NCBI GenBank assembly: GCA_012728895.1 | Contig: JAAYEG010000078.1 | Location: 1-64,000, forward strand | Source of the DNA: Methanospirillum sp. | Lineage (GTDB): Archaea > Halobacteriota > Methanomicrobia > Methanomicrobiales > Methanospirillaceae | Length of the DNA stretch: 64,000 nucleotides | Direction: 5' to 3' | In this document: one piece after another, positions 1 through 64,000 of the stretch | Numbering within the stretch: position 1 is the stretch's first letter | Layout of the letters: every line of letters starts with the position of its first letter | Notes under the pieces: generated by a model | The model's database searches: none | Told to the model about the DNA's origin: nothing | Seen by the model: only the letters and a program-made list of their open reading frames with translations | Program-made: the position numbers and the translations under genes

Positions 1-2
1 AC

Positions 3-479
3 CCGGGGGAGGGGACGTACCGCGTCTTGCTGACCGCGACGGGTCCGGGCGGCGCCTCGACCGCGGTCCGGGACCTGCTGGTCGGCGGGACGGAGACGCC
101 GTACGTCACCCCGACGGCCACGCCGACAACAGTGCCGCCGACAGCGACCGTGGTCCCGGTGACCCCCACGCCCGACGTCGGGGACGGCGGCGACGGCTTT
201 CCCTTATGGCTCGTCGCGATCGCTGCCGTCGGCCTGCTCGCCGGCGGCGTCGCGGTCGCCGCGCGGGCCGTGAGACCGCCATCACCGCCTGGCAAGCCCG
301 CGGTTCCAGTCCTGACAATCGAGCCCCACGGCAGCCTGCGGCGGCTGGATGCCGGGGACCGGTCCATCGACGGGCGAGCGATCGAGATAGAGGTACGGGG
401 AGGAATCAGACGTGAACAAGATTCGACAGGGAGCGCCGGAGCCGTTCGACCGGGCGGAGCTCTCGAGCGAGATCGCTGA
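3..479 (+). CDS. PKD-type surface protein, C-terminal part (5' end outside window)
   Basis: The reading frame is already open at base 3, so only the C-terminus is present. Its first residues (GTYRVLLTATGPGG) look like the last strands of a PKD beta-sandwich. A Thr/Pro/Val-rich linker follows, then one hydrophobic segment (FPLWLVAIAAVGLLAGGVAVAA) and an Arg-rich tail. This is the layout of a cell-surface protein held in the membrane by a C-terminal helix, with the PKD part outside. The last 68 bases overlap the next gene in another frame, so the extreme C-terminus may not be conserved. Substrate or partner is unknown. Confidence 0.6.
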   Translation, partial: PGEGTYRVLLTATGPGGASTAVRDLLVGGTETPYVTPTATPTTVPPTATVVPVTPTPDVGDGGDGFPLWLVAIAAVGLLAGGVAVAARAVRPPSPPGKPAVPVLTIEPHGSLRRLDAGDRSIDGRAIEIEVRGGIRREQDSTGSAGAVRPGGALERDR

Positions 480-1095
480 CCGGATGCGGGAGAAGGGGGA
501 GGCGGAGCTCTCTCATGTGGTCACGTACTACCGGATGGCCGGCCTCCCGGCGAAGAAGGCGCTGGAGATGGCCGCGCAGCAGGCTGCTGACGTCATGGTG
601 CGGTGCCTGACGCAGGGGATGGTCAGCGCGACCGTCGAGGCGATGGACGCAGAGGGCGGGAGGGGGGCAAAGACCTGGACAGTCGGCCCCGCCAAGCCGA
701 TCCGCCCTCCCATTCCCCCCTGGGAGTATACGGTCGAGTTCGTGGTGCGCGCAAACGGCTTCGAGATCGCCTGCCCGAAACTCGAGTTCCGGCTGGAGCC
801 GCGGCTCGCGATCCTCGACGCGGGCCTGAAGCGCTGGCCCGACGGCGGGTACGAGCTGACCCTCGGCAGAGCGAAGTTCGACTGCCGGGTCTACCTCGTC
901 CGGCCCCCTCTCGAGGATCTCCTGATCGCGGACCCGATGACGCGCGAGTTCGGGTTCGCCGAGCCGATCTCGTGGGGCGGGAGCTGGACTCCCCCGGAGG
1001 CGAGTGTCCCGTGTCCGTTTGGCAACCCGTCGGCCTGCCCGCTCCGGAAAAAGGCGGACGAAGTCCCCCCGGCGGCTAGCCCACCACGATCGTGA
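412..1095 (+). CDS. hypothetical protein, 227 aa
   Basis: The start is GTG, chosen because a purine-rich ribosome site (GGGGAGG) lies about 9 bases upstream and the frame shows strong codon bias. I do not recognise the family. The N-terminal ~70 residues look helical and amphipathic (EKGEAELSHVVTYYRMAG). The middle (about 105-190) alternates hydrophobic residues as in a beta-rich domain. The C-terminus has two Cys in CPFGNPSACP and a low-complexity Pro/Ala/Ser tail. There is no signal peptide or membrane helix, so it is probably cytosolic. It starts inside the preceding surface-protein gene and its last 20 bases overlap the convergent LEA14-like gene. Confidence 0.65.
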   Translation: MNKIRQGAPEPFDRAELSSEIADRMREKGEAELSHVVTYYRMAGLPAKKALEMAAQQAADVMVRCLTQGMVSATVEAMDAEGGRGAKTWTVGPAKPIRPPIPPWEYTVEFVVRANGFEIACPKLEFRLEPRLAILDAGLKRWPDGGYELTLGRAKFDCRVYLVRPPLEDLLIADPMTREFGFAEPISWGGSWTPPEASVPCPFGNPSACPLRKKADEVPPAASPPRS

Positions 1096-1660
1096 GGCCC
1101 GGGACGGCCCCGCCCGAGGCGCCTGTCCGGGCCGCGCCGAGCACCTGCCGGACGTCCTGCTCGCTCACCGGGATGCCGGCCATCCCGAGCAGCTCCTGGA
1201 GCGTGACCGTCTGGTCCTGCTCGAATGGCACGTTCACGGTCAGGATCTTGTAGACGTCGCCCGAGACGGTGCCGCCCACCCGGAACGTGATCCGGTCATG
1301 GCCGGCCCGGACCGTCGCGAGGGCCGCCTCGAGCAGGGCCTCGTTGTCGAGCGTGACCGGCTCCTCTTTTGCGATCGACTGCCGGGCCAGGAGAGTGAAC
1401 GGGCCGGTTTGCCCGCCGCCAAGGCGCCGGACGCCGCCGCTCTCGACCGAGGAGACCGTGAACGCGACGTCGCGGATCGGGATATCGAACGAGTTCGGGT
1501 TCGTGACCTGGACCACGACCTGGAGCGTCGTGTTCGCCGGCGTGAACGTGCCGACGCGCACTCCCTGGACCGCGACCGTCGGCTGCGCGATGCAGCCCGA
1601 GGTGCCAGCGATCACCAACATCACAGCGAGGAGAAGGGCGGATCCGAGGAATCGGGCCAT
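1076..1660 (-). CDS. LEA14/WHy-domain lipoprotein
   Basis: A 194-residue protein beginning MARFLGSALLLAVMLV, followed by a lipobox-like AGTSGC. It is therefore probably exported and lipid-anchored at Cys. The rest matches the LEA14-like/WHy fold: an immunoglobulin-like sandwich with the hallmark VQVTNPNSFDIPIRDVAFTV near residues 50-70 and a second strand set ending LTVNVPFEQ. Such proteins are common in methanogens and linked to desiccation or stress tolerance, but their molecular role is unclear. An in-frame ATG 16 codons upstream was rejected because it would bury the signal peptide. It is convergent with the preceding gene. Confidence 0.8.
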   Translation of the reverse strand: MARFLGSALLLAVMLVIAGTSGCIAQPTVAVQGVRVGTFTPANTTLQVVVQVTNPNSFDIPIRDVAFTVSSVESGGVRRLGGGQTGPFTLLARQSIAKEEPVTLDNEALLEAALATVRAGHDRITFRVGGTVSGDVYKILTVNVPFEQDQTVTLQELLGMAGIPVSEQDVRQVLGAARTGASGGAVPGLTIVVG

Positions 1661-1739
1661 GGCACAGGTTCCAGTGCGCCCGAACGGGCGCGCGCCTCCC
1701 GTTGGCACGGATTCTACTTAAGGATATTCTCCGGCCGCC

Positions 1740-2579
1740 CTACCGGCGTGCCAGGCAGATCCAGCGGTCGTAGACCGGGTCGCGTTCGTTCTCGAAGACC
1801 TCGACCCCGCGACCGTTCTCCACGATCCAGCCGGCGACGAGCGCCGCCTCGGGCTCCGAACCCATCGTGATGAGGGTCTCGTCCGAGAGCGCGAGGACCT
1901 GGAGGAGGAGCTCGCGCCAGAGGGAGTCGTTGAGCCCGGGGTAGCACTGCCCGACCATCAGGGCGAGTCCGAGCGGGGCCGGCTCGATATAGTCGGACGC
2001 GAAGGCCCCGTCGATCCAGCAGACCTCCTCTGGCCTGAGCCGCCCTTCGGCCAGCCCGAGCGAGATGAGGGAGGCGTCGTTGTCGTAGGAGACCGGCACC
2101 ATCCCGAGTGCCCGGAGCACGGACGCGCCGATCCCCGAGCCGCAGAAGGCGTCGATCGCGCGTGCACCGTCACGCCTTCCCCAGAGGTTCTCCACGAGGT
2201 CCAGCGCTTTTGGGAACCGGTCGGGCGGAAGGTCATTGATCGCGGGCGGCACCTCGCCCCGGAGCCGCCCGGCATAGTACGCCCGCACCGCGCGGGCCCA
2301 GGACTCTCGCGTCTCCTGGTAGATGTCGCCCCCCGTCTCCTCGAACCGCTCGAGCCAGACGACCGACGGCGCGCGGTAGAGGAAGGTCGTGGCGCGCCAG
2401 GCATCGTCGTCGCGGAGCGCGACCGCGATCGGGTCGTCGTTCTCGTCCACGAGCAGGCGCCCTCCCGTCGCCTCCATGTCAGGAATGACAGAGGAGTAGA
2501 TTTCGTCGGTCAGTTCGGCGAAGCTCGGCTCAACGAACCAGAGCTCCGGTACCTCGATCATCTCAGCTGCCGTGGTCAT
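1740..2579 (-). CDS. predicted SAM-dependent methyltransferase-fold protein
   Basis: A 279-residue cytosolic protein. The central segment AIDAFCGSGIGASVLRALG, followed by VSYDND, has the glycine-rich motif I and acidic post-I turn of class I SAM-binding Rossmann folds. The usual motif IV NPPY/DPPY is not evident; VGQCYPGLND sits near that place. The substrate is therefore unknown and catalysis not certain. The N-terminal ~130 residues carry an Asp/Glu-rich domain that I cannot place. The gene start overlaps the end of the upstream beta-helix gene by 17 bases, so the two are probably co-transcribed and translationally coupled. Confidence 0.7.
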   Translation of the reverse strand: MTTAAEMIEVPELWFVEPSFAELTDEIYSSVIPDMEATGGRLLVDENDDPIAVALRDDDAWRATTFLYRAPSVVWLERFEETGGDIYQETRESWARAVRAYYAGRLRGEVPPAINDLPPDRFPKALDLVENLWGRRDGARAIDAFCGSGIGASVLRALGMVPVSYDNDASLISLGLAEGRLRPEEVCWIDGAFASDYIEPAPLGLALMVGQCYPGLNDSLWRELLLQVLALSDETLITMGSEPEAALVAGWIVENGRGVEVFENERDPVYDRWICLARR

Positions 2580-3429
2580 CGCTCCACCATGTCTCCCTGC
2601 GGATGCGGAGCCCCTCCGGGGCCCGCATGGTTCCCTCCACCAGCGCCTGCTCGTGGACCTCTATCGTGCGCCCGTCCAGGTCCCCCAGGACGCGCGCGCC
2701 CGGCCCGACCTCGATCGTCCCCCTGGACGCGATCGTGCCGTGGATGACCGTCCCCGGGCCGATGACGACCCGCTCCGTGGCCCTGACAGAGCCGAAGAGG
2801 GTCGTGTTCTCCCCGATCTCCACGACCCTCCCCCGGACGTTGCCATGGAGCCGGCAGTTCGAGCCGATCCCCATCTCGCCTGGCACCTCGAGCCGCTCCA
2901 TGTCGAAGATTGCGCCGGGGGGGATCACGAGCGGATGCTCCATGGCCCCCTCGTCGCTCCCGAGCACCTCCGCCACGAAGCGCTCGACCTCGTCCTCGTG
3001 CTCGAAGCGGAGCATGGCCATCAGGTACAGCATCAGGTACACGATCACCGGGAGCGGGTTGCGAATCTGGATCCAGCCCCGGGCCTCGAAACCCTGCTCG
3101 ATCTTGACGTTGTCGCCGATGTCGAGGTCGCCGGCGACCGAGAGGCGGCCCGCGATCCGGACCCCTTCGCCGAGGTAGGCGTCCTCCTCGGTCCGGACGT
3201 CGCCGCCCACCTCGGTCCAGCTTCCTATCCTGACATCGCCCGCCGCCGATACCGATCCGTTCACCCGGCAGAACTCGGCCACCACGACCTCGGCGCCGGC
3301 GAGCCCGTAGTCGATCCGGCAGCGGTCCCCGACAAGGATGGCGCGGTCCGTGCTCAGCGTGTGCTCCTGGAGCTCGGTACTGTCGGGGATCGTGCACCGT
3401 TCGAGGAGTGCGGGCGCGGTCTCGTCCAT
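2563..3429 (-). CDS. bactofilin-like polymer-forming beta-helix protein
   Basis: A 288-residue protein made almost entirely of short imperfect repeats (for example IGSWTEVGGDVRTEEDAYLG and VVIGPGTVIHGTIASRGTIE) typical of bactofilin/DUF583 or left-handed beta-helix folds. Such proteins self-assemble into filaments or act as scaffolds; no acyltransferase histidine is evident. The helix is interrupted near residues 122-140 by a hydrophobic stretch (LPVIVYLMLYLMAMLR) that could be a membrane anchor or hairpin, followed by an acidic linker. It heads a two-gene unit with the methyltransferase-fold gene. A shorter homologue-like protein is encoded at 53786-54208. Confidence 0.75.
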   Translation of the reverse strand: MDETAPALLERCTIPDSTELQEHTLSTDRAILVGDRCRIDYGLAGAEVVVAEFCRVNGSVSAAGDVRIGSWTEVGGDVRTEEDAYLGEGVRIAGRLSVAGDLDIGDNVKIEQGFEARGWIQIRNPLPVIVYLMLYLMAMLRFEHEDEVERFVAEVLGSDEGAMEHPLVIPPGAIFDMERLEVPGEMGIGSNCRLHGNVRGRVVEIGENTTLFGSVRATERVVIGPGTVIHGTIASRGTIEVGPGARVLGDLDGRTIEVHEQALVEGTMRAPEGLRIRRETWWSDDHGS

Positions 3430-3450
3430 CAGCGGGTGTCCAAGAGTGTT

Positions 3451-4686
3451 TCAGGCCCCGTATTTATGAGCCTTGCCGATCAGGTCCATCAGGATCGGCA
3501 GCAGGTCCCGGCCACGGATCCGGTGGAGCCCCCCCTCGGCGCAGGCGAACTCGTCGTAGCTCTCGACCCGATCCGGGCGGACCCCCTCGCCGTGGATGAG
3601 AACCGGCACGGGATCAGCCGAGTGGTCCTTGACCACGCAGGGCGTGGAGTGGTCGCCGCAGATCGCGATCACGGTCTCATCCAGGGCGAGGAGGGGCTCG
3701 AGCGCGCCGTCGATCCGCTCGATGAAGTCGCGCTTCTGCTCCGGCTTCCCGTCGTGGCCGGACTCGTCCGCCCCCTTGATGTTCAGGAGCACGAATCCGC
3801 GGTCCGCGAGCGCCTCCCCGGCGGCGCGGACCTTCCCCTCGATGTTCGAGTCGAGCGAGCCGGTCGCCCCCTCGACGGAAATCGTCTCGAGCCCGACCAC
3901 CTTCCCGATCCCCGTGATCAGGGTGGCGGCCGAGACCACGGCACCCCGGAGGCCGTAGCGCTCCTCGAACGGCTCGAAGTTCCCCATCAGGCCGGCTCCG
4001 CGCAGCAGCACCTCGTTGGCCGGATGGAGCCCCCGGGATTGCCGTTCGCGGTTGAGCGGGTGCTCGAGGAGGATCGGCCGGGCCTGTCGGACGAACTCGT
4101 TCAGGACCGCCGCTGTCTTCTCGTCCTCGGGCCGGTCTGTCGTCGACGCGAAAGGGATCGGCGGGATCCCCTCGTGCTTGGGGTCGTTCGAGCTGACGCC
4201 GTCGCCGAGGCCCGGGCCCTTGAGAGCGAGCGCGGCGCGGTGGCCGGCGCCCGAGACGAAGCGGAACGAGACACCGAATGGCGAGAGGTCCACCCCTACC
4301 TCGATCGCCTTCGAGAGGGGGGCGGTCCCCTGGATCCTGCCGGCTCGCCGGTCGGTGACGGCGCCGTCCGGTCCGACCGTCGCGTAGTTGGCGCGGAACC
4401 CGATCATGCCCGGGAGCATCCGAATCCCGGACCCCTCGGCCTCGAGCGGCCCGCGGCCCGTGTAGCACTCCTCTGGCGGGTACCCGAGGAGGGCCAGGTG
4501 AGAGGTGTCCGAACCCGGCCGGATCCCGGGCGCAATCGTGTCCATGATCCCCGTGACGCCCTCCCGGGCGAAGCGGTCGAGCACGGGCGTCCTCGCCGCC
4601 GAGAGGGGCGTCGCGCCGCCGAGTGCCGGGTGCGGCCGGTCGCCGATACCGTCGAGGACGATCAGCACGATCCTGCGTGCGGTCAT
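3451..4686 (-). CDS. apgM: 2,3-bisphosphoglycerate-independent phosphoglycerate mutase, archaeal type
   Basis: Interconverts 3- and 2-phosphoglycerate in glycolysis/gluconeogenesis. The 411-residue product begins MTARRIVLIVLDGIGDRP, with the metal-binding DG of the alkaline-phosphatase superfamily. It has the phosphoacceptor region PGSDTSHLALLGY, and metal ligands in the C-terminal GADESGHDGK and ICGDHSTPC. Length fits the archaeal AP-superfamily enzyme (about 400-415). The frame stays open far upstream, but there the translation is low-complexity and lies antisense to or within rps3ae; the ATG at 4686 fits the family N-terminus. Methanogens use it mostly in the gluconeogenic direction; an enolase-like gene lies at 11296-12444. 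Confidence 0.95.
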   Translation of the reverse strand: MTARRIVLIVLDGIGDRPHPALGGATPLSAARTPVLDRFAREGVTGIMDTIAPGIRPGSDTSHLALLGYPPEECYTGRGPLEAEGSGIRMLPGMIGFRANYATVGPDGAVTDRRAGRIQGTAPLSKAIEVGVDLSPFGVSFRFVSGAGHRAALALKGPGLGDGVSSNDPKHEGIPPIPFASTTDRPEDEKTAAVLNEFVRQARPILLEHPLNRERQSRGLHPANEVLLRGAGLMGNFEPFEERYGLRGAVVSAATLITGIGKVVGLETISVEGATGSLDSNIEGKVRAAGEALADRGFVLLNIKGADESGHDGKPEQKRDFIERIDGALEPLLALDETVIAICGDHSTPCVVKDHSADPVPVLIHGEGVRPDRVESYDEFACAEGGLHRIRGRDLLPILMDLIGKAHKYGA

Positions 4687-4982
4687 CCGGTAAGGGTTCG
4701 CACCGTTCGGCCATAGATGTGCCGCCTCCGTCCCCGGTCGATTCCGGTGCTCGGGGGTTTCCGGACGATATTCGCCGTGCCGGACCTCCGTGCCGGGAAT
4801 CCCGCGCCGGCAGTCCCCGGCACACCCGCTCCGCTCGTGGGCTTCCCGGTCGACGGCCCCCGGGGGACGCACCGCTTCCGGGCGGAGAGGGAAAGATTCG
4901 GGGGGCTGACGTACCCCCGGGTAGGGGGAGAGATCGCGGTCCCGTCCCGCTCCGGGCGGGACCTTTTCAGAAGAGGGGGTGT

Positions 4983-5579
4983 TCAGATCGCCGGGGCACG
5001 GGCGATCAGCTTGGACTTGATCACCTCGATCCGCCGGACGGGAAAGACAGCCTTCGCGTCGGTCATCAGTTCCTTCGCGAGCGTGCCCGTGACCATCGAT
5101 TCGGTCACGGTCCGCCATTCGTTCTCGGCCAGGAACGCCGCGACACGTGCGCTGACGCGCTTGCGGATCTCGTGGATCTGGGACGAGTCGGCGGCCATCA
5201 GGGTATAGCAGGTCACCGTGAGGTGCACCCGGAACCCGTCCTTGGTGGTCCCGATGACGTGGGAGTCGATCCGGCTCGACCGCCGCTTCACGAGCGAGCG
5301 GAGGTAGTCCTTGGTCAGCTCGTGGCCGACGAACTCCGTGTACGCCGCGTCGCCCGCGACATGGTCGATCCGGAACTTCATCTTCACGTGCTGCTTGCCG
5401 TAGTCGTTGTTGATCTCGCCGAGCGTCGCGTTCATCACGCGCCCGATCATGTTCTCGGGGTCGGCCGAGATGGTGTCGCCGATGTAGGCCGCGCTGAAGG
5501 TCTCGGGAGCGTGGACCTTGAACCAGGTCTTCGCCTTCCAGCCCTCCAGGCGCCGTCCAGCCTGTTTTTTCTTTGCCAT
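4983..5579 (-). CDS. rps3ae: 30S ribosomal protein S3Ae (eS1)
   Basis: A 198-residue basic protein starting MAKKKQAGRRLEGWKAK. It has the conserved eS1 core WFKVHAPETF, GRVMNATLGEI and the RRSSRIDSHV region. It binds the small subunit near the mRNA exit platform in archaea and eukaryotes. An ATG three codons earlier (MITMAKKK) is possible, but MAKKK is the family start. It is the last gene of the minus-strand run from rpsO at 8988, 15 bases downstream of serS, so expression is tied to translation genes. Confidence 0.96.
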   Translation of the reverse strand: MAKKKQAGRRLEGWKAKTWFKVHAPETFSAAYIGDTISADPENMIGRVMNATLGEINNDYGKQHVKMKFRIDHVAGDAAYTEFVGHELTKDYLRSLVKRRSSRIDSHVIGTTKDGFRVHLTVTCYTLMAADSSQIHEIRKRVSARVAAFLAENEWRTVTESMVTGTLAKELMTDAKAVFPVRRIEVIKSKLIARAPAI

Positions 5580-5594
5580 TGTAATCACCTGTGG

Positions 5595-7115
5595 TTAAAC
5601 GAATCTGAAGATCTCGGGTGCGTCGCCGAACCGGCGGCGTATCTCTGCCGGCCAGGCGTCGACGTCGAACCCTTTCTGCGCGAGGAACGCCGCGGTCCAG
5701 CGCTCGAGGCCGATCCCCGAGCAGCCCGACCAGAGGTCGCCGCCCGACTGGACCTTGACGTTGAACCCGCGGGGGTACTTGTCGCCGTTGACCGAGACGT
5801 TCTGGAACTCGAGCCAGTCTCCCGAGTAGGGCAGGCAGGCCTCGTAGTCGGTCGTCCCGATCCGTTCGGAGGTGCCCTCCCCGCCGATGATCCCCTCCTG
5901 GGCCATGAACCAGGGTGTCACCCTGGCGCTCCGCCACTCGAGCTCGAGCACCTCGTCGAAGAGGTGCCGGTACCGCTCGTGGAGAAGGTCGGCAGTCTCC
6001 ACCGTCTGCTCAGGGGTCCCGATCCAGAGGAGCTCGATCCGGTGAAACTCGTCCACTCGCTCGATCCCGTGGATCCCTCCGGACTCGTACCGGTGCGAGG
6101 TCCCGGAGCGGTCGAAGATACGGGCCGGCAGACAGTCGTTCGCGAGGGTCGTTCCCCCGATGAACGGCCAGAACGATGGGCACTGCGCATAGCAGAGCCC
6201 GCCGATCGGTCCGTCGACCTTGTCGCGGATAAGGTTGACAGGGACCTCGCCTGTGACCTTGAAGTGGTCCGCGACCTCCTCCCAGTACGCGGGGTCGCGG
6301 GTTTTCGGTGTCGAGACGTAGTAGATCTCCGGATAGACCCCCTTCGCGTGCCCCGACTTCATCCAGACCTCCCAGGGCACGAGCTTGGGGAAGATCATCT
6401 CGGTGAACCCGAGTGGCCCGATGATCTCCTGGACCACGAGCGACTCGAAGGTCCGGAAGAGCCGGGTCGACTGCGCCCCGTGAATCCACTGCCCCCGCGA
6501 GAGCGCATGCTTGATCCAGCCGCGGCGGATCATCTCCGCTGTCGGGTCCTCCCGGAACCGGGACTCGCGCTTCGGCGATTCGTACAGGAGCTCCCAGTGC
6601 TCGGCCTTCCCGCCGTACGCGGCCGCCTCGGCCTTCTCTTCCACGAGCCGGACCAGCCGGTCCGGGACGCGGTTCTCGAGGTCCGCCGCAGAGACGGAGA
6701 GGGCGAGGGTGATCCGGCCCTCCCCTATCCCGACCTCGCGGACGAACGGCAGGGTGGAGAGCCTGAGATCCTCCGGGATCTCGCCCTGGAGCTCGATCAG
6801 GTAGTCGCGGACCTCTATCTCCCGGATCCCTATCCGGTGCCGGCCGAGCAGGCCGGCGAGGTGTTTCCTGAACCGGAAGAGCGCGTCGTGGGCCCGCGTG
6901 TATCCGCCGCTCTCGAGCGTGATTGTCATCCCCGGCCCCGAGACCGTGCACGAGGTGATCCGGCCGACCTCGCGGTCCGGCACCTCCCTCGGGACTCCCC
7001 TCCGGAAGAGGGTCGTGTTCGCCTCCTGGACGGCCCGGTCGATCTCGGGAAGGGCCGCTTCGGGGACCTCACGGGAGAGAACCAGGTCGGCCGTCAGGCT
7101 GAATCTCGGCTGCAT
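5595..7115 (-). CDS. serS: seryl-tRNA synthetase, type 2 (methanogen-type, zinc-dependent)
   Basis: Charges tRNA-Ser with serine. The 506-residue protein has the N-terminal tRNA-binding domain specific to the rare type-2 SerRS and a class II catalytic core. The zinc ligands known in the Methanosarcina barkeri enzyme (two Cys and one Glu) are represented by Cys in CYAQCPSFWPF, Glu in FHRIELLWIG and Cys in WSGCSGIGLERW. The last also contains the motif 3 Arg. Type-2 SerRS is restricted to methanogenic archaea, which is the strongest taxonomic clue here. Its ATG lies 22 bases inside the upstream pcc1-like gene, so translation is probably coupled. Confidence 0.97.
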   Translation of the reverse strand: MQPRFSLTADLVLSREVPEAALPEIDRAVQEANTTLFRRGVPREVPDREVGRITSCTVSGPGMTITLESGGYTRAHDALFRFRKHLAGLLGRHRIGIREIEVRDYLIELQGEIPEDLRLSTLPFVREVGIGEGRITLALSVSAADLENRVPDRLVRLVEEKAEAAAYGGKAEHWELLYESPKRESRFREDPTAEMIRRGWIKHALSRGQWIHGAQSTRLFRTFESLVVQEIIGPLGFTEMIFPKLVPWEVWMKSGHAKGVYPEIYYVSTPKTRDPAYWEEVADHFKVTGEVPVNLIRDKVDGPIGGLCYAQCPSFWPFIGGTTLANDCLPARIFDRSGTSHRYESGGIHGIERVDEFHRIELLWIGTPEQTVETADLLHERYRHLFDEVLELEWRSARVTPWFMAQEGIIGGEGTSERIGTTDYEACLPYSGDWLEFQNVSVNGDKYPRGFNVKVQSGGDLWSGCSGIGLERWTAAFLAQKGFDVDAWPAEIRRRFGDAPEIFRFV

Positions 7116-7315
7116 TGTTCCTCCGCGATCTGGCAGTTCATCAGGTAGTCGTCCATCGTCGCGATGATCGAGCCGCACTCCCGCGCCGCGAGCCGTGTCA
7201 CGACGAGCCCGCCTTCGACCCTGGTCGAGGAGGGATGGTGGTCGTCCGGGGCCAGCGCTGCCGCCACGCAGGCGGGACGCGCGTGGCGGGTCTCGATCAC
7301 GCCCTGGCACTTCAT
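7094..7315 (-). CDS. KEOPS subunit Pcc1-like protein
   Basis: A 73-residue protein with the small alpha/beta Pcc1 fold: ASL-like segment AALAPDDH, central strand RVEGGLVVTRL and C-terminal helix SIIATMDDYLMNCQIAEE. Pcc1 dimerises the KEOPS complex, which makes the universal t6A37 modification on ANN-decoding tRNAs. It overlaps the DHH gene upstream by 4 bases (ATGA) and serS downstream by 22 bases. The central strand and C-terminal helix fit the family well. A second Pcc1-like protein is encoded at 32898-33176, so one of the two may be the archaeal paralogue Pcc2. Confidence 0.8.
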   Translation of the reverse strand: MKCQGVIETRHARPACVAAALAPDDHHPSSTRVEGGLVVTRLAARECGSIIATMDDYLMNCQIAEEQCSRDSA

Positions 7316-8523
7316 GCGCCGATCGCCTCCGCGAACGCGGCAGCGATGGCCGGAAAGGCCTCGCAGGGCACGATGGCCCCGGCCTTTCGCGCGTGTCCCC
7401 CCCCGGAGCCGCCGGCCTCGGCGGCGAGCTGGCGCAGGAGAGGGCCGAGCGGCACGCTCCCGTCGCCACGAACCGAGAGCCGGAACCCGTCGCCGGAGGG
7501 GGCCGCGACCATGACCGGCCGGCCGAGCGGGCCGGCGAGTGCGGTGGCGACGTCGCCCGCGAGCCGTGAATCCTGGATGCGAACCGCGACGGCCGCCTCC
7601 TCGAGCGGAATTGCCGCTGCGATCGCTTCGATGACGCAGCGACGGTGCGAGCTGGCCACCTCGACGGCTTCCCGCGTCGCCACCGGCGAACGGAGGCAGA
7701 CCGAGGCGGCGAGGCCGCCGCGCCCGTCCTTGGCGCAGGCGTCGACAACGGCCGCGAGGGACCGGACGTCGCCGACCGCTTCGCGCGGGCAGAGGACGCG
7801 GTCGCCCCAGATCCTCTCGAGCGCCCCGGGCGCGGCCTCGCCCGCCGCCTCCAGGACGGCGAGCGAGAGGAGGAGATCGATGGCCGGCCCGCCGTCGGTC
7901 ATCGAGGCGCGGAGGAGCTCGCGGACCCTCTCCGCGTTCCCGGAGATTCCCGGGAGGAACGGGTCGGTCGCGAGCTCGAGCTGCTCGACGATCGAGCCGC
8001 CAGGAAGCGCGATCCCGCGTTCGATCTCGAGGACGCCGTTGGCGATCCCTTCGTTCAGGATCTCGGCGTTCTCGGCCTCGAAGGCCTGCCCGTCACCGGT
8101 CACGCCGGCAGCAGCGAGCCCGGCGAGATCGCGGCAATCCGCCAGACGGCCTGCGACACCGAACGCGAGCGCCGCTGCCGAGAGCACCCGTTCCCCGTCG
8201 TAGCCGGCGGCATGGGGGTTCATCACGACCCCCTCGCCATCCGCCACCGGCGCGTGGTGGTCGATCACGGCCACGTTCTCCGGCAGGTCGGTCAGGCCGG
8301 CCCCCAGGTCGCAGAGCAGTGCCGGATTCTCCGCTCCGAGCCCGGCGGGCCCGGGCGTCCCGTCGACTATCCGGAGGCGGAAGCCGATCCCGCGGCGCCA
8401 GAGCGCGTGGCAGACGAGCGATGCCGCCGTGACCCCGTCCGCATCGCGGTGGCCGTAGACCTCCACGTACTTCTGCTCCGACAGGAAGCGGGCGAGTCGT
8501 TCGGCGGTGGCGTCGATCGGCAT
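7312..8523 (-). CDS. DHH/DHHA1-family nuclease or phosphoesterase (archaeal RecJ-like)
   Basis: A 403-residue member of the RecJ-like DHH superfamily. Motif I is GHRDADGVTAASL, motif II LLCDLGAG, motif III VIDHHAP, and the C-terminal DHHA1 motif is GGSGGGHARKAG. All metal-binding Asp/His of the core are present, so it should be an active Mn2+-dependent 5'-3' single-strand exonuclease or related enzyme. Family members work in replication (GAN/CMG partner) or RNA decay. It sits directly behind rpsO and ahead of the Pcc1-like gene, an arrangement known from other methanogens. A second family member is at 39218-40594. Confidence 0.88.
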   Translation of the reverse strand: MPIDATAERLARFLSEQKYVEVYGHRDADGVTAASLVCHALWRRGIGFRLRIVDGTPGPAGLGAENPALLCDLGAGLTDLPENVAVIDHHAPVADGEGVVMNPHAAGYDGERVLSAAALAFGVAGRLADCRDLAGLAAAGVTGDGQAFEAENAEILNEGIANGVLEIERGIALPGGSIVEQLELATDPFLPGISGNAERVRELLRASMTDGGPAIDLLLSLAVLEAAGEAAPGALERIWGDRVLCPREAVGDVRSLAAVVDACAKDGRGGLAASVCLRSPVATREAVEVASSHRRCVIEAIAAAIPLEEAAVAVRIQDSRLAGDVATALAGPLGRPVMVAAPSGDGFRLSVRGDGSVPLGPLLRQLAAEAGGSGGGHARKAGAIVPCEAFPAIAAAFAEAIGA

Positions 8524-8529
8524 GGGGTC

Positions 8530-8988
8530 CTACCGCGAGAGCAGGATCTCGGCCGTCTCGGGCTTGTAGACCCAGTCGGCCGGCAGTTTCCTGGTCTCGA
8601 CATAGTACTTGACCAGGCGCCTGACCTTGGACTCGGTCAGCTGGAGCTGCCGCTTGTTGTGAAGGTCGTTCTTGTTTTCCGCGAGGTGCTTTCGCATTCC
8701 GAGCGCCTTCTCCATCAGGTTGCGGAGGTCTTCGGGGATCTCGGTTCCGAGGCCGTTCGCCTCGAGGATCTCGCCGATCCGCCGTCCTGTCGCGAGCTTC
8801 ACGTCCGGGACCGCGTACTGGTCGCGGAGGATGGTCCCGATCTCCGCGCTCGACTTCTCTTTCTTGCGGAGGTCTATGACGAGCCGTTCGATCTCGACCG
8901 CGTCGGTCGTCGACCACGCGGGCGGGTCGTCCCGGTGAGGCCGGACCGATCCAGACTTGCCCCTCCGTCGTGCATGCATTCTTGCCAT
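8530..8988 (-). CDS. rpsO: 30S ribosomal protein S15 (uS15)
   Basis: A 152-residue archaeal-length uS15, with an N-terminal extension [17 protein letters not shown] and the three-helix core including [14 protein letters not shown] and [20 protein letters not shown]. It binds the central domain of 16S rRNA. It is the first gene of the run rpsO, DHH nuclease, pcc1-like, serS, rps3ae, with gaps of 6 bases or less between the first genes. Bases 8989-9334 upstream contain no other gene and must hold the promoter. Confidence 0.97.
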
Positions 8989-9334
8989 GTAGTCTACTCC
9001 GATACCGATCTGTCCCGAGAAGAGCAGCGATGAGACGCACGCTCCGTAATCCCAGAGCCCCTCAGGGCTGCATCGCGTGTGCGGTGCGTCGGACTTACCG
9101 GTGTGTCGTGCACACGTCAGCGACGGTGCCGGCTACATAATCGACCAGGCAACTCTTAAGGCTGCCGACCGCGCCGACGTCCCGGTATTCCCGATACCCC
9201 GGGGGCGCACCGGAGATCTTCGCACGGGGTCCGCCGGCCGCGCCCGGGTCGGCGGGCAGGGCGAACGCCCCGGGCCGACGCCGAAAAGAGGGACCGTGAC
9301 GGTCCCGGGTGCAGGGGTTCGCGTGGGAACCGTT
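8989..9334. other. intergenic region upstream of rpsO
   Basis: About 345 bases with no supportable gene on either strand. It lies between the 3' end of the dynamin-like GTPase gene and the rpsO start, so the rpsO promoter must be here. Minus-strand AT-richer spots occur around 9136-9160, but I cannot single out one TATA box with confidence. Confidence 0.5.
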
Positions 9335-11143
9335 TCAGGGGATCGCCGGTCGCGGCAGGGGCGACGATCCTCGCACATCCGTCTCCCCGAGCCGGGCGAG
9401 GGCCTCTTCGAGCGCCGCGATCTCGCGCTCCCGCAGGGCCGCCAGCTCCCGGCCCGCCTCCTCGTGCCGCGTCCGCGCCTCCACGGCCGCTCCGATCGCG
9501 CCGCGCGTCGCCCGGACCGCGTCCTCCAGCCCCCCGTCGAGATCGGCCGCGAAGGTCCGGATGGCCGCGTCCAGGTCCTGCACCATGGACCAGCGCAGGT
9601 TCTCGACGTTCGCCCGGACCAGGTTCTCCGCCTGCCGCTCGAGCCGCTCCCGCACACGCCGCTCCCGCAGCCGCCGGGGCAGGCCCCGCTCCATCACCTC
9701 GGCCGGGATCGGGACCAGCGGCGAGAGCGAGACGTCGCGCCGGACCCACCAGGCCCTTGATCGCTGCTCGAGCCGGTGCTCGGTCTCGGGGACGCGGAAC
9801 GGCACGTCGAAGAGCTCGGCCGCGGCCGTCCGCACGGACCCGATCAGCCGGGCCGCGTTCTCGTGGTGGACCCGCAGGCGGCGGCCGAGCTCCCCGTCGA
9901 GCATCGCGGCCGTCGCCTCGAGCTCGCGCGGGAACTCCTCCGCGACTGCCGCGGCCATCGCCTCGACCGCCGCCGCCTCATCTCCGTCCGCGAGCGCCGC
10001 TTCGGCCACCCCGGCCAGCCGGACCCCGTACCGCTCGCGGAGCGCGGCCGTCTGGGCCTCCACGAGCTCGGCCATGCGCTTCCGCTCGCCGGCGATCATG
10101 TCCTGCGCGGACCGGCGCTGCTGCTCGGCCTCGACGAGCGCCGCGTCGAACTGCGCGCGCTTCTCCTCCAGCTCCGCGATCGGCATCGCGAGCGCCCGGA
10201 GCGCGAGCCGGAGCGCGAGCAGGACCTCGGCGGCGATCCCGGCCGCCCTCTGCCGCACCGAGGCCTCGAGGACCTGCTGCTTCTCCTCCGCGAGGAAGGA
10301 CAGGAGGCGATCGGCCACCTCCGCGCAGCCGCTCGCGCGCCACCCCTCGGCGTCGCCGGCCTCGCGCGCCGCAAGCCCGCGCCGGGCCGAGACCGGGTAG
10401 ACCGGGACGTCGGTGGGAAGGCCCGCCTTCTCGGCCAGCACCCGGCGGAGGAAGCCGGTGGCGGCCGCGGCCTCGTCGGCCGAGAGGTAATCGACCTTGT
10501 TCAGCAGGAAGAAGAGGCGGGGGACCCGGTCGCGGACCTCCCGCAGGAACGCGACCTCGACCGCTGTGATCGGCGGGTCCGCCGAGACGAGGAAGAGGGC
10601 CGCGTCGCACTCGGCGAGGAAGGCCATCGTGGTCGCGGTGTTGTGCGCGTACGTCGAGCCGATCCCCGGCGTGTCGATCAGCACCACGCCGTGGGAGAGC
10701 GCCGGCGACGGGTGGAGCACCTCGACTTCGGCCACGCCGAGCCGGTTCGCGGGGTTCTCCTCCTCCGTCACGTGCCGGGCGAGGACGGCCGCGAGGGCGG
10801 CTGCGTCCGGCACCGCGACCACCTCGTCGGCCCGGCCGTCGGAAAACGCGATCCGGACCTGCCGCGCCGGCCCCGAGCGTATCATCGTCGGGATCGCCGT
10901 GAGCGGCACGACCGAGCTCGGGAGCACGGCCTCGCCGAGCAGGGCGTTCAAAAGCGTGGACTTGCCACGCTTGAACTGGCCGAGCACGGCGAGGTGGAAC
11001 GAGCCCTCGTCGAGGCGGTGGGCGAGTCCGTCGAGCCGGTCGGCCGCGGCGGGGAACTCCCGGCCGCACGCGCGGACGAGGGCGCTGAGATCGGCGAGAT
11101 CGGCCGCGAGCGAGGTGGGGTCCGTCGGTGTCGTCGGGTCCAT
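9335..11143 (-). CDS. dynamin-like GTPase
   Basis: A 602-residue dynamin-superfamily protein. G1 is LAVLGQFKRGKST (about residues 51-63), with a conserved Thr switch region PLTAIPTM, G3 VVLIDTPGIGS and G4 FFLLNKVD. The C-terminal half is long, helical and Arg/Glu-rich, as in the stalk of bacterial dynamin-like proteins, and ends in a coiled coil (REREIAALEEALARL). These proteins remodel or fuse membranes. The ATG at 11143 was chosen because GAGGAG lies 7 bases upstream; an upstream in-frame start adds 25 poorly structured residues. It follows the enolase-like gene on the same strand after 152 bases. The membrane role is inferred from the family. Confidence 0.85.
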   Translation of the reverse strand: MDPTTPTDPTSLAADLADLSALVRACGREFPAAADRLDGLAHRLDEGSFHLAVLGQFKRGKSTLLNALLGEAVLPSSVVPLTAIPTMIRSGPARQVRIAFSDGRADEVVAVPDAAALAAVLARHVTEEENPANRLGVAEVEVLHPSPALSHGVVLIDTPGIGSTYAHNTATTMAFLAECDAALFLVSADPPITAVEVAFLREVRDRVPRLFFLLNKVDYLSADEAAAATGFLRRVLAEKAGLPTDVPVYPVSARRGLAAREAGDAEGWRASGCAEVADRLLSFLAEEKQQVLEASVRQRAAGIAAEVLLALRLALRALAMPIAELEEKRAQFDAALVEAEQQRRSAQDMIAGERKRMAELVEAQTAALRERYGVRLAGVAEAALADGDEAAAVEAMAAAVAEEFPRELEATAAMLDGELGRRLRVHHENAARLIGSVRTAAAELFDVPFRVPETEHRLEQRSRAWWVRRDVSLSPLVPIPAEVMERGLPRRLRERRVRERLERQAENLVRANVENLRWSMVQDLDAAIRTFAADLDGGLEDAVRATRGAIGAAVEARTRHEEAGRELAALREREIAALEEALARLGETDVRGSSPLPRPAIP

Positions 11144-11295
11144 GGGTGTCTCCTCGGAAGGGGTAGGAGTTATCAGCGGGACCCGCGGTTGACGGTGAAC
11201 TCCATCACCGATCACCATCGGGCGTCATCGCTCGTGAACCCTTCGGACCCGAGACCCTCATTGTCCCGCCGATGCACCGCTCCGCGGGCGCCGGA

Positions 11296-12444
11296 TCACG
11301 GGGAGCGGTCCGCGAGGGCCGCGAGCGTCTCGACCGAGAGGTGCGAGACCCGCGTGCCCCAGCCGTGCTCCCTCGCGAGCTCGACGGCCGTGATTGTCTC
11401 GGTCACGGTCCCGATCTGGTTCGACTTGATCAGGACCGAGTTCGCGGCCCGGGTCTCGATCTCCTGCCGGATTCGCTCGACGTTCGTGACGAAGAGGTCG
11501 TCGCCGATCAGTTCGATCCGTTCGCCGAGCGTGGCCTTGAGGTGGCGCCAGCCGGCCCAGTCGTCCTCGGCCAGGCCGTCCTCGATCGCCATGACCGGGT
11601 AGTCCTCGACGAGGTCCAGGTAGCGGCGGATGAGCTCGGGCGAGTCGAGCCGGACGGATTCGGTTCGGATGTGGTAGAGGCCGTCCTCGTAGAAGCCGGA
11701 CGAGGCCGGGTCGAGCGCGATCCCGATCTCGCGGCCTGGGGCGTACCCGGCCTCCTCGATCCCGGCGACGATCAGGTCGAGGGGCTCGCGGTTGGACCTG
11801 ACGGCCGGGGCGAAACCGCCCTCGTCGCCGACGCCGACCGAGTGCTTCTTCGCCTTGAGGACGCCCTTGAGCGCATGGAAGACCTCGGCGCCCCACCGGA
11901 GGGCCTCGGTGAAGGTCGGGGCGCCGTACGGCGCGATCATGTACTCCTGGAAGTCCGCGCCCTGCCAGTTCGCGTGGACGCCGCCGTTCATGATGTTCAT
12001 GCACGGCACGGGAAGGACGGCGAGCCCGGGGTCGTCCGCGAGGTACCGCCAGAGCGGCAGCCCCTTCGCGGCGGCCGCGGCGCGGGCGGCCGCGATGGAG
12101 ATCGCGAGGACCTCGTTCGCCGCGTACCGCGCCTTGTTCGGTGTGCCGTCGGTCGCGATCAGGGCCTGGTCGACGGCGAGCTGGTCGGCGGCGTCCAGGC
12201 CGACGACGGCCTCGGCGAGCGCGGTGTCCGCGGCCCTGACGGCGTTCTGCACGCCCCTGCCGCTGTAGCGCCGGGTATCTCCGTCCCGGACCTCGACGGC
12301 CTCGTGGACGCCCGTCGAGGCCCCGGACGGCGTGGCCGCGCGGGCCGTGACCCCCGATTCGAGGGCGAGGTCGACTTCGACTGTGGAGTTGCCGCGCGAG
12401 TCGAGGATCTCGCGGGCGCGGACGGACTGGATCGTGGTCTTCAT
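11296..12444 (-). CDS. eno: enolase-like protein, C-terminally truncated
   Basis: 382 residues, beginning MKTTIQSVRAREILDSRGN. Most enolase hallmarks are present: the SGASTG loop (40-45), FQEYMIAP, GDEGGFAP with catalytic Glu208, metal ligands Asp245 (ALDPASS), Glu288 (IEDG) and Asp315 (GDDLF), and Lys340 (LIKSNQIG). The usual SHRSGET after GWGT reads SHLSVET, so the substrate-binding Arg is Leu369. The protein then stops 12 residues after His368, without the ADLAVG and QIKTG segment that carries the second active-site Lys. Known enolases run to about 400-430 residues. I found no continuation in other frames downstream. It is either impaired or a repurposed paralogue; a full enolase may lie elsewhere. 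Confidence 0.85.
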   Translation of the reverse strand: MKTTIQSVRAREILDSRGNSTVEVDLALESGVTARAATPSGASTGVHEAVEVRDGDTRRYSGRGVQNAVRAADTALAEAVVGLDAADQLAVDQALIATDGTPNKARYAANEVLAISIAAARAAAAAKGLPLWRYLADDPGLAVLPVPCMNIMNGGVHANWQGADFQEYMIAPYGAPTFTEALRWGAEVFHALKGVLKAKKHSVGVGDEGGFAPAVRSNREPLDLIVAGIEEAGYAPGREIGIALDPASSGFYEDGLYHIRTESVRLDSPELIRRYLDLVEDYPVMAIEDGLAEDDWAGWRHLKATLGERIELIGDDLFVTNVERIRQEIETRAANSVLIKSNQIGTVTETITAVELAREHGWGTRVSHLSVETLAALADRSP

Positions 12445-13099
12445 GGTCTGCCTCCGTGATAGATGGTCGGAGTCGGCGGTTCCGCGTCGGGTAGAGAACG
12501 AACAGGTGCACACAGTCCGGCCGGGCCGGAGAGCTGCGGCCGGGGCTCACGGCGAATGCGCTGACGGGGGAATCCCGCAAAGCGGAAAGAAGTGCTGAAC
12601 ATCGACCGAGGGGTTGAAGTCATCAGCCGGATCCCGGCGGTTTATCGGCGGACTTCATCGCCTGTTTCGGGTGATGGTTCGGACGGCACCGTGCGGCGCC
12701 ATCGGGGTACTGTAACGAGCACGAATCTATATCACAGCGTCAGGGAGCTGGGTCGGCCCCCTCCTCGGGGATAGTCATGGGGCTGTCATGTGAACCGGTT
12801 GACAGCGGAACGGCTTTCTGTGCGCATGGTCATTGGCAGCACGCACGTTTGCGCCGGAAGAGTTCGGGGGAAGGTTGCTGAGCGGGCCTGCTGACCGAAG
12901 CTCGGAGCGACGCCGGAGCGGTCGCGGACACGTGAAAAAAAGCGAACGGGTCGCTGTTCGGATCCTTCGCGCGTCCGCTCCTGTCATCGACGAAGGTCGG
13001 TCGAAAAAGCGTGTGCCGAAACCGTCGTAAAACGCGGGCGGTTTTAAGGTCCGCGGCGCGGTCCACGGCGAACCCTTCTGCCAAAACAGGCCCTATCCC
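12445..13099. other. gene-free region between eno and the arvC end
   Basis: About 655 bases with only short, low-quality frames. A TATA-like AATCTATATCAC at about 12723-12734 could drive a plus-strand transcript of unknown product. A G-run followed by T-rich CGGTTTTAAGG around 13030-13042 lies just behind arvC and may help end that operon. I cannot recognise a known RNA here. Confidence 0.45.
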
Positions 13100-13516
13100 C
13101 TAGAGATCGTCCTTCTTCTTCGTCCTTTGCGGGAAGGAACGCCGCTTGCGCTTGCCCATCGAGAGGATATCGACTCCGTAGAGGCCGTCCTTGCCGAGTC
13201 CGATCACCATCTCGTCGGACTTCGAGAGCCGCTCGATATTGATCTCGTACGACCCGGGCCCCCGGATCCGGATCGTCTCGATCGATTCGTGCAGCGGCCG
13301 CTCGGGTTCGTCGTCCGGCTCCGGGATCTCGTGCACGTCGTCTGGAGAGGCCTCCTCCACGAGCGCCTCGAGCGGCGTTTCTTCGAGCACGTCGCGGTGT
13401 CGCTCCTCGGCCCGGACGTAGAGGAACCGCTTTCCCCCGCAGCTCGGACATCCGTGGAGGACGTCCTGCGAGCCGTCCTCGAACTCCCGACCACAGGTCG
13501 TGCACTTGTGGGGCAT
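13100..13516 (-). CDS. arvC: ArvC/OapC family zinc-ribbon protein
   Basis: A 138-residue protein with an N-terminal zinc ribbon (CTTCGREF about residues 5-12 and CPSCGGKRF about 23-31), a long acidic linker (about 38-80), and a beta-rich C-terminal domain (IETIRIRGPGSYEINIERL) ending in a basic tail KRKRRSFPQRTKKKDDL. It matches the OapC/ArvC family, encoded with ArvA and ArvB in many Euryarchaeota. In haloarchaea the Arv proteins take part in extracellular-vesicle formation driven by the small GTPase ArvA; the family was first named from genes near a replication origin. It is 4 bases downstream of arvB. The precise role of this subunit is not known. Confidence 0.85.
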   Translation of the reverse strand: MPHKCTTCGREFEDGSQDVLHGCPSCGGKRFLYVRAEERHRDVLEETPLEALVEEASPDDVHEIPEPDDEPERPLHESIETIRIRGPGSYEINIERLSKSDEMVIGLGKDGLYGVDILSMGKRKRRSFPQRTKKKDDL

Positions 13517-13520
13517 ACCG

Positions 13521-13886
13521 TTACCGCGATGAGACCCAGGCGCTGATAAGGTCTCGCTCCTTGCGGAGCATCTTGAGCTGGTTCGCCGGGCCGATAACGG
13601 TCAGGCGCGACGGCGACTCTCTCCGGCCGAGGAGCCTGGCCAGGAACCCGCCGCTACGGGAACGAGCGGGGTAGGTCTCCATCTCGATCCCCGAGAAGCC
13701 GTCGGGGTTGATCTCCATCATCGTCATCTCTATCAGCTTGCTGGACTCCTCGGGCGAGAGCCCTTTCTCGAGCACGACGATGTTCCCCGCCATCACCTCG
13801 TCGAGGATCATCCGGATCTTCTCCATGGAGGTGAGGCTCTCGAGCCGCTCTTCGGAGATCAGGTCCAGTTGCACTCCCTGAATCAT
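13521..13886 (-). CDS. arvB: ArvB/OapB family protein (DUF2073)
   Basis: A 121-residue protein starting MIQGVQLDLISEERLESLTS, matching DUF2073 by its pattern of an alpha/beta domain with IRMILDEVMAGNIVVLEKG and SSKLIEMTMMEINPDGFSG. The C-terminus ends in LRKERDLISAWVS. It has no membrane helix. It lies between the GTPase arvA (7 bases upstream) and the zinc-ribbon arvC (4 bases downstream). In haloarchaea the genes travel together with the vesicle GTPase, so it is presumably a regulator or partner of ArvA. That role is inferred from context. Confidence 0.85.
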   Translation of the reverse strand: MIQGVQLDLISEERLESLTSMEKIRMILDEVMAGNIVVLEKGLSPEESSKLIEMTMMEINPDGFSGIEMETYPARSRSGGFLARLLGRRESPSRLTVIGPANQLKMLRKERDLISAWVSSR

Positions 13887-13893
13887 GCCCCGA

Positions 13894-14535
13894 TCACCCG
13901 AAGAACTCGATCATCTTTTCGTAGAGCTCGTCCACGTTGGTCCCTTCGAGGCCGGAGATCGAGATCACCGGGTGCTGCGGGAAGGCCGACTTGATCCGTG
14001 CCGGGGAGGCGTCGGGGAGGTCGATCTTGTTGGCGACGATCACCACGGGCAGGTCGCGGGACTCGATGATCCCAACCATCATGATATTGACCTGAGCGAA
14101 CGGGTCGAGGGTTGCATCGAGCATGTAGATCACGCCGTCGATGTCCTCGCGGAGCCAGTGCATCGCCTCGGCCACGCCCTCGGTGGCCTCCCGGGCCCTC
14201 TTGACCGCGTCCTCCTTGTCGAGCCCGTACTCAGTGAATTCGTGGTAGTCGATCTTGGTGGTGACACCGGGCGTATCGACTATGTCGATCACGATCGAGT
14301 CCCCGTTCGAGTTCGAGATCGTCACGTTCTCCCTGCGCCGGGCACGCCGGGTCTCGTGGGGAATCTCCGAGACGGGACCGAGCGCGTCGCCGGTCCAGTC
14401 GCGGACGATCCGGTTCGCCAGCGTGGTCTTGCCGGCGTTCGGAGGGCCGTATATACCGATTCGCGTCCGCTTCTTCTTGAAGAAGAAGCGAAAAAACCGT
14501 GAAAACCGTCTCTTTGCCTGTGTCAGGATATCCAT
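13894..14535 (-). CDS. arvA: ArvA/OapA Era-like small GTPase (vesicle-forming GTPase family)
   Basis: A 213-residue Ras-like/Era-like GTPase. G1 is GPPNAGKTT (30-38), G3 DTPG (87-90), G4 NKID (169-172) and G5 ISGLEG (193-198); all nucleotide-binding motifs are intact. In Haloferax the orthologous family (OapA, renamed ArvA) drives extracellular vesicle release. Residues 9-24 (RRFSRFFRFFFKKKRT) form a strikingly aromatic and basic N-terminal segment that could bind the inner membrane face; this is inference. It is the first gene of the arvABC operon and is divergent from the five-gene CBS operon, with about 235 bases between the start codons. Confidence 0.88.
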   Translation of the reverse strand: MDILTQAKRRFSRFFRFFFKKKRTRIGIYGPPNAGKTTLANRIVRDWTGDALGPVSEIPHETRRARRRENVTISNSNGDSIVIDIVDTPGVTTKIDYHEFTEYGLDKEDAVKRAREATEGVAEAMHWLREDIDGVIYMLDATLDPFAQVNIMMVGIIESRDLPVVIVANKIDLPDASPARIKSAFPQHPVISISGLEGTNVDELYEKMIEFFG

Positions 14536-14685
14536 GCAGCACCCCGGCCGATAGTGGTAAAAGTGTTATGGCTCATCGCTAATGACACTTTGCTGTCCGG
14601 TCTCGCCCCGGGACCGGCATGGCGAACGCTTTTTATGGAAGGGCTGCCTACGCTGTCTCGACGGGCCGGAAGAAGGGTCCGAATT

Positions 14686-14697
14686 TTTAAATAAACC
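14686..14697 (+). promoter_or_regulatory. TATA box for the CBS operon
   Basis: The AT-rich TTTTTAAATAAA stands out in GC-rich DNA. A start about 25 bases downstream (near 14717) gives a leader of roughly 50 bases before the ATG at 14770. Confidence 0.65.
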
Positions 14698-14769
14698 GCA
14701 GATATCCGAATACGGAAAACCTTAATGAACCTCAATGACAGATACGACCGAAAAGGGGGGGAGTTCCTG

Positions 14770-15336
14770 ATGATGTCGTCCGACACCATGCACCTGGAGA
14801 CCAGGGTACAGCTGAGAGAGATGATGCGTCTCAATCCCACGACGATCGATTTCGACGCCTCGGTCGCCGACGCGGCCAGGGCCATGTGCCAGGCCGATGT
14901 CGGGAGCGTCATCGTCCTGGAGAACAACCTCCCGATCGGCATCGCGACCGAACAGGACATCAACTGCAAGGTCGTCGCCCACGACCGCCGTCCCGGCGAG
15001 GTTCCGGTCAGCGAGATCATGTCCACTCCCCTGATCACGATCGGTGCCGAAAAGACCGTCTCGGAGGCAGCCCACCAGATGGTGCGCCACGGCGTCCGCC
15101 GCCTCCCGGTGATGGACGAGAACCACCGCGTTATCGGGATCGTGACCGTGCGGGACCTCCTGACCGTCGCCAACGAGATCAACGAGATAATGAACGATCT
15201 CGTCATGATCAATCGTGTCGACGACGGGTTCGAGGGCGGGGTCTGTGATCGGTGCGGTCTCATCTCCTCGGACCTGCTCAGGGTCGACGGGCAGCACCTC
15301 TGCTCGAACTGCCGGACCGAGGAGCACCTCGGATGA
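14770..15336 (+). CDS. CBS-domain pair protein with C-terminal zinc ribbon
   Basis: The first of five consecutive CBS genes. Two CBS domains cover about residues 15-145: TTIDFDASVADAARAM to IGIATEQDI, then MSTPLITIGAEKTVSEA to IGIVTVRDLL. A zinc ribbon with CDRCG and CSNC forms the C-terminus. CBS pairs bind adenine nucleotides or SAM and sense energy state; the ribbon may bind nucleic acid or protein. The start at 14770 was chosen for the strong site GGGGGGGAG 7 bases upstream. An upstream in-frame ATG at 14725 would add MNLNDRYDRKGGEFL. The gene overlaps the next one by 4 bases (ATGA). Confidence 0.88.
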   Translation: MMSSDTMHLETRVQLREMMRLNPTTIDFDASVADAARAMCQADVGSVIVLENNLPIGIATEQDINCKVVAHDRRPGEVPVSEIMSTPLITIGAEKTVSEAAHQMVRHGVRRLPVMDENHRVIGIVTVRDLLTVANEINEIMNDLVMINRVDDGFEGGVCDRCGLISSDLLRVDGQHLCSNCRTEEHLG

Positions 15337-16088
15337 AGACGGCGGTCGACCTCCTGCGCGAGGTTCCGCTGCTCTCTTCCGACGACTATGCGACGCGGGC
15401 CAGGTCGATCCTTCGCGACGACCTGTATCGCGAAGCCCTGGTCGCGGACAATCGTGGCGCCCTCGCCGGGTACATCGACATCTCGGACGTGCTCCGGGTA
15501 GGCGCCACCCGCTCGAACGTGACCGTCGACGGCTTCGTCCGCGAGGCCCCATCGGTCACGCCCGGGGAGAGCCTGGAGAGGATCGGAGCCCTCCTGCGTG
15601 AGTACCGCACGGACTCGGTCGCGGTCGTCGGGGAGGACAGGTCCGTCCTGGGCGGGGTCCTCCTCGCCGAGGTCTTTCCGATCCTGCTCATGCGCCACGA
15701 GCCGGGCGGTGTCGTCGGAGATCTGATGTCGACACGGGTCGTGACGGTCGATGCGGGCGAACCTGCCTCGAGGGTCCAGGCCCTCGTGCAGGAGAGCGGG
15801 TTCTCGGCCTTCCCGGTCCTCAAGCGGCAGCAGCTGGTGGGCATGATCTCACGTCGCGACCTGCTCGCCTCCGGCCGCGTGCGCCGCCCATCCGAGGTAA
15901 AACTCGCCGTGGAGGCCGTGATGACCACTCCAGCGATCACGGTCTCCCCTGACGAGAGGGTCTCCGACGCGGCCAGGCAGCTCTGCCGGCACGACATCAG
16001 TCGAATGCCGGTGGTCGACGGGGGCCGGGTGGTCGGGATCTTCGACCGGCACGACGTGCTCCGGGCGCTCGCGCTCGCAGAGGATTGA
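15333..16088 (+). CDS. four-CBS-domain protein
   Basis: A 251-residue protein with four consecutive CBS repeats. They are marked by GALAGYIDISDVL, VLGGVLLAEVF, LVGMISRRDLL and VVGIFDRHDVLRA, the last two being the most canonical. The two Bateman modules probably bind adenosyl ligands and change shape with ATP/AMP or SAM level. No effector domain is attached, so it likely acts on a partner protein. It overlaps the genes on the 5' side by ATGA and lies 8 bases before the next CBS gene, clearly within one operon. Confidence 0.87.
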   Translation: MKTAVDLLREVPLLSSDDYATRARSILRDDLYREALVADNRGALAGYIDISDVLRVGATRSNVTVDGFVREAPSVTPGESLERIGALLREYRTDSVAVVGEDRSVLGGVLLAEVFPILLMRHEPGGVVGDLMSTRVVTVDAGEPASRVQALVQESGFSAFPVLKRQQLVGMISRRDLLASGRVRRPSEVKLAVEAVMTTPAITVSPDERVSDAARQLCRHDISRMPVVDGGRVVGIFDRHDVLRALALAED

Positions 16089-16096
16089 GGTGAGAT

Positions 16097-17044
16097 ATGC
16101 AGGGGAACGATATCAACCACAAGGCATCCGACAGGCTCTTGAAGATGCCCGGCAAGCTCGACCGTGGCCCGGTCGAATTCGCGTCCCGCGTGGCACCCCG
16201 CAGGGGAGAGCTCATGGAGATCGCGACCAGGACGGTCGTCTCGATCCCGCCGACGATGGCAATCATCGGGGCTGCCCAGGCCATGACGGCCTGCGGCTTC
16301 CGGCGGCTCCCGGTCACGGACCCGGGCACCAACCGGGTGCTCGGTATCATGACCGCGTCCGACATCATCAGCCTCCTCGGCGGCGGAGAGAAACAGAACC
16401 TCGTGACGATCAAGCACGGGGGGAACCTGCTCGCGGCCGTGAACGAGTCGGTCCGCGAGATCATGAGCGCCCACTATCTCTCGCTCCGGACCACGCAGAC
16501 GATCGATGATGCGCTCGACCTGATCCTGGGGCGGAAGATCGGGGGCCTTCCCATCGTGGACGCGGAGGAGACGCTCTGCGGGATCGTGACAGAACGGGAT
16601 GTGCTGGCCCTGCTCGGCACCGGGGCAAGCCCGCTCTCGGTCGAGGAAGTGATGTCGACCTCGCTCCGGGTGACCGCTCCCGAGTCCTCGATAAGGGCGG
16701 CGACCCGCGAGATGGGCCGCTGCCGGTTCAGGCGCCTGCCGGTGGTCTCCGAGGACGTCCTCTTCGGGATCATCACCTCGACCGACATCGTCCGGTACAT
16801 GGGCACGGGCGAGGTCTTCGATCGCCTCGTCACCGGGAACGTGGAAGAGGTGATGGACCTCCCGGTCCGGACCCTGATGAAGGGCGAGCTGGTCACCACC
16901 ACGCCCGAGGTCCCCATCAACGCGGCAGCCCGGGTCATGCTCGATCGGGGGATAGGGGCCCTCCCGGTGATCGAGGACTCGCGTCTCATCGGGCTCGTGA
17001 CCGAGTTCGACATGGTCCGGGCGTTCGCGGAGGCCAGGGACTGA
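16097..17044 (+). CDS. four-CBS-domain protein
   Basis: A 315-residue protein with about 45 N-terminal residues of unknown role followed by four CBS repeats, each ending in a canonical strand-helix: VLGIMTASDIISLL, LCGIVTERDVLALL, LFGIITSTDIVRYM and LIGLVTEFDMVRAF. The start ATG is preceded by GAGGTGAG. No catalytic domain is present. Its TGA overlaps the following ATG (TGATG). It is the longest of the five operon products and the one whose repeats best fit the CBS consensus, so it is a good candidate for adenosyl-ligand binding. Confidence 0.88.
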   Translation: MQGNDINHKASDRLLKMPGKLDRGPVEFASRVAPRRGELMEIATRTVVSIPPTMAIIGAAQAMTACGFRRLPVTDPGTNRVLGIMTASDIISLLGGGEKQNLVTIKHGGNLLAAVNESVREIMSAHYLSLRTTQTIDDALDLILGRKIGGLPIVDAEETLCGIVTERDVLALLGTGASPLSVEEVMSTSLRVTAPESSIRAATREMGRCRFRRLPVVSEDVLFGIITSTDIVRYMGTGEVFDRLVTGNVEEVMDLPVRTLMKGELVTTTPEVPINAAARVMLDRGIGALPVIEDSRLIGLVTEFDMVRAFAEARD

Positions 17045-17883
17045 TGCGGGCATCCGACGTAATGTCCTCGCCGGTCCGAGTCATCGGGCCGACCGACTCT
17101 GCAGCGTACGCCCGGAACCTGATGATCCGGCACCGGTGCTCCCGGCTCCCGGTGGTGGACGGAGACCATCTCGTCGGGATCCTCACCAAGAAGGACCTCG
17201 GGTACCGGCTCCGCCAGGCAGAGCCGACCTGGCGGCGCCGGCCGATAGACCGGATCCCGGCGAGCCTGCTCATGACCCCGGACCCCGTCAGCGTCGCGGC
17301 AGACGCATCGATCGGGACGGTGGCCGCCGCGATGGTCGAGTACGGGATCAGCGGGCTTCCCGTGGTGGAGGGCTGCACCCTGGTCGGGATCGTGACAAAG
17401 ACCGACATGCTCGGCTCGGTCTCGGTCGAACGCATCGGGGCGACGGTCGGGGAGCTGATGGGCGACGCCGTGACCGTGTCGCGCTACCACTCCCTCGATC
17501 ACGTGATCGACCTCGCCAGCGAGCGAGACCAGAAGATCGTCGTCGTCAACAACGACGGGACTCTCGCCGGGATCATCACCGAGTCGAACCTCGCCTTCTA
17601 CGAGTACGTCGGACCCGTGCCCGTCGATCTCGACCGGGAGGTGACGATGCTCAGGCGCGAGGTGACGGCGGGACCGAAGACGCGCCGCCACGTGCGCGAC
17701 GTCTCGGCCCTCGCCGAGGACCTGATGACAAGGCCTGTCGAGACCACGCAGCCCGGCGCCTCGGTTGCCGAGGCGGTCCGCCGGATGCGCAAATCAGGGA
17801 TCAACAGTCTTGTCGTGGTCGAGGAGAGCGATATCAAAGGCATTATCACGCGGGATGACGTAATAATGGGGGTTGCCACATGA
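17044..17883 (+). CDS. four-CBS-domain protein
   Basis: A 279-residue protein starting directly with a CBS repeat (MRASDVMSSPVRVIGP). The repeats end LVGILTKKDLGYRL, LVGIVTKTDMLGSV, LAGIITESNLAFYEY and IKGIITRDDVIMGV. Between repeats 3 and 4 lies a basic linker (EVTAGPKTRRHVRDVSALAE) that could contact a partner. It overlaps the flanking CBS genes by 1 and 4 bases, so ribosomes probably pass directly from one to the next. Confidence 0.88.
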   Translation: MRASDVMSSPVRVIGPTDSAAYARNLMIRHRCSRLPVVDGDHLVGILTKKDLGYRLRQAEPTWRRRPIDRIPASLLMTPDPVSVAADASIGTVAAAMVEYGISGLPVVEGCTLVGIVTKTDMLGSVSVERIGATVGELMGDAVTVSRYHSLDHVIDLASERDQKIVVVNNDGTLAGIITESNLAFYEYVGPVPVDLDREVTMLRREVTAGPKTRRHVRDVSALAEDLMTRPVETTQPGASVAEAVRRMRKSGINSLVVVEESDIKGIITRDDVIMGVAT

Positions 17884-18656
17884 ATCAGACCCTGTTTATT
17901 CGGGACATAATGTCCAGGCCGGTGACGATCGCGAAGTCGGCTGTGATCACCGAGGCGCTCGATCGGATGCTCGACCAGGAGATTGACCCTCTGGTTGTGA
18001 CCAACAACGGCGCCGTCGTGGGAACCGTCTCGCGCCGGGCGATCGCGGAGACGATCGGCTCGAAGCGGAACGCGAACCTATCGCCGAACAAGATCCACGT
18101 GGCGAACGTGGTGCAGGAGGAGTTCACCTCGGCGTACGAGGACGAGAGCCTCGACATCGTGGTCCCCCTGCTGCAGGTATACAAGCTCGTGGTCGTCCTC
18201 GACAATGACCACCGGCCGATCGGCCAGGTGACCAGGGGCGACCTGTTGCGGGTGATGCCTCCCGGGGGCTCCGTCGACCAGGCGATGGAGTCGATCGCGG
18301 TCGTTACCCCCGACGAGCGGGTGGTCCACCTCCGTCGGCGCATGCTCGACGACGGGGCAAACCGCTACGTGGTCGCGGACGGGTCCGAGCTGCTAGGCAT
18401 GGTGACCGAGACCGACGTGGCGCGCTCGATGACCCAGTTCCGCGAGGACGTGGCCGACCGGTTCCAGGACCACCGGATCCGGAACCTGATCGTCAGCGAC
18501 ATCATGTCGACCCCCCTCGTCTCGGTTCCTCCAGAGACGCGGGCGACCGACTTGGTCGAGACCATGCTCCAGCGCGGGATCAGCGGCGTTCCGATCGTCG
18601 AGAACGGGCGCTTGCTCGGCGCTGTCTCGCGGCAGAGCCTGGTCCAGGCGCTCTGA
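17880..18656 (+). CDS. four-CBS-domain protein
   Basis: A 258-residue protein, the last of the five-gene CBS operon. The repeats end VVGTVSRRAIAETI, PIGQVTRGDLLRVM, LLGMVTETDVARSM and LLGAVSRQSLVQAL. The second repeat has diverged most in its first strand. Its ATG overlaps the previous stop (ATGA). A pyrimidine-rich tract follows directly and is the likely terminator of the unit. No DNA-binding or enzymatic domain is visible. Confidence 0.87.
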   Translation: MNQTLFIRDIMSRPVTIAKSAVITEALDRMLDQEIDPLVVTNNGAVVGTVSRRAIAETIGSKRNANLSPNKIHVANVVQEEFTSAYEDESLDIVVPLLQVYKLVVVLDNDHRPIGQVTRGDLLRVMPPGGSVDQAMESIAVVTPDERVVHLRRRMLDDGANRYVVADGSELLGMVTETDVARSMTQFREDVADRFQDHRIRNLIVSDIMSTPLVSVPPETRATDLVETMLQRGISGVPIVENGRLLGAVSRQSLVQAL

Positions 18657-18680
18657 ACCGTTCTTCCTTTTTCTTCCCCC
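18657..18680 (+). terminator. T/C-rich terminator of the CBS operon
   Basis: The stop codon is followed by a pyrimidine tract containing TTCTTCCTTTTTCTTCC, of the kind that ends transcription in archaea. Confidence 0.55.
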
Positions 18681-19304
18681 CGGGAGGCACGGGTTGTCCG
18701 CACGTGAAAGTTCTATCGGTGAACGCCGGACTGCCACGCTTCAACCCCCGATGGCGAGCTCCGGGCGTGTCTCCAGGTCCGGGACCCGGACGATCTCGAC
18801 CCATAGCGGCCCGCCTCGTCCGGGGATACCGGAAACCCCCCCCGCTCGCCCTCACCCTCGCGGGTCCCTGCACCGTGTGTCCGATCTCCCCATCCCCTCA
18901 TTCCAGGTAAGATGCATCCTCGCGGGTGCGAGGACCGCTTGACGAAGCGTGCAGTGCAGGATAGGGCGCTCTGCAGTCATATACTGCTGCCGGGCGGATC
19001 CCCGGGTTCACCGATGCAGGCGTATCACCAGAGCTCCGGCGGGAGGGTCTAGAAGAGAATGACCGATCGATGGGGCTGCCGCCACGGAACCCCCGCTCCC
19101 GGCCCCCCATCCCTCCCGGGCCGCCGCCGGACGCTGAAGCGGGACGCGGGTCGCCACCGTCATCGAGACGGGCGTGGGAGACCCGGGAGCTGTCCCCCGT
19201 CTATCGATACCCCTCGCCCTGTGGCCGACGGGCCGGACGGGACCGTCATGCGCTCCCGTCCCGGCATGCCCTCCATGTCTCTGCTGTACCTGAGACAATT
19301 CCAT
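18681..19304. other. gene-free region
   Basis: About 620 bases between the CBS operon and the next promoter. Short frames exist on both strands, but none has a ribosome site plus protein-like composition, and I see no RNA or repeat. Confidence 0.45.
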
Positions 19305-19318
19305 ATACCTATATAGTA
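19304..19318 (+). promoter_or_regulatory. TATA box upstream of the HTH gene
   Basis: ATATACCTATATAGT is the most AT-rich spot in the region. Transcription would begin near 19335, giving a leader of about 95 bases to the ATG at 19430. Confidence 0.6.
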
Positions 19319-19429
19319 ATTCGATCAAGGTTTAATCCGTAGCGGTGTGAAGGAACCGGGACCGGCGGCACGGGTTACACGTAGGATCTTGTGAACCCGC
19401 AAAGGTCCCGGTACGCTCCGGTGAATTCG

Positions 19430-19756
19430 ATGAAGGAACTTGAACAGGGAATGGACCGGCGTGTCAGGGAGTTCGTCTCACTCTCGCCGGACGGACGGAT
19501 CTGGGGAGAGATCATCACCGAGCCACTGCTTACGGTCGCGCAGGTCGCCGCGACCCTGCAGATCCGGGAGAAGCTCGTCCGGAACCACATCAAGGAGAAG
19601 CGCCTCAAGGCCGTTAAGATCGGCAAGTACTGGAGGATCAAGCCCGAAGACCTCCACGCCTTCATCGAGCGGAACTCGTCGATCCCGAGCGACCCGCACC
19701 CCCGCATCCCCGATCTCTCGGCGATCGACGACGGGACCGTCGACACCGGCGCCTGA
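19430..19756 (+). CDS. helix-turn-helix DNA-binding protein (MerR/excisionase-like)
   Basis: A 108-residue protein with a central winged-helix/excisionase-type HTH: LLTVAQVAATLQIREKLVRN followed by KRLKAVKIGKYWRIKPED and LHAFIER. This is the DNA-binding fold of excisionase-like and MerR-like regulators. The N-terminal ~40 residues precede the HTH and may mediate dimerisation. The ATG at 19430 has GGTGA 5 bases upstream; a GTG at 19391 would add 13 residues. The single-gene unit has its own TATA box and a T-rich 3' end. The target is unknown. Confidence 0.8.
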   Translation: MKELEQGMDRRVREFVSLSPDGRIWGEIITEPLLTVAQVAATLQIREKLVRNHIKEKRLKAVKIGKYWRIKPEDLHAFIERNSSIPSDPHPRIPDLSAIDDGTVDTGA

Positions 19757-19765
19757 GCCGGCGGT

Positions 19766-19786
19766 ACACCTTTATTTCTAAAAAAA
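19766..19786 (+). terminator. T-rich terminator behind the HTH gene
   Basis: CACCTTTATTTCTAAAAAAAA follows the stop by about 10 bases. Its A-run also reads as a T-run for the convergent DUF35 gene, so the site may serve both strands. Confidence 0.45.
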
Positions 19787-19835
19787 ATCCCGAGAGACAC
19801 CCGCCCCGCTCCCCAACCGGGGACGGAAGGCCCCT

Positions 19836-20252
19836 TCAGCCCTCGGGGTATGGGACGTCCGGTACGAACTTCGTCCCGTAGTAGATGACCCCGGAGTCGC
19901 CCTCGGTCCCGATGCGGCGGAAGACCGAGCGGACGCGCATCCCGATATGCGCCTCGCTCACGTTCTCGACCACGACCTGCGCGGTGACACGCGGCCCCTC
20001 GTCGAGCCGGATGATCGCGAGAACGAACGGGGTCTGCCGCGCAAAGGCGTCCGACGCCGTCCGGATCACGGTGAAGGTCACGACCTCTCCCTTCCCCTGG
20101 AACCGGAACGGCACGATCTCGCCGGAACGCCGGCAGTCGGGGCAGAACGTGCGCGGCGGGTAGAACGTGCGCCCGCACTGGGTGCAGCGCGTCCCTTCCA
20201 GGTTGTACCGCTTCGATATCTTGCGCCAGAATCGTGGGACCGACATGGTCAT
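19836..20252 (-). CDS. DUF35 OB-fold/zinc-ribbon protein, scaffold of the thiolase/HMG-CoA synthase complex
   Basis: A 138-residue protein with an N-terminal rubredoxin-like zinc ribbon ([18 protein letters not shown]) and a C-terminal OB fold ([33 protein letters not shown]). In methanogens this DUF35 protein holds acetoacetyl-CoA thiolase and HMG-CoA synthase in one complex with a shared CoA site, so the unfavourable thiolase step is pulled forward. Here it is the third gene of exactly that set, with its ATG overlapping the thiolase stop (ATGA). A second ATG two codons later is also possible. Confidence 0.92.
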
Positions 20253-21415
20253 GTCCTCCCGAGGATGTGAACCGCGACCGATGCCCCGGTCCCCCCGACG
20301 TTCTGGGTCATCCCGATCTCGGCCCCATCGATCTGCCTCCTTCCCGCGTCGCCGCGGAGCTGCTGGACCACCTCGCAGACCTGCTTGATCCCCGTGGCGC
20401 CGACCGGGTGACCGCAGGCCTTCAGGCCTCCCGAGGTGTTGACCGGGATACGGCCGTCGAGCGCCGTCTCTCCCTCCTCGGTCAGGCGCCCGGCCTCTCC
20501 CTTGACGCAGAAACCGAGGTCCTCGATCGCCAGGATCTCGGCGATCGTGAAGCAGTCGTGGACCTCGACCAGGTCGATACTCCCGGGCGTCAGCCCGGCC
20601 ATCTCGTAAGCCCGGCGGCCTGCGGCCACCGTCGCGTCGAGGGTCGAGATGTCGCGCCGATCGTGGAGGGCGATTGTGTCCGAGGCCTGTGCGGTGGCCA
20701 TGACCTTCACGGGGGCGTCCGTGAACTCGCGCGCGCGCTCCAGCGGGGCGAGGATCACCGCCGCCGCGCCGTCGGTGATGGGCGAGCAGTCGAAGAGCCT
20801 GAGGGGGTCGGCGACAAGAGACGAACGGAGGACGGTCTCGACCGTGATCGGGCTTCGAAACTGAGCGATCGGGTTGAGAGCACCGTTCCGGTGGTTCTTG
20901 ACAGCGACCTCCGCGAGCTGCTCCCTCGTCAGGGCGTAGCGGTGCATGTAATCGCTCGCGATCATCGCGTAGAGCCCGGGAAAGGTCGCCCCGACGAACC
21001 CCTCCCACTCGCGGTCCGCCGCCGCCGCGAGGGCGTCGACCGAGATCGAGGTCTCGACATCGGTCATCTTCTCTACGCCGGCGGCGACAACGATCTCCTC
21101 GAGCCCCGACGCGACCGCGATCACGGCCTGGCGGAACGCGAGCGACCCCGAGCAGCAGGCGGACTCCACCCGCGTGGACGGGACGTGGCGGGACGCCATG
21201 CCCGAGTAGTCGGCAATCAGCGCGCCGACGTGTTCCTGTTCGACGAATCGCCCCGCCGACATGTTGCCGACGTAGAGCGCGTCGATCTGCTCTCCGGGGA
21301 GCTGCGCATCCTCGAGAGCGAGGGTGCCCGCCTCCAGAAAGAGGTCGCGGAACGAGGTTCCCCACTTCTCGCCGAAGGTCGTGCATCCGATTCCAATAAC
21401 GGCGACATCTCTCAT
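20249..21415 (-). CDS. acetyl-CoA C-acetyltransferase (archaeal thiolase)
   Basis: Condenses two acetyl-CoA to acetoacetyl-CoA, the first step of the mevalonate route to archaeal lipids. The 388-residue protein begins [19 protein letters not shown]. The acylated Cys is in [12 protein letters not shown], the catalytic His is in [15 protein letters not shown], and NVGGTGAS stands near the end. This is the SCP-x-like archaeal thiolase type. Start and stop overlap the neighbouring HMG-CoA synthase and DUF35 genes, which supports co-translation of the known ternary complex. Confidence 0.95.
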
Positions 21416-22464
21416 CACTGCATCACGATCTTTCCCTTGTGCTTGGCATAGTGGGCATAGTCGACGTAGATCGGATTGGAGAGGAGCTGGCGCACCGTCG
21501 GTGCCGCGTCCCTCCGGAACGCCCCCGCCTCGATCGCGTCGGTCACCTCGACGTCGAACGAGTCCGAACCAGCCCCGGAGCCGAACGAGGTGACGAAGAT
21601 CCGGTCGCCGGGCTTTGCCACATCGAGCGTGGCGGCTAGGCCGACCATCGTAGCCCCCGAGTAGGTATTGCCGAGCTCCGGGACGACGAGTCCCGGACGG
21701 ATCTGCTCGGGGGTGAACCCGAGGTGCTCGGCCACCCGCCGCGGGAACTTCGCGTTCGGCTGGTGGAAGACCGCGTAATCGTAGTCGCCCGGGCTCGTTC
21801 CGGCCTGTTCCAGCATGAGGTGGGCGGCCCCCTGGACGTGCTTGAAGTACCCGGGGTCTCCGGTGAACCGTCCCCCGTGGCGTGGGTAGTTCTGCCCCTC
21901 CCGCCTCCAGAAGTCCGGGGTGTCGGTCGTGAACGAGACCGTTCCGTGGATCCGGGCGATCGGGTCGTCGCGCCCGATCAGGAATGCGGCGCCTCCCGCC
22001 GCCGCAGTGTACTCGAGCGCGTCGGAGGGCGCGCCCTGTGCGACATCCGCCCCGATGGCGAGGCCGTACCTGATCATGCCCGCGCCGACCAGGCCCATGC
22101 AGGTCTGGATCGCAGCCGTCCCGGCCTTGCACGCGAACTCGTAGTCCGCCGCGGTCATCGCCGGAGTCGCCCGGATCGCCTCGCCGACCGTGCAGGCGGT
22201 CGGCTTGACCGCGTACGGGTGGGACTCCGAACCGACGTACACGGCCCCGATCTCCCCGGGGTCGATCTCCCGCCGCGTGAGCGCGTTTCGGGCTGCCTCG
22301 ACCGCGATCGTCGCGGTGTCCTCGTCAAGGTCGGGCACCGACTTCTCGCGCACGCCGAGCCCGCCGATGATGTCCTGGGCGTTGTCGCCCCAGACCCGGG
22401 CGATCTCCTCGAGCCTGATCCGGTACCGGGGTATGTAAGCCCCGTAGGTGATGATGCCTGTCAT
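21415..22464 (-). CDS. hydroxymethylglutaryl-CoA synthase
   Basis: Joins acetoacetyl-CoA and acetyl-CoA into HMG-CoA for isoprenoid lipid synthesis. The 349-residue protein begins [16 protein letters not shown]. The catalytic Cys is in [10 protein letters not shown], the His is in [10 protein letters not shown], and [13 protein letters not shown] follows. Its length matches the archaeal enzyme. The start at 22464 has GAGAGGACG upstream. It is the first gene of the HMGS-thiolase-DUF35 set and lies 66 bases behind an HTH regulator gene on the same strand, which probably shares its promoter. Confidence 0.95.
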
Positions 22465-22530
22465 GTCGTCCTCTCTGGCAAGACCGTTCACCGGCCTGCC
22501 AGTCTCCTGTTTTTCCGGTCCTTGCCCCGC

Positions 22531-23241
22531 TCACCACCCGGTCGCACGGAGCGTGGCGATGAGCGGATCGACCTCGGTCTGCGTGGTCAATAGCGTGATC
22601 CGGTCGCGATCGGCGAGCCCCGCGACGATGGGGTGGACATCCTCGGGCGCGATCCCCTGGAGGATCACGCACCGGGGCTTGAATGACGTCACGCGGATGG
22701 CGACCATCGGCGACTTTCCCGTCGAGACCCCGGCGAAGATCAGGGCTCGCTCGGTGGACCAGCCGTAGATCCGGGTGAACTCCTCGGACGAGAGCTGCAT
22801 GATCGCGGAGAGGCTGTTCACCACCGTGTACCCGAAGAGCGCCTGGTCGATCGACCCGGTGAGGGGGACCGCCCCGATCAGGTCCGCGAACTCCCGGAGC
22901 GAGACGGGGGACTCGAACTCGTGGATATCGTGGATCACCTCGTCGTCGAGCTCGGCGAAGAGCATCCTCCCGAACCGCTCGATGTGCCGCCCCCCCCGGT
23001 CCTCGTCCATGGAGAGGATCGCATCCACGATCTTGCCGACAACGGCGGTTCCGGGGCTTTTTCGCCGCCCGCTCTCGTAGTCGGAGATGACCGAGGGGGA
23101 GACCTCTAGCCGCTCGGCGAGCTCGGTCTGCGGGATCTCGAAGCTGAGCCGCCACTTCTTGAGGGCTCGGCCCGGTGAGTCCGAGAGCGTGATCTCGCCG
23201 GCCATCTTCTCAGCCAGCCGGTGCCGCATCCCGGACTTCAT
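22531..23241 (-). CDS. XRE-type HTH transcriptional regulator with C-terminal sensor domain
   Basis: A 236-residue protein. A cro/C1-type helix-turn-helix sits at about residues 24-80 (RLSFEIPQTELAERLEVSPS, ISDYESGRRKSPG). The C-terminal ~150 residues (IDQALFGYTVVNSLSAIMQL, MVAIRVTSFKPRCVILQG) resemble the ligand-sensing part of archaeal regulators found beside the mevalonate genes. It sits directly upstream of HMG-CoA synthase on the same strand, so it likely controls that operon, perhaps in response to a CoA ester or isoprenoid; this is inference. An ATG 4 codons in is an alternative start. Confidence 0.85.
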   Translation of the reverse strand: MKSGMRHRLAEKMAGEITLSDSPGRALKKWRLSFEIPQTELAERLEVSPSVISDYESGRRKSPGTAVVGKIVDAILSMDEDRGGRHIERFGRMLFAELDDEVIHDIHEFESPVSLREFADLIGAVPLTGSIDQALFGYTVVNSLSAIMQLSSEEFTRIYGWSTERALIFAGVSTGKSPMVAIRVTSFKPRCVILQGIAPEDVHPIVAGLADRDRITLLTTQTEVDPLIATLRATGW

Positions 23242-23263
23242 GCCGATCAGGTCGGCCCGTGAA

Positions 23264-23277
23264 ATTAAATAATTAAC
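23264..23277 (-). promoter_or_regulatory. TATA box for the regulator-mevalonate operon
   Basis: Read on the minus strand, the sequence TTAATTATTTAATT lies about 25-30 bases before the ATG at 23241, giving a very short leader or none. Confidence 0.65.
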
Positions 23278-23467
23278 GAATGAAAATTCGACATTTCACG
23301 AAGATCGGGCCGGTGCCGGGCCGGGCTCACGGTCGCCGACGGTTCACCGGTGCCGCCTCCCGAGGATGGGGACGCGCTCGTTCGACCCGGGGGGCATCTC
23401 CCTGGACACGTTGCACGGAGCCCACACCGGAAGTCTCCGCCGTAGTCCCTCCGGCCCCGTTCACAAT

Positions 23468-23477
23468 CCATAAATAA
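23468..23477 (+). promoter_or_regulatory. TATA box for ribK-ribB
   Basis: CCATAAATAA lies about 20 bases before the ATG at 23492 and 28 before an in-frame GTG at 23501. This close spacing suggests leaderless transcription, possibly from the GTG. Confidence 0.55.
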
Positions 23478-23491
23478 CCAGCATCTCAATA

Positions 23492-24187
23492 ATGGTACCT
23501 GTGACGATCGAGGCTGCGGACCTGGCGTGCCTGAAGGCGATCGCGCTGCTCGGAGGATGCCGTGGGCCGGTCCACGTCTCGTCCCAGTCGCTCGCAGGCC
23601 ACCTGGGAACGAGCCCGCAGACGGCGGCGCGCCGTCTCCAGTCGCTGGAATCGGCCCTCCTCGTCACGCGCTCGGTCAGGCCGGCCGGGCAGTTCGTCTC
23701 CGTCACCCGGGCCGGGGAGGAGGCCCTCCACCGCGAGTACTCCGACTATTGCCGTATCTTCGGCCGCGAGTCGGGCGGATTTGTGATGACCGGCCAGGTG
23801 GTGAGCGGGGTCGGGGAGGGGCGGTACTACATGAGCCTGCCCTTGTACCGGGAGCAGTTCGCGTCCGTGCTCGGCGAGGATCCGTACCCGGGGACGCTGA
23901 ACCTCCGGCTCGACGGCGCGAGCGTCCCCGTGCGGAAACGGCTCGACGCCCTCGACTGGGTCTCCATCCACGGCTTCGTCGCGGAGGACCGGACCTTCGG
24001 GGACGCGAGGGCCATCCCATGCCGAATCGGCCGGATCCGGTGCGCGATCGTCGTTCCCGGACGGACCCACTATCCCGAGGACGTGGTCGAGGTGATCGCC
24101 GGGATCCCGCTCCGCGAGACCCTCGGTCTCGCCGATCAGGACCGGGTCACGGTCGAGGTACCAGAAGAGCGAGAGGATTCGATATGA
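23492..24187 (+). CDS. ribK: CTP-dependent riboflavin kinase with N-terminal HTH
   Basis: Phosphorylates riboflavin to FMN using CTP, the archaeal route to flavin cofactors. The N-terminal ~85 residues form a winged-helix domain (SSQSLAGHLGTSPQTAARRL) as in many euryarchaeal RibK proteins, so it may also regulate the rib genes. The kinase domain (about 95-225) has GFVMTGQVVSGVGEGRYYMS, PYPGTLNLRL and a C-terminal DRVTVEV. An in-frame GTG three codons in is an alternative start given the TATA position. The stop overlaps the ribB ATG (ATGA). Confidence 0.93.
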   Translation: MVPVTIEAADLACLKAIALLGGCRGPVHVSSQSLAGHLGTSPQTAARRLQSLESALLVTRSVRPAGQFVSVTRAGEEALHREYSDYCRIFGRESGGFVMTGQVVSGVGEGRYYMSLPLYREQFASVLGEDPYPGTLNLRLDGASVPVRKRLDALDWVSIHGFVAEDRTFGDARAIPCRIGRIRCAIVVPGRTHYPEDVVEVIAGIPLRETLGLADQDRVTVEVPEEREDSI

Positions 24188-24879
24188 TCGAAGATGCACT
24201 TGCCGCGCTGCGGGATGGGCGGTTCATCCTGCTATACGATTTTGACAACCGCGAGGGAGAGACCGACTTCGCCATCCGCGCCGACGCGGTGACGCCGGCG
24301 CATATCCGGCAGATGCGAAAAGACGGCGGCGGGCTGATCTGCTGTGCCGTCGCACACGAGGCGGCAGAGCGGATCGGGCTTCCATTCGCCCATTCCGTGC
24401 TAGAGACGGCAGGCGTCGGCGTCCGCGACCACGTGATCCCGTACGACCGGTTGAACCGGTCATCGTTCTCGCTCTGGGTCAATCACGCCTCGACCTTCAC
24501 GGGGATCACAGACAACGACCGGGCGACCACGATCAACGAGATTGCCGACCATGTCCGGCGCGCCCTGGCAGGCGAAAGGACGCAGTTCTTCGACGAGTTC
24601 CGGCTCCCGGGACACGTGGCCCTGCTCCGCGGGTCGGACGGTCTCCTCGCGCGCCGGTGCGGCCAGACCGAGCTCTCGCTCGCCCTAGCTGGCATGGGAG
24701 GGATCACGCCCGCGATCGTGGTCTGCGAGATGCTCGACGACGAGACCGGGCAGGCGCTCAGAAAAGAGGATGCCCGGGCCTACGGCGAGGCCCACGGGAT
24801 CCCGTTCCTCGAGGGGCGCGAGGTCGCGGCCCGCTGGCCCGGAACCGTCACGGGTGTCGCGGCACCGGCCGCCCGGTAA
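24184..24879 (+). CDS. ribB: 3,4-dihydroxy-2-butanone 4-phosphate synthase
   Basis: Converts ribulose 5-phosphate to DHBP and formate for riboflavin. The 231-residue protein has the family motifs LLYDFDNREGETDFAI, with acidic metal ligands, and the STFTGITDNDRATTI region, where bacterial enzymes have an equivalent ligand segment. The His of LPGHVALLRG is the conserved second metal ligand. It overlaps ribK by 4 bases, giving a two-gene operon that covers an early and the late step of FMN synthesis. Confidence 0.94.
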   Translation: MIEDALAALRDGRFILLYDFDNREGETDFAIRADAVTPAHIRQMRKDGGGLICCAVAHEAAERIGLPFAHSVLETAGVGVRDHVIPYDRLNRSSFSLWVNHASTFTGITDNDRATTINEIADHVRRALAGERTQFFDEFRLPGHVALLRGSDGLLARRCGQTELSLALAGMGGITPAIVVCEMLDDETGQALRKEDARAYGEAHGIPFLEGREVAARWPGTVTGVAAPAAR

Positions 24880-25378
24880 CCGACCGGCGGGTCCCGGGGT
24901 CGCACGGACCCCCCTCTCCTCTCCCGTTCCCCTCTCTGCAGTGTCTCACATCTGCCCGGCCCCCGTCGACGCTAGCCGTTCCGTCACCTCCGGGGGCACC
25001 TGTCCAGATACGCCGACGGCGCTGACCGTCGTGGTGCCTGCGGCAAGGTTCGCCCGGTGCCGCCAGCAGGGCGCGATCCCGACGGTCCCCGGTCCGTCGC
25101 ACACCTGATGACCGATACCGCCCGACGAGCCTCCGGGCGGTTCGCAGGGCCCCTGTCCGCCCGGCACGGTGAACAGGGAGGGGACCATCAGCCGGTGTCC
25201 AGGATGATCGAACGCCCGTTCAGGGAGATCAGGTCCCGCATCGTGCCGGCAAGGACGATACGGCGGTGGATTGGTCCCGGCCGAACCATCGCCAGCGGAG
25301 GGGACCGATGGGAACGCATGGAGGCTGGGGTGTGCGCGATATGCACACGAGGCGAAGGAAACGGTCTCGAGATCAGAG
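24880..25378. other. gene-free region downstream of ribB
   Basis: About 500 bases. A frame of 165 codons on the minus strand has poor codon bias and no recognisable content, and no RNA signature is visible. Confidence 0.45.
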
Positions 25379-25391
25379 TGAATAAATACGG
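25379..25391 (+). promoter_or_regulatory. TATA box of the HEAT-repeat gene
   Basis: GTGAATAAATACG stands in GC-rich surroundings about 55 bases before the ATG at 25442. It implies a leader of about 30 bases with the ribosome site GAAGGGAG. Confidence 0.55.
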
Positions 25392-25441
25392 GACGGTCCC
25401 AAGGTGCCACGGACCAGGATACGAAGGGAGTTTCGTCAGCC

Positions 25442-25801
25442 ATGCGGGAACAAGAGTCGAGATCCAGGGCAGCTCCCGCGCTCCGCGCGGGCCCCGGCGG
25501 CGACGCCGAGATCGACTACCTCGTCGGCCTTCTCACGGGCGGCGAGGTGGGAGACCGCTGGAAGGCGGCGCAGGCGCTCGGGCGGATCCGGGACCCGGCG
25601 GGGCTTGAAGCCCTGGTCGGCGCGCTCCGCGACGAGGACCGGCACGTCCAGACCAGGGCGATCTGGGCCCTCGGTTCGATCGGCGACCCCCGGGCACTTC
25701 CCCACCTGCGCCGCCGCTACGGGGAGGTCGACGAGTTCCAGCAGGGCCTGATCCGGGAAGCCCAGGACCGCATCCGGGAGAGGATGTACCGACCCGAGTG
25801 A
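25442..25801 (+). CDS. HEAT-repeat (PBS lyase-like) protein
   Basis: A 119-residue cytosolic protein. After a disordered N-terminus (about 25 residues) come two clear PBS-lyase-type HEAT repeats: DRWKAAQALGRIRDPAGLEA with LVGALRDED, and VQTRAIWALGSIGDPRALPH with LRRRYGE. A charged C-terminal helix follows. Such repeats form a curved surface for protein binding; many methanogens hold short HEAT proteins of unknown target. It is a single gene, convergent with the LysE transporter gene 10 bases downstream. Confidence 0.82.
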   Translation: MREQESRSRAAPALRAGPGGDAEIDYLVGLLTGGEVGDRWKAAQALGRIRDPAGLEALVGALRDEDRHVQTRAIWALGSIGDPRALPHLRRRYGEVDEFQQGLIREAQDRIRERMYRPE

Positions 25802-25811
25802 GCCTCCCGGC

Positions 25812-26420
25812 TCAGAGGGCGTAGGTCGCGTACGCGAGACCGATCCCGACCATCGCGACGCCGCAGGCGGCCAGGAGCGCGCGGTATCCCCGGTCCGTGA
25901 GGAGTGAGGCGCCGCGCGAGATTCCGATACCCACGAAGAGGAGCCACCCGAGATCTGCGGCCCCGTGACCGGCCAGGTAGAGGGCTGCATCCCCCGGGCC
26001 CGATGCCAGGGCCGGTACCAGCAGCGCGCCACCGAGGGTGGCCCACCAGATCCAGAAGTAGGGGTTCGCGACCGTGGTGAGCGCGCCCGCGAAGACGGGG
26101 CCGGCCCCCGTTCCCCCTCCCGGGGACGAGAGTGAGGCGCTGCGGGCACCGCCGAGCGTGAGCAGGCCGAACCCGACCAGTGCGACCCCGCCGAGGAGGG
26201 CGATCGCGGCCTGGTGCGCGATGACGAGGGGCGCGAGCCCGACGAAGAGCGCGACCACGAGGACGCTCTCGACCAGTAAGTGGCCGATCGCGACCCGCCC
26301 GCCGACGAACGGCCCGTGACGGCCGGCACCCGAAATCGTCGCGAGCAGGGTCGGGCCCGGCGCGAGGGCTCCCGAGAGGCCGATACCGAACCCGAGCAGA
26401 AGGGACTCGAGGAGCGCCAT
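25812..26420 (-). CDS. LysE/RhtB-family amino-acid exporter
   Basis: A 202-residue integral membrane protein with about six hydrophobic segments, starting MALLESLLLGFGIGLSGALA. The family signature GLSGALAPGPTLLATIS, with a conserved Pro-Gly before the second half of helix 1, and TVANPYFWIWWATLGGALL fit the LysE/RhtB exporters, which release amino acids or similar small solutes in exchange for protons. The substrate cannot be read from sequence. The start is supported by ATG with no upstream alternative. It is divergent from the phosphoesterase gene. Confidence 0.85.
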   Translation of the reverse strand: MALLESLLLGFGIGLSGALAPGPTLLATISGAGRHGPFVGGRVAIGHLLVESVLVVALFVGLAPLVIAHQAAIALLGGVALVGFGLLTLGGARSASLSSPGGGTGAGPVFAGALTTVANPYFWIWWATLGGALLVPALASGPGDAALYLAGHGAADLGWLLFVGIGISRGASLLTDRGYRALLAACGVAMVGIGLAYATYAL

Positions 26421-26460
26421 GAGGTGCGTTTGATATTCTCAGGGCCACCATGAAAACCTG

Positions 26461-27771
26461 TTGTCCCCGAGACCCCCCGCGGGCGGGGGGGAGTGCGCCT
26501 CTCTCCCGCCGGTCACGATCGTCCTCGACCCGGGCGTCGCTGCCTGGCTCCTCCGGCGGGAGCTGCGCCGGGTCGCGGAGGCGCTCGGGACCCCTCCCCT
26601 CGGCCCGGCCGTCCCGATCGCGGGGCCGGTCCGGCTCCGGGAAGACGCCGGGCTTGCCGCCGTCCGGCACGCCCTGTCCCAGGTCGTTCCCCGCGTCCCC
26701 TACCTCTCGTACGAAATCGACGGATTCGGAGCCCGTCCACGGGGGGCCGGCGGCACCGTGGGGATACGGGTCCGTCCTTCTCCCCTCCTCGCATCCGCCT
26801 CCAGGGCGATCGGCGCCGCCCTCGAGGCCCTGGCCGTCCCGGGGGACCCCCCGGACGAAGAGGTCCTGATACCGGCGGCCCGTCTTCCCGACTCCCGGCA
26901 ATACCGCTCTGCCCGCCGGATCCTGGGGATCGCGGGCCTCCCCTGGTACCGCCGGCTCGTCACGCTGTTCTCACCTGAAGAGCCCGGCGGAACCGTTCCC
27001 GCGCCGGGACGGTTGCTCGACGCGCTCCGCCTCCTCATCCTGGTCGGTGACCGGCCGGTCGCAGGCTTCGATCTCGTCTCTCGCCGCTGGATCGCCAGGC
27101 CTCTCCTCGCCGACCGGGGGCTCAGGGCCGCCTCGCTCAGGGCCTACCGTCACGCCCGCGGGTTGGAGCTCGATAGCCACCCCCCAGGAGACCGGACGCC
27201 CGGCGAAACCTGGTTCCTCGCTGACCTGCACCTCGGGCACCCCGGGATCGCGCTCCACTGCGCCCGACCGTTCCTCGCCGCCGATGTCGCGGAGATGGAC
27301 CGGGTCCTCGTGGAGAACTGGCGCCGGACGGTCGGCCCGAACGACCGGGCATACCTGGTGGGCGACCTGTGCGCTCCGCCCGACCCCTCCTCGTTCCTGG
27401 CCGCAGCGGGCCGGCTCACCGGGCGCCTGGCGATCGTCCGCGGCAACCACGACCCCGATCTTCCCGGTCTCGCCCGGTCCATCGCCTTCACCGCCGGGGG
27501 TCACCGGTTCCTCGCAGTCCATGACCCCACCGACGCCCCCCCCGGGTTCGACGGATGGGTGATACACGGCCACCTGCACGATTCTGACCTCCGGCGACAT
27601 CCCTTCTTCGACCCCGTGGCCCGGCGGGTCAACGTATCCGCCGAGACCGCCGGGTACCGCCCGGTGCCGCTCTCGCTCGTCGAACGCCTGATCCGGGAGG
27701 GGGCGGACCCGGTCCCCCTCCGGGCAGGCATGGACCAGGGGTACGGCGGGACGCCCGGCCGGAAAGGGTGA
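26461..27771 (+). CDS. fusion of a degenerate 2H phosphoesterase-like domain and a calcineurin-like metallophosphoesterase
   Basis: A 436-residue protein. The C-terminal half (about 245-415) is a metallophosphoesterase with ADLHLGH, VGDLCAPP, RGNHDPD, VHDPTD and IHGHLHDSD. All metal ligands appear present except that the usual GDxx(D/N) reads GDLC. The N-terminal part (about 20-200) aligns with the 2'-5' RNA ligase/2H fold in its VTIVLDP start, the GPVRLRE turn and FDLVSRRW. The HxTx histidines seem replaced (PAVPIAGPV where PHITLYGPF is usual). The start is TTG; no ATG/GTG fits. The role could be RNA or nucleotide end processing. Confidence 0.75.
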   Translation: MSPRPPAGGGECASLPPVTIVLDPGVAAWLLRRELRRVAEALGTPPLGPAVPIAGPVRLREDAGLAAVRHALSQVVPRVPYLSYEIDGFGARPRGAGGTVGIRVRPSPLLASASRAIGAALEALAVPGDPPDEEVLIPAARLPDSRQYRSARRILGIAGLPWYRRLVTLFSPEEPGGTVPAPGRLLDALRLLILVGDRPVAGFDLVSRRWIARPLLADRGLRAASLRAYRHARGLELDSHPPGDRTPGETWFLADLHLGHPGIALHCARPFLAADVAEMDRVLVENWRRTVGPNDRAYLVGDLCAPPDPSSFLAAAGRLTGRLAIVRGNHDPDLPGLARSIAFTAGGHRFLAVHDPTDAPPGFDGWVIHGHLHDSDLRRHPFFDPVARRVNVSAETAGYRPVPLSLVERLIREGADPVPLRAGMDQGYGGTPGRKG

Positions 27772-27974
27772 CCGCCGCTCTGGCGAACCCCTCCCGCACC
27801 GGTTCCCCCCGCCGGCCCCGCTCCCGGCAGGCGATTGGTGGCTTCCCGTCCGGGTATCCGCACCCACACCCCGATGCCTATCCGGCTATTTGATCAATGG
27901 GGACACGATACATTGTTTATTATAGGGTCGGGCCCCACAGGTAGCAGCAGTTTTTCAGCTGTTGGAAAAGAACC

Positions 27975-28142
27975 ATGTATAACTCGAATTTTGGCGGCAG
28001 GTCGGCCCGCCCCCCCCGTGAGATGACCCAGGTCATCTGTTCCGACTGTGGAAAGGAGTGCGAAGTCCCGTTCAAGCCCACCGAGGGACGTCCTGTGTAC
28101 TGCCAGGAATGCCTTCCGAAGCACCGGCGACCCCGGTTCTGA
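27975..28142 (+). CDS. CxxC-x17-CxxC zinc-ribbon small protein, 55 aa
   Basis: A small protein (MYNSNFGGRSARPPREMTQV then ICSDCGKECEVPF and PVYCQECLPKH) with exactly 17 residues between the two CxxC pairs, the defining spacing of a small archaeal/bacterial zinc-ribbon family. Its basic tail RRPRF suggests nucleic-acid or ribosome contact, but function is unknown. The ATG follows GGAAAAG by a few bases, and an AT-rich TTTATTATAGG lies about 60 bases upstream. A T-run behind it (CCCTTTTTCG, 28155-28164) may terminate it. Confidence 0.75.
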   Translation: MYNSNFGGRSARPPREMTQVICSDCGKECEVPFKPTEGRPVYCQECLPKHRRPRF

Positions 28143-28257
28143 TCGACTTCTCTCCGACCCTTTTTCGCCCGAACACCGGGCCCCTCGCTTCGCAAACAGC
28201 CCCGTTCTCTGGGGGCATGGCCGTCCCGCACGCATGACCGGGGGGCGGATCCACAGG

Positions 28258-28268
28258 GTTTAAATACA
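28258..28268 (+). promoter_or_regulatory. TATA box of the PEGA gene
   Basis: GTTTAAATACA is centred about 26 bases before the ATG at 28289, the expected distance for transcription starting at the start codon itself (leaderless). Confidence 0.65.
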
Positions 28269-28288
28269 CGACATGATGTTTTCTACAC

Positions 28289-29566
28289 ATGGCATGTTTC
28301 TCGATGAGGGCGACCCTGCTCGCCCTCGGACTCATCCTCGCCCTCGTCGCCCCCTGCTGGGCGGCGACCTCCGTCGGCGTGTCGACCGGCACCTTCGTGG
28401 TGCACTGCCCTGTCGAGGGCGCGAGCGTCTGGTTCGACAAGGACTACAAGGGACAGATCGCGAACGGAGTGCTGGTCGTGCCCGTGTTCATCACCGCGAC
28501 ACCGTACCAGACCTTCCGGGTCGAGGCAGACGGGTTCGACCCGTTCCTCGGGATGATCGTCGAGTACCCGCCGAGCGGCGGAACGGTCCATCTCCAGGCA
28601 ATCCTGACACCGTCGCCCGTGGGCGGTGGCACCGGGACGATCCAGTTCACTGCGAACGTCGACGGAGCCTCCGTCTTCCTCGACGGGGACTACAGGGGCG
28701 AGATCCAGAACGGCCAGCTCCTGGTGACCGTCTACTCGACCGGCACGCCGTACCGCAACTACACGCTTCTCGCCCCTGACTTCAGGCCCGCGGTCGGCCC
28801 GGTCCCGCGCATGCCGCTGGCGGGTGAGAACATCGAGATCGCAGTCAACCTGACGCCGCGCGAGGCGCCGACCGCGATCGGCGGCGACCGGGGCGTCTTC
28901 CTGGTGCTCTGCCCGGTCGACGGCGCCGAGGTCTGGTTCGACGACGACCACAAGGGCGTGATCGAGAACGGCGAACTCGCCGTCCCGGTGTACGTGACGG
29001 GGACCCCCTACAAGACCATCCGCGTGAACGCCACCGGGATGAGTCCCTACTCGGCACCGATCATGCAGTACCCGGCCCGGGACCAGGTCGTGACCCTCAA
29101 CGTCGTCCTCGAACCGGTCCCGGCAACAACGGAGCCGGTCGTTATCGGCGGCGATATCGGGTACTTCCTGGTCCGTTCGAACGCCGAGGGCGGGCAGGTA
29201 TCGTTCGACGGCGACGTCAAGGGCAACATCACGGACGGCGTGCTGAACGTCTCGGTCTACGTGACCGGCACCCCGTACCGCACCTGGTCGGTCAGCAAGG
29301 ACGGCTTTGCGCCGTTCAACGGGACGATCATCGTCTACCCGGCGAAGGGCGAGACCATCGATCTCCAGGCCGTCCTGAGCGTGCTGACGATGTCCGGGAC
29401 CCCGGCGGCGAACGCGACGGCCACTGGACTCGAGACCACGACGACGCATGCAGCGAACGAGACCACGGCGGCACCGACCACGACCCAGTCCCCGCTCTCT
29501 CTCCTCCCGGCAGCCGGCGCGTTCCTCGTTCTGACGGGGCTCGGGCTCGCCGGCCGTCGGCGCTGA
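28289..29566 (+). CDS. PEGA-like repeat surface protein with C-terminal anchor
   Basis: A 425-residue exported protein. The signal peptide (MACFSMRATLLALGLILALV, cut near PCWA) is followed by four tandem repeats of about 85-90 residues. Each has the pattern ANVxGAxVxFDxDYKGxIxNGxL and then VYVTGTPYRT, starting near residues 33, 120, 205 and 295. This is the PEGA-type beta fold found in methanogen and bacterial surface proteins. A Thr-rich spacer (365-400) and an LLPAAGAFLVLTGLGLAGRR tail form a sorting or membrane anchor. The repeats differ mainly at loops, suggesting old duplication. The ligand is unknown. Confidence 0.85.
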   Translation: MACFSMRATLLALGLILALVAPCWAATSVGVSTGTFVVHCPVEGASVWFDKDYKGQIANGVLVVPVFITATPYQTFRVEADGFDPFLGMIVEYPPSGGTVHLQAILTPSPVGGGTGTIQFTANVDGASVFLDGDYRGEIQNGQLLVTVYSTGTPYRNYTLLAPDFRPAVGPVPRMPLAGENIEIAVNLTPREAPTAIGGDRGVFLVLCPVDGAEVWFDDDHKGVIENGELAVPVYVTGTPYKTIRVNATGMSPYSAPIMQYPARDQVVTLNVVLEPVPATTEPVVIGGDIGYFLVRSNAEGGQVSFDGDVKGNITDGVLNVSVYVTGTPYRTWSVSKDGFAPFNGTIIVYPAKGETIDLQAVLSVLTMSGTPAANATATGLETTTTHAANETTAAPTTTQSPLSLLPAAGAFLVLTGLGLAGRRR

Positions 29567-29762
29567 TCTCTCCCTCTTTTCGAGTGCATACATTCGTGCA
29601 GGGGGCGGATCCCCGGGTGATCCCCGCCGGCGCGAGCATCTCCTGGAGAGGATTCCCGGGTTCCTTTGTGCGGGCAGGGTCGAGCCCGGAGCGCAGACAC
29701 GTCGAGCCACGCGCATGTGAGAGACCCTATGTTTAAGAGACCCGACCGACGACGTATACGAA

Positions 29763-30503
29763 ATGACAGATCAGCCCAGACCGAAGGCGGGCCGGAACCA
29801 GTCCATCAAGCGGAAGAGCCCGCCGAAACCGGCCGAAGAGCCGGGAACGGCCCTCTGGAAGAAGGTGCTCTACGTCACGGTCGGCATCCTCTTCGTGGTC
29901 CTGATGGTCGTCTCCTCGATGGGGACGAGCTGGCTCAATATCTTCCAGACGGTCCAGCCCGGGGCCGTCGTCCTGACCGACGTCACCATCCGCGACGACC
30001 TGAACCGGCCGGTCCTGACCACGAGCGAGACCATCTACTCGAGCGCCCTCGAGGAGAACCGGACGGTCTTCCTGGTCTCGCCGCTCGTGGTCGACGCGGG
30101 GGAGGGCTCCAGCGGGTCGGGCCGGTCCCTGCCGATACTCGCCCCGCAGAGCGGGGCCAACTACACGCTCTTCGCCCAGGAGTACAGCGCCATCGCGACG
30201 GGGGTGGTAGGACTGCACACCGGCGGAACGGCGACGGTCCGCCTCGATGGGAACGTGACCGACGAGCGGTTCTATTCCGTCGAGGAGTTCGAGCAGCTCG
30301 GCGGAGACTTCGCGAACGCCACCATCGGTACCGAGCTGGTGCTCGCCTTCATCGAGAACCCGGAGGCACTCTATGACAACACCACGGCCCCGTCGTACGC
30401 GGTCAGGACGACCCACGTCGTGAACCGTTCAACGGACTCGGTCACGCTCAGGTTCAGCCACGCGACGGCCGACCTGACCGTCTCGAACGTCCGGTCTGGA
30501 TAA
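29763..30503 (+). CDS. membrane-anchored hypothetical protein, possibly a degenerate FKBP-like domain
   Basis: 246 residues. A basic cytosolic N-terminus is followed by one membrane helix (VLYVTVGILFVVLMVVSSMG, about residues 36-55) and an external domain. The pattern RPVLTTSETIY, SPLVVDAGEG, VVGLHTGGTATVRL and YSVEEFEQLGG resembles FKBP-type prolyl isomerases in order, but key residues are not obvious, so this is tentative. Many Asn-x-Thr/Ser sites fit an extracellular location. TATA-like TATGTTTAAG (29728-29737) lies about 30 bases before ATG, again near-leaderless. It is followed by a strong T-run. Confidence 0.7.
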   Translation: MTDQPRPKAGRNQSIKRKSPPKPAEEPGTALWKKVLYVTVGILFVVLMVVSSMGTSWLNIFQTVQPGAVVLTDVTIRDDLNRPVLTTSETIYSSALEENRTVFLVSPLVVDAGEGSSGSGRSLPILAPQSGANYTLFAQEYSAIATGVVGLHTGGTATVRLDGNVTDERFYSVEEFEQLGGDFANATIGTELVLAFIENPEALYDNTTAPSYAVRTTHVVNRSTDSVTLRFSHATADLTVSNVRSG

Positions 30504-30522
30504 CCCTTTTTTTTCCGGGCCG
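30504..30522 (+). terminator. oligo-T terminator
   Basis: CCCTTTTTTTTTCCGG directly follows the stop codon. It is the longest T-run in the window and a typical archaeal terminator. Confidence 0.65.
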
Positions 30523-30562
30523 GTCCCGTTCGATGGGGCTGCGGCCCCCCTTGGGGCGTACC

Positions 30563-31066
30563 GTGAAAGTCATCGTCATCTACCCATCCGGTTCCCGGGC
30601 CGCCCGGTTGCTCGGTGAACGGATCCGCGACGCGTGCGATGCTGACCTGGTCGTGGTGCGGCAGATCCGCCGTCCGCACCCCGGGCTGGCCCTCTACCTG
30701 CTGGGGGGCATCCGCGCGCTCTGCAGCGGAGCCGGGCTGATCGAGCCCGGGTCGATCGACGTCTCGTCGTACCACCGGATCGTGATCTGCACGCCCGGCC
30801 GGGTGGGCCGGCCGGTCAACGCGATGGAACGGGCGATCGGTGCGCTCGCGGGATGCGAGGGGAAGGGCGCGGTCGTCTGTGCCATCTCCGGGTCTCCCCC
30901 CGACAGGACCCTCGCGGCGCTCGAAGCCGCCCTCGCCGAGCGGGGGGTCCGGGCGATCGGCGGGTTCGCGTTCACGCCCCGGGACCTCGGCGATCCGCGA
31001 CGGATCGACGCGCTGCTCTCCCGCATCACAGGGCGGGACGGCGGGGAGGCCGAGGGCGCAGGCTGA
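30563..31066 (+). CDS. flavodoxin-like protein
   Basis: About 167 residues from the GTG at 30563, chosen because VKVIVIYPSGSRAARLLGER is a flavodoxin beta-1 and phosphate loop and GGGG precedes it; an ATG at 30533 would add 10 residues. Later elements fit too: SYHRIVICTPGRVGRPVNAM, CEGKGAVVCAIS and a final helix LAALEAALAERGVRAIG. The phosphate loop is poorer in Thr/Ser than usual, so FMN binding is not assured. It is preceded by a terminator and so is its own unit, convergent with the hydrolase gene 6 bases away. Confidence 0.75.
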   Translation: MKVIVIYPSGSRAARLLGERIRDACDADLVVVRQIRRPHPGLALYLLGGIRALCSGAGLIEPGSIDVSSYHRIVICTPGRVGRPVNAMERAIGALAGCEGKGAVVCAISGSPPDRTLAALEAALAERGVRAIGGFAFTPRDLGDPRRIDALLSRITGRDGGEAEGAG

Positions 31067-31072
31067 CCCCCG

Positions 31073-32002
31073 CTACTCCCCGCTCCATCCAGGGGTGATC
31101 AGGGCGCCCTCGAAGAAGTTTCCGACCCGATCCGCGTACTCGCCGGCGTGCGCGGCGAACGCACCCGTGTGGCCCGCGTCCTCCACGATCCAGACCTCGG
31201 CGCGCGGCCCGGCGGTCTCTGCGAACCGCGTGTTGTAGTCGACCTCGGAGGGTTTTCTGGCCGAAACGATCAGGAGGAGGGGGACATCGGGCGCTTCCGC
31301 GAGCGACTCGAGGATCGGGACCGGGGGCTCATCCCCGGTGAAGACCCCGGTCGCGGCGAACATCACCCGGGGCATCCAGCTCTGGACGATCCCCTCCCGG
31401 CCCGGCAGGGCGAGGAAATCCCCGATCGACCGGTAGGTCGCACCCTCGCTCGCGACCGCCCCGAGGGACGGTGTCGCGTTGAGCGCGCCGAGCAGGATCT
31501 CGCCGCCGAGCGAGAGGCCGAGACCCCCGATCGCACGGACCCCGGGCTGCTGCTGCAGGAACGCGGCGGCAGCCCGGACGTCCCGCGTCCCCTCCCACCC
31601 GTAGGCGTTGCCGTGCCCGCCGCTCTCGCCGTGGCCCCGGAGGTCCGGCGCGATCACCCCGTAGCCGCGCGCGGCCAGCATCTGCGCGTGGGCGCGGACG
31701 CCCTCCCGCGAGTCCGTGGCCCCGTGGAGGAGAATGATCGCGGCCCCGTTCGAGGTGGGGGCGTACCAGGCCTCGAGTGCCACGCCATCCTCGGCAGCGA
31801 GGGTCACATTCCCGAATCCCGGGGGTGGGGTTCCGACCTCGGCGGGGTGCCGGATCGATGCCCAGGCGGCGAACCCGATCGGCACGCCAAGGTAGACGAC
31901 GGCCAGGAGCGCGACGATCCCCAGCGTGAGAAGCCTGAGGGCCCGGGGTACGCCGGCCCTGCGCCCACTCCGCCCCCCCCGGCTCCCGGCGGAAGGCGTC
32001 AC
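31073..32002 (-). CDS. membrane-anchored alpha/beta-hydrolase
   Basis: A 309-residue protein from a GTG start with GGGGGAGGGGGA upstream. A basic N-terminus and one membrane helix (LLTLGIVALLAVVYLGVPIG) anchor it. The hydrolase domain has the oxyanion HG in IILLHGATDSREG, nucleophile Ser in LGLSLGGEILL, and catalytic His in EDAGHTGAFAAH near the C-terminus. It resembles the peptidase/esterase branch that includes acyl-transfer and BAAT-like hydrolases; the substrate is unknown. Its GTG overlaps the stop of a small upstream frame (GTGA), hinting at coupling. Confidence 0.85.
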   Translation of the reverse strand: MTPSAGSRGGRSGRRAGVPRALRLLTLGIVALLAVVYLGVPIGFAAWASIRHPAEVGTPPPGFGNVTLAAEDGVALEAWYAPTSNGAAIILLHGATDSREGVRAHAQMLAARGYGVIAPDLRGHGESGGHGNAYGWEGTRDVRAAAAFLQQQPGVRAIGGLGLSLGGEILLGALNATPSLGAVASEGATYRSIGDFLALPGREGIVQSWMPRVMFAATGVFTGDEPPVPILESLAEAPDVPLLLIVSARKPSEVDYNTRFAETAGPRAEVWIVEDAGHTGAFAAHAGEYADRVGNFFEGALITPGWSGE

Positions 32003-32193
32003 GCGTCCCCCTCCCCCGGTGAGGGGCTCCACCAGGCCCCGTCCTGCGCGCGCCCGGCCGGATGGTCGGGGGGGACCTCGTCCTCCGGGATGCGGCCTGC
32101 CCGCCCTTCGCCTGCAGGAGCCCGCATGACGATGTCGAACGGCAGCAGGGACGCGGTCGGGACCTGTACACTCGTTTCTGGGGACGTGTCCAT
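31999..32193 (-). CDS. possible small protein, 64 aa, coupled to the hydrolase gene
   Basis: A 64-residue frame starting MDTSPETSVQVPTASLLPFD, acidic and Pro-rich, with no known family. Support: its TGA overlaps the hydrolase GTG (GTGA) exactly as in genuine operon pairs of this window, and AGGAT precedes the ATG. Against: codon composition is only moderately gene-like and there is no homologue I recognise. It could instead be a leader frame for the hydrolase. Confidence 0.4.
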   Translation of the reverse strand: MDTSPETSVQVPTASLLPFDIVMRAPAGEGRAGRIPEDEVPPDHPAGRAQDGAWWSPSPGEGDA

Positions 32194-32897
32194 GCGTAAT
32201 CCTGAAGTCCTCTCTCCGCTTCAAGCAATCGGATTCGTTTCTGCGGGAGACCCGGCCGTTCCCGGTGGAGCCGGGATCCCGATCCGGCTGCCGAACAAGA
32301 TCGAGGCGGCGGACGGCTGAATGTCTCCATGACGGGCCGTCCTTCGTCGGGCCCCATGCCGCCGTCTCTCTATCTGCGAGCCGTGCTCCACCGGGGCGGG
32401 GGTTCTCTCCTCGATCCTGCCCCCCCTGGCGCGTCGTCGCCCGCCGGGTTGCGAGACGGGGCCCGGGGATTCAGAGCTCACCGTCATCGCCCGGGGGGAG
32501 ATTGCCTGTCCCCTTCCGGCCGACAACGGGGTGTCCCGGAGAAACCTCCCGGCGGGGGGAGCCAGACCGGTTCTCACGCGTTCCCCTCTCACGAGGGGAC
32601 GCGTTCGCGGCTCCAGCCGCTCCCGTTCCCGGCGGCGAACCATGGGAGAGGATCACCGACGACGAGCAGCGGCGACCCACCGCTCTCCGGGCGAAGGGGC
32701 AGGAGAGACCCGGTCCCGAGCAGCTCCGAGCCCGGAGACCGCGACCCGGACGACCGTTTCGATCACGAACGCACCTCCGGGTAGACCGCGGAGAGGGTGC
32801 TGGCCCGCCGGCCGTTCAACTCCCGGGGTACAAACGCAGGGAGGAGAGTGCGGGGGGCCGATAGCGGGCGGTTACCGGCGGACTTCCGATTGCAGCG
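32194..32897. other. gene-free region upstream of the small frame
   Basis: About 700 bases. Frames up to 199 codons exist, but the translations are Arg/Pro/Gly-rich shadows without recognisable domains. Other archaea often have a prefoldin beta gene next to this pcc1 position; I find no trace of it here. Confidence 0.45.
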
Positions 32898-33176
32898 TCA
32901 CAATCCCTGGCGCGTCTCCAGCCGCTCCGCGAACGAGGACGTCTCGTCGGCCACCTGCAGGAGCCTGAGCCACATGTTCAGGGCTGCGCGGAGCGAGGGG
33001 ATGTCGGGCGCGGTGACCGCGAGCTCGATGGTCGTCTCGTCGATGAGCCGGAGCGCGGCCCTCGAACGCATCCCCTCCTCGCCGGCGAGCTCGGGGGCGA
33101 GGGCGGCGAGGATCTGTGCCGCCCGGGGAGTCGCGCACGAGAAGGAGGCGCGGTGGCACTCAGGGTCCGGCGGCAC
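32898..33176 (-). CDS. KEOPS subunit Pcc1-like protein (second copy)
   Basis: A 92-residue protein with the Pcc1 pattern: ASFSCATPRAAQILAALAPE, strand TTIELAVTAPDI and long helix SLRAALNMWLRLLQVADETS. Pcc1 binds Kae1 in the tRNA t6A-making KEOPS complex. Position supports the call: behind rpoP and Brix in the L37Ae cluster is a usual archaeal place for pcc1. It overlaps the Brix gene by 17 bases. With the Pcc1-like protein at 7094-7315 the window encodes two; one may be Pcc2, and I cannot tell which. Confidence 0.82.
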   Translation of the reverse strand: MPPDPECHRASFSCATPRAAQILAALAPELAGEEGMRSRAALRLIDETTIELAVTAPDIPSLRAALNMWLRLLQVADETSSFAERLETRQGL

Positions 33177-33579
33177 CGTCCACCCCGACGGACCGGAGCC
33201 GGAGCCGGTACTGGAGCCGCTGGGGGCCGTCGAACCCGAGGTCCCACCCGTCGTCGAGCCGCTTCGCCGGCAGCGCCGGCCTGAGGAGGTCCCTCACGCC
33301 GTCGGACGCGAAGAGCCCGCGCGAGATCGGTCCCTCGCGCACGCGTTCCTCGTGGGCTGTCACCCGAAACGTCGCCAGCGGCTTTTCGTCGACGACGAGG
33401 TTGAACGACGGGCCGCCGGGCCCGACCGAGAAGAGAACGATCGTCGGGTCCATCCTGACGAGGTCACGCATCCCTGTCCCCCCCCGCGCCAGGTAACGTC
33501 CCCCGAGGGCGAAAGCGAGCCCGCGGGCCAGCGCCCGGAGACCGGGCGCCGCCTTGCGCGAGGTCGAGACCAGGGTCAT
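33160..33579 (-). CDS. Brix-domain ribosome biogenesis protein
   Basis: A 139-residue archaeal Brix/IMP4-like protein starting [20 protein letters not shown]. Family features are the initial LVSTSRKA strand, [13 protein letters not shown] and [14 protein letters not shown]. These proteins help assemble large-subunit rRNA. The first ATG overlaps the rpoP stop (ATGA). It belongs to the unit L37Ae, rpoP, Brix, Pcc1 and is shorter than some homologues (about 150-180), with the C-terminal strand region reduced. Confidence 0.85.
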
Positions 33580-33710
33580 TGAGCCTTGAGCTCTTTTATA
33601 CCGGCCCCGCGCTCCTTGAAGAGAATCCGGTGGCCGCAGAAGGGGCATCGGACGTTGACATCGATCTCGACCCTCTGCTTGCACCGCGCGCACTTGTAGC
33701 TGGCGGCCAT
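33576..33710 (-). CDS. rpoP: DNA-directed RNA polymerase subunit P
   Basis: A 44-residue zinc-ribbon subunit, [17 protein letters not shown] then [15 protein letters not shown], homologous to eukaryotic Rpb12. Four Cys (CARC, CPFC) bind zinc. It lies 7 bases downstream of L37Ae and overlaps the Brix gene by ATGA, the standard archaeal arrangement. Confidence 0.95.
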
Positions 33711-33717
33711 GGCGAGG

Positions 33718-34008
33718 TCAGACCCCCTTGTGCATCCTCTCGATCGTTCTGACCGCGACGGCCTGGACCGGTGTCTGCGGAACATACGCGCCGCCCGCGA
33801 ACGTGAACCCGCACTTGCGGCAGCTCCAGATGCCGGTGCCTCGCCGCCGGACGGCGACCGTGTCGCAGCGCTCACAACGGTGGAGACTCCGCGAGACCTT
33901 CTCCATCTCGTTGACGCGCTTCCTGATGAACCGCCCGTACCGCGGCCCGAAGCGGCCGGCGCTGCCGGTGACCTTCCCTTTTGCCCTGTGCTTCTTCGAA
34001 CGTGCCAT
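33718..34008 (-). CDS. rpl37ae: 50S ribosomal protein L37Ae (eL43)
   Basis: A 96-residue zinc-ribbon ribosomal protein beginning [20 protein letters not shown], with zinc ligands in HRCERCDT and [15 protein letters not shown]. It starts the downstream half of the superoperon from its own TATA box 27 bases upstream, and has GAGG just before the ATG. In exosome-containing archaea the rrp4-rrp41-rrp42 genes stand between SBDS and this gene. Confidence 0.96.
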
Positions 34009-34033
34009 GGTCCTCTGCCTCGGAATGCAGTCT

Positions 34034-34042
34034 CTATATATC
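34034..34042 (-). promoter_or_regulatory. TATA box in front of L37Ae
   Basis: On the minus strand GATATATAG lies 27-34 bases before the ATG at 34008, giving nearly leaderless transcription of L37Ae, rpoP, Brix and pcc1 as a separate unit. Confidence 0.65.
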
Positions 34043-34053
34043 GGCGCCCGTGG

Positions 34054-34761
34054 CTAATATATCTGCTTGATCTTTTTTACCTCGGCCTCGCCCTTGCCGA
34101 GGCGGTTCACGAGCGAGTAGAAGTCGTCCTGGATCCCTGCGGGGATCCGGACCACGCAGATCCAGGAGCCGTCTTTCTGCCACTCCTCCTGCTCGATCGT
34201 CGCGGCGGACGCGATCCCGGCGTACGCCCGCGCCGCGTTCTCGGGAGGGAACCTGACGGCGAGGCGGAGCTCCTCGAACCGGATCGGAAGGAGGGGCCTG
34301 AGCGCCTTCACCGCGTCCCGCACGAGCTCGTCCAGGTGCCGGAACGGGTCGATGTTGACCCTCGCCTCCTCCATCGCCATCTCGATCCGCTGGGGTGGGT
34401 GCGGCAGTCCCGTCTGGGGATTGACCGCGTTCCTGGCGATGAACGCGATCACCTGGCGGCGCTTCTCCGCCATCATCTGGCGCCGCTGTTCGGCCGTGAG
34501 GTGGATCTCACCCTTCTTGATGATCTGCGGCGCGACCTCCTCGAATATCGTGGTCTGGAAGACCTTCCGGAGTGCCTCGTCGGGCGACCGCTCGGCCCTC
34601 GAGGCGTTCTCGAAGACGTAGAGGGACGCGACCACGTCCTCGAGCTCGACCCCCTCCACTCCGCGCCGGTACCGGTCAGCGGCCTCTGGATCGACCAGGA
34701 GTTCGAACCGCTCGCCGTGGCTCTCGAGCCGCGCGACCACGGCCCGGTCGAGGGGGATCAT
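34054..34761 (-). CDS. ribosome assembly factor SBDS
   Basis: A 235-residue three-domain protein of the Shwachman-Bodian-Diamond family. The N-terminal FYSH domain spans about 1-90 ([35 protein letters not shown]), the central helical domain about 100-160 ([36 protein letters not shown]) and the C-terminal ferredoxin-like domain the rest. With EF-2 it releases the anti-association factor aIF6 from 50S subunits. It follows psmA by 9 bases and precedes L37Ae by 45. Confidence 0.96.
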
Positions 34762-34770
34762 CGGGCCTCC

Positions 34771-35502
34771 TCAACCCTTCAACTGCTCGACCCGCTCGAC
34801 GTACCCGGCGACCTCTTCGCGGGTCATCTTGCGGAACGGCGGCTCCGTGTCCTGGACCACGCCGATCTCCACCATGTTGACGTCGAACTTGCCCTCGGTG
34901 GCCGCGTGGAGCGCCTCGAGCCCGAGCACGATCGCCTCCTCGATCGTCATGTCCTCGCGGTACTTCTCCTCGAAGATCTTCATGACGGCATTCCGGCCGA
35001 TCCCGATCCCGGTTGCCTTGTACTCGAGGAGGGTTCCCGAGGGGTCGGTCTCGAAGAGCCGGAACTGGCCCTCCGAGAGGCCCGCGATCAGCAGGGCCGT
35101 CCCGTACGGGCGGGCGCCCCCGAACTGGGTGTAGGTCTGCATGTGGTCGCAGAGCCGTTTTGCCAGCATCTCGACGTCCATCTCCTCGTCGTACGAGACC
35201 CGGTTGATCTGCGTCTCGACCCGCGCCCGGTCAACGAGCGAGCGGGCGTCGCCGACGAGCCCCGACGAGGCGACCCCCACGTGGTCGTCGATCCGGAAGA
35301 TCTTCTCGATCGAGGACGGTTCCAGGAGCTTCGAGGCGACGCGCTTGTCCACGAGAAGAACGATCCCGTCTTTCCCCTTGATCCCGACGGCCGTCGTGCC
35401 TCGCTTCACTGCCTCGCGGGCGTACTCGACCTGGTAGAGCCGGCCGTCGGGCGAGAAGACCGTGATCGCCCGGTCGTATCCCATCTGGTACTGTGGCTGC
35501 AT
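34771..35502 (-). CDS. psmA: proteasome subunit alpha
   Basis: Forms the outer rings of the 20S proteasome and gates substrate entry. The 243-residue protein starts MQPQYQMGYDRAITVFSPDG, with the alpha-type H0 helix region and YQVEYAREAVKRGTTAVGIK. The ATG at 35502 has GAGGAG 5 bases upstream; a GTG two codons earlier is too close to that site. It overlaps nothing but lies 2 bases after the rnp2 stop. The beta subunit gene is not in this window. Confidence 0.96.
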   Translation of the reverse strand: MQPQYQMGYDRAITVFSPDGRLYQVEYAREAVKRGTTAVGIKGKDGIVLLVDKRVASKLLEPSSIEKIFRIDDHVGVASSGLVGDARSLVDRARVETQINRVSYDEEMDVEMLAKRLCDHMQTYTQFGGARPYGTALLIAGLSEGQFRLFETDPSGTLLEYKATGIGIGRNAVMKIFEEKYREDMTIEEAIVLGLEALHAATEGKFDVNMVEIGVVQDTEPPFRKMTREEVAGYVERVEQLKG

Positions 35503-35504
35503 CG

Positions 35505-35984
35505 TCACTCCTCAAAGTCAATAGTTCCGAAGTATACTACTCGCTCTCCTTTATAATCATGCACGATGACATCGGACCGTGATGCGCCGATCCGGAACCG
35601 CTGCCGCACCGTCCCGCCGTCCGCGTCCTCACCCACGAGAACCGGTTCCGGGGGCGCGACCATGCGGTCCCGCAGGCTACGGATCGTGCCGGAGACGGCC
35701 CGCGGGTGGATCGCGATCGCGCACCCGTCGATCGCGGTGATCGTGGCGAGCGCGGCGATCAGCCGCTCCTCCTCGCCCCGCCGGCAGCGGACGATCACGT
35801 GTCCCCTCTCGACCGCGACAACCGCCTGGTCGATGGCCGGGGCCCCGCCGTCTCCGAAAAGGGCGGTCACGGCCTCGGCGATCGCGAGGTAGAGGGTCTT
35901 GCCGTCCGGCACCCGGTACGACGGCGCGATCCGGGCCAGCACGTACCGCCAGTCGGGCCGGAGGGTCGGAGGGCGGGGCTTCAT
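35505..35984 (-). CDS. rnp2: RNase P protein component 2 (Pop5/Rpp14)
   Basis: A 159-residue protein that pairs with Rnp3 to support the catalytic domain of RNase P RNA in tRNA 5' maturation. It starts MKPRPPTLRPDWRYVLARIA and carries the Pop5 fold (GHVIVRCRRGEEERLIAALA, AIAIHPRAVSGTIRSLRD). The C-terminal ~50 residues extend the usual 110-120-residue domain and end IVHDYKGERVVYFGTIDF. The ATG overlaps the rnp3 stop (ATGA). Confidence 0.92.
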   Translation of the reverse strand: MKPRPPTLRPDWRYVLARIAPSYRVPDGKTLYLAIAEAVTALFGDGGAPAIDQAVVAVERGHVIVRCRRGEEERLIAALATITAIDGCAIAIHPRAVSGTIRSLRDRMVAPPEPVLVGEDADGGTVRQRFRIGASRSDVIVHDYKGERVVYFGTIDFEE

Positions 35985-36610
35985 TCGACCTCCCGGACCG
36001 GGCCGCCGGGGGCGAGCAGCCCCTCGACGGCCCCGAGGGCTCTCTCGACGCTCTCTGCGTCCAGGCCGAAGAGCTGGCAGAGGGCTCTCACAGCCCGGGG
36101 GGCGCGGAGGTCTAGGCAGGACGAGGCGCCGGAACCGAGGACGAGAGGGAAGCCGTACCGCGCGTGGAGCTCGACCACGTCCGCGTAACGGGAGATCGCG
36201 ACCTGGCGCCGTCCCCCCCGCTCCCGGACGAGCGGCTCGAGCAGGAGCTCTACCGCCGTACCCCGCTCTGCCGCCGTTCGCGCGGCGACGTGGTCGAAGG
36301 CGTTCTTCCGGCAGCGGTGTACCCCGCAGAGCGCGTGGACCCCGGGCAGGCCTGCCGCCGCCCGGTTGAAACCGGGATCGCCGAGCCGGACCGTGACGAA
36401 GGCACCCTCCGGCGCCCGCCGGATCTCGGCCATGGCCCGGTTCGGCGAGGCGGCCCGGACCGTGACCCCGGGGATCACCCGGACCCGGCCGACCGTCCCG
36501 GCCGTGCCGCCGACCGAGACGATGGCCCCGTAGCCGAGCGCGCCGGCCTCGAGCGCCATCCGCTCGACCGAGGTGTCGCCGCCGGCGAGCGTGCGAACGT
36601 CGGTCCGCAT
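35981..36610 (-). CDS. rnp3: RNase P protein component 3 (Rpp30)
   Basis: A 209-residue TIM-barrel-like protein of the RNase P p30 family, partner of Rnp2. Recognisable parts are LALEAGALGYGAIVSV-like beta-alpha units, AVELLLEPLVRERGGRRQ, AISRYADVVELHARYGFPLV and LGSGASSCLDLRAPRAV. It starts 10 bases after the L15e stop; the gap is filled by a T-run rather than a ribosome site. It overlaps rnp2 by 4 bases. Confidence 0.93.
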   Translation of the reverse strand: MRTDVRTLAGGDTSVERMALEAGALGYGAIVSVGGTAGTVGRVRVIPGVTVRAASPNRAMAEIRRAPEGAFVTVRLGDPGFNRAAAGLPGVHALCGVHRCRKNAFDHVAARTAAERGTAVELLLEPLVRERGGRRQVAISRYADVVELHARYGFPLVLGSGASSCLDLRAPRAVRALCQLFGLDAESVERALGAVEGLLAPGGPVREVE

Positions 36611-36620
36611 GAAAAAAGGG
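36610..36620 (-). terminator. oligo-T between L15e and rnp3
   Basis: On the minus strand CCCTTTTTTC fills the gap between the L15e stop and the rnp3 ATG. It may cause partial termination so that L15e is made in excess over the downstream genes. Confidence 0.45.
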
Positions 36621-37211
36621 TTACTTGCCGCGGTTCGCGTGCGAACGGATCGAGGGGCGGGTCTTCTCGGTCCCGCGACCCCTGCGGCGCATCCCGCGGC
36701 CCTTGCGCCCGGCGGAGGTCTTACCCCGCTCGGCCCGGCCCCTGTGGACCGGATCCCCTATCCAGGCGAGACTGGGGTCCGCGAGGACGGCAGGGTGGTG
36801 CCCGTCGACCAGGATCACCTCGAACCACTTCTGCCGCCCGTCCTGGCCGACCCAGTAGGAGTTGAGGACTTCCATGTTCGGGTACCGGCGCGAGGCGCGC
36901 TCCTCGGCGATCCGCTGGAGCGACTTGCCCGGCGTCAGCCGGCGCATGCCCATGTTCGCCGTCCGCCGACCGCGGATGTACCGCGCTTTCCGCCGTCCGC
37001 CGCGCCGGACCTTGGCCCGGACCACGATCACGCCCTGCTTGGCCTTGTACCCGAGCGAGCGGGCGCGGTCGAGCCGCGTCGGACGTTCGACGCGGACCAC
37101 GGCTCCCTCGCGGCGCCACTGCTGCATGCGGTCCCAGAGGAGGGCCGAGACGCCGGTCTCCTCCGGCTTCTTCCAGGCCTCCCGGATATAACTGTAGATC
37201 GATCTCGACAT
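36621..37211 (-). CDS. rpl15e: 50S ribosomal protein L15e (eL15)
   Basis: A 196-residue very basic protein beginning [20 protein letters not shown], with [20 protein letters not shown] and [20 protein letters not shown], both highly conserved in eL15. It opens the cluster L15e, rnp3, rnp2, psmA, SBDS. A frame extension upstream (15 residues) has no family support. moaC ends 87 bases upstream on the same strand. Confidence 0.97.
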
Positions 37212-37298
37212 TGCGATCACTCCAGGTTCAGCGGACGAGCCGCCACATTCCTGCACGGGACGGATCCCGGGTGCCGTATAACGTCTGCCGCCGGCGTC

Positions 37299-37781
37299 TT
37301 AAGCCTGCCCCTCGGCGTCCACCTTCACCTTCTCGACGACCCGGACGTCGCCGATCCGGGTGACCGGGTACTGTCCCCCCTCGTCTTTCTCGGCCGACTT
37401 GACCATGTCCCAGATCGTGAGGAGGGCGACGGAGACCCCGACCAGGGCTTCCATCTCGACCCCGGTCCTGCCGGTGGTGACGACCTCGACCCGGGCCTCG
37501 ATCCGGTCGTCGAGCTCCTCGAACCCGACCCGCACCGCGCCGACCGGGATCGGGTGGCACATGGGGATGATCCGCGCGGTCTCCTTGACCGCGAGGATGG
37601 CGGCGACCCGCGCGGTCGCGAGGACGTTCCCCTTGACGACCGTCCCATCCGCGATCGCGGCGAGGGTCGTGGGCCGGAGTTGGATCCATCCGGCCGCCGT
37701 CGCGCGCCTCGCCGTCTCACCCTTCGCCGAGATGTCTACCATCCTGACCGCGTCTCCCTCGATGTGCGTGAACTCGGGCAT
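37299..37781 (-). CDS. moaC: cyclic pyranopterin monophosphate synthase MoaC
   Basis: Converts the MoaA product to cPMP in molybdopterin/tungstopterin synthesis, needed for formylmethanofuran and formate dehydrogenases. The 160-residue protein has the active-site segments [31 protein letters not shown] and [17 protein letters not shown]. Length is standard. It sits 4 bases behind nnr, so the two are co-transcribed. The other moa genes are not in this window. Confidence 0.96.
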
Positions 37782-37785
37782 CGTA

Positions 37786-39174
37786 TCACCTTCCAGAGAC
37801 TACGCGGGGGATCCGGGTAAGCATGTCGGATGCGCAGAGGCCCGCGGACCGCCCTGCCGCCGCGAGCTCGCCCGCCCGGCCGTTCGCGAACGCCCCAGCG
37901 ACCGCCGCCTGGAACGGCGGGAGCCGGCAGAGGAGGGCCCCGACCACGCCGGCGAGCACGTCCCCGGTCCCGCCGACCGTCATCGCGGGGGTGCCCGTCC
38001 TGTTGAAGCGGACCCTCGTCCCGTCCGAGATCACGTCGACCGGACCCTTGAGGAGCACGGTCCTGTCCCGTGCCGCGGCCCGGACGGCACGTCCGCGAGC
38101 CCCGATCTCGGCGGGCGGCGGGGAGCCGAAGCCCCGCTCGAACTCGGCGGCGTGGGGGGTGTAGATCGTGACAGGGGCGACCGGGAGCGGGGCCCGGAGG
38201 GCGTCCGCGTCGAAGACCGCGGCCCTGCAGTGCGGTGCGAGAGCCACGGCAACCGGCCCGCCCCCCGGCCCGAGCCCGTTGCCGACCACGACCGAGTCGG
38301 CCCGTCCGGCCTCGGCGGCGAGCAGCTCCAGGTGGGAGTCGCCGACGACCCCCCCGTCGAGGGGGAGCGTGATCACATCGGGGTACGGAAGCGGCGCCGG
38401 GGTCGCGACCAGCACCAGGTCGGCTCCCGCCCTGAGCGCGGCGAGGCCGGCCAGGTACGGCGCCCCCTGGTACGGCCCGCCACCGACGACCAGCACGCGC
38501 CCGCCGTCCCCCTTGTGTGCGGTCGCGTTCCGGGGGGAGAGGGCGAGCAGGTCGCCCGGCCCGGTGAAGACCTCGGCCTCGAGGGGGATGCCGATCGGCG
38601 CGACCACCGCGCCCGGGTTCTTCGGCCGGTGAAACGCCAGAATCCTGTCCGCCCGGCACCCCGGGGTGGGGACGTCCGCGGCCAGTACCCGCGCCGGGGA
38701 GGCGTTCACACGGGCGACGAGGGAGGCGATCGGCTCTCGGAGCGGCGGGGCGGCCCCGATCCCGAGCAGGGCGTCGATGGCGAGGTCGGCTCCCTCGAAG
38801 ACGCCATCGAGCGCTGACAGGTCTCCGGGGCATGTAACCCGGTGGACCGGCACGGCCGTCCGGGAGACCAGGTCTGCCTGCGAGGCCGTCTCCGGCGTCG
38901 TCGATCCGTCCGGTGCGACCACCTCCACATCCACCGACCCCGCGAGGTGCCGGGCCGCGACCAGCCCGTCCCCGCCGTTGTTGCCCCGGCCGGCCAGCAC
39001 GAGCACCCGGGCCGGCGCCTCGTCGAGCGCGGCCCGGGCCAGCGCCGCTCCGGCCGCCTCCATCATCTGGAGCGACGAGAGCCCGAACGCGATCGCGTTC
39101 GCGTCGACGGCCCGCATCCGGGCTGGATCGATCAGGCCGCTCTCGGCGAATTCCGCAAGGTCGATCATCCGCAT
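37786..39174 (-). CDS. nnr: bifunctional NAD(P)H-hydrate epimerase and dehydratase
   Basis: Repairs damaged NAD(P)H. The 462-residue protein has the N-terminal epimerase (YjeF_N) at about 1-210, with [20 protein letters not shown]. The C-terminal ADP/ATP-dependent dehydratase (ribokinase-like) at about 220-455 has [20 protein letters not shown] and the [13 protein letters not shown] anion-hole motif. Both active sites look intact. It heads the nnr-moaC pair and is divergent from the RecJ-like gene, with only 43 bases between the start codons; the promoters must overlap. GGGTGA precedes the ATG. Confidence 0.95.
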
Positions 39175-39217
39175 GAGTCACCCTTATCCAGTAACAGGGC
39201 GTTACAGATACTTCAGT

Positions 39218-40594
39218 ATGGGCTTTTCCGGGGAGGTGCGGGAGGCGGCCGGGACGATCCGGGACGCCGGGACGGTCTCGGTCATCTCCCACATCGACGC
39301 GGACGGGATATCGAGCGAGGCGATCCTCAGGACCGCGATCGCCCGGGCCGGGATCCCGGTCAGCTCGCGGTTCGTCCGGCAGCTCGAGCCGCTCACCATG
39401 ACGGCCGTGCCGGACGACGACTCCCTCAAGGTCTTCGTCGACCTCGGGGCCGGCCAGCAGAACCTCCTCGAGGAACGGGGCCTGGGCGAGGACGAGGTCC
39501 TGATCCTCGACCACCACGTGGCCCAGCCCTGCGGGGTGGAGTACCACCAGGTGAACGGCGTCCCGCACGGACACACGAGGCTCTCGGCCGCTGGCGTCGC
39601 GTACTTCGTCGCGAGGGAGCTCGACCCCGTGAACCTCGACCTCGCCCAGATCGCCATCGTGGGTAATGTCGGGGACATGATGGCCCGCGAGACCCTCGGG
39701 CTGACCGGTCCGGCCGCCGAGATCGTCGCGGACGGGATCGAGCACGGCTCGGTCCGGCTCGTCCGCCGCGACCTGAACTGCTACGGGACCTCGACGCGGC
39801 CGGTCCACGTCTGCCTGTCCTACAACGACGACCCCAGGATCCCCGGGATCACGAACGATACCCGCGGCGCGCTCCGTTTCCTGGAGCGGCTCGGCGTCGC
39901 GCTGAAGACCGCCGGCGGGCGCTGGCGGGTCTGGGAGGAGCTCGATCCCGACGAGAAGCGGACCATCACCTCTGCCCTCGTGCAGCAGCTCCTCGCGAAC
40001 GGCGAGAGCGTGGACCGGCTCTTCGCCGAGGCGTACCTCTTTCCCGGCGAGGCGGAGCGGTCCCCGCTCCGGAATGCCTCCGAGTTCGCAACGCTCCTCA
40101 ACGCCTGCGGCCGGTGGGCGAAGCCCGGCATCGGGTCGTCGGTCTGCTGCGGCGACCGGGGAACCGCCTACTGCGAGGCGGAGTACGTGCTCAACAACCA
40201 CCGCGCGATCATCCGGGAGCTCCTCCAGTTCATCCTGGACACCGGCGTGACCGAGCTATCTCACCTCCAGTACCTGCACGTCGGCGACCGCTACCCCGAC
40301 ACGATCGTCGGGATCGGGGCCGGGATGGCTCTCGGCAAGCTGAACTGGAGGAAGCCGATACTGGTGATGTGCACCCTGCCCGAGGACCCGGCGCTCACCA
40401 AGGTGAGCATGCGGACCAACGAGTGGTCCGTCCGTCGGGGGGTCGACCTCCAGGCCGTGCTGGCCGAGGCCACATCCGAGCTCGGTGGCGGGGGCGGGGG
40501 CCATCCGATCGCGGCGGGCGCGTTCATTCCCCACGATGCGGAGGAGGTGTTTGTCAGCCGTGTCAACGAACTGCTTCGCGACCAGCTCGCTTGA
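39218..40594 (+). CDS. archaeal RecJ-like DHH/DHHA1 exonuclease
   Basis: A 458-residue DHH-family protein matching the archaeal RecJ/GAN type. Motif I is VISHIDADGISSEAIL, motif II VFVDLGAG, motif III VLILDHHVAQP, GNVGDMMARETLG is the fourth acidic motif, and the C-terminal DHHA1 signature is LGGGGGGHPIAAGAF. In Thermococcus the homologue GAN binds GINS and digests 5'-ended single strands at replication forks. This copy is the more canonical of the two in the window (the other is at 7312-8523). It is followed by an overlapping PUA-protein gene. Confidence 0.92.
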   Translation: MGFSGEVREAAGTIRDAGTVSVISHIDADGISSEAILRTAIARAGIPVSSRFVRQLEPLTMTAVPDDDSLKVFVDLGAGQQNLLEERGLGEDEVLILDHHVAQPCGVEYHQVNGVPHGHTRLSAAGVAYFVARELDPVNLDLAQIAIVGNVGDMMARETLGLTGPAAEIVADGIEHGSVRLVRRDLNCYGTSTRPVHVCLSYNDDPRIPGITNDTRGALRFLERLGVALKTAGGRWRVWEELDPDEKRTITSALVQQLLANGESVDRLFAEAYLFPGEAERSPLRNASEFATLLNACGRWAKPGIGSSVCCGDRGTAYCEAEYVLNNHRAIIRELLQFILDTGVTELSHLQYLHVGDRYPDTIVGIGAGMALGKLNWRKPILVMCTLPEDPALTKVSMRTNEWSVRRGVDLQAVLAEATSELGGGGGGHPIAAGAFIPHDAEEVFVSRVNELLRDQLA

Positions 40595-41042
40595 ACGGGT
40601 CCGCACGATCGCGGACCTCCAGTTCGGGAGGGGCGCCGGTTCCGGCCTCTTTCCCGACGTGGTGACCTTCACCCGTTCTACCACCGGGAGGGTCAGGAAC
40701 GTGCTTCTCGGCACCGAACGGCTCGCGACCGTGCGGGCGCAGGACGGGCGGCTCACCCTCGGCATCGCCGGGGCGCGGCGGCTCCACGCCGTCCTCGCGC
40801 CCCCTGCCTACCGGGCCGTGCTGCTCGACGAGGTCGAGGAGTTCGTGGCGTCAGGCAGGAACGCGATGGCCAAACACGTGCTGGCCGCCGACCCCGCGAT
40901 CCGGGCCGGGGACGAGGTGCTCGTGGTCGCCTCGGGCGACCGGCTCGTGGCGACGGGCACGGCCGTTCTCTCGGGAGACGAGATGACGGCATGTATGTAT
41001 GGGGTCGCGGTCAACGTTAGATCGGGAAGGGATGAGACGTGA
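40560..41042 (+). CDS. PUA-domain protein
   Basis: A 160-residue protein from a GTG with GGAGGTG about 11 bases upstream, starting inside the RecJ-like gene. The C-terminal ~80 residues form a PUA domain: YRAVLLDEVEEFVASGRNAM, AADPAIRAGDEVLVVASGDR and VATGTAVLSGDEM, typical of RNA-binding parts of archaeal tRNA/rRNA modification enzymes. The N-terminal part (IADLQFGRGAGSGLFPDVVT) is a small PUA-associated pre-domain. It has no catalytic domain, so it is likely an RNA-binding accessory. Its stop overlaps the NAC ATG. Confidence 0.88.
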   Translation: MSTNCFATSSLERVRTIADLQFGRGAGSGLFPDVVTFTRSTTGRVRNVLLGTERLATVRAQDGRLTLGIAGARRLHAVLAPPAYRAVLLDEVEEFVASGRNAMAKHVLAADPAIRAGDEVLVVASGDRLVATGTAVLSGDEMTACMYGVAVNVRSGRDET

Positions 41043-41386
41043 TGCCAGGAGGAATCAATCCCAAGCAGATGAAGGCGATGATGAAAAAGATGGGGATGGA
41101 GGTCGCCCCGATCGAGAACGTCGCCTCGATAGTGATCACCACCTCCGACGGCCGGTACATCTTCGGAGAGGCCGACGTCGTCGCGATGACCATGCAGGGG
41201 GTCACCACCTTCCAGATCTCGGGCGGCGAACCGCGGTTCGAGCCGGCAGTGCCGGAGATCCCGGACGAGGACGTCTCGCTCGTCGCCGACCAGGCCGGTG
41301 TCCCCCCGGACGCGGCGCGGGCCGCGCTCGAGGAAGCGGGAGGCGACATCGCCTCCGCGATCCTCGCGCTCGCAGACCGGGGGTGA
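41042..41386 (+). CDS. nac: nascent polypeptide-associated complex protein (archaeal NAC)
   Basis: A 114-residue ribosome-associated chaperone that binds emerging chains as a homodimer. It starts MPGGINPKQMKAMMKKMGME. The NAC domain (APIENVASIVITTSDGRYIF, VVAMTMQGVTTFQISGGEP) is followed by a C-terminal UBA helix bundle (VSLVADQAGVPPDAARAALE). A GTG directly in front is in frame; the ATG is preferred. It sits between the PUA gene (overlap) and trmI (4 bases), a known archaeal order. Confidence 0.95.
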   Translation: MPGGINPKQMKAMMKKMGMEVAPIENVASIVITTSDGRYIFGEADVVAMTMQGVTTFQISGGEPRFEPAVPEIPDEDVSLVADQAGVPPDAARAALEEAGGDIASAILALADRG

Positions 41387-41390
41387 GCCG

Positions 41391-42116
41391 GTGTTCGCGG
41401 CGGGCGACCGGGTCCTCCTGGCCGGCAACGGTCGCGAGTTCTTCGTCCGTGCCGGCGACGGCGTCCTCTCGACCGACCTCGGCATGATCGACCTGGCCGT
41501 GCTGGATGGCCTCGCCGAGGGGGCCGGGGTCGAGACCCACCTCGGAAAGCGCCTCACGGCCCGACGCCCGCGCCCGACCGACTTCTTTGCCCATGCCCGC
41601 CGCTCGGGAGCGCCGATGCACCCGAAGGAGATCGGGTCCGTGATCGCGAACACGGGCATGAACCGGCGGGACCGGGTCATGGACGCGGGCACGGGCTCGG
41701 GGATCGCGGCGATCTACTTCGGCTCGATCGCGGCATCGGTCGAGACCCGCGAGCGGCGGCCCGAATTCGCAGCGCTCGCGGAGAAGAACGTCCGCGACGC
41801 GGGTCTGGAGAACGTCACGGTGGTCGCCGGCGAGATGCTCGAGGCAGGGGGGACGTTCGACGTGGTCCACCTCGACATGGAGTGCCGGGACGAACACGTC
41901 GAGCATGCCCACGGGCTGCTCGTGCCGGGCGGGTACCTCGCCTGCTACACCCCGTTCATCGAGCAGTTCCAGGTCGTGCACGACACGGCCAGCCGGCTGT
42001 TCGGCGAAGTCCGGGCGATCGAGCTGATCGAGCGGGAGATGACCCGCTCCGCCCGCGGCACCCGCCCGTCGACCCGCGTCTGCCACACCGGGTACCTGAC
42101 CTTCGCGAGGCGGTGA
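41391..42116 (+). CDS. trmI: tRNA (adenine-N1)-methyltransferase TrmI
   Basis: Makes m1A at position 57/58 of archaeal tRNA. The 241-residue protein starts with GTG. Its N-terminal small domain has GDRVLLAGNGREFFVRAGDG, and the catalytic domain has MHPKEIGSVIANTGM, motif I VMDAGTGSGIAAIYF and the acidic HLDMECRDEH (motif IV region). Its C-terminal segment CHTGYLTFARR is the family end. It follows NAC by 4 bases and precedes pyrB by 1, so all lie in one operon from the PUA gene or recJ on. Confidence 0.93.
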   Translation: MFAAGDRVLLAGNGREFFVRAGDGVLSTDLGMIDLAVLDGLAEGAGVETHLGKRLTARRPRPTDFFAHARRSGAPMHPKEIGSVIANTGMNRRDRVMDAGTGSGIAAIYFGSIAASVETRERRPEFAALAEKNVRDAGLENVTVVAGEMLEAGGTFDVVHLDMECRDEHVEHAHGLLVPGGYLACYTPFIEQFQVVHDTASRLFGEVRAIELIEREMTRSARGTRPSTRVCHTGYLTFARR

Positions 42117-42117
42117 G

Positions 42118-43014
42118 ATGCGGCACATCATCTCGGTGCGCGACATGGACCGGGCCGCCATCGACGCGCTCCTCGATGCCGCCTACGAGATCGAGGCGCG
42201 GCGCTACAACCCCCAGCGCCTCGCCGGAAAGATACTGGCCCTCCTCTTCTACGAGCCCTCGACCCGGACCAGGATGTCGTTCGAGTCGGCCATGGCCCGG
42301 CTCGGCGGGAGCTCGGTGACGATGGGCTCGGTCGAGGCCTCGTCCGTGGCGAAGGGCGAGACGCTGGCCGATACCATCCGCGTCGTCTCGGGGTACGTCG
42401 ACGCGATCGTGCTCCGCCACCCGAAGGAGGGGGCCGCCCGCCTCGCCTCCGAGTTCTCCTCGGTCCCCGTGATCAACGCCGGTGACGGCGCCGGCCAGCA
42501 CCCGAGCCAGACCCTGCTCGACCTCTACACGATCCGAAGGGCGATGCCGATCAACGGGGTGCGGGTCGGCCTGCTCGGCGACCTCCGGTACGGCCGGACC
42601 ACGCACTCGCTCGCGCTGGCCCTCTCGCTCTACGGGGCCGAGATCGCGGCGGTCGCGCCGAAGGGTCTCGAGCTCCCGTCCGGGATCCTGCGGGAGCTCG
42701 CGGATCGGGGGACGTCGGTGACCGAGTACAGCGCGATCGAGGACGTGATCGCCGGCCTGGACGTCCTCTACGTGACCCGGATCCAGCGCGAGCGGTTCCC
42801 AGACACGGCGAGCTACCTGGACATCGCCTCGTCCTACCGGATCACGCCCGAACTGATCGGGCTCGCCCGGGACCACCTGATCGTGCTCCACCCGCTCCCG
42901 CGCGTGGACGAGATCGACCCCCGCGTCGACGCGATGCCGAACGCGAAGTACTTCGAGCAGGCCCACCACGGGATCCCGGTCAGGATGGCCATGCTCAGCG
43001 AGGTGCTGGCGTGA
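42118..43014 (+). CDS. pyrB: aspartate carbamoyltransferase catalytic subunit
   Basis: Joins carbamoyl phosphate and aspartate, the committed step in pyrimidine synthesis. The 298-residue protein has the carbamoyl-phosphate site YEPSTRTRMSFESA, the mobile 80s loop EASSVAKGETLADT with Ser-Val-x-Lys, and GQHPSQTLLDLYTI. The C-terminal HPLPRVDEIDPRVD and KYFEQ complete the active site. It overlaps pyrI by 4 bases, the standard archaeal pyrBI arrangement that gives an allosteric enzyme. Confidence 0.97.
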   Translation: MRHIISVRDMDRAAIDALLDAAYEIEARRYNPQRLAGKILALLFYEPSTRTRMSFESAMARLGGSSVTMGSVEASSVAKGETLADTIRVVSGYVDAIVLRHPKEGAARLASEFSSVPVINAGDGAGQHPSQTLLDLYTIRRAMPINGVRVGLLGDLRYGRTTHSLALALSLYGAEIAAVAPKGLELPSGILRELADRGTSVTEYSAIEDVIAGLDVLYVTRIQRERFPDTASYLDIASSYRITPELIGLARDHLIVLHPLPRVDEIDPRVDAMPNAKYFEQAHHGIPVRMAMLSEVLA

Positions 43015-43475
43015 CTGAGGACCGGGCACAGGGATTGCTGATCAGCCCGATCCGGGACGGGACCGTGATCGACCACATCTCGGCCGGCCAGGCACTGAAC
43101 GTGCTCCGGATCCTCGGGATCACGGGGACGACCCCGGAGTCGGTCTCGGTCGCGACCAACGTGGCGTCGGGCCGGGTGGGCCGGAAGGATATCGTCAAGA
43201 TCGAGAACCGCGAGCTCCGCAAGGAGGAGGTGGACCGGATCGCCCTGATCGCCCCGAACGCGACGATCAACATCATCCGCGAGTACACGGTGACCTCGAA
43301 GAAGGGCGTGGAGACGCCGGCCGAGGTGATCGGCGTGGTCCGCTGCCCGAACCCGGGCTGCATCTCGAACACCTCCGAGCCGGCCTGCTCCCGCTTCCTC
43401 GTGACCCCGAACGGCCTCCGGTGCCACTACTGCGACTGGCTCGTGACGAAAGAGATCGCCGAGCACATCCTCTGA
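43011..43475 (+). CDS. pyrI: aspartate carbamoyltransferase regulatory subunit
   Basis: The 154-residue regulatory chain binds nucleotides (CTP/ATP) in its N-terminal domain (LISPIRDGTVIDHISAGQAL) and the catalytic trimers via a zinc domain. The four zinc Cys are in RCPNPGCISNTSEPACSRF (the first, second and the non-ligand third) and LRCHYCDW. All expected ligands are present. It is the last gene of the operon. Confidence 0.96.
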   Translation: MTEDRAQGLLISPIRDGTVIDHISAGQALNVLRILGITGTTPESVSVATNVASGRVGRKDIVKIENRELRKEEVDRIALIAPNATINIIREYTVTSKKGVETPAEVIGVVRCPNPGCISNTSEPACSRFLVTPNGLRCHYCDWLVTKEIAEHIL

Positions 43476-43602
43476 GCAGACGCAGCTCCTCTGTACGGGA
43501 GTCCAACCTCTCCCCGGGAGGTGCGCGAGGAACGGGAGGGCATCCCCCCTCCCTTTCTATCGGTCCTGCGCCGTGGACGACGTCGCTCCGGCCGGGAGCC
43601 CA
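43476..43602. other. intergenic, no gene seen
   Basis: A GC-rich spacer between pyrI and the broken NHL-repeat gene; no feature recognised. Confidence 0.4.
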
Positions 43603-44148
43603 TCACGACCACCGCGGCCCGGAGCCGGGGAGCGTTACGGCGGCCCCGGGACTCCCCGGGACGAACTTCTGGACCCGGGAGTTCGCGGTGTCTGCCACGA
43701 AGACGTCCCCGGCAGCGTCGACCGCGAGCTCGCTCGGGAAGTAGAACTGCTCATCGTCGGAGCCCGGGGAGCCCCATCTCGCGATGAACTCGCCGGTCGA
43801 GGTGAACCTCTTGACCCGGTGGTTCATCCGGTCGGCCACGTACACGTGCCCTGTACCGTCGACCGCAATACCCGCGGGATTCTAGAACTGCCCGTCGGCG
43901 CTCCCGTTCTCACCCCGCGCGGCGAGACCATCTCACCGTCCGGATTTACATCTCGATGCGCGGCCGGCCAGTCCTCCGCTGGCGACGTGCACGTATCCGA
44001 CTCCGTCGACGGCGATCGCGTTCGGCGCGGCGACTTCCCACTTCGTCGCGAAGGGGTACTGCGTGCGGGGTGTCGCCGCCGCCGCGACGGCGGCCCCGAC
44101 GGGGACGATCAGGGCGAGTGTGCACGCTCCGATGAAACGATACTTCAT
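43603..44148 (-). pseudogene. broken NHL-repeat secreted protein
   Basis: Two blocks of one gene in different frames. The 5' block (from ATG at 44148) encodes a signal peptide MKYRFIGACTLALIVPVGAA and the first NHL repeat (NAIAVDGVGYVHVASGG). The 3' block (from about 43893 down) reads NPAGIAVDGTGHVYVAD, then YVADRMNHRVKRFTSTGEFI and a further repeat FPSELAVDAAGDVFVADTAN. Between them the frame shifts about twice (VNPDGEMVSPRG and ENGSADGQF lie in separate frames) and an amber TAG stands at 43882-43884 where NHL repeats usually have Tyr or Phe before NP. NHL beta-propellers are common methanogen surface proteins; this one cannot be made whole. Confidence 0.8.
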
Positions 44149-44486
44149 TTCAATTGCCTCTCTCCCGGTCGCGATACGAACAACGGTCCCAGGTCCACGA
44201 CCACGGCCCGGGGCGCGGGGCTGCCCGGGATAGGTACGTCGCTGGCCAGCCATCGCCAGCCTGTCGCGCTCTTCGGAGTGGATGACGGCCGGTCGGGCGG
44301 GGTTGGCGGAGAGTGGGTCCCCATGGGTGCGGTACGGACGAAGGGGAGTGTCCAACGATAGAATATCCCCGGAACGCCACAGAGGGCGGAGGAGGCGCAT
44401 CCCTATTGCCCCGCGTGTGACCAGGGACAGGGTTCGACGGCGGTGCCCCGCTCTTCAGGCTGGTTCTCCCGGTCGCTGTCACCACC
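44149..44486. other. gene-free region between NHL pseudogene and M24 promoter
   Basis: About 340 bases. It must contain the former promoter of the NHL gene; I recognise no gene or RNA. Confidence 0.4.
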
Positions 44487-44496
44487 CGTATATAGG
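44487..44496 (+). promoter_or_regulatory. TATA box of the M24 peptidase gene
   Basis: CCGTATATAG is centred about 27 bases before the ATG at 44518, so the mRNA probably begins at the start codon. Confidence 0.65.
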
Positions 44497-44517
44497 CGCG
44501 GCGCCAGAGATCTCCAC

Positions 44518-45711
44518 ATGGAGAGGAAAGTGCCCTCGTTCGAGCTCGACGAACGCCTCCGCCGGTTCCGCGATCTCATGGACGCAACGGACCCGGACTG
44601 GGAGCTCGCCGCGATCCTCGGCAAGGTCGACCTCTACTATTTCACGGGCACGATGCAGGATGGCATGCTCCTCGTCCCCCGGGATGGCGACGCCTGCCTC
44701 TGGGTCCGGCGGAGCTACGAGCGCGCCATGGACGAGTCGCTCTTTCCCCAGATGCGCCGCATGCGGAGCTACCGGGATGCCGCAGCGGGCACAACGTCCA
44801 TCCCGGAGACCGTCCACCTCGAGACCGAGCAGGTCCCGCTCGCGACCTATGGACGGCTCCAGAAGCACTTCGGGTTCCGCGATGCACGCCCCCTCGACCG
44901 GCAGGTCCTCCGGGCACGGGCGGTCAAGAGCAGGTACGAGCTCGACCTGATGGAACGGTCGGGTGAGATCCACCGCCGCGCGCTCGAGGAACGCGTGCCG
45001 GAGATCATGGAGGAAGGGATGACGGAGGCCGAGCTGACGAGCGGGCTCTACGCCCTGATGATGGAGGAGGGCCACCAGGGGATCGTGCGGTTCGGGATGT
45101 TCGAGTCAGAGGTCCTGCTCGGCCTGATCGGGTTCGGCGAGAGCTCCATCTACCCCACCTACCTCGACAGTCCCGGGGGCAACGCCGGCATGGCCCCGGC
45201 CATCCCGCTCCTCGGGAGCCGGACGCGCCGGCTCGGGAGGGGCGACCTGGTCTTCATCGACATCGGCTGCGGTTTTGCCGGGTACCACACGGACAAGACC
45301 ATGACCTACGTCTTCGGCGGGGAGATGCCAGACGAAGCCGTGGCGGCTCACGAGCGGTGCGTGGCGATCCAGGACGAGATCTCCCGGTTGCTCGCGCCCG
45401 GCGCCGTCCCCTCTGCCATCTACGACCTGATAACGGCCGACCTCGATCCCGCCTTCCTCGAGAACTTCATGGGCTTCGGCAACCGGCGCGTCCAGTTCCT
45501 CGGTCACGGGATCGGACTCGAGATCGCCGAGGAACCGGTGATCGCGCGGGGCTTCAACGAGCCGCTCGAAGCGGGGATGACGATCGCGCTCGAGCCCAAG
45601 AAGGGGATCGCGCGGGTCGGGATGGTAGGGATCGAGAACACGTTCGTGGTCTCGCCGGGTGGCGGACGGAGCATCACCGGCTGGCATCCCGGGCTGATGA
45701 AGGTGGGCTGA
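44518..45711 (+). CDS. M24-family metallopeptidase (Xaa-Pro dipeptidase-like)
   Basis: A 397-residue creatinase/prolidase-fold protein. The N-terminal domain (about 1-145) is followed by the pita-bread catalytic domain. All five metal ligands of M24 enzymes are visible: Asp in VFIDIGCGFAG, Asp in YHTDKTMTYVF, His in FLGHGIGLEI, Glu in TIALEPKKG and Glu in VGIENTFVV. It should therefore be an active aminopeptidase or prolidase. The start is fixed by the TATA distance (leaderless). A full-length decayed second copy is at 48030-49163. It is a single-gene unit. Confidence 0.92.
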   Translation: MERKVPSFELDERLRRFRDLMDATDPDWELAAILGKVDLYYFTGTMQDGMLLVPRDGDACLWVRRSYERAMDESLFPQMRRMRSYRDAAAGTTSIPETVHLETEQVPLATYGRLQKHFGFRDARPLDRQVLRARAVKSRYELDLMERSGEIHRRALEERVPEIMEEGMTEAELTSGLYALMMEEGHQGIVRFGMFESEVLLGLIGFGESSIYPTYLDSPGGNAGMAPAIPLLGSRTRRLGRGDLVFIDIGCGFAGYHTDKTMTYVFGGEMPDEAVAAHERCVAIQDEISRLLAPGAVPSAIYDLITADLDPAFLENFMGFGNRRVQFLGHGIGLEIAEEPVIARGFNEPLEAGMTIALEPKKGIARVGMVGIENTFVVSPGGGRSITGWHPGLMKVG

Positions 45712-45916
45712 ACAACGACGCGACGCCCATACCGGGTCGACGTTTCCGCGTCGCCCTCCGCCGATATCACCCCGGCCCGCCCACCGTCAGGGCACGGCGG
45801 CTCGTGGGGGTGCCCGACGGGGGAGGTTACCGTCCTGCAACCCTCTCTTTCGAGAGAAAACCCTATACGCCGCGGGGAGGAGACGATGATATGGGTCAAC
45901 CCCATCGGAGCCTGTC

Positions 45917-47839
45917 ATGACCGATACGTATCAATCAGCCCATACCGGCCAACATCACCTCTGTCTCCTCGCCCTCGCAGCCCTCCTCATCCTCGTGGGC
46001 GGCTCGGCGGCAGGAGAGGTCGCGCAGGCTCCCGTCGCCCCGGTCGCCGACGCCGACCTGGCCGTCTTCGGCCGCGTCCTATCGACCGAGGGGCACTGGA
46101 CCACCCCCGACCACCTGAAGATCGAGACCGCCGCCACCGTCGCGGTTCAGGAGGTGCTGGGGGGATCGGCGCCCGGGGCGACCCTGGAGGTCTTCGTTCC
46201 CGGGGGCACGGCCGGCGGGATCACCCAGGTGATCGCCGGGGCACCGGTGCTCTCACCGGGGCAGGAGGGATACTTCCTGGTCCGGGCCGACGGCGAGAGC
46301 CGGTACAGGTTCGTGGAGGGAGCGAACGGGATCCTCCCCACCCTCGAGACGACGGTGAGCGGGGAACGCCCCGTGAAGAGGGTGCCGGCGGAACGTGGAC
46401 CGCGCGCCCCCCTCCCCGTCGCACCCATCCCCACCCCGGCGGCCTCCTGGCGGGATGAGCGCGCCCTCGCCGGGAGCCCCGTCGTCACCTCCGTCTCCCC
46501 ACAGATCGCCTCGGCCGGAACAGGCACCTCCGTCACGATTTCCGGGTCCGGGTTCGGGACGAAGGCCTCTGAGACATCGCCGGCGGATGTCGGGTTCCTG
46601 GGATGGGACGGGGTCTACTGGGCCTCGGGGAGAACGTACTCCTCCGTGAACGATCACGAGATCCTCTACCCCTGGACGGACACCCAGGTCCGCGTCCGGG
46701 TGCCGACGGGGATCAGCGCCGAAGGATACGTCGACTCGGCGAGCAGCGGGAGCAAGGCGATCTGGGTCGTGACGGACGATAATCTGTCCAGCAACCCCGT
46801 CCCCTTCGCGGTCTCGTTCGGCGTGACCGGGGACATGTGGGAGACTGCGCGAGCGACCTTCCGCGTCAACAACAACTGCCCCGGCGATACCGGCGGTGCG
46901 GCGGCCATCCGCCGGGCGGCATCCACCTGGAACAACGCCCTGCCGGCCTCGTTCCAGCTCGACTGCTCCGGGACGACGACCTCGACCGGGTCGGGGAAGG
47001 ACGGGGAGAACGTCATCGCCTGGGGGGCGAACGACGAGGTCGTTTTCTGGCTCGACGGGAACGGCACGATACTCGAGGCCGACATCATCCTCGAGACCCC
47101 CGACGCCGGCGACTGGAGCTGGACCTCGGGGGTCGCCGGCGGGTCGGTCTACAGCATCGAGTCCCAGATGCTCGGCAACCTCGGGTTCTGCATCGGTATC
47201 TCGCCCATGTACGGGACGGACCCCCAGGGGCCGTCGGACGCCGGCAAGGCCAGCTGCTTCTGGCGGTGGGATGAGGGGGGTAACATGAACCTCGTGACGC
47301 TCCACCCGGCCGACCGGGCGGCGGCGGCCTACCTCTACGGCGGAGGCAGCGCGAACCCCCCGCTCCTCGCGGCCGCCTTCACCGCCGACCGCATCACGGG
47401 GCCGGCACCGCTGGCGATCCAGTTCTCGGACGCCTCGATCGGCGGGGCGAAGGCCTGGGCCTGGGACTTCGGCGACGGGTCCGGGTCGACGGTCCGGGAT
47501 CCGTCGCACACATACGCGTCTCCAGGCACCTACACGGTCAACCTGACCGTATCGGCCCCGGGCTTCCCGGCGGACACGGTCATGGCGATCGACCGGATCC
47601 GGGTGGACCCTCCCGCGTTGACGCCAGTCCCCGGGGGCACCGGCGTCCCCACGGACACGGATAACGACTTACTGTACGACGATGTCAACGGCAACGGCCG
47701 GAAGGACTTTGCCGACGTCGTGCTCTTCTTCAACCAGCTGACCTGGATCGCGGCGAACGAGCCGGAGTCTGCCTTCGACTACAACGGCAACAGCCGTGTC
47801 GACTTCGCGGACGTGGTCGCGCTCTTCAACCGGCTCTGA
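45917..47839 (+). CDS. large secreted protein: IPT/TIG, degenerate matrixin-like, PKD and dockerin-like domains
   Basis: 640 residues. Signal peptide around residues 14-36 (LCLLALAALLILVGGSAAG). About 40-150 form a beta-rich domain. About 190-295 form an IPT/TIG sandwich (VTSVSPQIASAGTGTSVTIS). About 300-475 resemble a matrixin-type zinc protease (WNNALPASFQLDCSG, a late AAAYLYGGG), but the HExxHxxGxxH helix reads SIESQMLGNLGFCIGIS without His. About 482-565 form a PKD domain (WAWDFGDGSGSTV). The end (585-640) has two EF-hand-like dockerin repeats (DVNGNGRKDFADVVLFFNQL and DYNGNSRVDFADVVALFNRL). It is probably a surface adhesion or assembly protein. Confidence 0.82.
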   Translation: MTDTYQSAHTGQHHLCLLALAALLILVGGSAAGEVAQAPVAPVADADLAVFGRVLSTEGHWTTPDHLKIETAATVAVQEVLGGSAPGATLEVFVPGGTAGGITQVIAGAPVLSPGQEGYFLVRADGESRYRFVEGANGILPTLETTVSGERPVKRVPAERGPRAPLPVAPIPTPAASWRDERALAGSPVVTSVSPQIASAGTGTSVTISGSGFGTKASETSPADVGFLGWDGVYWASGRTYSSVNDHEILYPWTDTQVRVRVPTGISAEGYVDSASSGSKAIWVVTDDNLSSNPVPFAVSFGVTGDMWETARATFRVNNNCPGDTGGAAAIRRAASTWNNALPASFQLDCSGTTTSTGSGKDGENVIAWGANDEVVFWLDGNGTILEADIILETPDAGDWSWTSGVAGGSVYSIESQMLGNLGFCIGISPMYGTDPQGPSDAGKASCFWRWDEGGNMNLVTLHPADRAAAAYLYGGGSANPPLLAAAFTADRITGPAPLAIQFSDASIGGAKAWAWDFGDGSGSTVRDPSHTYASPGTYTVNLTVSAPGFPADTVMAIDRIRVDPPALTPVPGGTGVPTDTDNDLLYDDVNGNGRKDFADVVLFFNQLTWIAANEPESAFDYNGNSRVDFADVVALFNRL

Positions 47840-48029
47840 GGGGCGACACCCTTCTTCCGCCCCACTGGATGAGCCGGCATCTCTCTCCTCTCCGCCCGGG
47901 TTTGAAGCCCGGCGCCGGTGTCCAGGGCCGGCAGGGATCCGTGATGGTCCGGCACGGCGACCAGGCGAGCTGAGCCTCTCGACACACCGTCGACGAAGCC
48001 GGTACCCGCCCGTGCCGCACGGCGACGCG
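47840..48029. other. spacer between the dockerin gene and the M24 pseudogene
   Basis: No gene seen; the promoter of the former peptidase copy would lie here but no TATA box remains visible. Confidence 0.4.
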
Positions 48030-49163
48030 GGCCCCCCGCAGCGAGACAGACGACCGATGCGGAAGGGTCCGCCTCCAGATGGAGGATGCTCACCCGGACG
48101 GGGAACTCGCGGCGATCCACGGCACGGTCACCATCAACTTTTGCGGCGGACGCAGGACGGGATGCTCCTCGTTCCCGGCGACGGGGATGGCCTGCCTCGA
48201 TGCCCGGGGGGCGACGCGCCCTTCCCGTCGATACAACCGGTGCGCAGCTCCCGTGACGCCGCGAGCGGCATGGCGGGGATCATGGCCCCCCTGCACCGCG
48301 AGGCCGGACCGGTGCCGGGCGCGACCGTCGCGAGGCTGCAGAAACACGTCCCGCTCCGGGGAGATCGCGGGGTCGACGGGGGGGTGACTCGGGCGTGCTC
48401 GGGAGAGTGTCTGAACGAGCTCGGGCTCGCGGCGCGAAGCCGGCGCGACGCACCGCCACGTGCCCGGGGACCGTGAGCCGGGACTCCAGCGGGAGGGGAC
48501 AAGCGACCCGGACCGACAGGCGACCTCTCTTCCCAGGTGCCGGGCGGGGGACTCCAGGGGATCGTCAGGTCGGGGATATTTTGGGTGATCCCGGGGCTGG
48601 TCGGACCCGGCGAGAGCTCGATCTATCCCAGCGACCTCGACGCCTCTGCCAGGGAGCCGGAGACAGCGTCGCTCCGACGGGGACCCGCTCTTCGTGGAGA
48701 TCGGCTGCGGGTTCGCCGGATACCCCGCGGACAAGGGCACGACTCGCGTCTTCGGCCGGGCCCTGCTGGACGGGGCGACCCGGCTCCAGGGGCGGTGCAT
48801 GGAGATACGGGACGAGATCCCCGCCGTGCCCCGGCCCGGGACCTTCCCCCCCGGAGGAACACGGGGCGGATATGAACATGAACGAGCCTGATCACGGGTT
48901 CCTCAGGACCTTCGTGGGCTCCGGGAACCGTGCGTCCAGTTCCCCGGTCGCGGTATCGGCCTCGAGATCTCCGGGACCCCCGTCATCGCCGGGGTTTCGA
49001 CGAGCCCCTCGACGGGGGATGATCATCGCCGTCGAGCCGCAGACGGGGGTGCGCACGGGTTCGGGATGGCCGGGGCCCGGAACACCCTCATGGCCCTGCC
49101 CGGCTCCGGGCGGGGTATCCCCGGGCGGCACCCGGGGGCGATCCCGGCGGTACAAGCCCGGGC
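48030..49163 (+). pseudogene. decayed second copy of the M24 peptidase
   Basis: Co-linear with the intact gene at 44518-45711 over nearly its whole length but split among all three forward frames. Matches in order: MEDAHPDGELAAI (intact MDATDPDWELAAI), TQDGMLLVPGDGD, RSSRDAASG, VARLQKHVP, LQGIVRSGIF, GPGESSIYPSDLD, MEIGCGFAGYPADKGTTRVF, RCMEIRDEIPAV, EPDHGFLRTFVGSGNR, CVQFPGRGIGLEISGTPVIA, GMIIAVEP and a final PGRHPG. Metal ligands are changed (Asp to Glu in MEIGC, His to Arg in GRGIG). It arose by duplication and has lost function. Confidence 0.88.
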
Positions 49164-49232
49164 GCCCCGCAACGCCCCCCCCCCCCGATCCCCGTCAAAA
49201 GGCCTATCCCGCCCCGCCTCGTTAGTACTGCC

Positions 49233-49832
49233 ATGAGAGTCCCCGTCCTCGTAGCAGTCACCGCGTTGCTCGTGCTCACCGCGGGCTGCTCGACTCCCTC
49301 CACGCCCGGGCTGGAAACGCCCGCGACGACCATCGCGCCGGCCACCTCCCCTGCCTCAGGCGCGAACCCCGTCCCCGCCGCCACCTCCGCGCCCACACAT
49401 GTCCCCACGCTGCCCGGCGCTTCCATCCCGCTCGGCGCAGACCCCGTTCGGATCGCCTCCGCCGGGGGGACCGAGGAGGTGCCGATCGTGCTCGCGTCGG
49501 CCCCGAACGGCCTCTCGGGCTACAGCATCACCGTGGCCCTCGACGACCCGTCAATCGCAGAGATCACCGCGGTCTCGTTTCCCGACTGGGCCCAGCTCTC
49601 GTCCAGCCCGGGGCTCCCGTCCGACCGGGCGAACCTCAGGGCGGTGGACATCACGAGCCAGGTGCCCGTGAACGGAGAGAACGTGCTCCTCGCCACCATC
49701 AGCGTGCGGGCGAAGGCCGCCGGGACCACCAACGTCTCGATCACCCCCGAGGAGGGTCTCGGCGTCCAGGATCGCGAGGGCGACATCTACCCCGTCGTCC
49801 CGGTCCCCGTGTCTCTTACCGTCGGCGCCTGA
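49233..49832 (+). CDS. lipoprotein with cohesin-like domain
   Basis: 199 residues. A lipoprotein signal MRVPVLVAVTALLVLTAGCS with Cys at 19 is followed by a Thr/Pro/Ala-rich tether (about 20-70). A single beta domain of about 125 residues (IVLASAPNGLSGYSITVALD, NLRAVDITSQVPVNGENVLL, ISVRAKAAGTTNVSIT) resembles cohesin/carbohydrate-binding modules. It probably sits on the outer face of the membrane. Nearby is a secreted protein with dockerin-like repeats (45917-47839), the classical partner type of cohesins, though binding between them is only a guess. Confidence 0.75.
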   Translation: MRVPVLVAVTALLVLTAGCSTPSTPGLETPATTIAPATSPASGANPVPAATSAPTHVPTLPGASIPLGADPVRIASAGGTEEVPIVLASAPNGLSGYSITVALDDPSIAEITAVSFPDWAQLSSSPGLPSDRANLRAVDITSQVPVNGENVLLATISVRAKAAGTTNVSITPEEGLGVQDREGDIYPVVPVPVSLTVGA

Positions 49833-49848
49833 CCGGCGGCCTCCACCG

Positions 49849-50313
49849 CTACTCCCGGCAGGTGAGGCGCCCGTGCTCGTCGATCTCGCCGAGCAGGATC
49901 CGGGTCGAGGAGATCCAGTGCCCGTCCTCGGCGAGCACGCAGGTGATCTGGTGGATGTCGACCTTCCGCTTCCCGCGTTCCCGCCTGAGGCGGTTGATCT
50001 CGATCGCGACGGGGAGGGTCTCCTCCGAGACGACGAGGGCATCGAACTCCATGTCCAGGGCGGAGCCGTACCGGTCCGATAGCGGCTGGACCTCGTACGC
50101 CACGCCCCGGTCGAACTCCTCCGCGAACTGCTCGACCACCCTCCGCCGCTCGCCGTACGGCCGGACGGGGTGGCTCTTCGAGCCGGCGAACGCGTCCGAC
50201 GTGAGCCCGATCACGACCGTCCCCCCCGGCCCCGCGAGCTCGAACGAGCGGGCGAGGAGTCGCCGATGCCCGTCGTGGAGAGGGTCGAAGGTGCCCCCGA
50301 CCATAATCTTCAT
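49849..50313 (-). CDS. coaD: phosphopantetheine adenylyltransferase, archaeal type
   Basis: Transfers AMP to 4'-phosphopantetheine, the penultimate step of coenzyme A synthesis. The 154-residue nucleotidyltransferase has the signature MVGGTFDPLHDGHRRLL (HxGH-like DGHR) and a C-terminal ISSTRILLGEID, equivalent to ISST(R/K). It belongs to the archaeal/eukaryotic PPAT branch. It is convergent with the lipoprotein gene and divergent from the carbonic-anhydrase-like gene 29 bases away; GGAAAGGGG precedes the ATG. Confidence 0.94.
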   Translation of the reverse strand: MKIMVGGTFDPLHDGHRRLLARSFELAGPGGTVVIGLTSDAFAGSKSHPVRPYGERRRVVEQFAEEFDRGVAYEVQPLSDRYGSALDMEFDALVVSEETLPVAIEINRLRRERGKRKVDIHQITCVLAEDGHWISSTRILLGEIDEHGRLTCRE

Positions 50314-50342
50314 CCCCTTTCCGTTGCCACGTTTCGGTAATT

Positions 50343-50834
50343 ATGGATGCTGGTGCGTTCGGGACCGACGTCTTCATCGCACCGAACGCGACGGTCCTGG
50401 GCGACGTCGCGCTCGGCGATCGCGTCGGTATCTGGTTCGGGGCCGTGGTCCGGGCCGACCGGGACCGGGTTGCGATCGGCGCGGACTCGAATATCCAGGA
50501 CAACTGCGTGGTCCACACCACGCCCGGCCACCCCGTGATCATCGGGCGCGAGGTCTCGGTGGGCCACGGCGCGGTCCTGCATGGCTGCACGATCGGCGAC
50601 CGCGTCCTGGTCGGGATGGGCGCGATCGTGCTGAACGGGGCAGTGGTGAGCGAGGACACGGTGATCGGGGCGGGTGCGGTCGTCACCGAGGGGACGGCGG
50701 TACCGCCGGGCTCGGTCGTGATCGGTGTCCCCGGGAGGGTCGTGAAGCAGACATCCGACGAGCAGCGTGCGCAGATACGCCGGAACGCGGCCTCGTACGT
50801 CGAGCTCGCGAGGAGGTACCGGGATGCCGCGTAG
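50343..50834 (+). CDS. gamma-class carbonic anhydrase family protein
   Basis: A 163-residue left-handed beta-helix trimer protein of the CAM/CamH family. The three zinc-binding His are in NCVVHTTPG and VSVGHGAVLHGCT, all conserved; the hexapeptide repeats run through about residue 130, followed by a C-terminal helix. It lacks the N-terminal acidic loop of Cam, so it is CamH-like; activity as carbonic anhydrase is likely but not sure. It overlaps the HdrA-like gene by 11 bases, hinting at a shared operon and CO2-linked metabolism. Confidence 0.88.
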   Translation: MDAGAFGTDVFIAPNATVLGDVALGDRVGIWFGAVVRADRDRVAIGADSNIQDNCVVHTTPGHPVIIGREVSVGHGAVLHGCTIGDRVLVGMGAIVLNGAVVSEDTVIGAGAVVTEGTAVPPGSVVIGVPGRVVKQTSDEQRAQIRRNAASYVELARRYRDAA

Positions 50835-52104
50835 CGTCGTCGTCATCGGGAGCGGGGTGGCCGGATGCCAGGCCGCGCTCGACCTCGCGAACCACGGGCT
50901 CCAGGTCCACCTGGTCGAGCGGGAGCCCTCGATCGGCGGGCGTATGGCCCAGCTCGACAAGACCTTCCCGACCAACGACTGCTCGATGTGCATCCTCTCC
51001 CCGAAGATGGTCGAGGTCGACCGCCACCCGCTGATCCGGGTACACACCCTCGCCGAAGTGACCCGGCTCGAGGGGAGGCAGGGCGATTTCAGGGTGACCG
51101 TGACCCACCATCCGCGGTTCGTCGACGAGTCGCTCTGCAACGGATGCGGCGACTGCGTGGAGGTCTGCCCGGCCGAGGTCTACAACCGGTTCGATGCCGG
51201 CATCGGCGTGAGGAAGGCGATCTACACCCCGCACGCGCAGGCGGTCCCGAACGTGGTCACCAAGGACCCGGTCCACTGTATCGAGTGCGGGCTCTGCTAC
51301 GACGTCTGCGGTCTCGACGCGATCCGACGCGAGGATGTCGATCGCGAAGAGGAGCTGGAAGTCGCCGCCGTCGTTCTCTCGACCGGTTACGACCCGATCG
51401 ATCCTCGGTGCAAGCCCCAGTACCGCTACGGCGAGGACCCCGATGTGATCACCAGCCTGGAGCTCGAGCGGATGCTGAACGCGTCCGGCCCGACCGGAGG
51501 CGAGCTCCGCCGACTCTCGAACGGGGCGACTCCGGCCTCGGTCGTCTTCATCCAGTGCGTGGGTTCGCGAGACGTGGCCCAGGGGAGGCCCTGGTGCTCG
51601 GCCGTCTGCTGCATGCAGGCGATCAAGAACGCCCAGCTGATCAAGGAGAGGTCGCCCGGGACCGAGGTCGCGATCTGCTACATGGACGTCCGGGCCCACG
51701 GAAAGGGCTACGAGGAGTACTACGAACGCGCGCTGAACATGGGGATCCGCTTCGTGCGGGGGATGCCCGGCGAGGTGCAGCGGTCGGCCACGGGCTCCCT
51801 CCGCCTCCCCGTCGAGGACACGTTCACAGGCGAGATGCTCCTGCTCGAACCCGAGCTCGTCGTGCTCTCGGTCGGGCTGCAGCCCTCGTCCGGGGTCGTC
51901 GATCTTGCCGGGGTGGTCGGGATCGAGCTCGAGGAGTCCGGGTTCTACCGTTCGGCCGACGATCTCTTCGCCGCGGTCGAGTCCGGGCGGGGTGGCATCT
52001 ACCTCGCCGGCGCCGGGCTCGGGCCGCGGGACATCCCGGACTCGGTCGCCCAGGGTGGGGCCGCGGCCGGCCGCGCCTGCATCGACGCCCTGCGGGTGGA
52101 GTGA
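50824..52104 (+). CDS. HdrA-like FAD and Fe-S protein, short form
   Basis: 426 residues. The N-terminal FAD fold is SVVVIGSGVAGCQAALDLAN (about 3-22) with VEREPSIGGRMAQLD. The HdrA-type DCSMCILSPKMVEV follows, and a two-[4Fe-4S] ferredoxin insert with CNGCGDCVEVCP and CIECGLCYDVCG. The C-terminus closes the FAD fold (GIYLAGAGLGPRDIPDS). True HdrA is about 650 residues with an N-terminal cluster and C-terminal extension, so this is a shortened paralogue, perhaps an electron-bifurcation or redox partner outside the heterodisulfide reductase. HdrB/HdrC genes are absent here. GGAGGTACC precedes the ATG. Confidence 0.9.
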   Translation: MPRSVVVIGSGVAGCQAALDLANHGLQVHLVEREPSIGGRMAQLDKTFPTNDCSMCILSPKMVEVDRHPLIRVHTLAEVTRLEGRQGDFRVTVTHHPRFVDESLCNGCGDCVEVCPAEVYNRFDAGIGVRKAIYTPHAQAVPNVVTKDPVHCIECGLCYDVCGLDAIRREDVDREEELEVAAVVLSTGYDPIDPRCKPQYRYGEDPDVITSLELERMLNASGPTGGELRRLSNGATPASVVFIQCVGSRDVAQGRPWCSAVCCMQAIKNAQLIKERSPGTEVAICYMDVRAHGKGYEEYYERALNMGIRFVRGMPGEVQRSATGSLRLPVEDTFTGEMLLLEPELVVLSVGLQPSSGVVDLAGVVGIELEESGFYRSADDLFAAVESGRGGIYLAGAGLGPRDIPDSVAQGGAAAGRACIDALRVE

Positions 52105-52106
52105 AC

Positions 52107-53123
52107 GTGGACAGGACCCTCTGGTGGGACCACGACCGCGACCGGCTCGAACTGATCGACCAGACCCTGCTCCCCTGCCGGTACGAGTCGATCGCGGTTC
52201 CCGACGTCGAAGCTCTGATCGAGGCGATCCGGGTACTCCGCGTCCGGGGGGCCCCCGCGCTCGGAGCGGCCGGCGCCTACGGGGTCGCGCTCGCCGCCCG
52301 GACGGCCGGTGGGGATGAGTCTCTTGCCTACCTTGCCGGGGTCCGCCGGGACGCCGCCAGAATCCGCTCGGCCCGGCCGACGGCCGTGAACCTGGCCTGG
52401 GGCGTGGACCGGGCACTGGCCGCGATAGGGGACGCCCGGACGCCCGACGGGGTGCGGGCGGCGACGCTCGCCGAGGCCGAACGGATTGCGGACGAGGACG
52501 CCGCGATGTGCAGGGCGATCGGGACGCACGGGGCGGCCCTTCTCCCCGACCCCGCGACCGTGCTGACCCACTGCAACGCGGGCGCGCTCGCCTGCGTCGA
52601 GTGGGGGACCGCGCTCGGGGTGGTCCGCTCGGCAGTCGAGGCTGGAAAGAAGGTCTCCGTGATCGCCTGCGAGACCCGCCCGCTTCTCCAGGGCGCCAGA
52701 CTGAGTGCGTTCGAGCTCCGGCGCGACGATATCCCCGTCACGGTCTGCCCCGACTCGGCAGCCGCGCACCTGATGAGGAGCGGCGGGATCGACGCCGTGG
52801 TCGTCGGGGCGGACAGGATCTGCAGGGACGCGGTCTTCAACAAGATCGGGACATACGCGCACGCCATCGCCGCCCGGTACCACGGGATCCCGTTCTACGT
52901 CGCGGCTCCATCCTCGACGCTCGACTTCGCCTCCCGCGCGGCCGAGATCGAGATCGAGGAGCGGGGACGCGACGAGGTCGCCAGTTCATTCGGCGTTGAG
53001 ACGGTGCCACCCGGCGTCCCCGTCCGGAACCCGGCTTTCGACGCAACGCCGTTCGCCCTCGTCACGGCCGTCATCACCGAGCGGGGGGTCTATTCCGACC
53101 CGGGGGAACTCTTCGGATCATGA
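52107..53123 (+). CDS. mtnA: S-methyl-5-thioribose-1-phosphate isomerase family protein
   Basis: Isomerises the sugar phosphate of the methionine/5'-deoxyadenosine salvage routes. The 338-residue eIF2B-like protein has RVRGAPALGAAGAYGVAL, the catalytic Cys in LTHCNAGALACVEWG and the catalytic Asp in VVGADRICRDAVFNKIGTYA. It is the MtnA branch rather than the ribose-1,5-bisphosphate isomerase by length and the HCNAGALA motif. The start GTG at 52107 has GGTGGAG 6 bases upstream; the GTG two codons earlier is too close. It overlaps the DUF116 gene by ATGA. Confidence 0.92.
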   Translation: MDRTLWWDHDRDRLELIDQTLLPCRYESIAVPDVEALIEAIRVLRVRGAPALGAAGAYGVALAARTAGGDESLAYLAGVRRDAARIRSARPTAVNLAWGVDRALAAIGDARTPDGVRAATLAEAERIADEDAAMCRAIGTHGAALLPDPATVLTHCNAGALACVEWGTALGVVRSAVEAGKKVSVIACETRPLLQGARLSAFELRRDDIPVTVCPDSAAAHLMRSGGIDAVVVGADRICRDAVFNKIGTYAHAIAARYHGIPFYVAAPSSTLDFASRAAEIEIEERGRDEVASSFGVETVPPGVPVRNPAFDATPFALVTAVITERGVYSDPGELFGS

Positions 53124-53827
53124 TCCCGCTTTCGGACGGGACCGTCACCTCCCTGCTCGCGCTGGTGGGCATGGTGGCGCTCCTGCTGATCGCGCTCGTC
53201 CTCCTCGTCGCAGCGGTCCTGTTCGTTCTGACCCTCGCCTCGATCCGCTCGGGCCGTCTCTACTTCCCGCGCCTTCTCCGGCCCGGGCTCACGGCCCTCG
53301 AGGGGCTGATGCGGGCGATCTTCAAGGCCGTCGGGCTCGGGGAGGAGGAGATGCTCGCGTTCTTCGTCAAGCTAGGCAACACCATGAACGCGAGGGCGTT
53401 TGCAGAGATTCCGGTGAAGGAGCGGGCGATCTTTCTGCCGCAGTGCCTCCGGAGCGCGGAATGCCCGGCCGACCTAACCCCCGAGGGACTCCGGTGCAAA
53501 CGGTGCAACCGCTGTTCTGTCGGCGAGGCAATCGGGGTGCTGGAGGGGTACGGGTACCGTGTCTTCATCGTCCCCGGTTCCACGCTCATCAAGCGGATGG
53601 TCAAGAAGTACCGGCCCCGCGCCCTGATCGGGGTCGGGTGCCTCTCCGAAGTCAAGGAGGGGCTCGAGATGGCTGACCGTCTCGGCATCGTCGGGCTTGG
53701 CGTCGTGACCCTCAGGGACGGTTGCGTCGAGACTCTGGTCGACTGGCCCTCGGTGTACGAGACGGCGCTGCTCGGGCTGCCGACTTCAACCGTTTCCGAA
53801 GACCTTCACCTGCCGGCCAAGGAGTAG
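53120..53827 (+). CDS. DUF116 membrane protein
   Basis: 235 residues. An N-terminal membrane helix pair (LLALVGMVALLLIALVLLVA) is followed by a cytosolic DUF116 domain with FLPQCLRSAECPADLTPEGL, RCKRCNRCSVGEAI, FIVPGSTLIKRMVKKYRPRA and IGVGCLSEVKEGLEMADRLG. Several Cys (C..C, CKRCNRC) suggest a metal or Fe-S site. The function of DUF116 is unknown; in methanogens it often neighbours mtnA-like or lipid genes. The last 42 bases overlap the convergent beta-helix gene, an unusually long antisense overlap. Confidence 0.85.
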   Translation: MIPLSDGTVTSLLALVGMVALLLIALVLLVAAVLFVLTLASIRSGRLYFPRLLRPGLTALEGLMRAIFKAVGLGEEEMLAFFVKLGNTMNARAFAEIPVKERAIFLPQCLRSAECPADLTPEGLRCKRCNRCSVGEAIGVLEGYGYRVFIVPGSTLIKRMVKKYRPRALIGVGCLSEVKEGLEMADRLGIVGLGVVTLRDGCVETLVDWPSVYETALLGLPTSTVSEDLHLPAKE

Positions 53828-54208
53828 GCCGCTCGTGATCCGGCCGTGGATCAGGATCAGCCCGGTGGTCCGCACGTCCCCGACGGTGATCCCGGGCCGC
53901 AGGAGGACGGTCCCTCCCGCCTCGATCGAGGCGACGTGGGCGCCGTCGGCAACCGTGACGTCGCCGGTCGACGAGAGCCCTCCGCGGAGGACCGCGTGGT
54001 GGCCGACGAATGCCCGCTCGCAGGCGATCCTTCCACCGACCGTGGAGTGCGGTCCGAGGTCGAGCCGCCCGTTCACGACGAGGTCGCCCCAGACGTGGCA
54101 GTCGTGCGGCAGGATCAGGGAGCCGGGGAGACGGAGGTTCCCATCGAAGATCGCCCCCCGCTCGGCGAGGTAGACGCCGCCGCACTGCTTCAACCGCGCC
54201 GTGGACAT
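53786..54208 (-). CDS. bactofilin-like polymer-forming beta-helix protein (short)
   Basis: A 140-residue protein made of short hexapeptide-like beta repeats (GSLILPHDCHVWGDLVVNGR, AHVASIEAGGTVLLRPGITV), the bactofilin/DUF583 pattern, without catalytic residues. It may assemble into filaments or scaffold envelope proteins. It resembles in style the larger protein at 2563-3429 but lacks that protein's hydrophobic insert. Its 3' end overlaps the DUF116 gene end by 42 bases on the opposite strand. Confidence 0.8.
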   Translation of the reverse strand: MSTARLKQCGGVYLAERGAIFDGNLRLPGSLILPHDCHVWGDLVVNGRLDLGPHSTVGGRIACERAFVGHHAVLRGGLSSTGDVTVADGAHVASIEAGGTVLLRPGITVGDVRTTGLILIHGRITSGLLLGRQVKVFGNG

Positions 54209-54814
54209 GCTCTCTCACTGTTGGCGTTCCGGGGGTATCAGGGTTGTGCGGACCGGGGGGATTCTGATCAGCCGGCACCACCCGCCTCCCCGGCTGGACA
54301 CCGGTGCCGGGGGGGCCCTCTCATGCCCTGTCGCGATACGGCGCGCGCCCGTCGATACCATGGCGGCAGCACGGTCCAGCACGGCAGCAGAGGCCCAAAC
54401 GGACCGACGTCGGGACGGCCTTGGCGAAGTGGCGGGGTCAATCGGTGTCGACCTCGAACCCGGAACAGACCAGCGGCCGGGGCGGGGACGGACGCCCGGC
54501 CCGCCGGCGCCATCCGGCAGCATCGCGCCGCGGGATCCCCGCTGGCTCGGAGGCCAGCGCGCTTCCGCCCGCCGGAACCGGGGTCCTCGCGGGCACGAAA
54601 GTTGCTCTCACGGTCTCTATGGCCCGGGGTGCACCCGGATGTCGAAGGGAGCAGGCACCCCCGGGAACGGCCGTTCTTGGCCGCCGCGCGAATGCCGGGA
54701 CGGTCGCCTTCCTCGAGAACAAGCACCTCCCGTCCAGGCGAGCGATCCGGGCAATTTTCGTGAAACGGCCGCCAGCGGCCACGCGATCCCGATCCTGAGC
54801 GGTGCCATCGTCGC
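54209..54814. other. gene-free region
   Basis: About 600 bases between two minus-strand genes. It has only low-complexity frames on both strands, with no recognisable gene, RNA or repeat. Confidence 0.45.
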
Positions 54815-55663
54815 TCAGTACGCGATCAGCGCCGCCGCCGCGAACGCGAGGAGGGCGAGGTACATCCCCGCCTTGAGGAGCGTCGAGGCCCGGGAGGCGC
54901 GCACGCAGTGGCCGGTCGTGCACCCGACGGCGCGGAGCACGCCGCCCAGGATCAGCAGGTCGGCGGGGGTGATCAGGGCCAGGTACGGGAAGCCCCACGC
55001 GGCGTACGGCAGGACGGAGGCCGCGATCCCCGCGAGCGCGAGGACGAGGGCGAGCCGGACCGTCCACCCGACACCGAACCTGACGGAGAAGGTCCGCGCC
55101 CCGCCCCTGCGGTCACCTTCGACGTCCTCGGCCGCCTTGAGGAGCTCGCGGGCGACCGTTCCGAGCAGGGTGATCAGCGCGAGCGGCAGCACCCGCCCGA
55201 GGCCGTCGAGCCCGGCCGCTGACCCTCCGAACACGAAGAGAGAGGCGGCGAGGTACGCTACGGCGAGGTGGCCGACGAGCGGGGTTCGTTTCAGCCGGGC
55301 CGCGTACCCCCAGAGCAGGGCCGCGTTCACGGTCGCGATCACAGCCGGCATGGGCCCGGCGGGGAGCGCCGCGAGGCAGCCTGCGAGAAAGAGCCCCCCC
55401 GCGTACCGGGCTGCTGCGCGGGTGGTGACCCGGCCCGACGGGATCGGCCGCTCCGGCCGGTTCACGGCGTCGATCGCGGCGTCGTAGTAGTCGTTGACCG
55501 TGTTTCCCGCCCCGGTGAGCAGGACGACGGCGAGAAAGAGCCATGCCGCCACCGGGCCCGGCACGCCGCCCGCGATCAGGAACGCGAGGACAGCGACCAA
55601 ACCCGATACCAGGGCGTTCGCCGGGCGGAGGATGGCAAGGTAACCAGGGAGCACTGGGTCCAC
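54815..55663 (-). CDS. UbiA-family prenyltransferase (likely digeranylgeranylglyceryl phosphate synthase)
   Basis: Adds the second geranylgeranyl chain in archaeal lipid synthesis if the assignment holds. The product is about 282 residues with some eight hydrophobic segments. The first Asp-rich motif is GNTVNDYYDAAIDAVNRPER, and the second is AAEDVEGDRRGG. The start is a GTG (55663), only 5 bases from tRNA-Arg; an internal GTG at 55654 also fits. A reading start further upstream would run through the tRNA and was rejected. The gene may be transcribed with the tRNA. Alternative: another UbiA prenyltransferase. Confidence 0.85.
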   Translation of the reverse strand: MDPVLPGYLAILRPANALVSGLVAVLAFLIAGGVPGPVAAWLFLAVVLLTGAGNTVNDYYDAAIDAVNRPERPIPSGRVTTRAAARYAGGLFLAGCLAALPAGPMPAVIATVNAALLWGYAARLKRTPLVGHLAVAYLAASLFVFGGSAAGLDGLGRVLPLALITLLGTVARELLKAAEDVEGDRRGGARTFSVRFGVGWTVRLALVLALAGIAASVLPYAAWGFPYLALITPADLLILGGVLRAVGCTTGHCVRASRASTLLKAGMYLALLAFAAAALIAY

Positions 55664-55668
55664 CAAAA

Positions 55669-55743
55669 CGGGCGTGGAGGGATTTGAACCCCCGACCATC
55701 AACTTAGGAGGCTGACGCCCTATCCTGACTAGGCCACACGCCC
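55669..55743 (-). tRNA. tRNA-Arg(CCU)
   Basis: Acceptor stem GGGCGTG pairs with CACGCCC, followed by discriminator G. The D arm is GCC...GGC, and the anticodon stem TCAGC/GTTGA has loop CTCCTAA (anticodon CCT). T arm is GGGGG TTCAAAT CCCTC. CCA is not encoded. It lies directly upstream of the UbiA gene, with no intron. Confidence 0.93.
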
Positions 55744-55806
55744 AATGTCTCATTACGTCTGCCGCCAGAGGGATAATGCTTGTGCGATACTGACACGCCG
55801 GGCGGT

Positions 55807-56934
55807 ATGGACCTTGTACCGGTCACCGAGGGGGCGACGCGGATCCTGGTCCCGGCCCCGGACCCGACGGCCCCGTTTCCCCCGGGGGCGGCGCCGGTCT
55901 TCTACAATCCGAGGATGGCGATCAGCCGCGATGCGACCGTGCTCCTTCTCCGGTCGCTCGCCCCCGGCGACCGGCCGGCAGACTACCTGGACGCGATGGG
56001 CGCGACCGGGCTGCGGGGGATCCGGATTGCCGGGGAGGCGGGGATCCCCGTCACGATCAACGATCGGAGCCGGCGCGCCCTCGCCCTGGCCCGGGCGAAC
56101 GCCGCACGGCTCGGCCTCGCCGTCGAGATCGTCCACGGCGACGCGAACGCCCTGATGTCGTCGCGGCGGTTCGGGGCGGTCGACCTCGACCCGTTCGGCT
56201 CCCCGGCCCCGTTCACGGACGCGGCTTGTCGCTCGGCCCGGCCCTACCTCTTCGTGACGGCGACCGACACGGCCCCGCTCTGCGGCGCTCACCTCAGGGC
56301 CGGCATGCGCCGGTACTGGGCCCGACCCATGAACACCGAGTACCACGCCGAGGTCGGCCTCCGGATCCTGCTCGGGTTCGTCGTTCGCGAGGTCGTCAAG
56401 TACGACCGGGGCCTCGTCCCGCTCTGCTGTTTCGCCCGGGCACACTTCGTCCGGCTCCACCTCCGGCTCCAGGACGGGGCGTCCGCTGCTGACCGGACCC
56501 TCGCCCGCATCGGGTTCGTCCACCAGTGCCGCGCCTGCCCGGGACGTGCGGAGAAGACAGGCCTGCTCCCGGAGTCCGTCCCCTGTCCGTCCTGCGGGGG
56601 AGCGACGGCGGCGATCGGGCCGCTCTGGCTCGGCGAGATCGGAGACCCGGACGTCATGCGGACCATGCGGGCCGGGCTCGCGACGGCCACGCTGGCCGAA
56701 GGGCCGGCCCTCGACCGCCTCCTCGCCCTGCTCGCGGCAGAGCTCCCGACCGCGACCCACTACGACTACCACGTCCTGGCGAAGAGGCTCGGGCTCTCTC
56801 CCCCGCCGATAGGGGCCGTCCTGGCGCGGCTCGAAAAAGCAGGATACAGGGCCAGCAGGGCCCACTACGCCGGGACGGCGGTCAAGACCGACGCCCCGCT
56901 CGAGGAGATGTACGGGACCCTCACCTTGCCGTGA
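55807..56934 (+). CDS. trm1: tRNA (guanine(26)-N2)-dimethyltransferase
   Basis: Makes m2,2G at position 26 (and often 10 in archaea). The 375-residue protein from ATG 55807 begins MDLVPVTEGATRILVPAPD, then FYNPRMAISRDATVLLLRSL, motif I DAMGATGLRGIRIAGEAG and motif IV DLDPFGSPAPFTDAA. The zinc-binding insert has CRACPG and CPSCGG. An upstream ATG at 55780 would add 9 residues, but TATA-like GGATAATGC lies close to it. The last 14 bases overlap the convergent DRG gene. Confidence 0.94.
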   Translation: MDLVPVTEGATRILVPAPDPTAPFPPGAAPVFYNPRMAISRDATVLLLRSLAPGDRPADYLDAMGATGLRGIRIAGEAGIPVTINDRSRRALALARANAARLGLAVEIVHGDANALMSSRRFGAVDLDPFGSPAPFTDAACRSARPYLFVTATDTAPLCGAHLRAGMRRYWARPMNTEYHAEVGLRILLGFVVREVVKYDRGLVPLCCFARAHFVRLHLRLQDGASAADRTLARIGFVHQCRACPGRAEKTGLLPESVPCPSCGGATAAIGPLWLGEIGDPDVMRTMRAGLATATLAEGPALDRLLALLAAELPTATHYDYHVLAKRLGLSPPPIGAVLARLEKAGYRASRAHYAGTAVKTDAPLEEMYGTLTLP

Positions 56935-58033
56935 TGATCGTGAGCAGGTCGCCGTCCACGAGGCGATGGGGCAGGCCGACCCGCTGGCCCGGGTGCTTGA
57001 CCGAGTCTCCCCAGACCCGGGCGTACCGGAACTTATCGACGAAGTCGCGGTGGAGCTTACGGCAGACGTCCTCGACTGTCGCCGTCGTGCGGACGATCAG
57101 GGGCTCGTCCAGGTCAGCCGGTCCTCCCGCGGGCTTGAGGAAGACCCGCATGAACCCCAGCCGGTCGTAGATCTCGTCCTTCAGGTCCTCCATGCGGTAG
57201 CCCGAGACCGCGGAGATCATCAGCGGCGGGTCCCCGAACCGCCCTATCAGTTCCCGCTCGATCGCGTCACGGGTCGCCGCGTCGACAAGGTCGACCTTGT
57301 TGACCGCGATGAAAGCCGGCACGTAGACCCGGTTTCCTATCATCGCGTCGATCAGCTCGTCCTGAGTCGCGTTGCCGCGGATCAGCACGTCGGCGTTCAT
57401 GATCCTGTTCTCGTTCAGGATCGACCGGATCTCGTCGATCTCCAGGTCCAGGTCGCCCACGCTGTGGACCTGCACCCCGCCGGCGCCGGACTTCCTGATC
57501 GTGATGTCGGGCCTGGGGGTGTTGATCCGGATCCCGGCATCGTAGAGCTCGCGCAGCAGGACGTCGACGTGCCCCTCGTTGAAGACGTCCACCAGCACGA
57601 TGATGATGTCGGCCCCGCGCACGACCCCGATCACCTCCTTGCCGCGCCCCTTGCCCATGGCGGCGCCGGCGATGAGGCCGGGGATGTCCAGGATCTGGAT
57701 CTTCGCGCCCTTGTGCTCGAGGGCACCGGGGACCACCGTCAGGGTCGTGAACGCGTACGCCCCGACCTCCGAGTTTGCGCCGGTCATCGCGTTTAGCAGC
57801 GTCGACTTGCCCACCGACGGAAAGCCGACCAGCACGACGGTGGCGTCCCCCGACTTCTTGACCGTGAACCCCTCGCCGCCCCCGGCGGACTTGATGGCGC
57901 GGCTCACGGCCTCGTCGCGAAGCCTGGCGATCTTCGCCTTGATCCGGCCGATGTGCTTCGAGGTCGCCTTGTTGTACGGCGTCCTCTCGAGTTCCTCCTG
58001 CAGCTCCCGGATCTGTTCGTCGAGGCTGGCCAT
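56921..58033 (-). CDS. DRG-family GTP-binding protein with TGS domain
   Basis: A 370-residue Obg/DRG GTPase. An N-terminal helical region (MASLDEQIRELQEELERTPY) precedes the G domain: G1 LVGFPSVGKSTLLNAMTG, G3 DIPGLIAGAAMGKGRG and G4 FIAVNKVDLVD. The C-terminal TGS domain is about residues 295-370 (GFMRVFLKPAGGPADLDEPL, GLPHRLVDGDLLTIITA). DRG proteins bind ribosomes and are near-universal in archaea; they help translation under stress. It shows the S5D2L insertion typical of DRG. Confidence 0.95.
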   Translation of the reverse strand: MASLDEQIRELQEELERTPYNKATSKHIGRIKAKIARLRDEAVSRAIKSAGGGEGFTVKKSGDATVVLVGFPSVGKSTLLNAMTGANSEVGAYAFTTLTVVPGALEHKGAKIQILDIPGLIAGAAMGKGRGKEVIGVVRGADIIIVLVDVFNEGHVDVLLRELYDAGIRINTPRPDITIRKSGAGGVQVHSVGDLDLEIDEIRSILNENRIMNADVLIRGNATQDELIDAMIGNRVYVPAFIAVNKVDLVDAATRDAIERELIGRFGDPPLMISAVSGYRMEDLKDEIYDRLGFMRVFLKPAGGPADLDEPLIVRTTATVEDVCRKLHRDFVDKFRYARVWGDSVKHPGQRVGLPHRLVDGDLLTIITAR

Positions 58034-58133
58034 GCGCCGGATCTCCTAACCGGTTCGCGGCGACGCGTTATAGTTGTGTGGGTCCGGCCTCTTATCGCTC
58101 GATGCGGCGTACCGGGCCCGCTCGCGGACAGAC

Positions 58134-58146
58134 AGTTTTATTTTCC
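58134..58146 (+). promoter_or_regulatory. TATA box of tRNA-Glu
   Basis: GTTTTATTTTCCC lies about 30-40 bases upstream of the mature 5' end, the usual place for a stable-RNA promoter. Confidence 0.55.
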
Positions 58147-58173
58147 CCGCCACTCAAGATATGTGACGCATCT

Positions 58174-58248
58174 GCTGCTATAGTGTAGTCCGGCCAATCA
58201 TGAAGGACTCTCACTCCTTCGACTGGGGTTCGAATCCCCATAGCAGCA
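58174..58248 (+). tRNA. tRNA-Glu(CUC)
   Basis: Acceptor stem GCTGCTA pairs with TAGCAGC, discriminator A. Archaeal D arm GTGTAGTCCGGCCAATCAT. Anticodon stem AAGGA/TCCTT has loop CTCTCAC (anticodon CTC), and T arm TGGGG TTCGAAT CCCCA. No intron. An integrase remnant follows within 100 bases, which makes its 3' half a likely past attachment site. Confidence 0.93.
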
Positions 58249-58345
58249 TCCCGTTCTGAGGCCGGAATCTGTTCTGCCATGCATGGAACCGACCGTGAGA
58301 TACTCGCCCCAGCAATGTTATCGTCACAGCGTCGAGGGGCCCTGA

Positions 58346-58590
58346 CGAAGTGCGATCGCGAGCGACTGCTGCCGCCAGCGCCCCGAATACGTCTCCCACT
58401 CCCTGGCACGCCACCAGAAGACCCGCGTCCTCGACGAGGATGACGCCGCGCTCATCCGCGAGTACCTGGACCAGCTCAAGGCCGAGCGGGGTGTCAGCGT
58501 CGGCTGCACGTACAAGGTCGCCTTCCACCTGATCGGCTGGCGCCGGTTCATCGGCCGGTTCCGGATCAATACCATCAGCAACCTGAATGC
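58346..58590 (+). pseudogene. remnant of a tyrosine recombinase (integrase), N-terminal domain
   Basis: An open frame without a usable start after a stop at 58343. It reads QRPEYVSHSLARHQKTRVLD, then DDAALIREYLDQLKAERGVS and YKVAFHLIGWRRFIGRFRIN. This is the SAM-like N-terminal DNA-binding domain of archaeal phage-type integrases (expected LIREYIxExxxxRGIS...LxxWRRF). The catalytic C-terminal domain is missing: the frame runs on directly into TPR sequence. It lies 98 bases behind tRNA-Glu, where such elements integrate. Confidence 0.75.
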
Positions 58591-58624
58591 GGGCAGGAAC
58601 CCGCCGGTTGCACGAGGCGAATTA

Positions 58625-59004
58625 ATGAGGGGGACCGCACTGAAGGTGAAGGAGAACCGAAGTGCAGCGATCGCATCCGATGAACTGGCGATCGATCTCA
58701 ACCCGGAGGACGCTTACTCCTGGAACAACCGGGGCATCGTTCTCGTCGAGCAGGGGAAATTCGCGACTGCGGTCGCAGCGTACGACAGAGCGATAGAACC
58801 CGATCGGGCATGCGCTTCGCCCTGGAGCGGCAGGGGGGGATTCTCGAGAGCGAGGGAAATTTCACGGCGGCGATCGGGGCATACGACCGGGCACTCACTC
58901 GATCCCTCATCGGTCGAAAGAAAGCAGAACCGTGGACACGCTGGTACGAAGAGGCAGGGATCGGCGAGTGCAACCCCGTCGACCACGGTGATGCCGGGAA
59001 ATGA
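58625..59004 (+). pseudogene. TPR-repeat protein fragment with frameshift
   Basis: The frame that carries the integrase remnant continues as TPR repeats: SAAIASDELAIDLNPEDAYS, WNNRGIVLVEQGKFATAVAA and YDRAIE. Near 58820-58830 the repeat pattern moves to another frame (LERQGGILESEGNFTAAIGA, YDRALTRS) and then loses pattern. Methanogens have many TPR genes; this looks like a 5'-truncated and shifted piece, probably brought in or broken with the integrated element. Confidence 0.65.
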
Positions 59005-59262
59005 ACCGGTGCCGTTCGTGATCCGGTTCTCTCTGGCTATCGGAGTGGTCGGCCCCGGGGGAACCCGGGTTCGGCGGGAGTGACCGTGACCCCGACCGCC
59101 ACCGCCATGACATACCATGAGGCGGTATTCCTTCCACATCTCACCATGCCCCGGTGCACCGTGTGTGTGAAAACATTGTTCGAACAAAAAAGAGATAAGC
59201 GGGAGGGACGATTGAACGATGATCGAACATCGCAGATCTGTTAAGTAGCCTGAACGCGACTA
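59005..59262. other. gene-free spacer
   Basis: AT-richer than its surroundings in the second half (around 59160-59250). It may hold the promoter of the DUF2080 gene; no TATA box stands out clearly. Confidence 0.35.
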
Positions 59263-59433
59263 ATGGTCATGGAGCCGATGCGGATCGAGCTGACCGGGTA
59301 CGATGTCGTGGAGAAGAAGGCGACCCGGCAGGGAAACTCTGCCCATGTCCTGATCCCGCCGTCATGGATAGGGAAGCGGGTGAAGGCGATACTGCTCGAG
59401 TCAGTCGATGATACCCCTCGAGTCCGTCGATAG
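59263..59433 (+). CDS. DUF2080 family transposase-associated protein
   Basis: A 56-residue protein beginning MVMEPMRIELTGYDVVEKKA, then RQGNSAHVLIPPSWIGKRVK and ILLESVDD. This matches the DUF2080 family of small SpoVT/AbrB-like archaeal proteins, which are encoded beside transposases. No transposase gene is in the window, so it is probably a leftover of a mobile element. The C-terminus (PRVRR) is short. A second ATG two codons in is possible. Confidence 0.75.
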   Translation: MVMEPMRIELTGYDVVEKKATRQGNSAHVLIPPSWIGKRVKAILLESVDDTPRVRR

Positions 59434-59942
59434 GAACGGCTCGCGAGGCTGCTGGCCGCGGTGATAGGCCCGGGCTTATTACGTGGTCGACACGGCGATG
59501 GAAGGGGCCTGTGCCGGTGATCGATCGTATGGTCTTCGCCGACGTCGTCTGGCTCTTACCACTCTTAGACGAGCATACCCATCCTCCTATCTTGAATATC
59601 GAGTGCGGGGCCTGCACCGGATAGGAGCCACGAAGAAGAGCATATCGACAGACTCATCGGCGAGGGCGTGCACGCCGGCCTCGCACGGAGATGGTCCCGA
59701 GTAGCAACCATGCTCTCTGTCTCCGCGGGGGCCTCGATCCGAGAAAAATGTCCCGGCATTCCGAATCCTCAAGATCACCCACGGAAATGAGACCATTTTT
59801 TCATCGCGACCAGTTCCGGACACCCTTTCCGGAGAAAGGCCGCCATGCCCTCCGGTGAGGGGGTCACCGGGGCCGGACGTGGTTGAAGATCGGACGGGAG
59901 CTGCCCGGAACGTTTTTCGAGCTCGACCGTGAGCATTGATCC
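59434..59942. other. gene-free region, probable element debris
   Basis: About 510 bases with lower GC and no supported gene. A short plus-strand stretch around 59627-59690 reads EEHIDRLIGEGVHAGLARRW, faintly like a ribbon-helix-helix antitoxin, but it is not a complete frame with a start. Confidence 0.4.
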
Positions 59943-62702
59943 ATGCTGACCCCCGAGCAGGAACGGGCGATCGCGCACGGCGAGGGGCACCTCCTGCTGA
60001 TCGCCTGCGCCGGTTCGGGGAAGACCGAGACGATCTCCCGGCGCGTGGCCCGTCTCGTCGTCGACGGCGTCGACCCGTCCTCGATCGTGGCCTTCACCTT
60101 CACCCGGCGGGCGGCCGGCGAGATGGCGGGTCGCATCCGCACCCATCTCTCCGCGTCGTGTCCAGGCGACGCCGACTTCGCCGGGATCTACGTCGGCACG
60201 ATACACTCCTACTGCCACCAGCGCCTGGCACGGGCGGTGCCGAGGTACCGGGGGTACGATCTCCTTGACGATGACGACATACGGCCGGCTTTCTGCCACC
60301 GGTACTTCGACGACCTCGGACTCGACCGCCTCCGGGTCCTGTACGACGGGCGGAAGTACGAACCGTCGCGGTACGATATCATCCGCGACTTCTGCCGCAA
60401 TGCCGACCTCGTCCGCGACGAGCGGATCGATCCCGCCTCGCTCGAGCCGCCGTTCCGGGAGTGCTACCTGGCGTACCTCGACCGCCTCGACGAGGAGCAC
60501 TTCCTGGACTTCGCCGGGATGATCGCAAGCTATGTCGAAGCCCTCGAGAACGACCCCGCGCTCGTCTCGCACGAGCAGGCCCGGGTCCGGCATCTGGTCG
60601 TGGACGAGTACCAGGATGTCAACAGACTGCAGGAGGCGCTGATCCGGCTCATGGCCGGGGAGCATGGCAGCATCTGCGTCGTCGGCGACGACGACCAGTG
60701 CATCTACCAGTGGCGCGGCTCGGACTACGAGAACATCATCTCGTTCCGGACGCGGTATCCCGACGTCACGACAATCCGGATCCAGCAGAACTTCAGGTCG
60801 ACCCCGGGAATCGTCACCGCCGCCGCGCAGGTGATCGACCGCAACAAACACCGCCTGCCCAAGGCCATGGAGCCGTGGCCCGGGGGGCGGGGGCGCACCG
60901 AGCCGGGCGATATCGCCGCCTGCTTCTTCTCGCACCAGGAGGAGGAGATCGCTGCGGTCGTCGAGCAGATTCAGCTCCTGCTCGGCAGGCCGTGCACAGA
61001 CAACCGGGGAGAGAGGCACCCTCTCCGGTACTCAGACATGGCGGTCCTGATGCGGTCCGTCCGGTCCGCTGCGCAGCCGCTGCTGACCGCCCTCCGGCAG
61101 GCCGGGATCCCCTACGTCGTCAGGGGAGGGCGGCTCTTCGATAGGCCCGAGGTCGACGTCGCCATGCATGCCCTCGCGTTCCTCGGCGAGTACCCGTATC
61201 CCCTGCGGAGCGATCGTCCCGTGACCCTCCGGATCCTGCAGCACGCCTTCTCCGGCCTGGGATGGGCAGACGCCGACCCGGTGGCCTTCGGGTCCGCCAT
61301 GGCCGCTCTCAGGCGCGAAACCGGGCGCGCCACCGCAGTCAGCCTCCAGATGCTCCTCCACCGGGTGCTGCAGGCCATGGGTGGCGACCGTGCTCCCTTT
61401 CCGGAGGTCTGGCTCTACAACCTCGGCGAGCTCTCGCAGCTTGTCACCGCCTTCGAGCACGTCTACCCCCGGATCACGCTGCCCGGGATCTACCTCTTCC
61501 TGGAGTACGTCCAGGGCCACGCGATGAACCGCGCTGGCGAGGGCGGGGCGGACGAGCGATCGCTTCCGGACGCCGTGACCGTCTCGACCCTGCACCGGGC
61601 CAAGGGGCTGCAGTTCCCGGTCGTGTTCATGCCCCGGTTGAACGCCGGCACGATCCCGGCGGAATGGACGTTCGAGACCCCGTGGTTCGTACCGGACCAC
61701 CTCTTCGATCGCGAACGCTACCAGGGAGGGGTCGAAGACGAGCGCCGGCTCTTCTACGTCGGGATCACGCGGAGCGAGAAGTACCTCTTCCTGTCCGGTC
61801 ACCGCGCGGGCGATCCTGGCAAACCGCCAGCCAATCCCTCGATCTTCTTCGATGAATACCCCCGGGGCGGGACGGTCGACCGGTTCCCGGTGAGGGGGGC
61901 AGGGAACGATGCCTTCCCGACCGATCTCGCGCCCACCCCGCGGGCACCGCCGCTCGTCGAGACGAGCTGGTCGGCGCTCCGCTACTACGCCCGCTGCCCG
62001 TTCGACTACAAGCTCCGGTTCGTCTACGGGTTCGACCCGCTCCCCAAGGAGGAGGTCGGCATCGGGCGCGCCGTGCACTCGGTGCTGGCAGCCGTTCACC
62101 AGCGGGCCCTGGAGGGCGAGATCGATATCTCCGAGATCCCGGGCCTGGTGGACCAACACATGGTCCTCCGCTTCGCCCGGCAGGAGACGATCGACCGGGT
62201 CCGGGGGATCCTGGCGCGGCAGACCCTGCGCTACGTGCACCGGAGCCGGGCGGGATTCGACCGGATCGCCGGGGTCGAGCTGCCGTTCGCGATCGCGGTG
62301 GGTGACGCGGTCGTCAGCGGCCAGATGGACCTCCTCCTCGCCGGCGAGGACGGCGGGGTCGAGATACGCGACTTCAAGCTGACCGGGGACGGTGCCCGGG
62401 AGACTTGCCCGGATGCGACACGGCAGCTGCAGGTCTACGCAGTCGCGGCGACCGCACTCGGCCACGAGGTGCGCACGGCCGGCATCTATGCCTTCGACAC
62501 GGGGATTCTCGCCGATGTCCCGGTGGATCCGGAGGCACTCGCTGGAACGAGGGACGCACTGGAGGCGATGATCGACGGCATCCGCCGGCAGGATTTCCCG
62601 CAAAATCCTGAAGAGCGGCGTTGCGCCGGCTGCGACTGGACGTGTCTCTGCGACCGGCGATCACGGTCCTGGGAGCAGCAACGGGCGGGATCCGGCCGGT
62701 GA
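59943..62702 (+). CDS. UvrD/PcrA-like helicase fused to a C-terminal Fe-S PD-(D/E)XK nuclease
   Basis: 919 residues. The superfamily 1A helicase covers about 1-640: Walker A LLIACAGSGKTETI, VAFTFTRRAAGEMAGRI (Ia), motif II VVDEYQDVNRLQEALI, VGDDDQCIYQWRGSD (III), VSTLHRAKGLQFPVVFM and LFYVGITRSEKYL. The C-terminal domain (about 670-915) is RecB/Cas4-like: SALRYYARCPFDYKLRFVYG, GRAVHSVLAAVH (His), GQMDLLL (Asp), EIRDFKL (D/E-x-K) and CAGCDWTCLC. These Cys, with the earlier Cys of ARCPF, can hold a [4Fe-4S] cluster as in AddB. It is a one-chain end-resection enzyme by architecture. Confidence 0.92.
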   Translation: MLTPEQERAIAHGEGHLLLIACAGSGKTETISRRVARLVVDGVDPSSIVAFTFTRRAAGEMAGRIRTHLSASCPGDADFAGIYVGTIHSYCHQRLARAVPRYRGYDLLDDDDIRPAFCHRYFDDLGLDRLRVLYDGRKYEPSRYDIIRDFCRNADLVRDERIDPASLEPPFRECYLAYLDRLDEEHFLDFAGMIASYVEALENDPALVSHEQARVRHLVVDEYQDVNRLQEALIRLMAGEHGSICVVGDDDQCIYQWRGSDYENIISFRTRYPDVTTIRIQQNFRSTPGIVTAAAQVIDRNKHRLPKAMEPWPGGRGRTEPGDIAACFFSHQEEEIAAVVEQIQLLLGRPCTDNRGERHPLRYSDMAVLMRSVRSAAQPLLTALRQAGIPYVVRGGRLFDRPEVDVAMHALAFLGEYPYPLRSDRPVTLRILQHAFSGLGWADADPVAFGSAMAALRRETGRATAVSLQMLLHRVLQAMGGDRAPFPEVWLYNLGELSQLVTAFEHVYPRITLPGIYLFLEYVQGHAMNRAGEGGADERSLPDAVTVSTLHRAKGLQFPVVFMPRLNAGTIPAEWTFETPWFVPDHLFDRERYQGGVEDERRLFYVGITRSEKYLFLSGHRAGDPGKPPANPSIFFDEYPRGGTVDRFPVRGAGNDAFPTDLAPTPRAPPLVETSWSALRYYARCPFDYKLRFVYGFDPLPKEEVGIGRAVHSVLAAVHQRALEGEIDISEIPGLVDQHMVLRFARQETIDRVRGILARQTLRYVHRSRAGFDRIAGVELPFAIAVGDAVVSGQMDLLLAGEDGGVEIRDFKLTGDGARETCPDATRQLQVYAVAATALGHEVRTAGIYAFDTGILADVPVDPEALAGTRDALEAMIDGIRRQDFPQNPEERRCAGCDWTCLCDRRSRSWEQQRAGSGR

Positions 62703-63236
62703 AGGCGCGCGACCGTCGCGTGCCTTCGTGGCACGCTCTGACCTCCCGTCCACGGGGAGGGGAAGGCCCCGCGGAGAACTGTGCTTCGAACCGGTGCGGG
62801 TGGCCCGGCTCTCGCGCGGCGATCCACCGGCCCGGCAGGTGAGGTCGAGCTCGGTCTCGGAAACGGGCGGCGGGAGGGGAGCGCCGGGGGTGCGCCCGGG
62901 GGCCCTTCGCCTGAATCTCTTCCTCTGAGAACCGCGGTGGGAAAGTGGTAACTTCGTTCCTGGCCGGGAGAGGTCCGGCCCTGTCCGGGCTTCCCTTCCG
63001 GTCTCCGGGGAGCGCCTCCGGACCGAGACCGCCTGCCGGAGCCGGGATCGGAACGAACGCGACCATCCCGGGCGAGTGGAGTGCGCACCCCCCGCTGCAT
63101 CGTCCATGCAACCGTCCCCCCGGCCCGGGCGGATCGCACCGTGACGCCATGAACGTCTGCAGCGTTGTTCATTCGATCTTGCTGCCCGGAGCCACGTCTT
63201 CTGATCTCCCCGGACCGGAGACCCCGCGTCCAGGGA
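62703..63236. other. gene-free region
   Basis: About 530 bases between the helicase-nuclease and the ATPase. Frames on the minus strand up to 258 codons are Arg/Pro-rich shadows without domains, and I see no RNA. Confidence 0.45.
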
Positions 63237-64000
63237 TCAGGGCCCCGTGGCACCCGGCCCGCCCCCATCCCGGAGGTGCCGGACCACCTTGGCCCCCTCG
63301 AACCAGGCCACGCCCGCCACCCCCGCGGCGACGGCGAGGGCGAGCTGGGCCGGCGCCACCGGGCCGAATCGGAAGAGCTCCGCGAGGAACGGGACGAGAA
63401 GGGCGGCCAGGAGGAAGACGAGCGCCCCTGCAGTGACGGCCCAGAACGCGCGATTCGGGCGGCGGAGAGTGGCGGGAATACTCTCCGACCAGGACCGGTT
63501 CGTCGCGATCAGGGCGAGGTTCGCCACCACGATCGTCGAGAAGGTCAGCGTCCGTATCCCAGACTCACCCAGCCCCACCCAGGCCGCACCGGCGTACACC
63601 CCGAGCACCAGACCCAGGACGACGAGCCCCTGAGCCAGTGAGATCGCGACCGTGGTCCGATCGAGGATCCGCTCCTCCGGTCGTCGCGGGGGCCGGCGCA
63701 TGAGCCCCGGCTCCCCCGGCTCGGCCTCGAAGACGATCGAGCAGGCCGGGTCGATGATTAGCTCGAGGAAGACGATGTGCGCCGGCAGGAGGATCAGGGG
63801 CAGCCCGAGCAGGACCGGGACCAGCGAGAGGCCCGCGATGGGCACGTGGACCGCGATAATGAACGCCATCGCCTTCCGGAGGTTGTCGTAGATCCGCCGG
63901 CCCATTCGGACGCCCGCCACGATCGAGGCGAAGCTGTCGTCGAGCAGGACAACGGAGGCTGCTTCCCGCGCCACGTCCGTTCCCCGTTCTCCCATGGCGA
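63237..64000 (-). CDS. cation-transporting P-type ATPase, C-terminal part (5' end outside window)
   Basis: The last ~254 residues of a P2-type ATPase, with the frame continuing past base 64000. Residues GERGTDVAREAASVVLLDDS are the hinge of the P domain. The MGRRIYDNLRKAMAFIIAVH helix leads into the C-terminal transmembrane bundle, with about six further hydrophobic segments (LVPVLLGLPLILLPAHIVFL ... LVFLLAALLVPFLAELF). Ion-site residues cannot be fully judged, but FLELIIDPACSIVFEAEPGE (M6 loop) fits the calcium-type group. The ion is undetermined. Confidence 0.9.
   Translation of the reverse strand, partial: AMGERGTDVAREAASVVLLDDSFASIVAGVRMGRRIYDNLRKAMAFIIAVHVPIAGLSLVPVLLGLPLILLPAHIVFLELIIDPACSIVFEAEPGEPGLMRRPPRRPEERILDRTTVAISLAQGLVVLGLVLGVYAGAAWVGLGESGIRTLTFSTIVVANLALIATNRSWSESIPATLRRPNRAFWAVTAGALVFLLAALLVPFLAELFRFGPVAPAQLALAVAAGVAGVAWFEGAKVVRHLRDGGGPGATGP

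Follow-up and report, generated by a model that had tools for sequence, protein, structure and literature searches.

Single-chain proteins that join a UvrD-like SF1 helicase to a Cas4-like nuclease were described in 2017 as the UvrD-Cas4 family, the largest branch of pfam12705, with members in many bacteria and in mesophilic archaea (PMC5704561). Their genes were reported to lie mostly beside type III restriction-modification (RM) genes or Dcm/Vsr, and sometimes alone, and an ancillary defence role was predicted for the family (PMC5704561). A literature search on the family name found no other account, and one for a third gene at type III RM loci found no report; as far as searches show, the family has been described from comparative genomics alone.

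In this study, we examined a 64,000-nucleotide stretch of a Methanospirillum sp. genome (contig JAAYEG010000078.1, positions 1 to 64,000; hereafter the window), in which one protein is a member of this already described family. Other helicase-nucleases share parts of its design. AddAB likewise has an SF1A motor, a RecB-type nuclease and an iron staple, with end resection as the predicted task, but it consists of two chains against one here; the window protein is 26% identical to an AddA of the same order, and no addB adjoins its gene. The mycobacterial AdnAB also has fused helicase-nuclease chains, but there two of them form a dimer, and a second chain was not found in the host genome (95% complete, 80 contigs). 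Bad/DNA2 also unites an SF1 helicase and an Fe-S nuclease (the cluster being predicted here) in one chain, but its nuclease is N-terminal and its motor is of the SF1B 5'-3' type (PMC7430649), whereas the window protein has a C-terminal nuclease and a UvrD-like motor. Among defence proteins, GajB of Gabija has a UvrD-like helicase, but GajB matches cover the helicase half only, and Hna is a single-chain helicase-nuclease, but of SF2 and with no Fe-S cluster (PMC13381803). With respect to the UvrD-Cas4 family itself, the window protein and its closest relatives differ in that no intact RM neighbour was found at their loci and no NurA or full-length AddA in their genomes; such absences are not discussed for UvrD-Cas4 bearers in the accessible part of the family description (PMC5704561). 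What is perhaps new is this setting, an order in which the task of end resection seems to pass from one machine to another, with HerA-NurA and an AddAB-like pair as two of them and a single-chain enzyme derived from defence as a possible third.

The window protein and its predicted domains

The initial annotation had placed a UvrD-like helicase and an AddB/Cas4-like nuclease in one 919-residue protein, and the unbroken frame, the Pfam matches, the residues kept in 43/43 relatives and the structural model bear this out (Table 1). Pfam recognized UvrD-helicase (1.4e-57, residues 2-272), UvrD_C (2.8e-33) and PDDEXK_1 (5.2e-26), giving the combination that defines the family, a UvrD-like SF1 helicase with intact motifs at the N-terminus and a pfam12705 (Cas4-like) nuclease with its active site at the C-terminus. 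The gene has a GC content of 68.4% (GC3 88%), in line with the 68.8% of the window.

Table 1. Positions of the features of the window protein and of related loci in the order
Feature	Position	Strand	Evidence
UvrD-Cas4 fusion, SF1A helicase and predicted Fe-S PD-(D/E)XK nuclease, single chain, 919 aa	59943..62702	+	Single unbroken ORF (start ATG 59943, stop ends 62702), Pfam, conserved residues, model
Helicase half, residues 1-640 (UvrD-helicase and UvrD_C)	59943..61862	+	Pfam; residues 1-649 match UvrD/PcrA/Rep fold
Walker A LLIACAGSGKTE, residues 18-29	59994..60029	+	Lys27 in 43/43 relatives
Motif II VVDEYQDV, residues 219-226	60597..60620	+	Conserved-residue alignment
PDDEXK_1 / Cas4-like nuclease half, residues 674-904	61962..62654	+	Pfam; cas4 model under cut-off
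Cys685, predicted iron-staple cysteine 1	61995..61997	+	43/43 relatives
Nuclease active site Asp796 ... Asp810-x-Lys812	62328..62378	+	Asp796 43/43; Asp810, Lys812 42/43
Cys894, Cys897, Cys903, predicted iron-staple end, C-x2-C-x5-C	62622..62651	+	43/43 relatives
AddAB-like pair on NurA/Rad50 remains, G064	L186 11036-11501, 15152-15241, 16869 on
AddAB-like pair on HerA remains, G129	L169 14716-14868, 6652-13090
Second-family loci	L152, L154, L155, L156, L175 6225-9284, L187 3735-6641

Both halves were matched by 71 frames, from which 43 fused relatives were counted after removal of duplicates and contig-edge copies (L153 and L158, with the nuclease half unmatched, were also left out). The Walker A lysine, the aspartate and glutamate of motif II, His712 and Asp796 are invariant in the alignment of these relatives, as are the four cysteines, which are also kept in 19/19 sequences with those residues in a second alignment set; Asp810 and Lys812 are kept in 42/43. 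AddB, DNA2 and Cas4 share an iron-staple signature of four cysteines spanning a RecB-type nuclease (PMC7430649). The window protein carries this signature, and an Fe-S cluster is predicted from these residues. No NCBIfam equivalog cut-off was reached, with scores of 24.7 bits for cas4 (cut-off 65), 129 bits for addA (707.65) and 89 bits for RecB (696), and the PADLOC matches were helicase models covering the helicase half alone.

An AlphaFold2 model built from 27 sequences had a mean pLDDT of 86.4 and a pTM of 0.87, with a weaker C-terminal end (pLDDT 67 at residues 901-910 and 47 at 911-919); an earlier model from 6 sequences was set aside as too weak (pLDDT 63.7, pTM 0.45). The best fold matches were Rep, UvrD and PcrA, with Z up to 38.7. 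AdnB matched over residues 1-648 (Z 29.8, rmsd 3.4, 573 aligned) and AddA over residues 1-859 (Z 28.3, rmsd 17.1, 721 aligned), and AddB (3u4q_B, VIA-align) was rejected as too loose a match, with Z 23.4 but rmsd 32.9. To judge from the sequence, the protein has an intact SF1A motor, an intact nuclease site and the iron-staple cysteines in one chain at an orphan locus.

The helicase half is nearest to UvrD, PcrA and Rep by sequence and fold, and the gene is the one PF00580 match in its genome and the sole UvrD-type helicase found there, as would befit an ordinary accessory repair helicase acting at forks or in nucleotide excision, with the nuclease half incidental. We consider this explanation improbable, as 42-43 of the 43 relatives retain the residues of the nuclease site and the cysteines, the PcrA/UvrD equivalog scored 277 bits against a cut-off of 911, and the distribution of the gene is sporadic.

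Relatives and their restriction-modification neighbours

In the tree, the window protein lay apart from PcrA and inside a 30-row group (support 100/99) that holds RM-linked members. Its close archaeal clade (100/100) has four members, the others being L027 from a Methanoregulaceae MAG (70% identity to the window protein), G069 (65%) and L028 from a Methanomicrobiales MAG (62%). The next relatives, at 32-40% identity, came from Heimdallarchaeota, a Nanoarchaeota MAG and two other Halobacteriota-like genomes, a nearer placement whose support of 93/94 is below the star of the tool. Among the matches listed, G069 was the only one of 150 genomes of the order with a close homologue, and the distribution across the phylum was patchy (15/392 genomes at E 1e-60). 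The outcome that the initial annotation named as refuting, a broadly and vertically conserved gene whose repair role is known, therefore did not emerge from this survey, nor was gene order around UvrD-Cas4 common to the four clade genomes.

RM parts lay within 5 kb of 26/43 fused relatives and of 0/74 chromosomal PcrA controls, as counted with a 150-base overlap tolerance and with queries that were drawn from eight of the counted loci and hence match themselves there. The two main UvrD-Cas4 branches had RM neighbours in 24/29 loci, comprising 16/21 in a broad branch and 8/8 in a plasmid/phage branch; the sister set had 2/5, a second family 0/5 and the window clade 0/4. On viral contigs (IMG/VR), in a set independent of the RM query loci, RM parts stood beside 14 of the 17 fused genes among 23 examined loci out of 45; a scan of viral contigs with the window protein alone as query gave no match. 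On plasmids and a phage, an annotated Mod/Res, Dcm or other methyltransferase adjoins the fused gene. Pfam and PADLOC also placed a Mod-type N6/N4 methyltransferase and a Res-type ResIII helicase near the sister sequence L126, Dcm and Vsr beside the sister sequence L127 and beside L108, and HsdM and HsdS beside L128; the UvrD-Cas4 proteins of G149 and G119 are RM-linked members as well.

This neighbourhood argues for an orphan anti-invader nuclease, which would degrade DNA ends arising from restriction or belonging to infecting elements, either without an RM system or in trans to one, and which would often be lost and regained. The RM parts beside the relatives, on viral contigs, plasmids and a phage and at the sister loci all fit such a role, as do the patchy distribution, the unshared gene order within the clade, an LmuB-like SMC ATPase beside UvrD-Cas4 in two Heimdallarchaeota and the defence role concluded for the family (PMC5704561). 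We regard it as a real possibility, although one placed second. The locus itself speaks against it: none of the called ORFs of the window matched the 12 RM queries, and a check for defence-linked neighbours outside the window, as proposed in the initial annotation, found none as far as the contig end. Moreover, no PADLOC model matches past the helicase half, and it would be a coincidence that neither NurA nor full-length AddA was found in any genome of the clade (see below). A missing RM neighbour does not bar membership of the family, since stand-alone members are admitted in its description (PMC5704561).

Within the clade, the L028 contig has a truncated PglX-like gene at 1582-3591 (669 aa, model positions 7-570 of 1,332), 2.4 kb from UvrD-Cas4; it was found by PADLOC and missed by the RM queries because the 12 queries hold no PglX. 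In the two Heimdallarchaeota (L029 5962-12668 and L030 3224-9887), UvrD-Cas4 is followed by an SMC/Rad50-like ATPase, which matches PADLOC LmuB at 132 and 118 bits, respectively, and then by a protein of 587-598 aa with no Pfam match and a PIN-like domain read by eye. This trio is a candidate three-gene defence set.

Resection genes in the host genome and its order

The host genome has an Mre11-Rad50 pair, with no nurA or herA in that region, and the block is syntenic with that of G069 (8 shared proteins). The two pairs lie at L129 7009-11264 (G000, the host genome) and L185 7310-11214 (G069). Among the 150 genomes, the host Rad50 had a strong match only in G069 (1.3e-126; the next was 2.9e-18). 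Six genomes of the same family as the host (f1), chosen for their NurA, have the order rad50-nurA-herA. A clade-specific NurA profile, built on six relatives, was positive in 88/150 genomes of the order, against 81/150 with Pfam alone, which is a borderline detector, as its Methanosarcina acetivorans control matched in one search and not in another. NurA was found neither by Pfam nor by the clade-specific profile in the host genome, nor by that profile in G069; L027 and L028 come from genomes that were likewise negative by profile, in a search set with no NurA-positive genome. AddA was not found at E 1e-50 in the host genome or G069, against 82/150 positive genomes in the order; for the L027 and L028 genomes, the search gave SF1 helicases other than AddA as top matches, while G011 was positive at E 0 in the same search. 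The premise of the initial annotation that archaea normally resect ends with HerA-NurA-Mre11-Rad50 thus holds only in part for this order, in which 88/150 genomes have NurA and 82/150 have an AddA.

Among NurA-less genomes, we came upon loci of two genes whose products resemble AddB and AddA. NurA and AddA tend to avoid each other in the order, and in f1 they nearly exclude each other. Across the 150 genomes (with G014, whose NurA was found by Pfam alone), 33 had both NurA and AddA, 56 NurA only, 49 AddA only and 12 neither (p 1.5e-7), and the 34 genomes of f1 divided into 1, 19, 11 and 3, respectively (p 1.3e-5), both p values being post hoc and uncorrected for kinship. We saw no prior report of AddAB in this archaeal order in the literature covered, which included the available text of PMC12977600 and PMC8708640 and covered subscription journals thinly.

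Traces of replacement were found as well. In G064, the sole f1 genome with both genes, NurA is in pieces, and the AddB gene follows closely on a NurA fragment and the final 30 residues of Rad50; in G129, the AddAB pair has the final 51 residues of HerA beside it. Because these remnants adjoin AddAB, the pair seems to have overwritten the archaeal mre11-rad50-nurA-herA locus in these two genomes. G069 retains a 118-residue C-terminal AddA relic at 50% identity (L175 12957-13307) and no full-length AddA, from which we infer that its lineage lost AddA. With such turnover of resection genes in the order, a further replacement by UvrD-Cas4 is plausible.

In f1, both NurA and AddA went unfound in three genomes, those of the host, G069 and G149, and all three carry UvrD-Cas4, which among the matches listed occurs in 1/31 of the other f1 genomes (p 0.0007). 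Order-wide the association is weaker: again among the matches listed, UvrD-Cas4 is present in 4/12 genomes with neither gene and in 12/138 others (p 0.026); the 12 include G044 (77% complete) and G061 (56%), as well as G122, G123, G138 and G147, which were counted without a completeness figure. Both tests are post hoc and uncorrected for kinship, the four clade members may represent one event, and the UvrD-Cas4 set (16 genomes) was read by hand.

The same order also has a second family of UvrD-PDDEXK fusions, about 1,000-1,070 aa long, which is separate from UvrD-Cas4 in the tree (Table 1). It had no RM neighbours in 4/4 archaeal loci tested and co-occurs with NurA in 20/23 genomes, as read by hand among the matches listed. 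Since G069 and the L027 genome each have a second fused UvrD-nuclease of this kind, about 1,030 aa long, UvrD-Cas4 is not their sole helicase-nuclease.

Considering these results, we favour, tentatively and at not quite even chances, a defence-derived UvrD-Cas4 that now resects broken DNA ends over the orphan anti-invader nuclease. The alternatives raised in the initial annotation, a resection or a defence nuclease, were in this sense the right pair, each with partial support: RM parts beside the relatives but not the PcrA controls on one side, and the NurA and full-length AddA not found in the clade on the other. In the resection model, the SF1A motor would start from a DNA end and move 3'-5' along one strand, opening the duplex, and the AddB/Cas4-like nuclease would trim the displaced 5'-ended strand to leave a 3' tail. 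The lineage would have retained an RM-derived gene without its RM system, and UvrD-Cas4 would carry out the end processing done elsewhere by HerA-NurA or the AddAB-like pair, working with the retained Mre11-Rad50 and feeding strand exchange. The motor and nuclease are supported by conserved residues and fold, the polarity and strand choice are suggested by UvrD, AddB and Cas4, and the partners and the retention of the gene are suggested by genome content. In its favour are also the lack of a second UvrD-type helicase among the Pfam matches of the host genome, the Mre11-Rad50 block free of nurA and herA, the f1 association of UvrD-Cas4 with genomes in which neither NurA nor AddA was found, and the AddA relic of G069. 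The model is weakened because the clade shares no gene order, and also because the association is weaker order-wide, the host genome is 95% complete in 80 contigs, G069 and the L027 genome have a second helicase-nuclease and L028 has a truncated PglX nearby. A stronger form, in which an RM-linked UvrD-Cas4 became the main double-strand-break resection enzyme of one lineage, displacing HerA-NurA and AddAB, is possible but less likely than not. If true, UvrD-Cas4 would be a third interchangeable resection solution within one archaeal order and would illustrate a route from a defence gene to core repair. The larger lead is the apparent exchange of one resection machine for another within this order, which raises the question of whether, and by what, the archaeal resection machine is replaceable, a question that can be put to the test by comparing genomes distinguished by a single module.

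The window locus and its surroundings

The gene had been placed just beyond an integrated-element remnant. A tRNA-Glu (58173-58251) is indeed followed by low-GC sequence (together 58173-59433), with a TPR-repeat fragment at 58625-59083 and short broken frames, one of which (59269-59433) resembles, by eye, a small transposon-linked protein. An integrated element carrying the gene was considered and rejected: neither a direct-repeat search nor scanning with 13-mers from the tRNA-Glu end turned up a second attachment copy in the window. Since the tRNA end is not repeated elsewhere in the window, nothing ties the gene to the remnant. No partner gene lies beside UvrD-Cas4, and an AddB query was unmatched in the window and in L188. 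Downstream, as far as the contig end, there are a P-type ATPase, a PAS protein, an RNB exonuclease and an acetyltransferase (the PAS protein and acetyltransferase read by eye).

Beyond the gene itself, the flanks of the four clade loci gave only two kinds of match: P-type ATPases, at 32% for the window against G069, and PAS-type proteins, at 66% for G069 against L027 (244 residues) and at 32% for the window against L027 (125 residues). Because the flanks are unshared while the mre11-rad50 order is shared with G069, the UvrD-Cas4 gene of this clade appears, on this suggestive evidence, to be mobile rather than a settled housekeeping gene.

Elsewhere in the window, a run of adjacent frames at 14725-18656 was read by eye as CBS-domain proteins. 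Two fluoride riboswitches lie 1.4 kb apart on the minus strand (11157-11218 and 12607-12671), and the second directly precedes a frame read by eye as enolase.
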